Below, piece after piece: positions 1-42,877 of a DNA stretch of 42,877 nt. Below the pieces are notes generated by a model. That model was not told where the DNA came from and did not search any database. It worked only from the letters and a program-made list of their open reading frames with translations. This DNA comes from Acidobacteriota bacterium (GTDB lineage: Bacteria; Acidobacteriota; UBA6911; RPQK01; JAJDTT01): contig JAJDTT010000262.1 of the NCBI GenBank assembly GCA_022827025.1, positions 1-42,877 on the forward strand, read 5' to 3'. Position 1 is the first letter of the stretch. Each line of letters begins with the position of its first letter. The position numbers and the translations under genes are program-made.

Positions 1-2
1 GG

Positions 3-1022
3 CTGGTGGGCTTCGTCGACTTCGCCGCGACGATGCTCAGTCTGGCCGGAATCAAGCCCCCGGACTCTTTCCAGGGGCACGCCTTCGCCGGAAAATACGA
101 GGCTCCGCCGCAACCGTACCTGTACGGTTTCCGCGACCGCATGGACGAGCGCTACGACATGGTCCGCAGCGTCCGCGACCAGCGCTACATCTACATCCGC
201 AACTTCATGCCGCACCGGATCTACGGCCAGTTCATCGAGTACATGTTCCGCACTCCGACGACGGCCGTCTGGCACCGGCTGTACCACGAGGGAAGGCTGC
301 GCCCGCCTCGCACCCGTTTCTGGGAGACCAAGCCGGCGGAAGAGCTGTACGACCTGGTCGAGGACCCGGACGAAACCAGGAACCTCGCCGGCACTTCCGG
401 GCACGCGGCGGTCCTGGAGCGCCTGCGGGCCGTGCGCCGCCAGTGGTCGCTGTCGATCCGCGACCTGGGATTCCTGCCCGAAACCGCCATCCATTCACGG
501 TCCGCCTCTGACGCGCCCCACACCATGGGGGCCGATCCAGACAGGTACCCTCTGGAGCGCATCATGAGCATGGCGGAACTCGCCGCGTCCACGCGGGAGG
601 GCGCGGAGGGCGAACTCCGAGCCGGGTTGGAAGATCCGGACAGCGCCGTGCGTTACTGGGCGGCCGTGGGCGCCTTGATTCGAGGCGAGGCGGGGGTTGG
701 CGCACTGGCCGCGCCGCTCCGAAAGGCGTTGTCGGACAAGGACCCGGCGGTCCGGATCGCCGCGGGTGAAGCGCTGGGCCGCTACGGAAGCGACGCGGAC
801 GCCGAACGCGCCCTGTCCGTGCTGGTGGAACTGGCCGATGCAGGAACGCACGGTCTGCACGTCGCCATGTACGCGCTCAACGCCCTCGACTACATGGACG
901 GCCGCGCCCGCCCGGCGCTGGAGCGGATCCGCGCCCTTCCCCAGACGCTGCCGGGCATGGACCGGCTGTTCCGCATCTATCTGCCCAACCTCATCGCCAA
1001 GATCCGATCGGACTTGGAGTGA
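3..1022 (+). CDS. Sulfatase, C-terminal part with HEAT-like repeats (5' end outside window)
   Basis: This is the C-terminal third of a type I sulfatase, a secreted or periplasmic hydrolase of sulfate esters. The frame is already open at the window edge (codon at 3-5), so the gene starts upstream and the GTG at 6 is not a real start. The opening residues (VDFAATMLSLAGIKPPD) match the sulfatase segment after the catalytic core, and ELYDLVEDPDETRNLA is the usual family ending. From about residue 190 the protein continues into alpha-helical HEAT-like repeats (paired helices around LEDPDSAVRYWAA and LSDKDPAVRIAAGEAL), an extension often seen in acidobacterial and planctomycete sulfatases. The active-site Cys/Ser lies outside the window, so activity and substrate cannot be judged. 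Confidence 0.85.
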   Translation: MVGFVDFAATMLSLAGIKPPDSFQGHAFAGKYEAPPQPYLYGFRDRMDERYDMVRSVRDQRYIYIRNFMPHRIYGQFIEYMFRTPTTAVWHRLYHEGRLRPPRTRFWETKPAEELYDLVEDPDETRNLAGTSGHAAVLERLRAVRRQWSLSIRDLGFLPETAIHSRSASDAPHTMGADPDRYPLERIMSMAELAASTREGAEGELRAGLEDPDSAVRYWAAVGALIRGEAGVGALAAPLRKALSDKDPAVRIAAGEALGRYGSDADAERALSVLVELADAGTHGLHVAMYALNALDYMDGRARPALERIRALPQTLPGMDRLFRIYLPNLIAKIRSDLE

Positions 1023-1044
1023 GGAGACCGGCGAGGGGGAAGTC

Positions 1045-1061
1045 GGCGCCTGAAAGACGCC
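1045..1061. repeat. Stem-loop repeat at convergent junction
   Basis: GGCGCCTGAAAGACGCC forms a 6-bp stem with one C/A mismatch and a TGAAA loop. It lies between the convergent sulfatase and YkvI-like genes. It is the simplest member of the purine-loop stem-loop family scattered over the window. It could act as a two-way terminator, but it has no adjacent T-run. Confidence 0.6.
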
Positions 1062-1096
1062 GCGCCGAGACGCTCAATGACGGCGGTTCCGGGAGT

Positions 1097-2227
1097 TCAA
1101 TGAGGTTTGGCCGATGAGGGAGCTTCTTTCTTCCAGATTCGGTAGAGACCCAGAGTCAACAACGGAACGATGTAGACCACCAGGAATCCCCAACTGACCG
1201 CTCCGTAGCCCTTGGCCACCAGTTGGACCAGTCCGAAGGTCGACAGCGCCAGTCCCAGCAGAAGAAGTCCCATGGCGACCAGGGGCCTGGCCCGTCGGGG
1301 AAGGTCTCTCCCCCGCGCCTTCAGAGCCGACTGCAAGCGTTGGTTGACGGCATGGATCAGTCCCGTCCCGGTCTCGACCAGAGTCCCCAGCAGGACCACC
1401 TGAAAGATGATGAGAAGCAAGGGAAGCTGGGCCGCGCGCAGGACGTAGACCGCCGGGACCTCCTGGGAAAGCACCTCGGGATAGTGGCCGACGATGGCGA
1501 GGTAGAAGAGCAGGCCGGGGAAAATTCCGATCACGCCGCCCAGGAGACCCGCTCCGACGGCCTGCCGCCGGCTCTTGATGTGGTGGGTGGTGAACAGGAC
1601 CGCCGGGATCACTCCCAGGTTGTAGAAACCGTATTTGAAGCCCCCGACGACCCAGAGAGAGGAATCGATTCCCGCGGAGAAACTGTCCCGAATCTCGGTC
1701 CCGAACCGGAGGAAGCACAGAACGAAGAAGACCAGATAGACCCCGTAGAGAAGCAGCGACCACCCGGAGAGAAACTTCTCGATCAGGACGGTGCCCTTGA
1801 AGGTGAGAAATCCGACGGAAGCCAGCATGATGGCGACCCCGAGCAGGTAGGGCAGACCGAAGTTGTCGCGCAGCAGCACTCCCGCGGTGGAGCCGATCAC
1901 CGCCAGCACGATCAGCAGCAGAACCAGATAGAGAACCTCGAAGCTGACCCAGAAACGGCCCAGCAACTTGAGGAAGAAGGTGCGGTAGTCGTGCGCCCGG
2001 AAGACCCGCGCGAATTCGAAGGAGACGGCTAGGACCACCGACCACATCGCGGTACTGATGAAAATCATTCCCAGCAGTCCGCCGACGGGTCCGTACTTGA
2101 GGAAGTACTCCACCATTTCCCTGCCCGTCCCGTACCCCCCGGCGATGATCACCGACTGGAAAACGATTCCGGGCAGCACGTAGGCCTTGAATGCGGACGC
2201 GAATGGCCTTGGTTGAACGACGGGCAT
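1097..2227 (-). CDS. YkvI-like membrane transporter (APC-superfamily fold)
   Basis: This 376-residue integral membrane protein has about 10-12 hydrophobic segments along its whole length. The N-terminal IIAGGYGTGREMVEYFL, with small glycines in the first helix, resembles the substrate and ion-binding unwound helix of the YkvI family (COG3949), distant relatives of APC/NSS transporters. Substrates for this family are mostly unknown, so import or export of a small amino-acid-like solute is only an inference. It is transcribed convergently to the sulfatase and divergently from the APH-like kinase across 197 bp that hold a possible promoter. No strong Shine-Dalgarno is visible before the ATG at 2227. 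The ending (KKEAPSSAKPH) is a short polar tail. Confidence 0.75.
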   Translation of the reverse strand: MPVVQPRPFASAFKAYVLPGIVFQSVIIAGGYGTGREMVEYFLKYGPVGGLLGMIFISTAMWSVVLAVSFEFARVFRAHDYRTFFLKLLGRFWVSFEVLYLVLLLIVLAVIGSTAGVLLRDNFGLPYLLGVAIMLASVGFLTFKGTVLIEKFLSGWSLLLYGVYLVFFVLCFLRFGTEIRDSFSAGIDSSLWVVGGFKYGFYNLGVIPAVLFTTHHIKSRRQAVGAGLLGGVIGIFPGLLFYLAIVGHYPEVLSQEVPAVYVLRAAQLPLLLIIFQVVLLGTLVETGTGLIHAVNQRLQSALKARGRDLPRRARPLVAMGLLLLGLALSTFGLVQLVAKGYGAVSWGFLVVYIVPLLTLGLYRIWKKEAPSSAKPH

Positions 2228-2274
2228 GAATTCTTGACCGGACCTGTCGTCGAAGGCAGTTCCAGAGTCCGGGT

Positions 2275-2301
2275 ATTGTACTATAACTACTTACATATCA
2301 A
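2275..2301 (-). promoter_or_regulatory. Possible sigma70-like promoter for the YkvI-like gene
   Basis: The 197-bp divergent gap (2228-2424) contains an A+T-rich island unlike the surrounding DNA. On the minus strand TTGATA (2301-2296) is followed after 15 nt by TACAAT (2280-2275), about 48 nt upstream of the YkvI-like start. The spacer is shorter than the usual 17 nt, so the call is tentative. The rest of the gap shows no other clear element. Confidence 0.35.
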
Positions 2302-2424
2302 TAATTTAAGGATTTCCGTCTGCGGGATCCCAGGACCGCAGAGTGTATCAGAACGAAGCTGCCGGTTCACGATATGGGCTGCTCCCTTTCGCCCTGGATG
2401 CGGTAGAGTACGCTGTCGCACCCA

Positions 2425-3399
2425 ATGATGAGCGAACACGGAAACCAGCGTGACATCGGCGATTCCCTCAAGAGCTTGGGCATCCCCACCGGTGAGATCC
2501 GGCGCCTGGAAACGATCTCCATCCGTCCCGGCCATCGTCTCTACAGAATTCGCTGCCATAGGCGCTCGTATGTTCTGAAATCGTTCCCCGTCAACAGCCC
2601 GGGAAATGAAATCAGGAGCTACGGCCTCCTCCGACGGCTCGGGGTGCCCACCATCCAGGTCCTCGGCCAGACCAGGTCCGATCTTCTCCTGGAAGATCTC
2701 ACTTGCAGTGACACCTGGCGATTGGCGACCGAAATGGATGTGCGTGATCGGCATGTCGGGGCGGCGGTGGCCCGGTGGTTCTGGCAACTCCACGCAAAAG
2801 GAGCCGCTCTGGAGGCAGCCGGCACCGGTCTGCCCCCATTCCTCAGACGAGAAGAGGATCTTCTGAGTCGTGCCAGCATCGAATCGGCAGGCCGCGCCTT
2901 GGGTCTCTCCGGCCTGGATTCGTGGCGACTCGCCGCCGAGTGCATCGACCTGCTGAAACTCGCCCTCTCCGATTTCCGGACGACCCTCAACTACAACGAC
3001 TTCCACTGGACGAACCTGGCCCTGAGCCGGAAGGCCGGCCCCGGAATGGAAGCCATCGTGTTCGACTACGACCTGCTCGGAATCGGCACCCGTTACGGCG
3101 ACTATCGAAATGTAGTGGGATCGTTGTCGGGGGAAGCGGTCACCGGGTTCCGGGAGGTCTACGGAAGCGTCGATCCCGGCGAGCAGACGCTCGACCGGCC
3201 CCTGGCCACGCTGTATGCACTCGTGTCGGCGGCAAGGATGGCGACGTTCCCAAGGTGGGCTGAAGAAAGCAGGCAGGCCGTCTTGGACGGCACCTTCAAG
3301 ACGGATCTGCTCCAGGCAGTCGACTTGGCAAGTGGCGAGAGGAAAAGGGCTGAACGTTTGCGCTACGATGACCGTCACCAATACGTCACCCGCACGTGA
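2425..3399 (+). CDS. Aminoglycoside-phosphotransferase-like (APH/choline kinase fold) protein
   Basis: This 324-residue cytoplasmic kinase-fold protein should transfer the ATP gamma-phosphate to a small-molecule hydroxyl. Visible landmarks are Lys52 in YVLKSF (ATP binding), Glu62 in NEIRSY (its likely salt-bridge partner), the catalytic loop NYNDFHWTN with Asp192 and Asn197, and VFDYD with metal-binding Asp214. The loop has N-D where APH enzymes usually have H-G-D, as in some uncharacterised sugar or choline kinase relatives, so antibiotic resistance should not be assumed. ATG 2425 is followed directly by a second ATG (2428), and either could be used. The stop is 20 bp before the MORN-repeat gene, which suggests co-transcription. 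Confidence 0.7.
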   Translation: MMSEHGNQRDIGDSLKSLGIPTGEIRRLETISIRPGHRLYRIRCHRRSYVLKSFPVNSPGNEIRSYGLLRRLGVPTIQVLGQTRSDLLLEDLTCSDTWRLATEMDVRDRHVGAAVARWFWQLHAKGAALEAAGTGLPPFLRREEDLLSRASIESAGRALGLSGLDSWRLAAECIDLLKLALSDFRTTLNYNDFHWTNLALSRKAGPGMEAIVFDYDLLGIGTRYGDYRNVVGSLSGEAVTGFREVYGSVDPGEQTLDRPLATLYALVSAARMATFPRWAEESRQAVLDGTFKTDLLQAVDLASGERKRAERLRYDDRHQYVTRT

Positions 3400-3419
3400 A
3401 CGCCGCAGGAGGGACAACC

Positions 3420-4433
3420 ATGCTGAGAACTATCCGCACTGTCGTCGTTTCCGTTTTGTCCGGCACTGTGTTGGCGGCGGCCCAACTTCCACCCGAGGTG
3501 ATGGTGGACCGCCAACTGTTGCACGCCGAGCGGTTGACGGCCCAAGGCGAACCCGTGAGGGCCCTCGAAGCGATGGACAAGGTCCTCGCCCTGCAGCGAG
3601 AACACGATTTTGCGTTGCCGGCGGATTTCGACTTCAAGTACGCGGAGGTGGCCTTCTCGGCCGGATCGTTGCGGGCCGCAATGGACTCCGTGAACCGGTA
3701 TTTGAGGGTGGCCTCGAGGGAAGACCCGCTCTACCGGGACGCACTGGAGTTGTCGCTCGATATCGAGGCCAGCCTGCCGGCGCAGAATTCCTGCAGGGAC
3801 CGAACCAAGGGCGCCGAGTGCTGGATGGAGTTGGACAAACAGCCCGGATGCCACGTCTGGAATTCCGACCTCCAGCCCGGCGAGACCATCACCTGGTCAT
3901 CCATTTGCGCCGGGAGCACGGCGCAAGGGACAGGGACCATCAATCGGGTCTGGAACAACGGAAAATCCACCGTCGAAGCCACCGGACGCCTCCAGCACGG
4001 CAAGCGGCAGGGCGACTGGGTGGTGCGCCAAGCGAACGGAGACGTCGCGGAAGGCCCGTACGTCGCCGGCCTGAGACACGGCCTCTGGGTCGAGCGGAAG
4101 GCCGACGGCACCGTCTCGAAGGGTCCCTACGTGGCTGGCGTGAGGCAGGGCCGTTGGGTGGTGCGCGACGGCTATCGCAGTGTCTGGGAAGGCCCCTACG
4201 TGGCCGGCATGAGGAACGGCGACTGGGTCGTTCGCCATGCCGACGGCACCGTCTGGGAAGGCCCCTACTTCGACGACAAGATGCACGGCGACTGGGTCTG
4301 GCGCCTTGCGGACGGCGGCGTCTGGAAGGGACAGTACCTGTACGGCGAGATGGACGGCGACTGGCTCATTCGGAATAAGGACGGAAGCACGAGCAACGTC
4401 TACTACCGGAACGGCGTGGCGTACTACGAGTAG
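3420..4433 (+). CDS. Secreted MORN-repeat protein
   Basis: This 337-residue protein begins with a signal peptide (MLRTIRTVVVSVLSGTVLAAAQ). The start at 3420 is chosen over an in-frame ATG at 3396 because AGGAGG lies just upstream (about 3408-3413) and the signal peptide begins exactly there. Residues ~20-120 look like a helical TPR-like region. The second half contains at least six 24-residue MORN-variant repeats with the pattern GxWVxRxADGxVxEGPYVAGxxxG. Such repeats form an open beta-sheet ribbon and are usually protein- or membrane-binding scaffolds; no enzymatic residues are visible. It probably acts in the periplasm or at the cell surface. Successive repeats are very alike (EGPYVAG and similar four times), which suggests recent internal duplication. 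Confidence 0.75.
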   Translation: MLRTIRTVVVSVLSGTVLAAAQLPPEVMVDRQLLHAERLTAQGEPVRALEAMDKVLALQREHDFALPADFDFKYAEVAFSAGSLRAAMDSVNRYLRVASREDPLYRDALELSLDIEASLPAQNSCRDRTKGAECWMELDKQPGCHVWNSDLQPGETITWSSICAGSTAQGTGTINRVWNNGKSTVEATGRLQHGKRQGDWVVRQANGDVAEGPYVAGLRHGLWVERKADGTVSKGPYVAGVRQGRWVVRDGYRSVWEGPYVAGMRNGDWVVRHADGTVWEGPYFDDKMHGDWVWRLADGGVWKGQYLYGEMDGDWLIRNKDGSTSNVYYRNGVAYYE

Positions 4434-4514
4434 GTTCGACCGGGATTCGGGCGCGGCGTTTTCAAACTCCTACCTCCGACCGCAGCAAGAGAAGAATTTA
4501 GTGTCCGGAATGGG

Positions 4515-4554
4515 GGACAAGAATGTCCGCCGTCCAGGGGACAGGAATGTCCCC
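4515..4554. repeat. Two adjacent stem-loops, loops AGAA and GGAA
   Basis: The first stem-loop (4515-4528) pairs GGACA with TGTCC around AGAA. The second (4537-4554) pairs GGGGACA with TGTCCCC around GGAA. Both are perfect. They follow the MORN-repeat gene and open a 457-bp gap (4434-4893) filled mainly by repeats; nothing else in that gap looks coding. Confidence 0.7.
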
Positions 4555-4560
4555 GCTCCG

Positions 4561-4686
4561 GTGGGGCCGGAGTTGGGCGAATAGGAGGGGGGACTTTCAG
4601 TCCCCCGAGGGAGTGGGGGTAGGAAAACCCCCACTCCTTCTTTTTCTCGCAGGATTTCACCGGACCGGGGCCGGTGGGGGAGCTCC
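4561..4686. repeat. Composite intergenic repeat, copy 1
   Basis: A 126-bp block that recurs, nearly identical and in the same orientation, at 35603-35725. It contains in order an 8-bp stem with a TTC loop (4588-4606), an 11-bp stem with AGGAAA loop (4610-4637), a T-rich tract, and a GC-rich inverted repeat near ACCGG/CCGGT (about 4658-4675). The few differences between copies include compensated stem-length changes. No ORF is conserved in it. Confidence 0.85.
4610..4637 (+). terminator. Likely intrinsic terminator after the MORN gene
   Basis: GGAGTGGGGGT pairs perfectly with ACCCCCACTCC around AGGAAA and is followed by a T-rich run (TTCTTTTTCTC). It is embedded in the composite repeat and lies downstream of the + strand MORN gene, so the repeat may have been adopted as a terminator. 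The T-run favours the + strand. Confidence 0.55.
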
Positions 4687-4893
4687 AACAGGTCTGGAAA
4701 TCGGGGAGCGATTCTGTAAAACTGAGTTTTTCGCAAGACCGTAAGCCAGGAATGAGCATCGCCGAGCCAACCCCGGGCCCTTTCCACCGGGAGTTCTGCC
4801 GGGTTCCCCATTACTCCACAGTCCACGTCCCCTCGGCCGGGTCTTCTCTGCAGGACCGGATGATGCGGTTGATTCGATCGGGAGTATCAGGTG

Positions 4894-7800
4894 ATGTCGA
4901 ATAAGGGCTTTATCCGTTCTTCTCTTCCCGGCTCCGGGCGCTTTCTGCGTCAATCCGGAACCCTGGCAGCTCTTCTTCTGGCCGGCGCCGTCCTGCTGCG
5001 TGCGCAGACCGACACCGGCACCATCCGCGGCTACGTCCACGACGAGACGCGGGCCGTCCTCCCCGGCGTCACCGTCACCGCCACCTACCAGGGCCGGGGC
5101 GTGATCCGGGAGACCATCACTTCGGACGTCGGGGAATACGTCCTGAGCCGGGTCGATCCCGGCCTTTACACGCTCCGCTTCGAGTTGCCCGGGTTCGCCC
5201 CCTACGTGGTCCAGGACCTGGAGGTGCTGGTAGGAGAGACCCAGACCCTGTCTCCGGAGATCGTGGTGGCCGCCGAGGAAATCGTCATCACGGCGGAAGC
5301 CACGCGGATCGCCGTGGCCCGCGACAGGACCCAGCAGTCGAACCACATCGACTCCGCCAGCATCGAGGACCTCCCCATCAACCGCCGAGACTACCTGGAC
5401 CTGGCGCTTCTGACTCCGGGGGTCGCGGACTCGAACTACGTGGCGGACGACCGCGACTTCCGCATCGCGCCGACGCCGGCATCCGGTCTCGGCATCGGCG
5501 GGGGCGCCGGCCGCGGCAACACCTTCACCATCGACGGACTGAACAACAACTACTCCACCGGCAGCGTTCGTTCCTCCATCAGCCAGGACGCGGTGCAGGA
5601 GTTTCAGGTCAGCCGCAATTCGTTCTCCGCGGAACTGGGCGGGGCGCCCGGCGGAGCCATCAACATCGTCACCAAGGGCGGCACCAACGATTTCCGAGGG
5701 TCCGTCTTCGGAGTGCTCCGCAACCGCCGATTCCAGGCCCGCAACCACTTCGATCCGGCCCAGTCGGCCTACACCCGGGCCCAGAGCGGGGGGTCCTTCG
5801 GCGGTCCCATCCTGCGGGGAACGACGTTCTTCTACACCGCCTACGAACGCCTGGACCGCCACGAGTCGTCGTTCGTCCCGCTGCTCCGGGACAAGTCGTT
5901 TCTCTACGAGCTGACGCCCTCTCAACAGGCTCTGGCCGACGGAATCAGCAGCGACGCGGCTCCACCCGAGTTTGCGCCGCTGGCCCCGCTGGTCGGCTAC
6001 CTTGCGGAGGCCCTGGTGCCGGGAAACTATCCCCACGTGGTCCAGCTCTTCGAAAACAACAGCGGGGTGTTTCCGTTCTCGGAGGAACGGCAGCAGTTCA
6101 TCACTCGGGTCGATCACGCCATCGGGTCGGCGCACAAACTCTTCCTGCGGGGAAACTGGACGGGATTGAACGGCCAGAATACCAGCTTCGGTTCGCTGAT
6201 CGCCCGCAACCGGGGCCGGAACAACGACCTGAATGATTTCTCGCTCGCGGTCGGGAACGCCTCCGTGATCAGTCCGGAATGGATCAGCGAAACCTGGCTG
6301 GGGATCGGATACCACGACGCCGGTGTCTATCCCACCGACCCTCATGGTCCCTCCATCGACATCGAAGGATTCGGCTATTTCGGACGGGACGTCATCCTGC
6401 CGACGCGAAACGTCGAACGGACGGGGCAGGTCCGGCAGAACTTCACCTACGTCTCCGGCCGGCATTCGGTCAAGTTCGGCGCCGACTACAATCCAATCTA
6501 CGACCGGGCCCGGTCCGAAACCTTCTTCAGCGGGAAGTTCGTCTTCGGAGAGGCCATTCCACTTTGGGTCCTGATCGACGAGGGGGCCGGGTACACCGTC
6601 TCCCCATTGCTCAAGGACCTGTTCCACTCGGCCGGGCAGCCCCAAATGGCCTCGGCGATCGACGCCCCCATCTCATCATTGCAGGCCTATGCGCTCGGCC
6701 TGCCCCTGGCCTACCAGCAGGGTTTCGGCGATCCCTTCTACACCGGCTGGCTCCACACCTACGGCTTCTTCGTCGAGGATTCGTGGCGGGTCCACCAAAA
6801 CTTCCTGTTGACCCTGGGGCTACGCTACGAACTCTTCCGCAAGGCAAGATTCCCGCGGGACAACAACAACTTCGGTCCCCGCTTGGGATTCGCCTGGAGC
6901 CCCGACACCAAGACGGTCGTCCGGGGCGGCTACGGGATCTTCCACGCCCGGATCGACGGCCACATCACGTTCATCAACGACCTGCTGGGAGAAAACGCCC
7001 AACAGATCATTCAGGTCTTCATCCCGCTGAACGGCATCCCGGGAGTCAACAGCGCGCTGACCGGAGATCTGCTCAACTCGGCGGAGATCTATCACACGCT
7101 CCTGAACCGCGGCGTCCTGGGCAAGCGGCCGATCACGGCCGAGGACCTGGCCGTCCATGGATTCGTACCCCGGCCCGGACTGCCCTTCCACGTGCGGTTC
7201 CAGATCGCGGACGACATGGTGAATCCCTACTCCCAACAGGCGAGCCTCGAGATCCAGAGAGAGGCGGCCGGGTTCGCACTGTCGGCCGGATACAACTTCA
7301 ACCGGGGCGTCCACATCGTCCGTCCGCTCGACGTCAACGTCTACCAAGCCGGAACCAATGCCCTGGGACGCCCCATCATCGGCTTTCACAACCCAGCCAT
7401 CTTGCAGGACAACATCTACGGAAGCTGGTCCAATTCCTTCTATCACGCCCTGATCCTGCAACTGGAAAAGCGCTTCTCTGAAGGGTTCCTGATCTCGGCC
7501 CACCACACCTGGAGCAAGGCGATGGACGAGATCACGGATTACAACAGCGCGTTCCAGCCCCATCTGCAATGGGACGCGGCGTCCGAGATGGCGCTGTCCT
7601 CCTACCATCGGGGACACCGATTCGTCGTCCGCTCCATGGCCCAGCTTCCCTGGAAGGCGGGCCGGGGCAAGGGCTTCTTCGACAACCTGCTCGGGGATCT
7701 CACCATCTCCGGGATCGTCACCGCGCGCTCGTTCGCCCCGTTCAATCTCAATACCGGTTACGACAATGTGGGGGACCGCCACAACGACACCCACCGGCCC

Positions 7801-8091
7801 TGGGGCGTGGGCCGCAACGTGGGCATCGGACCCAACTTCTTCAGCGCCGACCTGCGGCTGAAGCGCCGGATCTCCGTCCTGGAGGACGTGAGCGTGGACA
7901 TCGTGGCCGAAGGGTTCAACCTGCTCAACCGCACCAATTTCAAGCACGTCAACGGCACCGTCGGAAACCTCACGCTGGAGGAGCTCCCTTCGTCCTACAA
8001 GGGGCGCCGGGGACCGGTGACGGAACCGTTCTCCTACACCTCGGCATTCGCCCCGAGGCAATTCCAGTTCTCTCTCCGCATCCATTTCTGA
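4894..8091 (+). CDS. Oar-like TonB-dependent outer-membrane receptor
   Basis: This 1065-residue outer-membrane protein takes up a large or scarce ligand using energy from TonB. Residues 1-38 form a signal peptide ending near LLRAQ. Residues ~42-125 are a carboxypeptidase-regulatory-like beta-sandwich (TGTIRGYVHDETRAVLPGVTV). A plug domain follows (~150-250, with GGGAGRGNTFTIDGLNNN and GGAPGGAINIVTKGGTN), then the beta-barrel to a C-terminal Phe (RIHF), the usual barrel-insertion signal. ATG 4894 is preferred to GTG 4891; GGAG at 4881-4884 is the likely ribosome site. The architecture and length match the expanded Oar family of Acidobacteriota. It heads a co-directional block with the PPC, DUF1549 and DUF1501 genes, so all four may act on one substrate at the cell envelope. 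Confidence 0.9.
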   Translation: MSNKGFIRSSLPGSGRFLRQSGTLAALLLAGAVLLRAQTDTGTIRGYVHDETRAVLPGVTVTATYQGRGVIRETITSDVGEYVLSRVDPGLYTLRFELPGFAPYVVQDLEVLVGETQTLSPEIVVAAEEIVITAEATRIAVARDRTQQSNHIDSASIEDLPINRRDYLDLALLTPGVADSNYVADDRDFRIAPTPASGLGIGGGAGRGNTFTIDGLNNNYSTGSVRSSISQDAVQEFQVSRNSFSAELGGAPGGAINIVTKGGTNDFRGSVFGVLRNRRFQARNHFDPAQSAYTRAQSGGSFGGPILRGTTFFYTAYERLDRHESSFVPLLRDKSFLYELTPSQQALADGISSDAAPPEFAPLAPLVGYLAEALVPGNYPHVVQLFENNSGVFPFSEERQQFITRVDHAIGSAHKLFLRGNWTGLNGQNTSFGSLIARNRGRNNDLNDFSLAVGNASVISPEWISETWLGIGYHDAGVYPTDPHGPSIDIEGFGYFGRDVILPTRNVERTGQVRQNFTYVSGRHSVKFGADYNPIYDRARSETFFSGKFVFGEAIPLWVLIDEGAGYTVSPLLKDLFHSAGQPQMASAIDAPISSLQAYALGLPLAYQQGFGDPFYTGWLHTYGFFVEDSWRVHQNFLLTLGLRYELFRKARFPRDNNNFGPRLGFAWSPDTKTVVRGGYGIFHARIDGHITFINDLLGENAQQIIQVFIPLNGIPGVNSALTGDLLNSAEIYHTLLNRGVLGKRPITAEDLAVHGFVPRPGLPFHVRFQIADDMVNPYSQQASLEIQREAAGFALSAGYNFNRGVHIVRPLDVNVYQAGTNALGRPIIGFHNPAILQDNIYGSWSNSFYHALILQLEKRFSEGFLISAHHTWSKAMDEITDYNSAFQPHLQWDAASEMALSSYHRGHRFVVRSMAQLPWKAGRGKGFFDNLLGDLTISGIVTARSFAPFNLNTGYDNVGDRHNDTHRPWGVGRNVGIGPNFFSADLRLKRRISVLEDVSVDIVAEGFNLLNRTNFKHVNGTVGNLTLEELPSSYKGRRGPVTEPFSYTSAFAPRQFQFSLRIHF

Positions 8092-8102
8092 GGGGAGAAC
8101 CG

Positions 8103-9923
8103 ATGCTCCTTCCGGCCTCCCGAGTATCCGCACTGATCGCAATTTTTCTCCTCTGGCCCCCTCTGTCCGTTCAAGGCTATCCAGCCGACTCGATCAAGGG
8201 GCCCGAACTGTTGAGCCTTTTCCCTCTCGGAGGCCGGCGGGGGACAACAGTGGAAGTCCATATGCGGGGCAAGAACCTGGCCGGAAGCTACGCCGTCTGG
8301 GTTGACGGCAGGGAGCTCAAGGCTCGCGTCGACCGGATCGACGAGATCCAACTGAAGGAATACGACCTGGTCAAGAAAGCATGGAAAAGCCAACCCGGCT
8401 ACCGGGTCTCATTTCAAATGGAAATCGATGGCAGCGCCGAAATCGGCACCCATTCGATCCGGGCGGTCACTCCCCAAGGGGTTTCCAACGCGTTGCCGTT
8501 TCGAGTCACTTCCCATCCCGTCCTCACGGAAACCGGCGACCCGCATCAGACGCCGGGCGCGGCGCAGAAGCTGCGGTTCCCGGCGGTGGTCAACGGGAAG
8601 ATCAGCCGGGGAGGAGAGCTGGACTTCTACGGATTCGATGCCGCCGAGGGCCAGGAGCTGACCTTCGAGGTGGTCTCCCATCTGGGGATCGAACCTACAC
8701 TGACGCTGTACGAACCGGCCGGGAGCTGGTTCGATCCGAATCGCATCCGGGAGTTGGCGTTCCACCTGGGACGCCTGGCGACGCCCGCCACCCTGCACAC
8801 TTTCGACCGCATGCCCAATTATGAGAAGCCGCGCCTGACCTACCGGTTCAGCCGAAAGGGGTACTACCTGATCCAGGTGGGAGCCCATCTGAGCAAAGGC
8901 GGTCCCGACTGTCCCTATCAGTTCCGAATCGCCCCGTCCGATCCGAGGGTGACCCGGCCCCTGGGGAGCGGATCGGTGCAGGGGTTGCCGTCCAGTTGGG
9001 CAGAATTTTCCCGAGAGCTCGAACCGGATCGCCTGGAGCGGCTCCGGTCGAGAACCGTCCTGGAGACGGCAGATCCCGCCACTCCCGCCGCCGGGCTCCC
9101 CCGCCTCGTGGAAGCGGAACCCAACCAGTCGGCCGGCCACGCCCAGGAGGTCGCCGTGCCGTCGATCATCGAGGGATCGATCGACCGTCCCGGCGACGTC
9201 GACAACTACCGCTTCAAGGTCCGGGACGGAGCGAAGTTGGCGTTCGAGGTCCAGACTCCGGAGGTGACGCCCCCCTTCTTCAATCCACGCCTCACGGTCC
9301 TGGATGCGGAGGGCAACGAGTCATTCAACAACATCTTCCGCAGGCTGGGAAGGCAGTTTCAATTCTACCGCAAGACGGTGGAACCCAAGACGCTCCACAC
9401 CTTCGAGCCGGGAGGAGAATTCACGCTGCAGGTTCGCGACATCACTTCCCGCCAGGGTGACCCCGGCTTCGTCTACCGGCTGCTGATCCGTCCCCAGATT
9501 CCCCATATGGGCGACATCGAGGTCAAGGACGACCGGGTCAACCTGAGGGCGGGAACGGCCGGAAAACTGACGGTCATCACCGACCAGGAGGAAGGTTTCG
9601 GCGGAGAGATCGTTCTGAGCATAAGGAATCTTCCTGCCGGTGTGGAGGCCCTGCCCGGCACGGAACCGGAGCCGGAAAAGGGAATCAATCCGGACGAGGG
9701 TCCCAAGGAACGGTTCGTGCCCAAGAGCCAAAAGGCCACGGTGCTGCTGGTGGCCCGCGAAGATGCCCCGGCCACGCCCATGCCCCGGATGATTCGGATC
9801 ATGGCGCGCCCCGTTATTGGCGGATCGCTGGGCCCGCCGCAGTTGGTCCGGGAGGTGCCCCTGATGGTGGTGAAGCGCCGGGAACAAGTGTTGGCCGAAA
9901 CGAGGGAGGAAGAAACCCCTTGA
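8103..9923 (+). CDS. Secreted protein with pre-peptidase C-terminal (PPC) domains
   Basis: This 606-residue exported protein has a signal peptide (residues 1-25, ending near SVQG). A beta-rich IPT/Ig-like region follows (~30-130, GGRRGTTVEVHMRGKNL). Two PPC-type beta-sandwiches come next, near residues 145-285 (GELDFYGFDAAEGQELTFEV) and 340-460 (VEAEPNQSAGHAQEV, then GDVDNYRFKVRDGAKLAFEV). No catalytic residues are evident; PPC domains usually bind or present a partner. The ATG at 8103 lies 11 nt after the receptor stop with GGGGAG upstream. The same frame is open back to 7569, but that part overlaps the receptor and has no signal peptide. The stop overlaps the DUF1549 start by 4 nt (TTGA), so the two are translationally coupled. 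Confidence 0.8.
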   Translation: MLLPASRVSALIAIFLLWPPLSVQGYPADSIKGPELLSLFPLGGRRGTTVEVHMRGKNLAGSYAVWVDGRELKARVDRIDEIQLKEYDLVKKAWKSQPGYRVSFQMEIDGSAEIGTHSIRAVTPQGVSNALPFRVTSHPVLTETGDPHQTPGAAQKLRFPAVVNGKISRGGELDFYGFDAAEGQELTFEVVSHLGIEPTLTLYEPAGSWFDPNRIRELAFHLGRLATPATLHTFDRMPNYEKPRLTYRFSRKGYYLIQVGAHLSKGGPDCPYQFRIAPSDPRVTRPLGSGSVQGLPSSWAEFSRELEPDRLERLRSRTVLETADPATPAAGLPRLVEAEPNQSAGHAQEVAVPSIIEGSIDRPGDVDNYRFKVRDGAKLAFEVQTPEVTPPFFNPRLTVLDAEGNESFNNIFRRLGRQFQFYRKTVEPKTLHTFEPGGEFTLQVRDITSRQGDPGFVYRLLIRPQIPHMGDIEVKDDRVNLRAGTAGKLTVITDQEEGFGGEIVLSIRNLPAGVEALPGTEPEPEKGINPDEGPKERFVPKSQKATVLLVAREDAPATPMPRMIRIMARPVIGGSLGPPQLVREVPLMVVKRREQVLAETREEETP

Positions 9924-12472
9924 GGAGACGTTCCCTGACGATTCTGATCCTGGGAGCCTGGATCCTCGTATCTCCGGCCCAGGGCGCCCCGCCGCCAGGA
10001 GAGCCGGCAGCGAGCTACGAGGCTCCGCTCTCGGTGCGCGTGGAGCCCCGGGACGTGACGCTGTGGGGCCCCGGGGCCACCCAGCGCTTCCTGGTCCTGG
10101 GCAAATTCGCCGACGGTATGGAACGGGACCTGACGTCACGCAGCCGATTTTCCGTTTCCGCTTCCGAAGTGGCCAGTGTGGAGGCGACCGGACGGGTCGT
10201 CGCCATTGGCGACGGGCAGACCCGACTGCAGGTGGAAGCGGCCGGCCGCACCGTCGAGACCACGATTCGGGTGGAGGGCTCCGAAGAACTCCGGCCCTTC
10301 AGCTTCGACCGGGTGATCGGCGGGATCCTCACCCAAAGAGGGTGCAACGACAGCGGCTGCCACGGGAGCGTGAAGGGGAGAGGAGGGTTGAAACTCTCCC
10401 TGAACGGACTCTATCCCGAAAAAGACTACCGGTGGATCGTGGAAGGAGGCGTCTATCAGGTCCTGAGCCCCGAGTCGGGAGGACCACGGTTGCCTCGCGT
10501 CAATCTGCAAGATCCGGAGAAGAGCCTCCTGCTGCTCAAGCCGACGTTCGGCGTGCCCCACGGAGGCGGCAAGGTCATCGCGGAGGATTCCCGCCACTAT
10601 CAGGGGATTCTGGAATGGATCCGGGCCGGCGCGCCCTATGGGGAGCAGGGCGCGGTCGAGAGCATCAGGATCGAGCGGGTGGAAGTCCACCCGCAATGGA
10701 CGGTCCTGGACCCGCAGGGAACCCAGCAACTGCTGGTGACGGCGCACCTCTCGAACGGCCGCCGCGAAGATCTCACGGGGGACGTGCTCTACGTCTCGAA
10801 TGATCCGGGCGTGGTGAGCGTGAGCCGGGAAGGCCTGGTCAAAGCCGAAAAGAGGGGGGAGACGGCGGTGATGATTCGGGCGGCGGGGCACGAGATCAGC
10901 GCCGGTTTCGGCGTGATCGCCGAGCCCGTCGCCGGCTACCCGGAGGCGCCGCGCCGGAACTTCATCGACGATCACGTCTTCGCCAAACTGCGCCAGCTCA
11001 ACATCCTGCCGTCGGAACCTTCCGGCGACGAGGAGTTCCTGCGGCGGGTCTGCCTGGACCTGACCGGCACTTTGCCGCCGCCGGGCCGGGTGCGGGAATT
11101 CCTGGCGGATCCCGATCCGGCCAAACGGGACAAGTTGGTCGAGATCCTGCTGGATTCTCCCGAGTACATCGACTATTGGACCTTCCGTTTCGCCGAGCTG
11201 TTTCGGGTCAGCTACGAGAACGGGGGAGACGGCGGCGTCTATCCCCTGCTCTATTGGCGATGGATCCGGGATTCCATTGCGCGCAACAAACCCTACGACC
11301 AGGTGGCGCGCGAACGTCTGGCCGCGCAGGGCTACGACGGCCCCAGCAGGCACTATTTCAACGGTTCTGATCTGCGGCGTCCGACGGACGTCATGGCCGA
11401 ACAGGTCCGGGTCTTCCTCGGCCGGCGGCTGGACTGCGCCCAATGTCACGACCATCCCTACGAGGCCTGGAGCCAGAATCAGTTCTGGGGGATGACCGCT
11501 TTCTTCGGGCGAGTCACTCAGTTGGGAGAACTCAGTCACACTCCGCCCGGGGTGGTCATCGACGATCCCGCCGGACACGGCCTCTACGGCGAGGGCGAGA
11601 AGGTGATCCACCCGCGCACCAAGGAGGAGATCCTTCCCCGATACCTGGACGGCGCCCTCTTGCCGGAAGACAAGCTGAACGACCCGCGGACTCCGCTGGC
11701 ATCCTGGATGACCTCCCATCCCCACTTTGCCGAAGCCGCCGTGAACCGGATCTGGGGGAATTTCTTCGGCCGGGGGATCGTCGACCCGGTGGACGACTTC
11801 CGCTCCAGCCACCAGCCGACCCATCCCCGGCTGCTGAAGGCGCTGGCCCGTGACTTCGTGGAGCACGGCCACGATCTGAAACACCTGATCCGATTGATCG
11901 TCCAGTCCCGAACCTACCAGCTTTCCGGCACCCCCAACGAGACCAACCGGGACGACCGGATCAACTATTCCCGAGCCTGGCCCCGGCCGCTGGACGCGGA
12001 AGTTCTCCTGGACGCCATCTCCCAGGTGACCGGCGTCCCCGAGGAGTTCAAGAACAACACCGGAATGCCCATGCCTCCCGGGACGCGCGCCCTGAACCTG
12101 GACCGGCCGCATCTGTATCCCTCCCGGTTTCTGGACATGTACGGACGGACCGACCGTCAGAAGGTGCCGGAGCGGCGGGTGGAGGCGAACGTGGAGCAGG
12201 CCCTCCACCTGCTGGCCGGTCCCACCTACACCAGCAAGCTTTCCAAGCAGGGGGGACGGATCGACCGGTTTCTCGAGAGCGGCGCTTCGGACCGGGAGAT
12301 CATCGTGGAACTCTCCCTGGCGGGGCGTTCCCGGTTCCCCACCCCCCGGGAGCAGGCCGCCCTGGAGAGCATGATCGAGACCAGGATCAAGGGGGGATCA
12401 TCCCGCCGGCAGGCGCTGGAGGCGCTGCTCTGGGGCCTCGTCGCTTCCCGGGAATTTGCCTACAACCACTGA
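9920..12472 (+). CDS. DUF1549/DUF1553 surface protein with Ig-like (BIG2) domains and two haem-type motifs
   Basis: This 850-residue exported protein starts at TTG 9920, overlapping the previous stop, with GGAGGAAG upstream and a signal peptide (residues 1-22). Domain order: BIG2-like domain ~35-118; a cytochrome-like segment with C142-x4-C147-H148 (GCNDSGCHGS); a second BIG2-like domain ~250-337; DUF1549 ~345-560, containing the c-type motif C506-A-Q-C509-H510; and DUF1553 to the end. Proteins of this kind (PSD1 group) are abundant in Planctomycetota, Verrucomicrobiota and Acidobacteriota. Their reaction is not established, though covalent haem and redox activity are plausible. It is always paired with DUF1501 proteins in such operons, and a DUF1501 gene follows here after 47 bp. 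Confidence 0.88.
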   Translation: MRRRSLTILILGAWILVSPAQGAPPPGEPAASYEAPLSVRVEPRDVTLWGPGATQRFLVLGKFADGMERDLTSRSRFSVSASEVASVEATGRVVAIGDGQTRLQVEAAGRTVETTIRVEGSEELRPFSFDRVIGGILTQRGCNDSGCHGSVKGRGGLKLSLNGLYPEKDYRWIVEGGVYQVLSPESGGPRLPRVNLQDPEKSLLLLKPTFGVPHGGGKVIAEDSRHYQGILEWIRAGAPYGEQGAVESIRIERVEVHPQWTVLDPQGTQQLLVTAHLSNGRREDLTGDVLYVSNDPGVVSVSREGLVKAEKRGETAVMIRAAGHEISAGFGVIAEPVAGYPEAPRRNFIDDHVFAKLRQLNILPSEPSGDEEFLRRVCLDLTGTLPPPGRVREFLADPDPAKRDKLVEILLDSPEYIDYWTFRFAELFRVSYENGGDGGVYPLLYWRWIRDSIARNKPYDQVARERLAAQGYDGPSRHYFNGSDLRRPTDVMAEQVRVFLGRRLDCAQCHDHPYEAWSQNQFWGMTAFFGRVTQLGELSHTPPGVVIDDPAGHGLYGEGEKVIHPRTKEEILPRYLDGALLPEDKLNDPRTPLASWMTSHPHFAEAAVNRIWGNFFGRGIVDPVDDFRSSHQPTHPRLLKALARDFVEHGHDLKHLIRLIVQSRTYQLSGTPNETNRDDRINYSRAWPRPLDAEVLLDAISQVTGVPEEFKNNTGMPMPPGTRALNLDRPHLYPSRFLDMYGRTDRQKVPERRVEANVEQALHLLAGPTYTSKLSKQGGRIDRFLESGASDREIIVELSLAGRSRFPTPREQAALESMIETRIKGGSSRRQALEALLWGLVASREFAYNH

Positions 12473-12519
12473 CTCCCATAGCATCGGAGAATAGCGAGAT
12501 TCCAAGGAAGGCAACGTCG

Positions 12520-13854
12520 ATGAAGTCCCCTGGCTGTTCGCATTGCGCGGGGCCCGGCCGCCGCGACTTTCTCCGGGTGGGCTCCCTGAGCCTGCTGGGA
12601 GTCGGCTTGAGTCAATACCTCGAGCTCCGGAGCGCGATGGCCACGGTGAGCAAGGATGGTCCCGCCCGTCAAGCCAAAGCCCAGGCCTGCATCCTGCTCA
12701 TGTTGGAGGGGGGACCGGGCCAGATGGACACCTGGGACCCCAAACCCAACAGCAACTTCAAGCCGATCTCGACCAACGTCGCCGGGATCCGGATCTCCGA
12801 GCTCTTCCCCCAAGTGGCCCGCCACATGGACAAGTTGTCCATTATCCGGTCCATGGTGACGGAAGAGGTCGACCACCCGCAGGGGACGCACTACGTGTTG
12901 ACGGGTCACCGGCCCAACGCCGCCATGCAGTTTCCCAGCCTCGGCTCCATCATCGCCAAGGAGATGGGCCCCCGGCGGTCGCTTCCCCCCTACGTGATCG
13001 CACCCGACATCACCACCGAGCAGCACCGGAACTATTACCGGTCCGCGTTCCTGGGCCCGAAATACGACCCGCTGCGGCTGGGCGACCCCAACCAGCCGGA
13101 CTTCCGGGTCGCGGACCTGAACCTGCCCAAGTCGATCTCGGTGGAGCGGATCGAGGAGCGGCGTTCCTTTCTGAAGGTCTGGGACACGCTCTACCGGCAG
13201 AAGGAAGAGATCGCCGAGTACGGCAACCTGGACTCCTTCACCGACCAGGCGCTGCAGATGATCCTTTCGCCGGACGTGAGGAACGCCTTCGACATCTCCC
13301 AGGAGCCCGACAGGCTCCGAGACATGTACGGCCGGCACCCCTTCGGCCAGAGCGTCCTGCTGGCGCGGCGGCTGGTGGAGTCGGGAACCCGGTTCGTGAC
13401 CGCCGCCGGCTACAAGGCCAGTTGGGATACCCACAGCAACAACGACCAGAGCCTGCGCGACAAGCTGGCCCCGCCGCTGGATCAGGCCCTCTCGACACTG
13501 ATGTGGGATCTGGACCAGCGGGGCATGCTGGAATCGACCATCGTCATCGCCATGGGGGAGTTCGGCCGCACTCCCCACATCAATCCGATTCTGGGGCGCG
13601 ACCATTGGCCCCACTGCTGGTCTCTGATCCTGGGAGGCGGCGGCATCCAGGGCGGGCAGATCATCGGCGCCAGCGACGACCGGGGCGCCTACGTGGCCGA
13701 CCGGAAGGTGACCATGGGGGACGTGTTCGCCACTCTCTACAAGGCGTTCGGAATCGACTGGACCAAGACCTACATGCACCCCATCGGCCGGCCCGTCAAG
13801 ATCGCCAACTCCATCGACGACGAGCAGGGGGTTCCAATTTCGGGGCTGGTCTGA
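12520..13854 (+). CDS. DUF1501 protein (Tat-exported, sulfatase/phosphatase-like fold)
   Basis: This 444-residue protein begins with a twin-arginine signal (R14-R15 in GRRDFLRVGSLSLLG), so it should be exported folded. The DUF1501 family is related to the alkaline phosphatase/sulfatase superfamily. Typical segments are LEGGPGQMDTWDPKP near the N-terminus, GTHYVLTGHRPNAA in the middle, and IAMGEFGRTPHIN with a nearby GRDHWP near the C-terminus; His and Asp in these segments are candidate metal ligands. The actual reaction is unknown. GGAAGG at about 12505 precedes the ATG. It is the last gene of the block starting with the TonB receptor and ends 36 bp before the convergent HicA-like gene, with no obvious hairpin between them. 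Confidence 0.9.
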   Translation: MKSPGCSHCAGPGRRDFLRVGSLSLLGVGLSQYLELRSAMATVSKDGPARQAKAQACILLMLEGGPGQMDTWDPKPNSNFKPISTNVAGIRISELFPQVARHMDKLSIIRSMVTEEVDHPQGTHYVLTGHRPNAAMQFPSLGSIIAKEMGPRRSLPPYVIAPDITTEQHRNYYRSAFLGPKYDPLRLGDPNQPDFRVADLNLPKSISVERIEERRSFLKVWDTLYRQKEEIAEYGNLDSFTDQALQMILSPDVRNAFDISQEPDRLRDMYGRHPFGQSVLLARRLVESGTRFVTAAGYKASWDTHSNNDQSLRDKLAPPLDQALSTLMWDLDQRGMLESTIVIAMGEFGRTPHINPILGRDHWPHCWSLILGGGGIQGGQIIGASDDRGAYVADRKVTMGDVFATLYKAFGIDWTKTYMHPIGRPVKIANSIDDEQGVPISGLV

Positions 13855-13890
13855 CCCGAATTTCTCCCCCGAAGCCTCAGCGAAAGTTGT

Positions 13891-14112
13891 TCAGCACTGA
13901 TTTTCGGAAATGAATTTTCGGATCTCCTCGTCTGACAGTCCCGAAAATTTCAATGTGTGCCGGACATACATCTCGTGCAGCAGGGCACTCTTGGGAAGAT
14001 GAATGTAATCCGTGGTGCCGGACTTGCGGTAGAGTTCGGTTCGTTTCTGGCTTTTCTTGAAGGAGTATCCCAGTTTTCGGATCTTATACAGAAAGCGCTT
14101 GCGCTTGATCAC
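13891..14112 (-). CDS. Small HicA-like protein (putative toxin, catalytic His absent)
   Basis: This 73-residue basic protein has a short alpha-beta-beta-beta-alpha pattern. The core LYKIRKLGYSFKKSQKRTELYRKSG and the C-terminal helix FSGLSDEEIRKFI align by eye with HicA-type mRNA interferases. HicA toxins normally have a catalytic His in a G-[SG]-H segment in the second strand; here the same place reads SQKRTELY. The protein could therefore be inactive, use another residue, or belong to a different family. It lies downstream of the HicB-like gene and overlaps its 3' end by 29 nt, a typical toxin-antitoxin coupling although with the antitoxin first. Confidence 0.5.
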   Translation of the reverse strand: MIKRKRFLYKIRKLGYSFKKSQKRTELYRKSGTTDYIHLPKSALLHEMYVRHTLKFSGLSDEEIRKFISENQC

Positions 14113-14455
14113 TTGGGTCTACCATCCGCGGGAAAAAGGGAACGTCAAACTTAACCTTTCGAAACCGGGCTTGAGCGGTGCAGACGGGCTGAGTTGTCCA
14201 GCCCCGCTCTCTCAGGAACTTTTCCAAGTCGCCGGTTTCGAGCAGATCCTCGAAGACTGTTTCCATTGCCCACGAGATGTCGGTCATGAGCTCGCTCCAC
14301 GTATCGGCTTGCGTGGTCAGTTTGAGCGGCTCACAGATCCCAATCCAAGGTCCTGTCCGAGATCTTGTTACCAACCACGGGATGTCGCCTTTGATCTCGA
14401 CAATTCCCGCGGGGAGTTTGAAACTCCCCCGTCGGCTGGCCTTCTCGGTAACCAT
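14084..14455 (-). CDS. HicB-like protein (putative antitoxin)
   Basis: This 123-residue protein has the segment GPWIGICEPLKLTTQADTW followed by SELMTDISWAMETVFEDLL, resembling the HicB partial RNase-H-like fold (W-x-A-x-C-P...T-x-G-x-T...E-A). The start at 14455 is chosen over ATG 14494 because GAGGAG lies 6-7 nt upstream and the earlier ATGs overlap the promoter. No DNA-binding domain is obvious at the C-terminus. Near the N-terminus, RRGSFKLPAG is encoded across a perfect 19-bp palindrome of the intergenic stem-loop type. The pair faces convergently toward the DUF1501 gene. The HicB assignment is by pattern only. Confidence 0.5.
   Translation of the reverse strand: MVTEKASRRGSFKLPAGIVEIKGDIPWLVTRSRTGPWIGICEPLKLTTQADTWSELMTDISWAMETVFEDLLETGDLEKFLRERGWTTQPVCTAQARFRKVKFDVPFFPRMVDPSDQAQALSV
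14411..14429. repeat. Perfect palindrome inside the HicB-like gene
   Basis: GGGGAGTTTGAAACTCCCC is a perfect inverted repeat (stem of 7-9 bp, TTGAA centre). It resembles the intergenic stem-loops but lies within coding sequence, where it encodes RRGSFKLP, in the first quarter of the HicB-like protein. Confidence 0.7.
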
Positions 14456-14474
14456 CCGTCTCTCCTCTCGTAGC

Positions 14475-14504
14475 ATTCTGTCAACACCCTTCAATTACTG
14501 TCAA
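14475..14504 (-). promoter_or_regulatory. Putative promoter of the HicAB-like pair with direct TTGACA repeats
   Basis: On the minus strand TTGACA (14504-14499) and CAGAAT (14480-14475) are separated by 18 nt, placing transcription start about 13 nt before the GAGGAG and the ATG at 14455. A second GTTGACAGAAT begins 20 bp downstream of the first GTTGACAGTAAT. Repeated half-sites over a promoter suit autoregulation, but no regulator binding is shown. Confidence 0.45.
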
Positions 14505-14551
14505 CGTCGGCCAATCTGAAAACTACGAAGGAAATCCGGCACCCATTGCAG

Positions 14552-14606
14552 GATCGGCGGTTTCCAACCGCCGATCGCCCGACGAGGAACGGCGGACAAC
14601 ATGTCC
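14552..14606. repeat. Stem-loop repeats in the divergent gap upstream of the aldo/keto reductase
   Basis: GATCGGCGGTT pairs perfectly with AACCGCCGATC around TCC (14552-14576). A second stem (14594-14606) pairs GGACA with TGTCC around ACA. They lie in the 461-bp divergent gap 14456-14916. Apart from the promoter above and a small palindrome CCGACTTGTCGG near 14762, the rest of that gap shows nothing I can assign. Confidence 0.65.
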
Positions 14607-14916
14607 CCATTCCATCCAGGCTCCAACCTGGCCCGCTCAGATGCAATTCAAAGCAGCCACTCGGGAAGCGGTTCCGGTTTTCGACTCAGGATATCGACGA
14701 TGGCATTCGCCTGCATATTCGTCTGTCCTTGCTTCTCTCCGACAGGGCCAATCCGGATACCCCGACTTGTCGGTAATATAATGGTCCGTTAGTCCATGGT
14801 AAAAATCGTGACGGCATTCGACCGGGTCTGCATCCCGGCATACTGCAGGACCATCTCACCCTGACAAATCAGATACTTGCGCCTCAATCATCCCGTCCAT
14901 CCGAGAGAGAATTCCG

Positions 14917-15906
14917 ATGAAATATCGTCAGCTTGGAAACAGCGGCCTCAAGGTCTCGATCATCGGCCTGGGCACCAACGTGTTCGGTCAGCACGACACC
15001 TTCACCCACTACTGCGATGAGAGGGAGACGGCCGCCATCATCCACCGGGCGGCCGATCTGGGCATCAACCACATCGACACCGCCGACATGTACTCGCGCG
15101 GCGTCTCCGAGACCTACATCGGCAAGGCCGTCGCCGGACGGCGCGACCGCTTCGTCATCGCCAGCAAGACGGGCCTTCCGGTGGGGGACGGTCCCAACGA
15201 TGCGGGGCTCTCGCGCGGCCACATCATGAGCAGCATCGAAGGCACACTCCGCCGGCTGGATACGGACTACGTCGACCTCTACTACGCGCACCGGCCGGAC
15301 CCGGCGACGCCCATCGAGGAGACGCTCCGCGCCTTCGACGACCTGGTTCGCCAGGGGAAGGTGCGCTACGCCGGATGCTCCAACTACGCGGGCTGGGAAA
15401 TCGCCACGGCGAGCGGCGTTGCCGAACGGCGAGGCTATTCCCCGTTCCTGGTCAGCCAGTCGCCGTACAACCTCTTCGAACGGTCGCTCGAAGCCGAGGT
15501 CCTTCCCTCCTGCCTGCACCACGGGCTGAGCATCGCCGCGTACTCCCCCCTGGCCCAAGGCGTCCTGACGGGCAAGTATCGCCGGGGAGCGCCGATCCCG
15601 CGCGGCACCCGGGCCTGGAAGAATCCGAGCCCCGTCCTGGCGAGCTACATGACGGGCGAGCGGCTGGAGACGGTCGAGCGGCTCGATGCCTGGACCCGGG
15701 ATCACGGCCACCGGCTGAGCGAGCTGGCCATCGCCTGGCTGCTGGACAAGCCCTTCGTCTGCACGGTCCTGGTCGCGGTCACCAGCATCGAACAACTGGA
15801 AGCCAACGCCGCCGCCACCGGCTGGACGCTCTCCCCGGGACAAGTAATAGAAGTTGAAGCCATCGTAGCCGGGAGCGGCGATTTCCAATCGCCGACAGGG
15901 GTGTAG
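14917..15906 (+). CDS. Aldo/keto reductase
   Basis: This 329-residue cytoplasmic TIM-barrel oxidoreductase reduces aldehydes or ketones with NAD(P)H. The catalytic tetrad is visible: Asp54 and Tyr59 (HIDTADMYS), Lys84 (IASKTG) and His125 (YYAHRPD). The N-terminus (MKYRQLGNSGLKVSIIGLG) is canonical and the length is normal. GAGAGAGAATTC gives a modest ribosome site before ATG 14917. The last ~12 residues (AGSGDFQSPTGV) are encoded by the stem-loop repeat starting at 15871, which also supplies the TAG stop; ordinary family members end near QVIEVEAIV. The neighbouring ThuA gene is convergent. The substrate is unknown; several AKR subfamilies of this type act on sugars. Confidence 0.88.
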   Translation: MKYRQLGNSGLKVSIIGLGTNVFGQHDTFTHYCDERETAAIIHRAADLGINHIDTADMYSRGVSETYIGKAVAGRRDRFVIASKTGLPVGDGPNDAGLSRGHIMSSIEGTLRRLDTDYVDLYYAHRPDPATPIEETLRAFDDLVRQGKVRYAGCSNYAGWEIATASGVAERRGYSPFLVSQSPYNLFERSLEAEVLPSCLHHGLSIAAYSPLAQGVLTGKYRRGAPIPRGTRAWKNPSPVLASYMTGERLETVERLDAWTRDHGHRLSELAIAWLLDKPFVCTVLVAVTSIEQLEANAAATGWTLSPGQVIEVEAIVAGSGDFQSPTGV

Positions 15907-16006
15907 GGGGGACGATAGTTCCCCCTGTACACCTTTGCCTCTTCTGTGCAGGCGAAGACAGGGCGGCTGGAAACCGCTTTTCCAGCGGGCGACAAGGATG
16001 TCGCCC
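15876..16006. repeat. Composite stem-loop locus between the reductase and ThuA genes
   Basis: Four inverted repeats lie in a row: CGGCGATT/AATCGCCG around TCC (15876-15894); a long stem from GTGTA plus GGGGG to CCCCC plus TGTACAC (15901-15932); GCTGGAAA/TTTCCAGC around CCGCT (15966-15986); and GGGCGACA/TGTCGCCC around AGGA (15987-16006). The first overlaps the reductase 3' end. The locus resembles 28709-29057, sharing GAAGACAGGGCG and the GTAGGGGG...CCCC...TGTAC module, but without the 168-bp insertion found there. Confidence 0.8.
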
Positions 16007-16019
16007 CTCCTTTCGGGGG

Positions 16020-16766
16020 CTACCGATCCAGGCGGAGCAACCACCTGGCCGCATTGCGCATGAGCCGCTGCATCATGGGATGATCGAGCGCTTCCGGCGT
16101 GTGTCCCGGCGCCAGATAGCAGAACCTTCCCTTCCCCATCTCGCGCCACCATCCTGCCGGAGCAGACAGGTTGTCCCGCGCTATGGATCTCAGCAGGAGG
16201 TGTTCGCGGTCGAGATAGTATTTCACCGTGTGCTGCTCGTCGAAGATCTCGAAATCCTCCACGCCTGACGTCACCGGGTGATCCCGGTCTTCGACTCGAA
16301 CGGTGTAGACATAGGGCTCGGGATGGCCCCCGTAGTCTCCTCCGAAGAGTTCGTAGTAGAGGCCGTCCGGCGGGTACAGGCCCTGAGCGTTGTGCAGAGC
16401 GAGGAAACCGCCGCCGCCGTGAACGAAATCCCAGATGGCCTGCTGCTGCGCGTCCGTCATCCATTTGATGTGCGGCTGGTCATATCCGCCGGGCCAGTTC
16501 ATGCCGTCGCGGAGGATGATGAGCAGATCATGTTTCGCGAGCGATTCCGCGGTCAGGGCTTCGACGTTCTCGATGAAGGTCACCGGAATGTTTTCCCGGA
16601 CCAGGGCCTTGGCCAGATGATCCCGGATGTAGACCGGACTGTGGTACCGGTCGCCGATCAGAGCCAATGCACGGGGCCGGTCGGCGGTCTGGTAGACCTC
16701 GAACGCTTTCTGCGCCGGAAGCGCCAAGGTCAGGGCGAACAGAGTCAGTAACAATATGGTCTTCAT
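16020..16766 (-). CDS. ThuA-domain protein, secreted
   Basis: This 248-residue protein has a class I glutamine-amidotransferase-like (ThuA, trehalose-utilisation) fold. It starts at 16766 with a signal peptide (MKTILLLTLFALTLALPAQ) and GGAGGGGAG upstream; an in-frame ATG at 16793 would put nine residues before that signal. Core segments are RPRALALIGDRYHSP, LLIILRDGMNWPGG, HGGGGFLALHNAQG and GKGRFCYLAPGHTPEAL. Secreted ThuA proteins are frequent in Acidobacteriota and Planctomycetota, and a role in carbohydrate degradation is assumed rather than shown. Its stop lies 14 bp from the stem-loop locus shared with the convergent reductase. The methyltransferase remnant lies 50 bp upstream on the same strand. 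Confidence 0.85.
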   Translation of the reverse strand: MKTILLLTLFALTLALPAQKAFEVYQTADRPRALALIGDRYHSPVYIRDHLAKALVRENIPVTFIENVEALTAESLAKHDLLIILRDGMNWPGGYDQPHIKWMTDAQQQAIWDFVHGGGGFLALHNAQGLYPPDGLYYELFGGDYGGHPEPYVYTVRVEDRDHPVTSGVEDFEIFDEQHTVKYYLDREHLLLRSIARDNLSAPAGWWREMGKGRFCYLAPGHTPEALDHPMMQRLMRNAARWLLRLDR

Positions 16767-16816
16767 AGCTCCCCTCCAGGCAAGAAGTTCCAACTATTCT
16801 GGCCCCGGCGGCCGGT

Positions 16817-17110
16817 TTACCCGTGGACTCGCCGAGTGGCTTTCCGGTTGATCTCGATGGTCTGGTGGTCCCGGCCCACCGTGGCCAGCTTCGCGCGGCG
16901 CCCGTAGAAGGCCATGACCTGCAGCACTTCGGCCCTGGCGTTGACAAACTCGACGTGGATCTGCCGGATGGCCTCGGGATGGTCCAGGACGAAGTGGGGC
17001 GTGAAGGCTCCGGCCGTTCCGTATCCCCGGCGTTCCAGCTCGACGATGTAGCCGCCGTCGCCGAGGACGGGTCCCGCCGCGGCCAATCGGTCCAGGATGT
17101 TCCGATTCAT
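16817..17110 (-). pseudogene. Remnant of a homocysteine/betaine-homocysteine S-methyltransferase
   Basis: The 97-residue product starts with MNRNILDRLAAAGPVLGDGG, then YIVELERRGYGTAGAF and VLDHPEAIRQIHVEFVNARAEVLQ, which match the N-terminus of BHMT-like methyltransferases. It ends after EINRKATRRVHG, while functional enzymes run about 300-400 residues and contain zinc-binding Cys residues near the C-terminus. Neither of the other two frames downstream restores the family sequence, and only 50 bp remain before the ThuA gene. The start is supported by GGAGAAAGGAAG upstream. It is most likely a 3'-deleted gene. Its presence near the sarcosine oxidase operon fits a former one-carbon or betaine pathway. 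Confidence 0.7.
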
Positions 17111-17256
17111 GACACGGCTTCCTTTCTCCTCCCGTTGCCGGAACGGAGGTGCGTCCGAATGGTTCCAAGATGAAGTGTGCGGGTGCCTGTGGGAGACACT
17201 CATTCATAATACACTCAGCGAACGGGCAAGAAACTCGGACCGGGAGCCGAACCGAG

Positions 17257-18609
17257 ATGGGTGGAAGAAGACTGTCGAGGAGGGACGTTCTGAGCCGGCT
17301 GGGAGCCGCAGCCGGCCTGGGCTGGGGCTGGAGTTCCGGGCGCGTTGCCGCGGCGGGAGATCCTGTCCGTTCCTTCCTTCTCTCCCGTCAGGGATGCGGC
17401 CGGGCCACCGGGTATGCCGAATCCAACAAGATCGTCAGCTGGCGACGGCGGACCCATATGGCCTGGTTGGATTCTCCCCCGGAGGGTTTCCGGGTCCGGG
17501 TCCGAAGCCGCGATCGGGACACCGGCGAATGGTCTCCAATGGTCACCGTCGGCGACGCCTATGACAATCACGGAGGACCTGCGCTGACCGTAGACAGCGA
17601 GGGTTACCTTCACCTCGTCTATTTTCCGCACCACCATCCCATGTGCTACCGCCGGTCGCGCCGGCCGGGGGATGCATCCGAGTGGGAAGAGGAGATCCGG
17701 TTCGGCGAGCGTCTGACCTATCCGACCCTGGTCTGCGGGGCGGATGACACGTTGGTGCTCAGCGCCCGGCGCAGTTTTGCGGACCGTCCCTGGGAGGTGG
17801 AGTTGTGGGAGCGGCCGCCGGACGCCCGGTGGCAGCGACGGCGCGTCCTGCTGAGGTCGCGCCATCCAGGTTATTCCCACTTCCAGGAGTCTCTTGCCTG
17901 GGGACCCGATCACCGGACGCTCCATCTGTTCTGCCGGTTCCACGAACGATCCGACCGCCAGGCCTACGGCCGCCTGCAGACGGTCGCCTACCTGGTGAGT
18001 CCCGATGCGGGCCGGACCTGGACCCGGAGTGATGGAACTCCGGTCTCCCTTCCGGCGACGCCCGATTCCGCCGAGGTCCTGGCCCGCGGAGGAGCGGACC
18101 ACAACCGGCTCCTCCGGGCGGGCGCACTGTCCGTGGATGCCGCCGGGCGTCCTCACGTCGTCTACAGCGATGAGAAGGGGGGCCGGTCACGGCTCATCCT
18201 GGCTCGGCCCAACGGGGACGGAAGCTGGGACCGAACGGATGTGAGCCACTTCCTGCCCGTGGAATTTCAGGGCCGGCTTCTGTTGGCGCCGGCCGGCGTC
18301 ACCTTCACTTCCGGCGGCGAGATGGTCGTCGCGGCCCAGATCGAGCCCCCGGTCGACGGCGCCTCCACCTGGGGAGGTCCCGGCAACGAAGTCGTGGCCT
18401 TTCGGTCCCGGGACGGGGGACGGAGCTTCACCTTCTTCCCGGTCAGCCGTCCGGACGGGCGCCGGGCGCACTGGCTGCCCAACCTCGAGCGGGCCACCGG
18501 CCACAACCGGGTGCCGGAGAAGCCGGGACTCCTCTACACCGGCGGCGGTCCCGGTGCGAAGAACACCGACCTGCTGTCCAACCACGTCTTCTTCGCCACC
18601 TCTGCGTGA
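17257..18609 (+). CDS. Tat-exported BNR-repeat (BNR_4-like) protein
   Basis: This 450-residue protein starts at 17257 with a twin-arginine signal (R8-R9 in LSRRDVLSRLG) and cleavage near GRVAAAG; GGGAG lies 15 nt upstream. The frame is open from 17149 but the earlier part lacks a signal. The body is an all-beta propeller typical of the BNR_4 group, with segments such as DNHGGPALTVDSEGYLHLVY, SLAWGPDHRTLHLFCRF and RPHVVYSDEKGG. These proteins occur in polysaccharide-degradation loci and some relatives are lyases or sialidase-like, but no catalytic set can be assigned here. The amidohydrolase gene follows after 6 bp, so the two are probably co-transcribed. Confidence 0.8.
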   Translation: MGGRRLSRRDVLSRLGAAAGLGWGWSSGRVAAAGDPVRSFLLSRQGCGRATGYAESNKIVSWRRRTHMAWLDSPPEGFRVRVRSRDRDTGEWSPMVTVGDAYDNHGGPALTVDSEGYLHLVYFPHHHPMCYRRSRRPGDASEWEEEIRFGERLTYPTLVCGADDTLVLSARRSFADRPWEVELWERPPDARWQRRRVLLRSRHPGYSHFQESLAWGPDHRTLHLFCRFHERSDRQAYGRLQTVAYLVSPDAGRTWTRSDGTPVSLPATPDSAEVLARGGADHNRLLRAGALSVDAAGRPHVVYSDEKGGRSRLILARPNGDGSWDRTDVSHFLPVEFQGRLLLAPAGVTFTSGGEMVVAAQIEPPVDGASTWGGPGNEVVAFRSRDGGRSFTFFPVSRPDGRRAHWLPNLERATGHNRVPEKPGLLYTGGGPGAKNTDLLSNHVFFATSA

Positions 18610-18615
18610 TCCGCC

Positions 18616-19449
18616 ATGCTCGTCATCGACTGCCACGCCCACATCTACTCGCCGGACGAAGAGCGCTATCCGCCGGTGGACCGGCCCCTGCGGGTCCCGG
18701 GAGGAGGCGGCTCCATCCAGGACCTGCGGGCCGTGATGCAATCCAACGGCGTGGCGGCGGTCCGGGCCATTCAGACCGTCTCCTTCTACGGATACGACAA
18801 CCGCTATCTCGCCGACGTCAGCCGCGCGAACCCCGGCCGGGTCAGCGGAGTGTGCACGCTGGATCCCGACGATCCTCAAAGCCCCGAGATCCTCTGGAGG
18901 CTGGTGCAGAAACACGGGGTCATGTCGCTGCGCAGCATCCCCGCCGAGTCCCGGACCCGGTTCGACCACCCGGCGGTGCGCCGGCTCTGGCAGGCCGCCC
19001 ACGAGCTGGGGATCACCGTCGACATCTTCCTCATGGAACTGGAATGGGTGGAGGGCGCCGAGAGGCTGCTGCGGGAGTTTCCCCACCTCACGGTGGCCTT
19101 CTGCCACTGTCTGGACCTGAAGCCGGGCGAGGAGTACCGGAAGAAGCTGGACGCCGTCTTGCGACTGTCCCGCTTTCCCAACCTGGTCGCCAAGGTGGAC
19201 TTCATCAGCACCGGGACCGAGCAGGGTTTCCCGGGAGACGACCTGCACGAGGCGGTACTCAAGATCATCGATGCCTATGGAGCCGAGCGGTGTGTCTGGG
19301 GAAGCAATTACCCGAACCGGCTCTGGACGCCCAGGATGAGCTACGCGGAGCATCTGCGCGTTTTTCGGGAGGTGCTGCCTCTGAAGGAGGAGGATCGCCG
19401 GCAGATCCTGGGGGAAACCGCGCGGCGGCTGTGGTTTCCGGAATTGTAG
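18616..19449 (+). CDS. Amidohydrolase family 2 (metal-dependent TIM-barrel hydrolase)
   Basis: This 277-residue cytoplasmic protein has the amidohydrolase-2 fold. It begins with the metal-site motif DCHAHIYSP (His-x-His). A later His lies in FCHCLDLKPGE and an Asn-containing WGSNYP takes the place of the usual WGTD(Y/W)P Asp near the C-terminus. Relatives hydrolyse lactones such as 2-pyrone-4,6-dicarboxylate or fuconolactone, or decarboxylate aromatics. The replacement of the conserved Asp by Asn is a notable deviation. The gene follows the BNR gene by 6 bp and is convergent to soxG, with a stem-loop at the junction. Confidence 0.82.
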   Translation: MLVIDCHAHIYSPDEERYPPVDRPLRVPGGGGSIQDLRAVMQSNGVAAVRAIQTVSFYGYDNRYLADVSRANPGRVSGVCTLDPDDPQSPEILWRLVQKHGVMSLRSIPAESRTRFDHPAVRRLWQAAHELGITVDIFLMELEWVEGAERLLREFPHLTVAFCHCLDLKPGEEYRKKLDAVLRLSRFPNLVAKVDFISTGTEQGFPGDDLHEAVLKIIDAYGAERCVWGSNYPNRLWTPRMSYAEHLRVFREVLPLKEEDRRQILGETARRLWFPEL

Positions 19450-19465
19450 AACGCGGATGAAGAGC

Positions 19466-19485
19466 CGGCGGTTAGGAAACCGCCG
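19466..19485. repeat. Stem-loop overlapping the soxG stop codon
   Basis: CGGCGGTT pairs perfectly with AACCGCCG around AGGA. The reverse complement is identical over all 20 bp to the stem-loop at 28709-28728. The soxG TAA stop lies at the loop edge and the last codons (AAVS) are encoded by one stem arm. Confidence 0.85.
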
Positions 19486-20089
19486 CTCCCGCTCCCCCGT
19501 ATTCGCGGGCCGAGTGTTGGAGCCAGAGGCCCAGATAGTCGGCGAAGCTGCGCCGGACGATCACGTCGAAGGACTGGGCGTCGGAGCCATCGCCCCTGGG
19601 AATCAACAGGACTCCGGCCTTGCCCAGATTGGTCTGGGCGCACTGGCCGGGAGAGAAGCTCCGGGGATGCAGGTCCAGAGTGCATCCCTTGGCCAGGAGT
19701 TCCCGCCTCCGGGCTCCCGCGACGTTCACCAGGGTGTAGCCGCCCGTGGTGTCGACGGCCGAGGCGTGATGCGCCGCCAGAGCTTCCCCCAGTGCGGCCA
19801 GGGCGCGAGTCTGGGCGCCGGGCGGGAGAATGAGCAGCCATTCGTCAGGGCCCATCCAGCAGGCGGTGACGTCCTCGCCTTCGGCAATGGTGTTCGGATC
19901 GAGAGGAAGCGCAACGCGCAGAACTCCCTCCACCGCGGCCAGAAACGTGGCGTCGCCGGCATCGCCGCGCAGATTCACGTAGCCCAGGAAGGGTCTCTCG
20001 GTGAGTATGACGCCGGGGCTGCCGGCCTCTCCCGCGGCTGTGTTCGACCGGAATCCGGCCAGAGGGGACTCTTGCCTGAGGTCAGACAT
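19472..20089 (-). CDS. soxG: Sarcosine oxidase gamma subunit
   Basis: This 205-residue protein is the gamma subunit of heterotetrameric sarcosine oxidase, which has a GcvT/YgfZ-like fold and contacts the alpha and beta subunits. Recognisable segments are GPDEWLLILPPG (W-x-G-P-D-E-W in the family), VDTTGGYTLVNVAGARRRELLAKGCTLDLHP, and CAQTNLGKAGVLL near the C-terminus. The ATG (20089) overlaps the soxA stop by 8 nt, so the subunits are translationally coupled. The final residues (GAGAAVS) come from the stem-loop at 19466-19485, which also carries the TAA stop. Length is normal for the family. Confidence 0.9.
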   Translation of the reverse strand: MSDLRQESPLAGFRSNTAAGEAGSPGVILTERPFLGYVNLRGDAGDATFLAAVEGVLRVALPLDPNTIAEGEDVTACWMGPDEWLLILPPGAQTRALAALGEALAAHHASAVDTTGGYTLVNVAGARRRELLAKGCTLDLHPRSFSPGQCAQTNLGKAGVLLIPRGDGSDAQSFDVIVRRSFADYLGLWLQHSAREYGGAGAAVS

Positions 20090-23084
20090 TCTGCCGCTCT
20101 CCTTTCGGATCGTAGAAGACCGGGTCGGCGATCCTGGCGGCGATGGTCCGGCCGTCGAAGTTCTGGATGTGGACGGTCTCGCCCGTGCGCCCGTGTCCCC
20201 CCTTGACCAGGCCCAGAGCGATGGAACGCTCCAGGGCGGCGCTGTAGTAGGACGACGTCACGTGGCCCAACATGGGCCGCGGCAGGGGCGCCGACGGATC
20301 GTCCACGATCTGTCCCCCCTCGGGCAGGACCTCCTTCGGGTCCTCGGTCAGCAGCCCCACGAACTGCTTTCGGTCCTTCCGGACCAGGTAGGATCGGAAG
20401 AGGGACCGCTTTCCCAGAAAGTCCTTCTTCCTGCCCAGCATGCGCTCCATGCCCAGGTCCACGGGGGTGACGGAGCCGTCCGTGTCCTGGCCCACGATGA
20501 CGTATCCCTTCTCGGCCCGGAGGACGTGCATCGCCTCGGTGCCGAAGGGAGTGATTCCGTACTCCTCTCCCGCGTCGAATACCGCCTCCCAGACGTGGCG
20601 GCCGAAGTTGGCGTTGACGTTGACCTCGTAGGTCAGCTCTCCCGTGAAGCTGATCCGGAAGATCCGCGCGGGCACGCCGGCCACGGCGCCCTCCCGGACG
20701 GCCATGAAGGGGAAGGATTCCCGGCTCAGGTCCACGTCGGAGCAGAGTTTCCGGAGGACGCGGCGGCTGTTGGGGCCGCAGAGGGAAACGGTTGCCCAAT
20801 GGTCGGTGACCGAGGTCATGTAGAGCTTCAATTCGGGCCATTCAGTCTGGAGCCACAGCTCCAGCCAGGACATGACGTGGGCCGCGCCGCCCGTGGTGGT
20901 GTGCATGAGGTAGTGGTCTTCGCCCAGCCGGGCGGTCACCCCGTCGTCCATCAGCATGCCGTTCTCGTCCAGCATGAGGCCGTAGCGGCAACGGCCAATC
21001 GGGACCTTCATGAAGGGATTGGTGTAGACCCGGTTCAGGAAGACGTTGGCGTCGGGCCCCTGGATGTCGATCTTCCCCAAAGTCGACGCGTCCAGGACGC
21101 CGACGCTGCGCCGCACCGCCAGGCACTCCCGGTCGACCGCTTCGTCCAGCGACTCGCCCGGCCAGGGAAAGTACCACGCCCGCTTCCACTGGCCCACGTT
21201 CTCGAAGAGGGCCCCCTGCTCGACGTGCCACTCGTGAATGGCGGTCTTGCGGACGGGATCGAAGAGTTCCTTCTGCTCGCCTCCCGAAAGGGCCGCGAAG
21301 GTGACCGGCGTATACATGGGCCGAAAGGTGGTGGTGCCGATGGACCCCGGGTCGGTCCCGTGCTGGTCCGCCAGGATGGCGATGCCGTTGACGTTGCCCA
21401 GCCGCCCCTGGTCGGGTCCCATGCCCAGGTTGGTGTACCGCTTGACGTACTCGATGGAGTCGTAACCCTCCCGCACCGCCGTCAGGATGTCGGCGGCGGA
21501 GACGTCCATGAGGGGATCGACGAACTGCTTGGGAACCCGGGAAACGGGTTTGCCGGCCGGGACGATCCAGAGCGGCTGGATCGGATCTCCCTCCCTGCCC
21601 TCCACGCTCGGGATCGGCCGTGAGAGTCCGCCGTCGCCGTGACCCGTGGCGTGAGCCGCCGCCGCGCCCGCCCGGAACCCCTCCGTGAGGCAGGCCTGGA
21701 GATCGAAACTCCCCCGGCAGGCCCCCGCCGAACGCTCCGCCTGGACCGAAGGGCCGGGAACGAAGCAGACCTTCCGGGCGTCGTAGGCGGGCCGGGCGCC
21801 GGACTGGGCGTGGAGCTGCACGGTGGGACTCCAGCCGCCGGACACGGCCAGAAGGTCGCACGCCAGGCGGCCTTTTCCTGAAACGGACCCGCCGTCGGCG
21901 CTCAGCGCCATGAGCCGGACGCCCCGTATTCTCTTCGCTCCCCGGACATCGACGACGGCGTGCCGATTCATGACCTGGAGGCCCCGTTCCCGCGCTTCCG
22001 CACTCCGCTGGCCAGCCGGCCGGGAATCCACGATGGCTTCCACCTGCGCGCCCGCGTCGAGCAGGTCGAATGCCGTTTGGTAGGCGCTGTCGTTGTTGGT
22101 GAAGACCACGGCCCGGGATCCGGGAAGGACGGCATAACGGTGGATGTATTCCGAGACCCCGGAGGCCAGCATGACGCCGGGCCGGTCGTTGTTGCAGAAG
22201 ACCAGGGGCCGTTCGATGGCGCCCGTGGCCAGCACCACCTGCTTGGCGCGGATCCGCCAGAGCCGCTGACGCGGCCCGGGATCCGAACCGGGAGCCAAGT
22301 GATCCGTCCGGCGCTCCAGGGCCAGCAGGAAGTTGTGCTCGTAGTAGCCTGCCACGGTGGTCCGGGCCAGGACCTGGACCTCCGGCAGAGAAGCCAGCTC
22401 TTCCACCATCCGGTTGACCCACCGCCCGGCGGGGAGACCTTCGATCCGGCCGCTGCCGGCGAGCAGAGCGCCCCCCGGTTCGGTTCGTTCGTCCATGAGG
22501 ATCACGCGGGCGCCGGTGCGTCCCGCCTCCAGGGCCGCGGCCAGGCCGGCCGGGCCGGCTCCCGCCACCAGGACGTCGCAGTGGACGTTCATGTGGTCGT
22601 AGTCGTCGGGATCGGCGCCGGTGGGGACCACGCCGAAGCCGGCGGCCTTGCGGATCTGATGCTCGTACTGCCGCCACGATCCCGCGGGCCACATGAAGGT
22701 CTTGTAGTAGAAGCCGGGAGGCATCAGGCGCGCGAACCAGCCGTTGACGGCCCGCAGGTCGAACCCGACGCTGGGAAAGACGTTGACGCTCCGGGCCGAA
22801 AGACCGTCGTAGAGCTCCACCTGGGTGGCCACCAGGTTGGGCAGAGAGCGGGCCCCCTCTCCCACCTGGACCAGCGCGTTGGACTCCTCCACGCCCGCGC
22901 CCACGATCCCCCGGGGGCGGTGGTACTTCAGGCTCCGCGCCACCAGGTGGACGCCGTTGGCCAGCAGCCCGGAGGCCAGCGTGTCTCCCCGGAACGCGGG
23001 GTAGACGCGGCCGTTGAAGGTGAACGTCAGGGGCCGTTTCCGGTCGATCCGGCCGCCCTCGGCGAGGCGATGGGGCTGGCTCAT
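20082..23084 (-). CDS. soxA: Sarcosine oxidase alpha subunit
   Basis: This 1000-residue subunit contains an N-terminal ferredoxin-like domain (FNGRVYPAFRGDTLASGLLANG). A dinucleotide-binding domain follows (DVLVAGAGPAGLAAALEAGR, about residues 155-175) together with VVLATGAIERPLVFCNNDRPG. The C-terminal third is an aminomethyltransferase (GcvT)-like domain that binds tetrahydrofolate, with FGTEAMHVLRAEKGYVIVGQ and GMERMLGRKKDFLGKR. The complex oxidises sarcosine to glycine, H2O2 and 5,10-methylene-THF. The start at 23084 overlaps the soxD stop (ATGA) and gives the usual ~1000-residue length; the frame is open to 23348 but that part is the soxD shadow. Operon order is soxBDAG. Confidence 0.95.
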   Translation of the reverse strand: MSQPHRLAEGGRIDRKRPLTFTFNGRVYPAFRGDTLASGLLANGVHLVARSLKYHRPRGIVGAGVEESNALVQVGEGARSLPNLVATQVELYDGLSARSVNVFPSVGFDLRAVNGWFARLMPPGFYYKTFMWPAGSWRQYEHQIRKAAGFGVVPTGADPDDYDHMNVHCDVLVAGAGPAGLAAALEAGRTGARVILMDERTEPGGALLAGSGRIEGLPAGRWVNRMVEELASLPEVQVLARTTVAGYYEHNFLLALERRTDHLAPGSDPGPRQRLWRIRAKQVVLATGAIERPLVFCNNDRPGVMLASGVSEYIHRYAVLPGSRAVVFTNNDSAYQTAFDLLDAGAQVEAIVDSRPAGQRSAEARERGLQVMNRHAVVDVRGAKRIRGVRLMALSADGGSVSGKGRLACDLLAVSGGWSPTVQLHAQSGARPAYDARKVCFVPGPSVQAERSAGACRGSFDLQACLTEGFRAGAAAAHATGHGDGGLSRPIPSVEGREGDPIQPLWIVPAGKPVSRVPKQFVDPLMDVSAADILTAVREGYDSIEYVKRYTNLGMGPDQGRLGNVNGIAILADQHGTDPGSIGTTTFRPMYTPVTFAALSGGEQKELFDPVRKTAIHEWHVEQGALFENVGQWKRAWYFPWPGESLDEAVDRECLAVRRSVGVLDASTLGKIDIQGPDANVFLNRVYTNPFMKVPIGRCRYGLMLDENGMLMDDGVTARLGEDHYLMHTTTGGAAHVMSWLELWLQTEWPELKLYMTSVTDHWATVSLCGPNSRRVLRKLCSDVDLSRESFPFMAVREGAVAGVPARIFRISFTGELTYEVNVNANFGRHVWEAVFDAGEEYGITPFGTEAMHVLRAEKGYVIVGQDTDGSVTPVDLGMERMLGRKKDFLGKRSLFRSYLVRKDRKQFVGLLTEDPKEVLPEGGQIVDDPSAPLPRPMLGHVTSSYYSAALERSIALGLVKGGHGRTGETVHIQNFDGRTIAARIADPVFYDPKGERQNV

Positions 23085-23362
23085 GGCCGGTCCCCCGGAG
23101 GCGGCTCGCCCGGCTTGTAGACCGACTTGATCCGGTAGGTCACGGTGTCGCGCTGGACATTGAAGTACCGCCGGCAGCCCGAGGCGTGGCACCACTGCTC
23201 CAGATGATCCCCCCGCGTGTTCCTCCGGCAAAAGAGGTAGTCGGCCCATTCTTCGTCGGTGAGTTCTTCCGGTGTCAGGGGCCGGACGATGTGCGCCTCG
23301 CCCGAGTAGGCGAACTCCGACTCGTCGCGGGGGCCGCACCAGGGACACTCGATCAGGAGCAT
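23081..23362 (-). CDS. soxD: Sarcosine oxidase delta subunit
   Basis: This 93-residue zinc-binding subunit carries Cys6-x2-Cys9 at the N-terminus and His59-x3-Cys63 (CHASGC), the four-ligand zinc site known for this family. EGEAHIVRP-like residues (SGEAHIVRP) and the RNTRGDHLEQWCHASGCRRYF block are diagnostic. It stabilises the alpha-beta assembly. The start is 19 bp after the soxB stop, with AAGGACGGATCTC upstream as a weak ribosome site. The stop overlaps the soxA start by 4 nt. Confidence 0.95.
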   Translation of the reverse strand: MLLIECPWCGPRDESEFAYSGEAHIVRPLTPEELTDEEWADYLFCRRNTRGDHLEQWCHASGCRRYFNVQRDTVTYRIKSVYKPGEPPPGDRP

Positions 23363-23381
23363 GAGATCCGTCCTTGGGGCT

Positions 23382-24632
23382 TCAGTGGGCCACTCCCGCG
23401 GCGCCGTGCTCGTCGATGAGGTGCCCCGTGGCGAACCGCTCCAGCGAGAACGGTTCGTTGAGGCGGTGGGGGCGATTCTGCGCGATGGTGTAGGCGAAGA
23501 CCCACCCGGAGCCCGGTGTCGACTTGTAGCCTCCGGTCCCCCAGCCGCAGTTGAAGTAGAGTCCCTTCACGGGGGTGAGCCCGATGATGGGACAGGCGTC
23601 CGGACAGGTGTCCACCGTGCCGGCCCACTGCCGCAGCATTCGAACCCGGCTGAACCTGGGGAACATTTCGATGATGGCGGCGATGGCGTGCTCCAGGGTG
23701 GCGGGGCTCCCGCGCTGGCCGTAGCCGTTGTAGGAATCGACACCGGCGCCGCAGAGCAACTCGCCCCGGTCGGTCTGGCTGATGTAGGCGTGCACGGCGT
23801 TGGACATGACCACCACGTCCAGGATCGGCTTGAGGGGTTGGGAGACCCAGGCCTGCAGGGGACGGCTCTCCAAGGGCAGCCGCATTCCGGCCATGGAGGC
23901 CAGGACGCCCGAGTTGCCCGCCGTGACGCAACCCACCTTTCCGGCTTTGATGAAACCCCGGGACGTGTCCACACCTGTGACGGCTCCGCCTTCCCGGCGG
24001 ATGCCCGTCACCTCGCAGTTATGGATGACGTCCACGCCCACCGAATCCGCCGCCCGGGCGAGGCCCCAGGCCAGGGCGTCGTGCCGGGCCGTCCCTCCCC
24101 GGCGCTGCAGGGAAGCTCCCAGGATGGGGTAACGGGCACGGGGGGAGACGTCGATGGCGGGGACCATCTCCTTGATCTGCTCCGGGGTGAGGAACTCGCT
24201 GTCGATGCCGTTGAGGAGGTTGGCGTTGATGCGGCGCTGGATGTCCCGTAGGTCCTGGAGCGTGTGACCCAGGCTCAGCAATCCCCGCTGGCTGAACATC
24301 AGGTTGAAGTTGATCTGCTGGGTCAGGCCCTCCCAGAGCTTCAGGGAGAACTCGTAGATGTGGGCGGCCTCGTCCCAGAGGTAGTTGGAGCGGACGATCT
24401 CGGTGTTGCGTCCCGTGTTGCCGCCGCCGACGTAGCCTTTCTCCAGGACGGCGACGCTGCCGACGCGATGCTCCTTGACCAGGTAGTAGGCGGTGGCGAG
24501 TCCGTGGCCGCCGCCCCCCACGATGACCACGTCGTACCCGGGTTTGGGGTCCGGACTCCGCCAGGCGCGTTGCCAGTTTTCGTGGTAGGTGAGGGCGTTC
24601 CGGGCCAGGCTCAGAAAGGAGTATTTCTGCAT
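23382..24632 (-). CDS. soxB: Sarcosine oxidase beta subunit
   Basis: This 416-residue FAD- and FMN-binding subunit performs sarcosine dehydrogenation. It begins MQKYSFLSLARNALTYHENW, the usual start of the family. The FAD-binding Rossmann motif is VVIVGGGGHGLATAYYL, followed by EKGYVGGGNTGRNTEIVRSNYL, which contains the segment next to covalently bound FMN in this family. The C-terminal GGYKSTPGSGWVFA is also typical. The start at 24632 is taken because the frame continues upstream to 24740 only through repeat sequence. No Shine-Dalgarno is visible; a TATAAT lies 14-19 nt upstream, so the transcript may be nearly leaderless. First gene of the soxBDAG operon. Confidence 0.95.
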   Translation of the reverse strand: MQKYSFLSLARNALTYHENWQRAWRSPDPKPGYDVVIVGGGGHGLATAYYLVKEHRVGSVAVLEKGYVGGGNTGRNTEIVRSNYLWDEAAHIYEFSLKLWEGLTQQINFNLMFSQRGLLSLGHTLQDLRDIQRRINANLLNGIDSEFLTPEQIKEMVPAIDVSPRARYPILGASLQRRGGTARHDALAWGLARAADSVGVDVIHNCEVTGIRREGGAVTGVDTSRGFIKAGKVGCVTAGNSGVLASMAGMRLPLESRPLQAWVSQPLKPILDVVVMSNAVHAYISQTDRGELLCGAGVDSYNGYGQRGSPATLEHAIAAIIEMFPRFSRVRMLRQWAGTVDTCPDACPIIGLTPVKGLYFNCGWGTGGYKSTPGSGWVFAYTIAQNRPHRLNEPFSLERFATGHLIDEHGAAGVAH

Positions 24633-24645
24633 GGGGAAAGCGCAG

Positions 24646-24651
24646 ATTATA
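24646..24651 (-). promoter_or_regulatory. TATAAT box close to the soxB start
   Basis: A perfect minus-strand TATAAT ends 14 nt before the soxB ATG. Normal spacing would put the transcription start about 7 nt before the ATG. No -35 sequence is recognisable because the upstream DNA is a C-rich tract on this strand. This could be an extremely short-leader promoter or a chance match. Confidence 0.4.
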
Positions 24652-24657
24652 CCCAAT

Positions 24658-24683
24658 GGGGGTGGGGTGGGTGGTCGGTCGGG
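24658..24683 (+). other. G-quadruplex-type tract upstream of the sox operon
   Basis: Four G-runs (5, 4, 3 and 3 G) separated by 1, 1 and 9 nt lie on the + strand directly upstream of the soxB -10 box, on the template strand for sox transcription. The pattern meets the usual G3+ quadruplex rule. A functional role is not shown. Confidence 0.4.
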
Positions 24684-24742
24684 AGATTGTGGGTATTTTG
24701 TGAGTCTGGGGATGGGCGGGTGGAAAGCGGCCGGTTTCAATG

Positions 24743-24870
24743 GGCGCCCGGAAGGACGCCGCTCCCAGTGGGCGCCTGGAAAGACGCCCCTCCCAGAAGG
24801 CGCCCGGAAGGACGCCGCTCCCAGTGGGCGCCTGGAAAGACGCCCCTCCAGACGCCCCTCCTCAGGCGTC
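24743..24870. repeat. Tandem array of five stem-loops between PhyH and soxB
   Basis: Stem-loops start at 24743, 24770, 24799, 24826 and 24851. The first four alternate two types: GGCGCCCGGAAGGACGCC (loop GGAA) and GGCGCCTGGAAAGACGCC (loop TGGAAA), joined by CGCTCCCAGTG or CCCTCCCAGAA linkers. The 56-bp pair 24743-24798 is repeated without change at 24799-24850. The last stem (GACGCC/GGCGTC, 24851-24870) contains the TGA stop of the PhyH gene. The rest of the gap 24633-24742 holds the sox promoter elements. Confidence 0.85.
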
Positions 24871-25872
24871 GAGTTTTGTCAGGAGAGTTTGGGCGCGGGC
24901 GCGTTTTTCCGGATTGAGGTCCCGGGCCACGATGCGCTGCAGGGTGGAGCGGGCCAGTTCGTCCCCATTTTCCGCCATCTCCATGGCCAGCTCGTCGCGC
25001 CGTTCGAAGTAGCTGGGGTCATAGTCGACGATCCGGGGATTCCAATCCTTCCAGTAATATTGGAATTCGTCGGAAGTCCAGTCCGCGTAGATCTCGTTCC
25101 AACTCAACCCGTCGATACCCGCATGGGGTTGCAGGCTGTCCTTGGTGATGGGATCGCTCCGCTTCTGGTACCGGCCGTCAATGGACATGCGCATGCGCTT
25201 TCCCCGGTTCGGGACCCCGCGGTGGGGCGCCAGGCTATGGAAGAACAGCACGTCGCCTTGCCCGAAACTGTTGCCCACCCAGCAATCTCCCAGGTCGTCG
25301 TCGATCTCGAAACCGCCGGCGCCCAGGGCCGGCTTGATGTCGTAGACCCCGCCCAGGTGCGCGCCGGCGGCGATCTGCAGCCCGCCCATTTCGTCCGGCA
25401 GGTCGGAAAGCGGAACCCAGGCGGTGTAGGTGTCTTCGGTCCCCTGGATCGGGATGTAGTCCTGGTGCGCCTTGGTCGTGTAGGCGTTGCGCTGCGGGAA
25501 CATGAAGCGGGCGATGACGCGCGGATGGTGAACGACCGGCTCTCCCAGCATCCGCTCCAGCAACCCCAGGATTTGCGGGTGGTGAGGCAACGCGTGGAAG
25601 TCCTGGAGCAAGTAGAACTGCTCGTAGACATTCATGTATTTCGGCTCCGGCTCGACACAGAACCCCGTCAGGTCGGCGATGCCCTCCTCCAACGGGGCCC
25701 GAGTGCTGATCCAGCCGTTGGCGGCCGCGATTTCCAGAAACTGCATGCGCACGGATTCCAGCGGTTCCGCCGGCAACAGACCGCGCACGAAGAGATAGCC
25801 GTCCCTTTTCATGCGGCGGGCCAGTTCGGGACCGTTGTTGATGACGCCGGAAGAGTCGAGAAATGGTTTCAT
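24862..25872 (-). CDS. Phytanoyl-CoA dioxygenase (PhyH) family protein
   Basis: This 336-residue Fe(II)/2-oxoglutarate-dependent oxygenase hydroxylates or demethylates an unknown small substrate. The iron triad is visible: His136-x-Asp138 (KAHQDY) and His217 in FHSLAPHRGVPN. Arg226 or Arg228 in the following RGKRMRMSIDGRY is a candidate for binding 2-oxoglutarate. MKRDGYLFVRGLLP near the N-terminus is typical. AGGAGCG lies 8 nt before ATG 25872. The stop codon lies inside the last stem-loop of the array at 24743-24870. It is divergent to the CocE-like gene (165-bp gap, no clear promoter seen). Its position upstream of soxB on the same strand would suit oxidative N-demethylation feeding sarcosine oxidase, which is inference only. 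Confidence 0.85.
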   Translation of the reverse strand: MKPFLDSSGVINNGPELARRMKRDGYLFVRGLLPAEPLESVRMQFLEIAAANGWISTRAPLEEGIADLTGFCVEPEPKYMNVYEQFYLLQDFHALPHHPQILGLLERMLGEPVVHHPRVIARFMFPQRNAYTTKAHQDYIPIQGTEDTYTAWVPLSDLPDEMGGLQIAAGAHLGGVYDIKPALGAGGFEIDDDLGDCWVGNSFGQGDVLFFHSLAPHRGVPNRGKRMRMSIDGRYQKRSDPITKDSLQPHAGIDGLSWNEIYADWTSDEFQYYWKDWNPRIVDYDPSYFERRDELAMEMAENGDELARSTLQRIVARDLNPEKRARAQTLLTKLDA

Positions 25873-26037
25873 GACGGGTCGCTCCTGATTGAGTTATGGG
25901 ACCATGTTAGAATCCAACGCCGAACTTGAAAATACCCTGCCTCGATTTTCTGTCTGAAGACGCATTTCGATTCCGTTCCGTCCTGTTGCGACGCCCTCGA
26001 AACATTCTGAGATGGGGGTTGGAAAGGGAGGCCTGAA

Positions 26038-27753
26038 ATGACTTCTCCGGTGCGACTGTTCGCTTGTCTGATGCTGCTGCTTCCGGGCTGCTCGGTCCCT
26101 GAACCGGCTGGCCCCTCCCAGCCCGTTCACGAGATCATCGACGAGAGCAAGGTCCCCGTCCCCATGCGGGACGGCGTCAACCTGGCCGCCCACGTCTATC
26201 GTCCCGATGCGCCGGGCAAGTTTCCGACTCTCATGCTCTTGAGGTACTTCCGGGCTCCCTTCCAGAACGAACACGCCGAGTACTTCGCCAAGCGAGGCTA
26301 CGCCGTCGCCCTGGTGGATTCCCGGGGACGCTACGACTCGGGCGGGAAATGGGTTCCCTACGTGAACGAACCCCGCGACGGGTATGACGCCCAGCAGTGG
26401 CTGGGCCGGCAGCCCTGGTCCAACGGCGAGATCGGCACCATGGGGATCTCCTACAACGGTTTCACCCAGGTGATGCCGGCTCCTCTGGGCAGCCCCCATC
26501 TCAAGTGCCTGGTGCCGCGCGAGAACCAGCAGACCAACTTCGGCCACCTCTACAACGACGGCGTCATGCAGTTGAACGTGGTCTTCGAGTTCGGACTCTT
26601 CACCAAGCAGGGCTCGCAGACCCAGAAGATCCTGCCCTCGGAAGACCCCCATTATCGACGGCTTCCCCTGATTGCGGCGGTCGACGAATTCCCGCAGGTC
26701 GAGCACGTGAAGGACTGGTTCGCCCACGCCAAGTACGACGAATACTGGCAAGCGTACGGGATCAAGGAGAAGTACGGGCAGATCCAGGTGCCCGCCTACT
26801 TCATGACCGGGTGGTACGACAACCTGGTCCACGAGGGCTGGCGCAACTTCAAGGGCTTCACCGAAGAGGGCGGATCCGAGGCCGCCCGTAAGGGGACGAA
26901 GATCCTGGTGGGTCCCTGGGTGCATGGGGGGACCAACTCCTATCCCGAGCTGCTCGACGTGGAGCTGAGATGGTACGACTACTGGCTCAAGGGCATCCAG
27001 AACGGCATCGACAAGGAACCCCCCATCAAGATCTTCGTCATGGGTCCCGACGTCTGGCGCTTCGAGAACGAGTGGCCCCTGGCCCGGACCCGGTTCACGA
27101 AGTACTACATTCACAGCTCGGGCAAGGCCAACGGAGACCAGGGGGACGGCACTCTGGCGTCATCTCCGGCCCAGGACGAGCCCCCGGACCGCTACGCCTA
27201 CGATCCGGAGGATCCGGTGCCGACACTGGGAGGGCAGATCTCGACTCACGGTGAGATTCGCGGGCGCAAAGACAGGAGTTCCGTTCAGAGCCGCAAGGAC
27301 ATTCTGGTCTACACCTCGGAACCGCTGGAACGGGACATGGAAGTCACCGGGCCCGTCGACTTCAAGCTCTACGCGGCCTCCAGCGCCGTGGACACCGACT
27401 GGACCGCGACGCTGAGCGACCTGCATCCCGACGGCCAGGCGATTCACGTCTGCGAGGGGATCCGGGGCGCGCGCTTCCGGGATGGATTGGAGACTCCGAC
27501 GTTGATCGAGCCGGGGAAGGTCTACGAGTACGACATCAGCCTCTGGGAGACCAGCTACGTCTTCAAGGCGGGGCACCGGATCCGGCTGGAGGTCTCCAGC
27601 AGCAACTTCCCCCGGTTTGCCCGAAACCAGAATATCGGCGAGCCGCTGGGGACGAGCGACAAGCTCGTGGTGGCCAACCAGACCGTCTACCACAACGACC
27701 ACTACCCCTCCCACCTGGTGCTCCCCGTGATTCCGGCCGGGAGCGGGCAGTAG
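26038..27753 (+). CDS. CocE/NonD-family serine hydrolase, lipoprotein
   Basis: This 571-residue lipoprotein has a signal with lipobox LLPGC (Cys18). It has an X-Pro dipeptidyl-peptidase/cocaine-esterase type alpha/beta-hydrolase domain with the nucleophile Ser138 in GTMGISYNG, Asp261 in TGWYDNL and His296 in GPWVHGG. A C-terminal PepX_C-like jelly-roll follows (from about residue 410, GPVDFKLYAASSAVDTDWTATLSDLHPDG). It should cleave ester or amide bonds in the periplasm or at the outer membrane. GGGAGG lies 7 nt before ATG 26038. The frameshifted PhyH gene follows after 24 bp, so the two are probably co-transcribed. Confidence 0.9.
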   Translation: MTSPVRLFACLMLLLPGCSVPEPAGPSQPVHEIIDESKVPVPMRDGVNLAAHVYRPDAPGKFPTLMLLRYFRAPFQNEHAEYFAKRGYAVALVDSRGRYDSGGKWVPYVNEPRDGYDAQQWLGRQPWSNGEIGTMGISYNGFTQVMPAPLGSPHLKCLVPRENQQTNFGHLYNDGVMQLNVVFEFGLFTKQGSQTQKILPSEDPHYRRLPLIAAVDEFPQVEHVKDWFAHAKYDEYWQAYGIKEKYGQIQVPAYFMTGWYDNLVHEGWRNFKGFTEEGGSEAARKGTKILVGPWVHGGTNSYPELLDVELRWYDYWLKGIQNGIDKEPPIKIFVMGPDVWRFENEWPLARTRFTKYYIHSSGKANGDQGDGTLASSPAQDEPPDRYAYDPEDPVPTLGGQISTHGEIRGRKDRSSVQSRKDILVYTSEPLERDMEVTGPVDFKLYAASSAVDTDWTATLSDLHPDGQAIHVCEGIRGARFRDGLETPTLIEPGKVYEYDISLWETSYVFKAGHRIRLEVSSSNFPRFARNQNIGEPLGTSDKLVVANQTVYHNDHYPSHLVLPVIPAGSGQ

Positions 27754-27777
27754 GGACCTGACCATCGAGAAGGGCGC

Positions 27778-28771
27778 ATGACGCACAATGCAGACGCACG
27801 ATCCGGCGAACCACTCGCCCCTTTCCATGAGGTCCGGATCGGCGGCGACGAACCGGCGGAGATCCGGCGTTCCTTCGACGAGAACGGCTACCTGTTCTTC
27901 AAGGGCGCCCTCAACGCGGATACCGTTCTCAGAGCGAAGGAGGACATCGCCCGCGTCCTGCAGGAGCAGGGCTTCATGCGAAAGGGTTCGGCCGAACCGC
28001 GGGCGACGCCCGGGGCCAGCGCCGTCGAAGTCGACAGCGGACCCCTCTACAGGCTGAAGTCCCCCGGGAAGCTGATGGCTTCTCCCGAACTCCAGAAGGC
28101 CGTCGACCTCGCGTTTGGAGAGAGGGTGCGGGTCGCCCGGTCCATCGGATTCCGTTACTCCATGCCCACCGACGCTCCCTATCTCACGCCGCCTCACCAG
28201 GACCACTTCTACATCCGGGAGACCGACGAGTTCCGCATGATCTGGATCCCGCTGATGGCTGGAGATCGCCAACGGAGGGCTGGCCATCGCCGCCGGCTCC
28301 CACCGGCACGGCCTCCGGGAACATGTGGAATTCGACGGAGTCTACTCCTATTTCTTCAAGGGACGGCCGCAGAAGGGAGTGCGACCCGAAGACATCCGCG
28401 GCCAATGGACCTCCTCGCGGTTCGAAGTGGGGGACCTCCTCATGTTCCACAGTTGCGCCGTCCACCGGGCGATCCCCAACACCAGCGGCCTGGTGAGACT
28501 TTCGCTCAACACCATCACCTACCCCGCGCGAAGACCGACGATGTGGCAGGCCGAGCGGACCGGGCCGGAACTGGAAGTCTTTCGGGAGCAGGTGAAGCGG
28601 ATCTGCGACGCCCAGGGCATCGTCGGCGACCGCTTCGAAGAGATCCAGCTCATGGCCTTCAAGCAGGGGGACGATCCGAGTCCCGAGCTGATCGCGAGGC
28701 TGGAGGAGCGGCGGTTTCCTAACCGCCGGCCAGGAACGTCGGCATCCCTGCCGCCGACCAGGGGGAGGTAG
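27778..28771 (+). pseudogene. Second PhyH-family dioxygenase, frameshifted near 28256-28270
   Basis: The first part (27778 to about 28256) encodes an Fe(II)/2-oxoglutarate oxygenase with His140-x-Asp142 (PPHQDHFY) and ends normally at FRMIWIPLM. The family sequence then continues in the +1 frame as LEIANGGLAIAAGSHRHGL and includes FHSCAVHRAIPNTSGLVRLS with the distal iron His. A TGA at 28253-28255 in the +1 frame limits the shift to the following ~15 bases; one extra base in GGCTGG would explain it. Both halves keep full family conservation, so the change is recent or an assembly error. The last ~25 residues and the TAG stop come from the stem-loop locus at 28709. It is 24 bp after the CocE-like gene. 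Confidence 0.8.
28709..28758. repeat. Stem-loops encoding the tail of the second PhyH gene
   Basis: CGGCGGTT/AACCGCCG around TCCT (28709-28728) is the exact reverse complement of the soxG-end stem-loop. A second, GTCGG/CCGAC with GGCA/TGCC nested inside (28738-28758), follows. Both are read through as protein (RFPNRRPG...) before the TAG stop at 28769. Confidence 0.75.
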
Positions 28772-28784
28772 GGGGACGGCAGTC

Positions 28785-28952
28785 CCATAAGCGCTAACCT
28801 GTATGCCTGACCGGCTCCGGGGACGGGGGGGACAGGAACGTCCCTCCTGTAGGAGCGGGGGTTTTCCGACCCCCGCTTCCGGTTTCCCCGGCGAATTGAC
28901 CGGATCTGGCGATCTCAACTTTCCGGTCCATCAATCAACTTAGCGCTTATGG
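28785..28952. mobile_element. MITE-like 168-bp inverted-repeat element
   Basis: The element is bounded by a perfect 13-bp inverted repeat, CCATAAGCGCTAA and TTAGCGCTTATGG. It is flanked by 9-bp direct repeats with one mismatch (ACGGCAGTC at 28776-28784 and ACAGCAGTC at 28953-28961). Inside are two stem-loops: GGGAC/GTCCC around AGGAAC (28829-28844) and GCGGGGGT/ACCCCCGC around TTTCCG (28855-28876). It encodes no protein. It interrupts a GTAGGGGGAC...CCCCC module whose uninterrupted relative is at 15903-15925. It looks like a non-autonomous transposon; the family is unknown to me. Confidence 0.6.
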
Positions 28953-29011
28953 ACAGCAGTCCCCCTTGTACGCTTTTCGATGGTTGAGTCGTACGGGAGC
29001 AAAGAAGACAG

Positions 29012-29057
29012 GGCGACTAGAAATCGCCATTCCTGGTGGGCGATTAGGAAATCGCCC
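29012..29057. repeat. Two stem-loops before the beta-propeller gene stop
   Basis: GGCGA/TCGCC around CTAGAAA (29012-29028) and GGGCGATT/AATCGCCC around AGGA (29038-29057), 26 bp apart. The preceding GAAGACAGGG is shared with 15953-15962. They end 3 bp from the stop of the convergent beta-propeller gene. Confidence 0.75.
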
Positions 29058-29060
29058 CTC

Positions 29061-29876
29061 CTAGATCTCCATCCGGCAGACAACCCCCACGTCGTCGCAG
29101 TACCAAAGAACACCGTCCCGGATGCTCATGCCGTGGGGCACCGGATCCTCGTCCCCGAGCTGGATCCTCTCGACGATCTCTCCCGTACCGGGATCGTGCT
29201 TGAAGAAAGCGTTCTGGTTGGTGTCCGCGCACCACAGGTCCCCCCCGTCCCAACCGATCCCGTGCGGACGGTTCCCGGAGGTGGGGAACCGCTGCTCGAC
29301 GATCCAGTTCTCGGGATCGATGCGATAGATCATTCGCGACGGCGGCACCGCCACCCAGAGTTTGCCGTCCCGCCACTCCAGACCGTGAGCGCCGGTTCCG
29401 TCGCGGGGACTGCTGTCGTAGGCGGCGGGCGCGGGCTGTCCGCTCGGAGCAGGCTCCGGAGGAGGAGAGAGCGGACTCTGCCGGTGGGGAGCATCCGAAG
29501 GCATTCTGTAGATCACGCCCGCCCCCGGCGTGAAGTGCTTCGCCATCGTCGTGCCATTGGTCGCGTCGGCACGGATGATCTCCCGGCTGTAGGTGGAGGC
29601 CATCCAGATCGCCTCGCCGTCGTAGGTAATCCCGCTGGGTTTGACGCAATCGGTGTCGAAGCCGCGAAGGACCTTTCCGTCCTCGTAACGGACGAGAAAT
29701 GCGCGGCCGTTATCGCCGTCGATGATCCAAAGTCCGTCCTGGGTCGCCTGCAGACCGTTGGGGTGGGGACCGGGACTCTTGAAGACCACCTCCACCCGGC
29801 CGGCGTCGCGCACGGGCACCTTGCTCATCACCGGTGTGGCGGCCATGAATGCGAGAAACTGCCTGCGTGCCATCAT
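29061..29876 (-). CDS. SMP-30/NHL-type beta-propeller protein
   Basis: This 271-residue protein begins with a short hydrophobic export signal containing MARRQFLAFMAATP, weakly Tat-like. The start is at 29876 (or ATG 29873), with GGGAGGAAAG upstream; the frame extends to 30032 inside the upstream neighbour without a signal. The body has repeated propeller blades, such as GPHPNGLQATQDGLWIIDGDNG, KPSGITYDGEAIWMAST, HGLEWRDGKLWVAVP, RPHGIGWDGGDLWCADTN and VPHGMSIRDGVLWYCDD. A proline-rich insertion (SPLSPPPEPAPSGQPAP) sits between blades. Relatives include gluconolactonases and virginiamycin-B-lyase-like proteins; the activity is unknown. Confidence 0.75.
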   Translation of the reverse strand: MMARRQFLAFMAATPVMSKVPVRDAGRVEVVFKSPGPHPNGLQATQDGLWIIDGDNGRAFLVRYEDGKVLRGFDTDCVKPSGITYDGEAIWMASTYSREIIRADATNGTTMAKHFTPGAGVIYRMPSDAPHRQSPLSPPPEPAPSGQPAPAAYDSSPRDGTGAHGLEWRDGKLWVAVPPSRMIYRIDPENWIVEQRFPTSGNRPHGIGWDGGDLWCADTNQNAFFKHDPGTGEIVERIQLGDEDPVPHGMSIRDGVLWYCDDVGVVCRMEI

Positions 29877-29893
29877 GTGTCTTTCCTCCCAGC

Positions 29894-31780
29894 CTATCCT
29901 GGAGTTTCCAACCTGAGATCCCAGCCGTCCAGCCGCCACAGGCGGCTGGCGGCCGGGAGGAGGCTGGGCTTCCCCTTCTGGACCCAATCCTCCACCTCTG
30001 AACGATGCCCGATACGAGCGGCCCGCCGCCACCGGCCCACACCGCCGGTCCGGCCCAGACCGTCCCAGAAGAAGAATCGCTGGACCCCGGACTGGTACAG
30101 GCGGTAGGCCATGTCGTAGTACTCGCGCGACGACACCCCCCGGGGCATCAGGTTCAGCGCCAGCGTGCAGCCGGTCCCGTCCACGAGAGACACGAAATGC
30201 TCGACATCCTTCGGATCATCCCAGGCGGGCACGAAACTGTTCAGCCGGACCGAGGAGGAATAGGGGATCAGAGTGTCCACCAGGCCCTCGCGGATCCAGG
30301 TCTTCAGGTCCATGCCGTGCAGGATGTTCTCGCCCGGCCGGCACACGACTGCGGTCACCGCCAGCCGGCTGCGCCCCTGATCATGCTCCACGCTGTCCAG
30401 CATCTCCCTCAGCTCCCGCATGAACCGGGTCAGAAAGGTGGACCGATACTGCAGCCAGCGTTCGTCCAGAGGATCCAGCTCCCTGGGATCCTCTCCATAC
30501 TCGGCCTGGAAACCCTCCACGATGGGAGCCTCGTAGGCCAGCAGCGGCGGACGCCGATTGTAGAGGAGGGCCACGCCGTCGATGGCGTAGTTGGACGCCA
30601 TTTCACGGAGCAGCGAGAGGACGTACTTTCGAGTTTCGGGAAAGGCGTAGGAGATCCGGGGCAGCGGATTGCCCTCGCGGTCGACGCACACCAGTTCCGG
30701 ATGCTGCTCGAAGAAACTGCCCCCGGGTTCCGAGTAGTAGGGAGCCGGAAAGTGAAAGCCCCCCACCCGGTAGGAGGCGTGGAGTTCGATCCCATGCTCT
30801 CGCGCGAATTCAACCGCCACCTCCAGTGGTTCGACCCCGGACTTCCTGTAGGCCTCCCAGGTCTTGGTTTCGATCCTGCCATACGGGCGTTCGAAAAAGG
30901 GGTTGTCCGGATCGTCTCCGTAGTCTTGCGTCTCCGTCGGATGCCGGCCGATGCCGGACCGGTAGAAGACCCGATCCCCCATGGCCGTTTCCCAGTAGAG
31001 GCGGGCCACGTCTCCGTGGCGGAGCGGGTCCAGCAGGGAAAGGAGCGTCTTCTTGGAGCCCGATTCGTTGGCGATCCCCGGATCGATGTGAACGAAAAGC
31101 CTCTTATGTTCCGGATTGGCGCGATCCGCCTCGAATTCCCGCACCTGCTCCTGGGACAAAGGAATCAGCTTGATGAAAGCCACCCACGCGTCGCGGATTC
31201 GCGGAAACGTGATCTGACGGAAATGAATATCCTGTCCCGTCAGGTCGGCCGTCTTCCAATAAATCTCCAGTAGCCGGCTTTCCTGATGGTCCTTGCCTCC
31301 CTCGCGTCCCTCCAACGTGGTGAACGCCGGATCCCGGGAGAGTCGGACGTCGACCGCGTTGGCGCCTTCGAAGGGCTTCTGATAGATGCCGATGTAGATT
31401 CGATGCCACCCGGTGCGGTCCGGGGAGTAGGCAATCTCGGGAGCACGGCTGTCATGCATGGCCAGCAGCAGAGTGCCGGAGAAGGTCCGTTCGGGATCGG
31501 GTTTCTGATCAAACGCGTCGTGAATGGATTCGATGTCAATGTCTTCGGCATCCCGTTCGGCGGTGTAGTCGAAAAGCCGCCAAGTCCCGTGTTTCCACTC
31601 CCGGGCAAGGGCGGACCGGGGCGCCGACCGGTCCAGGTCGCTCAGATAGATGGCTTCCGAAGAACCGGTTTCCGCCGGTTCTTCGGCAGTGTCGAGGGCC
31701 GGACCTTCGTCGCCCGTATCCGAGCAGGCCGCGACCAGAATCAACATCGGGAGCAGCAGAAACCGTTTCTTGAAATGCAT
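29894..31780 (-). CDS. Glycosyl-hydrolase-10-like (GHL10/DUF187 type) lipoprotein
   Basis: This 628-residue lipoprotein has the lipobox LVAAC (Cys19). An N-terminal beta-rich region (~45-230) holds AREWKHGTWRLFDYTAERD. A TIM-barrel of the glycosyl-hydrolase-like type follows, with EFAREHGIELHASYRVGGFHF, SLLREMASNYAIDGVALLYNRRPP and LVDTLIPYSS. Family members are thought to cleave or bind glycans, but the catalytic acids are not firmly known. GGAG lies about 11 nt before ATG 31780. The beta-propeller gene follows 17 bp downstream on the same strand. The 183-bp gap upstream (31781-31963) shows no recognisable feature. Confidence 0.7.
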   Translation of the reverse strand: MHFKKRFLLLPMLILVAACSDTGDEGPALDTAEEPAETGSSEAIYLSDLDRSAPRSALAREWKHGTWRLFDYTAERDAEDIDIESIHDAFDQKPDPERTFSGTLLLAMHDSRAPEIAYSPDRTGWHRIYIGIYQKPFEGANAVDVRLSRDPAFTTLEGREGGKDHQESRLLEIYWKTADLTGQDIHFRQITFPRIRDAWVAFIKLIPLSQEQVREFEADRANPEHKRLFVHIDPGIANESGSKKTLLSLLDPLRHGDVARLYWETAMGDRVFYRSGIGRHPTETQDYGDDPDNPFFERPYGRIETKTWEAYRKSGVEPLEVAVEFAREHGIELHASYRVGGFHFPAPYYSEPGGSFFEQHPELVCVDREGNPLPRISYAFPETRKYVLSLLREMASNYAIDGVALLYNRRPPLLAYEAPIVEGFQAEYGEDPRELDPLDERWLQYRSTFLTRFMRELREMLDSVEHDQGRSRLAVTAVVCRPGENILHGMDLKTWIREGLVDTLIPYSSSVRLNSFVPAWDDPKDVEHFVSLVDGTGCTLALNLMPRGVSSREYYDMAYRLYQSGVQRFFFWDGLGRTGGVGRWRRAARIGHRSEVEDWVQKGKPSLLPAASRLWRLDGWDLRLETPG

Positions 31781-31963
31781 GGCAGAGACTCCGCCGGATC
31801 ATGCCGCGAGGCACTCGGAACAACAGAGAATTGGAGAAGGATTCATTGTGGAGGAGCACGGCGCACTCGTCCAGAAGGAATCGGGAATACCGCCAAGAAT
31901 AAGCTTTCGGTTCGCGGGGAACGTCTTTTCTCGTGTTGCCGGGCCGGGTCGGAGCCTGAGAGG

Positions 31964-33931
31964 TCAGGGGAGGTCGAGCGCTGGGTTGCGATCAAAGAAA
32001 TCGAATGGACGGAGCTCGAAGCCGTACCAGACCGTCGGCATGACCGGCCAGTCCTCGGAGCGGGGCAGATGATGCATGCCGATGGTGTGCCAGACCACGA
32101 TGTCCGTGTCACGGATGGGCCGGTCGGCTGCCGTCCACGCCGGCAACCCCTGGCCGGGCTCGCTCAGGGTGGGGTGATCGCCGGCCGCGTGGCGCTCCTC
32201 GTCCCGTTGCGGCGTCACCCAGAGGTGGTGGTCGATGAATCCGGCGCGCCGCCGCGGGTAGTCGTCTTCCGACAGGAGTGTGTTGGCGTTCCTGCCGGGA
32301 ACCACCTGGAAGCTCGTGGGGTAGCCGGAGGAGTTTCGCCGGCCGTTGCTGAGAACGCGCCACAGCGCGGGCCGTTGGAGATTGATGTCCAGTTTCGCTT
32401 CATGCTCGCTGGCCGGGACGTGCGGCTCCCGAACCCACAGGCTCCGGCGGGGGTGGCCTTCGGGCAGCCGCCGGGTCACCAGGCGGTCGGCCACGAAGCG
32501 GTTCTTGGCGCCGTCGACGTCCAGGTCGAGACGGTAGCTGAAGTAGTGGTCATGATTCACCGCCACGATGTTGCGGTCCACGAAGCGGCCGTAGGCGTCG
32601 GCGCCGGGCTCCGCCTCCAGGGCATTCTCCGACTTGGTCGCCTTGGCTTCGACGATGCCGGTCGTACCCACCCGCACCTCGATGGCGCCATCCTGGCGGA
32701 AAATCCAGTCGAGCAGGTAGTCGTAGTTGCCGACGACGGCCCCGACACGAACGACTAGGTCGCGGCTGCGCCGGCTGTCCGGCAGCTCGGAAGACCAATG
32801 GCGCCAGGAGGGATCACCGGTCTCCCTTTCGAAGACACAGATCGTGTCGGCCACGGTGCGCGGACGGCCCTTTTCGTTGCTGATCACTGTGTCGATGTAG
32901 GTGGCGTAGCCGGGACAGTCACGACCCCGAAGGAGCGCGTTCGCCAACCCGCTGGACATAAATTCGCCGACGTCGATGAAGTTGCGGCGGTACCATCCGA
33001 AGGAAGGATCCATGTAGGGAACGAATATCTCGGACAAGTGCCCCTGGTACATCACTGAACGGGCGGGCTCGCCGGGTTTCTCCTGGTAGCTCACCAGGGA
33101 AAGGACCACACCGACACGCTGGTCCGGCCGCAGGTGGAAGCGCCAGTTCTGCCAACGAACCTGGCGCCCGTCGAGTTGGAATCCGGGGCCCAGCGGCTGA
33201 CGAGTGTCGAGCGGGCCCGGAACTTTCCGGGGGCGTTCGAGCGTGGTGCGGTCATAATCCGCGTCGGTCGCGGTGAGCGGCACGGGACCATCGTCGACGA
33301 CCCGAAGGACCTCTTCCGATTCGAGATCGACCACAGCCGACAGGCCCTCGACCTGGCGGGTCCAGGCGTTTCGGACCCCACGGGGCTCGGAGCACCGGAC
33401 GTTCCCGAGGCGCCGCCCGCGTTCTTCCTCGGTTCCGAAGTAGCCCGGCGGACCGGTGCCGCAATTGAGAAAGGTGTTGTCGGTGATTCCGCGAGCCTCC
33501 AGGCCGGAGACGAAGTCCGGATGTTCGAGCACTTTGTCGACCATGGCCTTGGAGTCGTCGGCATTCCAGTTCGCGTGGACACCCTTCAACGGGGTCCAGG
33601 ACGCGACCTGGTCCTCGGTCAGATCCACGATCGCCTCGAACGCGTCATCGCCGCGGCGCACCACGGCGTAGGCCTTGCGAGGCATCTCGGCGCCCGGACG
33701 CCAGGCCAGCACCTCCCGCTTCGGAGGTTCCCGTAGCGTCAGTTGGGAGAATCGGGTCTCCCTGTCCATGTGCCCGGCATCTCGGAGGAGTTCGAGCACT
33801 CGCCAGACTTCCCGGTAGCTGAGCGGATCGAGCGGATGGCCGGCCGCCGGCGCCGGCTGCGGGCCCGCGAGAGCCGCGGCAAGGATGAATGAGAGGGGCA
33901 AATGGATCAAAATCTTCACCTCGGCCCGCAC
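31964..33931 (-). CDS. Copper-containing primary-amine oxidase
   Basis: This 655-residue periplasmic enzyme oxidises primary amines to aldehyde, NH3 and H2O2. The topaquinone precursor is Tyr403 in VGNYDYLLDW. Copper ligands are His460 and His462 (NHDHYFSYRLD) and His621 in HHLPRSEDWPVMP. The catalytic base is probably Asp320 in YRRNFIDVGEF. A signal-like hydrophobic stretch (LIHLPLSFILAAALAG) follows the start. The start codon is GTG at 33931, with a second possible GTG at 33919 nearer the hydrophobic stretch; neither has a strong ribosome site. Length is in the family range. It is divergent to the Tat amidohydrolase across 132 bp containing one stem-loop. Confidence 0.93.
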   Translation of the reverse strand: MRAEVKILIHLPLSFILAAALAGPQPAPAAGHPLDPLSYREVWRVLELLRDAGHMDRETRFSQLTLREPPKREVLAWRPGAEMPRKAYAVVRRGDDAFEAIVDLTEDQVASWTPLKGVHANWNADDSKAMVDKVLEHPDFVSGLEARGITDNTFLNCGTGPPGYFGTEEERGRRLGNVRCSEPRGVRNAWTRQVEGLSAVVDLESEEVLRVVDDGPVPLTATDADYDRTTLERPRKVPGPLDTRQPLGPGFQLDGRQVRWQNWRFHLRPDQRVGVVLSLVSYQEKPGEPARSVMYQGHLSEIFVPYMDPSFGWYRRNFIDVGEFMSSGLANALLRGRDCPGYATYIDTVISNEKGRPRTVADTICVFERETGDPSWRHWSSELPDSRRSRDLVVRVGAVVGNYDYLLDWIFRQDGAIEVRVGTTGIVEAKATKSENALEAEPGADAYGRFVDRNIVAVNHDHYFSYRLDLDVDGAKNRFVADRLVTRRLPEGHPRRSLWVREPHVPASEHEAKLDINLQRPALWRVLSNGRRNSSGYPTSFQVVPGRNANTLLSEDDYPRRRAGFIDHHLWVTPQRDEERHAAGDHPTLSEPGQGLPAWTAADRPIRDTDIVVWHTIGMHHLPRSEDWPVMPTVWYGFELRPFDFFDRNPALDLP

Positions 33932-33987
33932 ACCGCGTGGGTCGTATGACAGGCGTCCTTGGGCAGATTGTGGCAGTTGCGAGGATT

Positions 33988-34003
33988 GCCCACAAGGATG
34001 GGC
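33988..34003. repeat. Short stem-loop in the divergent gap
   Basis: GCCCA pairs with TGGGC around CAAGGA, matching the purine-loop family. Unlike most copies, it lies in a promoter region, between the amine oxidase and the amidohydrolase. Confidence 0.45.
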
Positions 34004-34063
34004 CTATCTCATATTTCCACCAGAGTCGGATATGATCCAGCTTCGAGCAACGGGAGTAAGACG

Positions 34064-35326
34064 ATGGCCAGAAGACGGGATTTCCTCAAAGGGGCGGCCG
34101 GATTGGCAGCAGGTCTGCTGGCCGGATCCTGCCTCAGTGACTCCTCCGACACGCCGATCCAAAAGCCGGGGACCGGCCCGTCCGGAGACGACAACCCGCT
34201 GAGAAAGGGAAGGACCATGATCGTAGACTCGCACGCCTACGTGTTTCCACCCGGGGACGAGCCGGCGGGGCACGCCAGTCCCCAAAAGCACCTGGCCTGG
34301 ATCCAGGCGGCTCACGCGGGACACCATCAACCCGCCTGGAGGGTTCGGGACCGGGCGCCGGCCTCGTCCGAGCCCCTGGCGCCGAAGGGATTCAAGAATC
34401 TGTCCGATCTGCCCGACGTGAACTTCCGAGTGGATCACGAACGCGGCCGGGTGGTCTGGACCATTGACGGGGAGGACTACACGAAACAGTTCTATCCCCC
34501 CAACCTGCGAAATCTGGAATTCACACCTCACAGCCTTATCGCCGAGATGGACTACGCCGGCGTTGACGTGACGCTGCTGCACACCGACCCCATGTTGATC
34601 CGCGACAGTCGCTATCTGGCGGACAGCGTGCGCCTGTATCCGGACCGCCTGCGCTCCATGGCTCCGGTGGATGAATGGCGGATTCCAACGGAAACCGACG
34701 CCGTCATCCGGGAACTGGACACGGCCATCAACCAGCTCGGCCTTCACGCCATCAAGTTCATTCCCCCTCTGGGCTACCTGGGAAGCAGCGCTCCCTGGGA
34801 CGACGGCCCCTATCGTCCCTTCTGGGAGGCGGCCACCTCCTGGAAGGTTCCGGTCTTCTTCACTCTGGGCACGGGACCGGGCGCCGTGTCCCTGGAGGAC
34901 CAACGCGCCGGGTATCTCAACGAACTGGGAATCCTGATGCGCTGGATGGAACGCTATCCCGAAACGGTGTGCAGCCTCACCCACGGCTTTCCCTGGCGCG
35001 TATTTTTGGACGGGGACGGGCTCCGTCTGCCGCCGGACATCTGGCAACCCTTCCGGAACCCGAAATGCAACCTGGAGGTGAGCTTCCCGGTGCGGCTCGG
35101 CGATCTCTTCGATTACCCCTACCGGGAGGTGTGGCCCACCCTGGAGGCGATGGCGGAACACGTGGGTCCCGCCCAACTGCTGTGGGGCACCGACATGCCC
35201 TTCCAGAACCGCTTCTGCACCTACCGCCAGTCCCGTGACTGGATCGAGAAATACTGCCGTTTCCTGGGTCCGGCGGATCTCGCCCAGATCATGGGCGGGA
35301 CGACCGCCCGCATCCTCGGGCTGTGA
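34064..35326 (+). CDS. Tat-exported amidohydrolase family 2 protein
   Basis: This 420-residue protein starts at 34064 with twin arginines and a hydrophobic core (MARRRDFLKGAAGLAAGLLA) followed by GSCLS, which may also be a lipobox; GGGAG lies 8 nt upstream. The amidohydrolase-2 domain starts at MIVDSHAYVFPPGDE, where the second metal-site His of the usual D-x-H-x-H is replaced by Tyr (HAY). Later landmarks are HAIKFIPPLGYLG, CSLTHGFPW and LLWGTDMPFQ with the conserved Asp. The metal site may therefore be altered, as in decarboxylase-like members. The stop is followed at once by a stem-loop-rich 640-bp gap. Confidence 0.8.
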   Translation: MARRRDFLKGAAGLAAGLLAGSCLSDSSDTPIQKPGTGPSGDDNPLRKGRTMIVDSHAYVFPPGDEPAGHASPQKHLAWIQAAHAGHHQPAWRVRDRAPASSEPLAPKGFKNLSDLPDVNFRVDHERGRVVWTIDGEDYTKQFYPPNLRNLEFTPHSLIAEMDYAGVDVTLLHTDPMLIRDSRYLADSVRLYPDRLRSMAPVDEWRIPTETDAVIRELDTAINQLGLHAIKFIPPLGYLGSSAPWDDGPYRPFWEAATSWKVPVFFTLGTGPGAVSLEDQRAGYLNELGILMRWMERYPETVCSLTHGFPWRVFLDGDGLRLPPDIWQPFRNPKCNLEVSFPVRLGDLFDYPYREVWPTLEAMAEHVGPAQLLWGTDMPFQNRFCTYRQSRDWIEKYCRFLGPADLAQIMGGTTARILGL

Positions 35327-35333
35327 GGAGCGA

Positions 35334-35371
35334 CGTGTTTCACGCGGAGCGGCGTCTTTCAGGTGGAGTAT
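35334..35371. repeat. Degenerate stem-loops after the amidohydrolase
   Basis: CGTG/CACG around TTT (35334-35344) and GGAGCGGCGTCTTTCAGG (from 35346), which has the typical left flank and arm but a decayed right arm. The following stretch 35372-35541 shows no gene or repeat that I can recognise. Confidence 0.5.
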
Positions 35372-35541
35372 CCATGTTGCAAGTGAAGGAGCGGCGTCAT
35401 CCTTGGCACCGTCTCACGACCTCGCATTCAAGAAAAACCGAGCGGACGCATCGTCTCTCCCTCGCCCGTGTTCGTCCTCACCCCTCCCCCAGCCCGAAAA
35501 CGAACGGAAGGACCGACCTCCCTTCGTCTGAGAAAAACATG

Positions 35542-35725
35542 CCCCCCGGAGGGGGGACATTCTTGTCCCCCTCTTCTCTACGGTTGCTTTCGCTGGTCTC
35601 CGGCGGGGCCGGAGTTAGGCGAATAGGAGGGGGGACTTTTAGTCCCCCCGAGGGAGTGGGGGTAGGAAAACCCCCACTCCTTTTCACGCAGGATTTCGCC
35701 GGACCGGGGCCGGTGGGGGAGCTCC
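35542..35725. repeat. Composite intergenic repeat, copy 2, with preceding stem-loops
   Basis: CCCCCC/GGGGGG around GGA (35542-35556) overlaps GGGGGACA/TGTCCCCC around TTCT (35552-35571). From 35603 the sequence repeats 4561-4686: a 9-bp stem with TTT loop (35629-35649), the 11-bp stem with AGGAAA loop (35653-35680), and the ACCGG/CCGGT segment. The 8-bp stem in copy 1 is one base pair longer here on both sides. Confidence 0.85.
35653..35680 (+). terminator. Possible terminator within composite repeat copy 2
   Basis: The same perfect 11-bp stem and AGGAAA loop as at 4610-4637, here followed by TTTTC. It lies 327 bp after the amidohydrolase stop, so its role as that gene's terminator is less certain. 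Confidence 0.4.
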
Positions 35726-35785
35726 GAAGAAAAGCCCCCAAGACGTCCAGCCGCCGAGCTTCGAGCACACCCAACGCTCGAAAGA

Positions 35786-35957
35786 GGGCGCCAAGAATGA
35801 CGCCCCTCCAAACGAGCACCGGCGTCCTTCCGGGCACCGACTGGGAAGGGCGTCCGGAGCGGCGTGTTTTACGCGCCGACTGGGACCGGCGTCCTTCCGG
35901 GCGCCGGTCTCCGGAGTGGCAACACAACGAAAGAATTCCCGGCGCCTATAAGACGCC
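35786..35957. repeat. Stem-loop cluster downstream of the FG-GAP gene
   Basis: Stem-loops at 35786-35805 (loop AGAA), 35821-35838 (degenerate), 35861-35877 (loop TTT, one G/T wobble), 35885-35908 (10-bp arms, loop TTCC, one wobble) and 35941-35957 (loop ATA). CTGGGA linkers and GGAGCGGCG flanks recur. The last ends 9 bp from the stop of the FG-GAP gene. Confidence 0.75.
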
Positions 35958-35966
35958 CCTCCGCCC

Positions 35967-38417
35967 CTATTCCCCTTCCGTCACCAAGATCACCCGGTCG
36001 GCCGGCAGGTCATGGAGGGTCTGTTTCTCCCCGCTCGGCCAGTGGACCTCAAGCGATTCCACCCGGGTCCTGCCCCCCAACCCGAAGCTCATCCGATAGG
36101 GGTTGGTGGACCCGAATCCCTCGCTGCCCTTCACCTCGCGGTGCACGATCAGGCCGCCGGCCCGGGCCACCAGCGTGGCTCCCACGCCGTGGCGGTTGCT
36201 TCGGGTTCCGGCGAGATCGACCTGGAGCCAGTGGTTCCGGTTCCCTTTCTCGTTCCTGTAGAAGGCGTTCTCCCACATGTCCCCTGGATCGGCCGCCCCG
36301 ATCTGGGCGTAGATATCCAGGTCGCCGTCCCCGTCGTAGTCGATGAAGGTCACGCCGTGCCCCTTACCGATGTGGCCCAGCCCCGAGGTCATGGTCAGGT
36401 CCGAAAAGGTCCCGTCGCCGTTGTTGCGGAAGAAACGGTTGGGCTCCAGGCGGGAGAGCTGCGGGTCTCCCGTGCCGAAGAAGATGTCCATGTACCCATC
36501 GTTGTCCACGTCGGCCACGCCGGCGCCCATGCTGCCCACCGGGTAGTAGAGCCGGGACTCCCAGGTCGCATCGGTGAAGGTCCCGTCCCGGTTGTTTCGG
36601 AACAGCCGGGGGGCGTTGCGATCGACCGCCTCCAGGTTGGGGACGGAGTAGGTCCGCTGCAGGCCGGCCAACACCGCCGGCCAGGTCCCCAGGCTGGTGG
36701 CCAGGAGGTCGGGATAGCCGTCGTTGTTGTAGTCGAAGAAGAAACAGACGTATCCGGCGTGGGCGGGCTGAACGGCCCCCGCCTGACGGGCCACCTCGGT
36801 GAAGCTGAGGTTGCCGTTGTTGCGATAGAGGCGGTTGGGAGCGGGGTCCCAGCCGTTGATGAACAGATCCAGGTCGCCGTCCCGGTCGTAGTCGCCCAGG
36901 GCGATCCCGATGGTCCCGAATTCGGGAGGCTCCGCCAGGCCGGCTTGCCGGGTCACGTTGGCGAAGGTCCCGTTGCCGTTGTTCCGGTAGATCTGGGTGG
37001 TCGACCCGTCCCTCAGCACCCCGTTGCCCACCACCAGGTCCAGGTCGCCGTCGTTGTCGAGATCTCCCCAGAGGGATACGAATCCGGAGCCCGGGTCGGC
37101 CACGCCCGCGTGTCGCGAGACGTCTTCGAAGGTCCCGTCCCCCCGGTTCCGGAAGAGCCGGTTGGCCATGGGGCCGCTCCAGCCGTTGAGGCAGAGGTAG
37201 ATGTCGATGGCCCCGTCGTTGTCGTAGTCGACGAAGTTGAGGCTGTAGCCCGACGGGACCCTCGACAGCCCCGCCCGGTCCGTGACCTCCACGAACCGGC
37301 GCCCGTCGTTGCGGTAGAGTGCGACGAAGGTGTCCCTTCCGCCCAGGAGCAGGTCCAGGTCGCCGTCGCCGTCAAAGTCGCCCCAGGCGCAGGTCCCGTG
37401 GCCGTCCCGCCGGTTGACGCCGAGACTGGCGGCCACGTCGGTGAATTCCAGCAGCGGCGGATTCACTCGGCCGGCCGGTTCCGAACGAAGCGGAAAGAGC
37501 AGCTCGGGAGGGAAATCGACCGGAAGACTTCCCAGACGGTCCAGCACCACCTTGAACAGCCACTGGCTGAACGGATCGGCTCGAATCTGCAAGGCGTTGA
37601 GAATGGACTTCCCGGCCGCCGGGTAGTTCCCCAGGTGAATATGGCTGGTGGCGACTCCGCGGAAGGCTTCGATCCGCTGGCCGGGCGTCAGGCGCCGGAG
37701 GAGCGCGGACTGATAGGTCTCGATGGCCTCGGCGTGCCGGCCGCTCTTGGCCTGGACTTTGGCCAGCAGGATGAGCGCCGACTCCTCGTCCGGTGTGAAC
37801 GGCGCCGTTTCGGCGAGCATTCGCTCCAGGAGGGAGGCGGCGCGGTCGAGTCCGATCATGGAATCATGTGGCACCCGGTCTGCGGTCTCGACGTAGAACC
37901 GGACCCCGCTCAGTCCCATCCACTCGGCGACATTCAGCAGAAAGGGGTGGGACGAGGGCCGAATCGCCATGACCTTCCGGGCCAGTTCGTAGGCGCCCCC
38001 GGGATCGTAGTAGACGCTCCCCTTTCCCCGGTGGATCGGGTACTTCAGGCGGAGTGCGTTGAGATGTTCGGGGTCGATGGCGAGCGCCCGGTCCAGCTCG
38101 CGAACGGCCTGCCCCAGGGATTCCCGTCCCGCGGCGGCGGTGCGCGACTGGTTGAAGTCGACGATGTGGGTGCGGGCGAGCTGATAGTGCAGGTCGGCGT
38201 TGGCCGGGCCGGCGGACACGCACTCCCGGAGCTTGTCCCTGGCCTCGACCGTTCGAGTCTGGAGAATCAGGGACAGGGCTTCCTCGTAATTCCCCCCGCA
38301 GACCGATTCCTGTCCGGCCGCCCGAATTTCTTCCCCCAACCCCAGCAGAATCGGGAGCGAAAAAATGGCCCTCAGAGTCAGCGCCGAGAGACCCGGGAGT
38401 GGCGCGGAAATCAGCAT
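35967..38417 (-). CDS. Secreted TPR / FG-GAP (VCBS) / UnbV-ASPIC protein
   Basis: This 816-residue exported protein has a signal-like N-terminus (LTLRAIFSLPILLGLG). TPR helices run about 40-340 (ANADLHYQLARTHI, AVRELDRALAIDPEHLNALRL). Seven or more FG-GAP/VCBS blades follow, each with a calcium-type loop such as DFDGDGDLDLLLGG, DLDNDGDLDLVVGN and DVDNDGYMDIFFGTG. A C-terminal UnbV/ASPIC domain includes HWLQVDLAGTRSNRHGVGA. Such proteins are extracellular or surface adhesins or scaffolds; no enzymatic activity is established. ATG 38417 overlaps the aminotransferase stop by 7 nt, so it is probably translated by coupling. The frame is open up to 39068 but that part is inside the aminotransferase gene. 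Confidence 0.88.
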   Translation of the reverse strand: MLISAPLPGLSALTLRAIFSLPILLGLGEEIRAAGQESVCGGNYEEALSLILQTRTVEARDKLRECVSAGPANADLHYQLARTHIVDFNQSRTAAAGRESLGQAVRELDRALAIDPEHLNALRLKYPIHRGKGSVYYDPGGAYELARKVMAIRPSSHPFLLNVAEWMGLSGVRFYVETADRVPHDSMIGLDRAASLLERMLAETAPFTPDEESALILLAKVQAKSGRHAEAIETYQSALLRRLTPGQRIEAFRGVATSHIHLGNYPAAGKSILNALQIRADPFSQWLFKVVLDRLGSLPVDFPPELLFPLRSEPAGRVNPPLLEFTDVAASLGVNRRDGHGTCAWGDFDGDGDLDLLLGGRDTFVALYRNDGRRFVEVTDRAGLSRVPSGYSLNFVDYDNDGAIDIYLCLNGWSGPMANRLFRNRGDGTFEDVSRHAGVADPGSGFVSLWGDLDNDGDLDLVVGNGVLRDGSTTQIYRNNGNGTFANVTRQAGLAEPPEFGTIGIALGDYDRDGDLDLFINGWDPAPNRLYRNNGNLSFTEVARQAGAVQPAHAGYVCFFFDYNNDGYPDLLATSLGTWPAVLAGLQRTYSVPNLEAVDRNAPRLFRNNRDGTFTDATWESRLYYPVGSMGAGVADVDNDGYMDIFFGTGDPQLSRLEPNRFFRNNGDGTFSDLTMTSGLGHIGKGHGVTFIDYDGDGDLDIYAQIGAADPGDMWENAFYRNEKGNRNHWLQVDLAGTRSNRHGVGATLVARAGGLIVHREVKGSEGFGSTNPYRMSFGLGGRTRVESLEVHWPSGEKQTLHDLPADRVILVTEGE

Positions 38418-39712
38418 AGCCGTTGGAATACCCGTGACATCTTGTCCAGCGTCTCGGCAATGTCCTCCTCGCCATGGACGGCCGAGACGTACCATCTGCC
38501 GTCGGGCAGGAGGTAGATGCCCTCTTTCAAGGCCTCCATGACGAACCGGCTCAGGCGGTCCGTGTCGTCTTCCAGGGTATCCCGATAGTCGGCCAGGTCG
38601 TCCTTTTCCGTGAAGTGCACGCTGAACGCCGTGCCCAGACCGGTGATCTTCACCGGGAACGGCCGGTCCGCCGCAAGGGTCCGCAATCCCTTCATCAGCC
38701 TCTCTCCCATGGCCAGCGCCTGAGCCAGAGGAGCGCCGCCGTCTTTCTCGAGTGCGGCCAGGGTGGTGTCGGCCGCCGCCACCGAGAGGGGGTTGCCGTT
38801 GTAGGTCCCGCCGAAGGCGACGCCGTCCATCAGTTGCTCCATGATGGCCCGCCGGCCGGCCACCGCGCTGAAGGGCAGGCCGCCCCCGATGGCTTTTCCG
38901 AGAGTGCACAGATCGGGCGTGAGTCCAAAATGCTCCTGGGCGCCGCCCAGGGCGATGCGGAAGCCCGTGATGACCTCGTCGAAGATCAGGAGGGCGCCGT
39001 GCCGGGCGCAGATCTCTTGCACGTTGCGCAGGTAATCTTCCCGCGGCAGCAGGCAACCGCTGTTGCACAGGACCGGCTCCATGATCACCGCGGCGATGTC
39101 GCCGCCGTGCTGCCGGAAGAGGCCTTCAACCAGGTCCGTTCGATTCCAGGCGCAGACCAGCAGATCGTCCAGCGCGGCCAGCAACTGTCCCCGGGTGCCG
39201 GGTGCGGTCCGGGGACGCTCGACGGTCCCGATTTCTTCCAGCGCGGGGTGGTAGCTGGCCAGGATCGAGTCCATCCAGCCGTGGTAGTGGCCTTCGAACT
39301 TGACCACGAGCTTCCGCCCGGTGAAGGCTCGCGAGAGACGCAGGGCCAGTTGCACCGCTTCGCTTCCACTGGAAGTGAACGCGACCCGTTCGGCGCAGGG
39401 AACCAGCCGTTGAACCCGCTCGGACAGGCGGGACTCCAGCTCGTGCTGGGCGCCGTAATGGAAGGGGCGTTCGACCTGGTCCCGCAGCGTCTCCAGCAGG
39501 TCGGGATGGCGATGGCCCAGGATCAGTGGGCCCCAGCCCAGGCCGTAGTCGATGTAGCGGTTCCCGTCCACGTCTTCCAGCCGGCAACCCGAGCCGTCCC
39601 GAAAGAACAGCGGCACGGGAGACTTGCGCCGGAAAGGACTGCTGACGCCGCCGGCCAGGGACCCTTCGGCCCGAACCAGGAACTCCCTTGATTTCTTCCA
39701 TTTATCTTCCAT
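38411..39712 (-). CDS. Glutamate-1-semialdehyde-aminotransferase-like class III aminotransferase
   Basis: This 433-residue cytoplasmic PLP enzyme has the phosphate-binding SSGSEAVQLALRL (114-126), EGHYHGWMDS, Asp245 in LLIFDEVITGFR, and the PLP Lys273 in LGKAIGGGLPFSAVAG. GGTYNGNPLSVAAA is also typical of the HemL-like group. The alignment is closest to GSA aminomutase relatives, but the context (no haem genes, coupled to a surface FG-GAP protein) suggests a different amino-group substrate. The start is ATG 39712, where family similarity begins; the upstream open frame to 40150 is a shadow of the ceramidase-like gene. Only a weak ribosome site (GAGAG) is seen. It is divergent to the ceramidase-like gene with 60 bp between. 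Confidence 0.85.
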   Translation of the reverse strand: MEDKWKKSREFLVRAEGSLAGGVSSPFRRKSPVPLFFRDGSGCRLEDVDGNRYIDYGLGWGPLILGHRHPDLLETLRDQVERPFHYGAQHELESRLSERVQRLVPCAERVAFTSSGSEAVQLALRLSRAFTGRKLVVKFEGHYHGWMDSILASYHPALEEIGTVERPRTAPGTRGQLLAALDDLLVCAWNRTDLVEGLFRQHGGDIAAVIMEPVLCNSGCLLPREDYLRNVQEICARHGALLIFDEVITGFRIALGGAQEHFGLTPDLCTLGKAIGGGLPFSAVAGRRAIMEQLMDGVAFGGTYNGNPLSVAAADTTLAALEKDGGAPLAQALAMGERLMKGLRTLAADRPFPVKITGLGTAFSVHFTEKDDLADYRDTLEDDTDRLSRFVMEALKEGIYLLPDGRWYVSAVHGEEDIAETLDKMSRVFQRLC

Positions 39713-39772
39713 GGGACTCTCGAAGGCCGCCGGTTCACTGTGTATCTTATGACTAACCTGCGGAGAATGATA

Positions 39773-41134
39773 ATGAAACGGTTCCCGGCATTGGTATCTT
39801 GCCATCTCATTATTGCGGTCGCCCTTTCGGCGTGCTCGGCGCCGGGTCTGGCTTCCGAGGGAACGCTCCATGTGGGCTGGGCCGAGGTGGAGATCACGCC
39901 GCCCCGGGAAGTGGCCCTCGTGGGTCAGATGCACCCGCGCATCGCCGGCCGGGCCCGGGACCCGCTGACGGCGACGGTCCTGGCGCTCGAGACGAAGCAG
40001 GACGGCCGGTCCCTGGAGCAGGCCGTCATGATCTCCTGCGATCTCGGCTACATCCGGCAGGTCACCGAAGAGGGTCTGCGGCGTTCCGTCTCCCAAGAGC
40101 TGAAGGACCTCGACCCGGAGAAGGTGTTCCTTCACGCCACCCACACCCATACCGCCCCGGGACAGGTCGACGGCACCTTCAGCATCTGGTGGGGTGACGA
40201 ACCGCCGCCGGTGGCCATGAGCTCAACCGAGTACGGACGGTGGTTGGTGGACCGGTTGTCCGAGGGTCTGGCGAAAGCCTGGCAGAGCCGCAAGCCGGCC
40301 GCCATGAGCTGGGGACTGGGACAAGCCGTGGTCGGACACAACCGCCGCGCCGTCTATCGCGGCGGCGAGTCGGTGATGTACGGGGACACCAGCCGGGACG
40401 ACTTCATGGGGATCGAAGGGTTCGAGGACCCTGGGGTGCCGATGCTCTTCTTCTGGAATGACCGGGAGGAGCTCACCGGCGTCGTGATCAACCTGGCCGC
40501 TCCCTCGCAGGAGACGGAAGGCCTCTCGGAGGTTTCCGCCGACTTCTGGCACGAGGTCCGGCAGGAAGTCCGAAAACGCCATCAAGCCGACTGGTTCATC
40601 TTTCCTCAATGCGCCGCTTCCGGCGACATCTCGCCGCACCTGATGTTTCGCAAGCGCGCCGAGCAGATCATGCTGGAGCGCAAGGGCATTTCCAGCCGCC
40701 AGGAGATCGCCCTCCGCATCGCCGGCGCCCTGGACGCCGTTCTGCCCTACTCCAAACCCGGACTCAAAAAGAGATTGCCGCTCCGGCACAAGATCCTGTA
40801 TCTGGATCTTCCGAGAGCCGATCCGTCGAGGAAGCCGCCCTATCCCATCGACGGCGGCGGAAAATTCCGCGTCCACGTGATCCGGCTGGGCGACGTCGCG
40901 CTGGTGAGCGTCCCTTTTGAGCTCTACCTGGAATATTCCATCCGCATCCAGGCGCGAAGCCCGGCCGTGTTGACCTTCACGGTGCAATTGGCAAGCCAGT
41001 TGGCGGGGTACCTTCCGACGACGGAAGCCGTCGCCGGCGGCGGATACAGCGCCGACCAGTTCCTGGTCGGCCCCGAAGGGGGAGACGTGCTGGTCGACGA
41101 AGTCCTGAAGACCATCCACTCGCTCTTTCGATAG
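39773..41134 (+). CDS. Neutral/alkaline ceramidase-like lipoprotein
   Basis: This 453-residue protein starts at 39773 with GGAG 7 nt upstream and a lipoprotein signal (lipobox LSAC, Cys20); a GTG at 39740 and ATGs at 39749 and 39767 are in frame but worse placed. The mature N-terminus HVGWAEVEITPP and the metal motif HATHTHTAPG match the neutral/alkaline non-lysosomal ceramidase-like fold. Later segments include VNLAAPSQETEG, FPQCAASGDISPH and LPTTEAVAGGGYSADQFLVGPEGG. True ceramidases are around 650-700 residues with a C-terminal domain that is missing here, so this is the short form, frequent near sulfatases and permeases, with unknown substrate. The permease gene follows 87 bp downstream. 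Confidence 0.82.
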   Translation: MKRFPALVSCHLIIAVALSACSAPGLASEGTLHVGWAEVEITPPREVALVGQMHPRIAGRARDPLTATVLALETKQDGRSLEQAVMISCDLGYIRQVTEEGLRRSVSQELKDLDPEKVFLHATHTHTAPGQVDGTFSIWWGDEPPPVAMSSTEYGRWLVDRLSEGLAKAWQSRKPAAMSWGLGQAVVGHNRRAVYRGGESVMYGDTSRDDFMGIEGFEDPGVPMLFFWNDREELTGVVINLAAPSQETEGLSEVSADFWHEVRQEVRKRHQADWFIFPQCAASGDISPHLMFRKRAEQIMLERKGISSRQEIALRIAGALDAVLPYSKPGLKKRLPLRHKILYLDLPRADPSRKPPYPIDGGGKFRVHVIRLGDVALVSVPFELYLEYSIRIQARSPAVLTFTVQLASQLAGYLPTTEAVAGGGYSADQFLVGPEGGDVLVDEVLKTIHSLFR

Positions 41135-41142
41135 AGGCTGGT

Positions 41143-41160
41143 GGGGACTTTCCTGTCCCC
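41143..41160. repeat. Stem-loop between the ceramidase-like gene and the permease
   Basis: GGGGAC pairs with GTCCCC around TTTCCT (reverse complement AGGAAA). It begins 8 bp after the ceramidase-like stop. Confidence 0.65.
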
Positions 41161-41221
41161 CCGATTCGCATGAGCGACACCGAGTAATAACGGAATATTT
41201 CTTCGACAGGATTCCCTCGAC

Positions 41222-42661
41222 ATGACCAAACTCATTCCCCGCCCCCAGTTGAGGAAAGCGGTCAGCGCCCGCCAGTTCTTCATGCTGGCCTACGGCACGG
41301 TGGTCGGCGTGGGGTGGCTCGTCTACCCCGGCGTCTGGCTCTCCACGTCCGGCCCTCTCGGGGCCATCGCCGGTTTCGCGGGGGGCGGCGTGATCATGCT
41401 GGTGATCGCACTCTGCTACGCAGAGATGGCGGGGATGTTCCCCGTCTCCGGCGGCGAGGTCGCGTACACCTACGAAGTCTACGGTCTGCGCCTCTCCTTC
41501 CTGTGCGGTTGGTTGCTGGCCTTCGAGTACATCGCGGTGACCAGTTGGGAAGCGATCTCGCTGGCCCTGATCGCGGACGCCCTCTTCCCGGGCGTTTCGG
41601 GACCGGAACTCTATTCCGTCGGCGGGCATCCGGTGCGCCTGGGGAGCCTTCTGATCGCACTGGGCGGCATGGTCCTGATGACGGCCCTGATCTATCGCGG
41701 GATGAAGCTGGCGGCCCGCTTTCAGGAAGTGCTCACGGCCGTCTTCATCGCGTCCTGTGCCGTCTTCATCATTGCCGGGATCGCCTTCGGAGCGGCGGCC
41801 AACCTGGAACCGCTCTTCCACCGCGACCAGGTGGGATCGGTCTGGCCCGGAATATTGGCGGCCTTGATGACGGCTCCGTTCTTCATGGCGGGTTTCGACA
41901 CCATCCCCCAGGTCATGGAGGAGAAGTCGCCGGGAACCCCCATGAGAAGGGCCGCGCTGATGATGGTGGCCTCCATCGCCGCGGGCGGGACCTTCTACTG
42001 CCTGCTGATTCTCTCGATGTCCATGGCCACCCCGTGGCAGGAGGCGGTCCGATTGGAGGGTCTGACCACCGCCGCCACCTACGAATCCAGGTTCGATTCG
42101 CCGCTGATTGGAAGGATCATCGTGTTCACCGGGCTGCTGGGCCTCATCACGACGCTCAATCCCATCTTCATTGCAGCCTCGCGGCTGGTGTTCGCATTGG
42201 GCCGGGCCCGCATGATTCCGGCCGGATTCGCCGCGGTCCATCCCGTGTTCGGGTCTCCCGGCCGAGCGGTTCTCCTGGTCGGCCTGATCGGCGCGTTGGG
42301 GAGTTTTCTGGGCCGCGGAGGCCTCTCTCCCATCGTCGGCATGGCGGTCATGTGCCTGGCCACCGTCTTCTTTTTCGTCTGCCTGGGCGTCCTGATCCTG
42401 CGGGTGAAACGGCCCGGCGCCCCTCGTCCCTTCCGCGTCCCGGGCGGCGTCTTCACCGCCGGCCTGGGGGTTGCCGGCACGTTGTTCTTTTTGGCCGTTG
42501 CGGTCTACGAGCCGTACGCAAACTCCGACGGTTTTCCCCTGGAATGGACCCTCTTTATCGGCGGCGTGCTGCTGGGCCTGTTCTTCTGGCTGATTGCCGG
42601 CAGGGTCCGGACCGGAGTGACCGAGAAAGACCGCCGCAGACTGATCCTGGGAGAAGATTGA
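41222..42661 (+). CDS. APC-superfamily amino-acid permease
   Basis: This 479-residue inner-membrane transporter has about 12 hydrophobic segments. Helix 1 contains YGTVVGVGWLVYPG, the glycine-rich substrate-binding unwound segment of amino acid/polyamine/organocation permeases (usual G-x-G-I-G). Helix 3 follows FPVSGGEVAYTYEVYG, a conserved loop. It should import an amino acid or amine by H+ or Na+ coupling. Its position behind the ceramidase-like gene, in a region with amine and sarcosine oxidases, suggests an amine or amino-acid ligand. ATG 41222 lies after AGGATTCC, a modest ribosome site. Confidence 0.88.
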   Translation: MTKLIPRPQLRKAVSARQFFMLAYGTVVGVGWLVYPGVWLSTSGPLGAIAGFAGGGVIMLVIALCYAEMAGMFPVSGGEVAYTYEVYGLRLSFLCGWLLAFEYIAVTSWEAISLALIADALFPGVSGPELYSVGGHPVRLGSLLIALGGMVLMTALIYRGMKLAARFQEVLTAVFIASCAVFIIAGIAFGAAANLEPLFHRDQVGSVWPGILAALMTAPFFMAGFDTIPQVMEEKSPGTPMRRAALMMVASIAAGGTFYCLLILSMSMATPWQEAVRLEGLTTAATYESRFDSPLIGRIIVFTGLLGLITTLNPIFIAASRLVFALGRARMIPAGFAAVHPVFGSPGRAVLLVGLIGALGSFLGRGGLSPIVGMAVMCLATVFFFVCLGVLILRVKRPGAPRPFRVPGGVFTAGLGVAGTLFFLAVAVYEPYANSDGFPLEWTLFIGGVLLGLFFWLIAGRVRTGVTEKDRRRLILGED

Positions 42662-42691
42662 CGAGGGTAGCGCCATAAGCGGCGTCCGGAG

Positions 42692-42868
42692 CGGCGACTT
42701 TCTAGTCGCCGGCTGGGACCGGCGTCCGGAGCGGCGTCTGGAGCGGCGTCGTCCTCGGCGCCGACTGGGACCGGCGTCCTTCCGGGCGCCGGGCGCTGGC
42801 GACGTGGAGCGGCGACTCAGCCGGAGAACGACGCGACCCCGCAGGGCACCCACACACAAGGGGTGCCC
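42692..42868. repeat. Stem-loop cluster at the right edge
   Basis: The final 216 bp hold no gene. Stem-loops: CGGCGACT/AGTCGCCG around TTCT (42692-42711); CGGCGTCG/CGGCGCCG around TCCT with one wobble (42744-42763); CCGGCGTCC/GGGCGCCGG around TTCC with one wobble (42771-42792); and GGGCACCC/GGGTGCCC around ACACACAAG (42844-42868), whose loop differs from the others. CCATAAGCG at 42673 repeats the end of the 168-bp inverted-repeat element at 28785. Confidence 0.75.
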
Positions 42869-42877
42869 CTACGGTCA

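Follow-up and report, generated by a model that had tools for sequence, protein, structure and literature searches.

The segment at 28786-28951 of the stretch of Acidobacteriota DNA analysed here (42,877 nt in all; the window) is a MITE, 166 bp long and without an open gene, whose sequence points to the IS186/IS421 type of the IS4 family. We consider it very probable (roughly 93%) that this MITE, which comprises the ends of such an element, a scrap of its transposase and two REP-like hairpins, was moved in trans into a GGGG-N-CCCC palindrome of a REP-like array. Its anatomy gives good support to a mechanism of transposition. An IS186-type transposase acting in trans would bind the CATAAGCGCTAA ends, move the MITE by the cut-and-paste chemistry expected of the IS4 family, and join it into the axis of the palindrome, duplicating 11 bp; the receiving palindrome is one copy of a REP-like hairpin array. 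The features are as follows.

28705-29062, no strand: host repeat unit, a REP-like hairpin array of about 180 bp when uninterrupted (comparison of copies)
28768-28785, plus strand: left half of the host palindrome GTAGGGGGACGGCAGTCC, which the insertion interrupts (sequence, folding)
28775-28785, plus strand: target duplication, left copy GACGGCAGTCC, 11 bp (flank comparison)
28786-28951, plus strand: MITE, internal-deletion derivative of probable IS186/IS421 type (IS4 family), 166 bp (ends, duplication, homology to the congener IS)
28786-28797, plus strand: left terminal inverted repeat CATAAGCGCTAA; the sequence stays homologous to the left end of the IS as far as about 28811
28829-28844, plus strand: internal stem-loop 1, GGGACAGGAACGTCCC, REP-like (folding)
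28855-28876, plus strand: internal stem-loop 2, GCGGGGGTTTTCCGACCCCCGC, REP-like, with dozens of genome copies (folding, copy search)
28882-28920, plus strand: remnant of the transposase N-terminus, VSPAN*PDLAIST (in the IS, FFPGNWRELAAST; alignment with the congener IS)
28940-28951, minus strand: right terminal inverted repeat; sequence homologous to the right end of the IS begins at about 28924
28952-28962, plus strand: target duplication, right copy GACAGCAGTCC, 10/11 identical (flank comparison)
28952-28969, plus strand: right half of the host palindrome (sequence)
15880-16011, plus strand: related host unit without the MITE, its palindrome uninterrupted at 15903-15932

The sequence-only reading of this DNA had described a MITE-like insertion with perfect 13-bp inverted ends at 28785-28952 and 9-bp flanking repeats with one mismatch. 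Both are present as described (CCATAAGCGCTAA at 28785-28797, its reverse complement at 28940-28952; flanks ACGGCAGTC and ACAGCAGTC), but the thirteenth base belongs to the target, the perfect ends being 12 bp long (CATAAGCGCTAA) and the real duplication 11 bp (GACGGCAGTCC and GACAGCAGTCC, with one mismatch). In three two-ended copies from other genomes (L063, L142 and L146), CAT is preceded by G or T, and this base recurs beyond the opposite end of the element, where it completes the duplication. It is therefore target and not element, which sets the bounds of the window element and the length of its duplication. With the boundaries so corrected, the label of MITE is right, and parent-type IS, target duplication, paralogous empty sites and absence at the syntenic place in congeners all bear out the insertion. 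The duplication length of such elements is easily misread, as target bases extend the apparent terminal repeat.

Since the region is rich in inverted repeats (134 pairs in the window), one could ask whether the inverted ends arose by chance in an intergenic stretch full of hairpins, where nothing was ever inserted. This explanation is refuted. Of ten perfect 12-bp inverted pairs lying 80-600 bp apart in the window, the MITE alone has matching 11-bp flanks; moreover, the same ends occur with matching 11-bp flanks in several phyla and never in controls, and empty sites exist. When the ends are taken as CATAAGCGCTAA, the flanks agree by at least 75% at 9, 10 or 11 bp in 24 of 42 candidate pairs, and nine of these 24 match at 11/11.

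The empty sites come from the host repeat itself. As first read, the element splits a stem-loop module, the host palindrome, which starts GTAGGGG and folds strongly, and a related module runs uninterrupted at 15903-15932. To this we can add at least five further uninterrupted copies in the same genome (C260, C234, C83, C23 and C76) and one in a congener. The five own-genome copies and the congener copy cross the insertion point with a single GACGGCAGTCC-like core, so that paralogues within the same genome supply a clean empty site. GAAGACAGGGCG, rightly seen after both loci, belongs to the host repeat unit; CCATAAGCG does recur at 42673, but there it looks like a chance 9-mer, followed by GCGTCC and not CTAA. 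In the comparison with relatives that lack the insert, which had been proposed, none of three congeners showed the MITE at the syntenic locus. In G203 this place is a short hairpin-bearing spacer, while in G204 and G205 the first gene is followed by other sequence, the middle of the G205 locus being only partly seen with its syntenic flanks on different contigs.

Other repeats occur in the window. A second long intergenic repeat unit (4512-4686 and 35540-35725; 77 nt at 81% plus 48 nt at 94%) has its own hairpins and is related to sequence beside the MITE fragment at C129. In addition, 28-nt hairpin units are repeated at 24713-24852 and 42678-42799, as inverted copies whose stems vary and whose loops hold a purine-rich core.

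A search for a transposase gene with matching terminal repeats led to a complete IS of 1,361 bp in the same-genus genome G204 (locus L199), and to no intact gene in the genome of the window. The ends of this IS match those of the MITE, one of them with one mismatch, and it has a perfect 11-bp duplication, GGTTTTTAACC, in the palindromic target GCGGGGGTTTTTAACCCCCGG. The transposase was located by inspecting the sequence immediately internal to the ends, which in Nitrospinia and other MAGs encodes the N-terminus MxEDWxxLLSFFPxxWEELA and a matching C-terminus; these termini, used as query, recovered near-complete transposase genes in G204. Clustering of open reading frames between the ends, in at least 118 stretches of GTDB genomes, yielded no transposase, only unrelated neighbouring genes. 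The IS4 family is defined by a Y(2)R(3)E(6)K motif and an approximate D(60-110)D(100-150)E spacing (PMC2266710). The G204 transposase matches PF01609 (E 5e-16) and scores 151.7 bits against NF033592, the IS4 family model (cut-off 115). It has the motif, as YRLRWQVELVFKRFK; its first spacing, 57, falls slightly short of that approximate range, and its second is 137. Similarly, the 11-bp duplication of the L199 IS is about one helix turn, which fits the family.

The MITE descends from an element of this kind. Its left end matches the L199 IS over 24 nt at 87.5%, it aligns with the IS over about 13 transposase codons (FFPGNWRELAAST) better than all of 1000 shuffles, and its right arm beyond the terminal repeat does so better than 994 of 1000. 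Because left end, right end and transposase codons all match, the MITE is an internal-deletion derivative; the two have diverged in their interiors, so its direct parent is a relative of the L199 IS and not that exact copy. A second IS copy in G204 (L202, 1432-2776, minus strand) is flanked by GGGGGGACGCAGTC and GCTGGAAGCCCCCC, which belong to separate hairpins, a pattern that recombination of one IS copy with another would be expected to leave.

Further copies with the same ends had been predicted, and the genome of the window does hold them, although the window MITE alone has two full ends and the others are one-ended or internal fragments. Right-arm partial copies lie at C297, C182, C129, C52, C126, C237 and C26; at least four right-arm copies are one-ended, and single ends were seen at C129, C297 and C52 (the latter two with one mismatch). 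Matches to CATAAGCGCTAA with one mismatch are not enriched in this genome (6, against 23 for the reversed pattern) and are thus no evidence by themselves. The transposase-terminus query found no intact IS186-type transposase here, only broken remnants at C241, C126, C55, C26 and C303, loci that share sequence with the MITE. The MITE is therefore probably immobile in this genome now. A genome that holds only relics, a MITE that retains transposase codons, and other copies with the same hairpin-codon junction but without the left end could also reflect a full-length IS that lost its middle in place after inserting. We regard this history as improbable, because several right-arm copies at different flanks have the identical internal deletion joint, AAST codons fused to TTTCCGGTCCATTAATCAACTT, which argues that the deleted form itself spread, as transposition as a MITE would have it.

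We assign the MITE to the IS186/IS421 type by sequence likeness, since copies of IS186 and IS421 have the same ends and IS186 sits in the same type of palindrome. In E. coli K-12, the ends of IS186 A, B and C read CATAAGCGCTAACTTAAGGG, with CATAAGCGCTAA as in the MITE, and the three copies sit in GCGGGGATCACTCCCCGC, GCGGGGAGTAATCCCCGC and CCGGGGATAATTCCCCGG, all GGGG-N6-CCCC palindromes. The CATAAGCGCTAACTTAAGGG ends also belong to a copy of IS421 carried by an E. coli plasmid, and a comparison with plasmids gave IS421 and other IS4-family elements as the best annotated relatives. The G204 transposase is 32% identical to that of E. coli IS186 (E 7e-52). The string CATAAGCGCTAA was not found in the literature searched, and a consensus target sequence for IS186 has reportedly been published. 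The MITE and its parent-type IS thus put a name to 12-bp ends shared by small elements from several phyla.

The targets of these elements have a consensus of their own. Across 105 distinct flanks, the sequence adjoining the element is GGGG-N5-CC, and GG-N5-CC occurs in 30% of them compared with 0.4% of control positions. Within the genus, the window MITE and eight other loci (L199, L202, L259, L263, L269, L265, L268 and L272) abut half of a G-rich palindrome; beyond those of L199, further IS ends, one of them in G203 and the rest in G204, sit in the same kind of hairpin; C129 and C182 are not clearly beside such a half. Strong target hairpins are found in the genus of the window and in E. coli K-12. 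A hairpin requirement at all targets was considered and is unsupported outside the genus, where the mean stem is 3.8 against 3.3 in controls; as this barely exceeds controls, the general rule is a G-run/C-run sequence. This target choice of the IS186 type explains insertion into REP-like palindromes in the genus of the window.

Both stem-loops reported within the element were found, the second folding far better than shuffles and the first moderately so, and the second is multi-copy. REP-like hairpins thus lie inside and around the element, and at C110 a Y1 transposase gene has the same two hairpin types directly 3' of it, an arrangement that would suit a composite REP/BIME element moved by a RAYT, its inverted ends incidental. 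The C110 protein matches Pfam Y1_Tnp above cut-off, and its best model is NF047646, REP_Tyr_transpos, at 65.9 bits; this being below that family's cut-off of 80, we call the hairpins REP-like. Y1 transposases (IS200/IS605) leave the target unduplicated and can do without terminal inverted repeats. An 11-bp duplication flanks the window element, whose ends are those of IS186 and which retains the remnant of a DDE transposase. The duplication in particular contradicts movement by a RAYT, which we hold to be very unlikely. A second Y1 transposase gene resembling that at C110 lies at G000:C22:11372-11557 (L244).

As to the suspected link between mobility and the stem-loop family, the hairpins serve as landing sites (GGGG-N-CCCC), and the element carries two of them as passengers; there is no sign, however, that they have a role in transposition. 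It is tempting to speculate that IS186-type transposases and the REP/RAYT system are coupled, REPs serving as safe landing pads and MITEs spreading REPs, and that the 12-bp ends mark an unrecognised superfamily of gene-ferrying MITEs, although we think this rather unlikely. Were it true, two unrelated transposition systems would amplify the same repeats, and the genes ferried would be those for four-helix-bundle and DUF559 proteins.

Beyond the genus, 24 of 194 genomes sampled from the order of one Desulfobacterales genome contain the 16-nt end CCATAAGCGCTAAGTT, with about 70 matches and none for the reversed control. CAACTTRGCGCTTATGG is present in at least 118 stretches of GTDB genomes; among the 80 matches listed, most are from Desulfobacterales, Brocadiaceae, Schekmanbacteria, Glassbacteria and Nitrospinia. 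Elements of MITE size bounded by the same ends were seen in Desulfobacterales, Brocadiaceae, Schekmanbacteria, Glassbacteria and others, the paired ends enclosing roughly 98-609 bp with varied interiors. Some single CAACTTRGCGCTTATGG matches (Gemmatimonadetes and Clostridia, for example) look like chance, the following sequence being unlike element ends. Viral contigs, phages and plasmids searched for the ends, the element and the N-terminal transposase piece gave nothing relevant. Among elements with the same ends, those at L165, L166, L083 and L116 (Desulfobacterales, Brocadiaceae) hold a small gene or fragments resembling a four-helix-bundle (23S rRNA intervening sequence) protein, a 45-aa piece matching TIGR02436 below its cut-off (E 0.004). 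Those at L048, L071, L073, L126 and L127 (Schekmanbacteria) hold the first part of a gene for a DUF559 endonuclease-like protein (NF007294, E 2.6e-13), and contigs break inside them, which suggests a high copy number. The case is one of ordinary transposition, notable mainly for the same 12-base ends on mini-elements in several phyla.

Known systems share parts of this arrangement. Like IS186 and IS421 of E. coli, the element has CATAAGCGCTAA ends and an insertion at the axis of a GGGG-N-CCCC palindrome, and its parent-type IS is alike in size (about 1.34 kb) and in its YREK DDE transposase; unlike them, the window element is a gene-less 166-bp derivative, its palindromes are REP-like repeats, and the transposase of the parent-type IS stands at 32% identity. 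The host palindrome resembles GTAG-tagged REPs with their RAYTs (PMC3733652, PMC2817692) in its GTAGGGG start and in the RAYT-like gene that the same hairpins follow, whereas the hairpins here are landing site and passengers and not the mobility mechanism. IS elements have already been described as inserting into REPs, and ISRm22, of the IS4 family, does so at the axis of the palindrome (PMC1525189, PMC2266710). All copies of this Sinorhizobium meliloti element lie in REPs; it is a full IS of the IS4Sa subgroup, in contrast to the window MITE, which is of another subgroup. Finally, Chunjie of Geobacter uraniireducens and QMITE2 of Coxiella, truncated copies of which resemble REPs, are similarly short and intergenic, with terminal repeats and a target duplication (reviewed in PMC10969869); the window MITE differs from both in its probable IS186-type parent and in the two REP-like hairpins that it carries.
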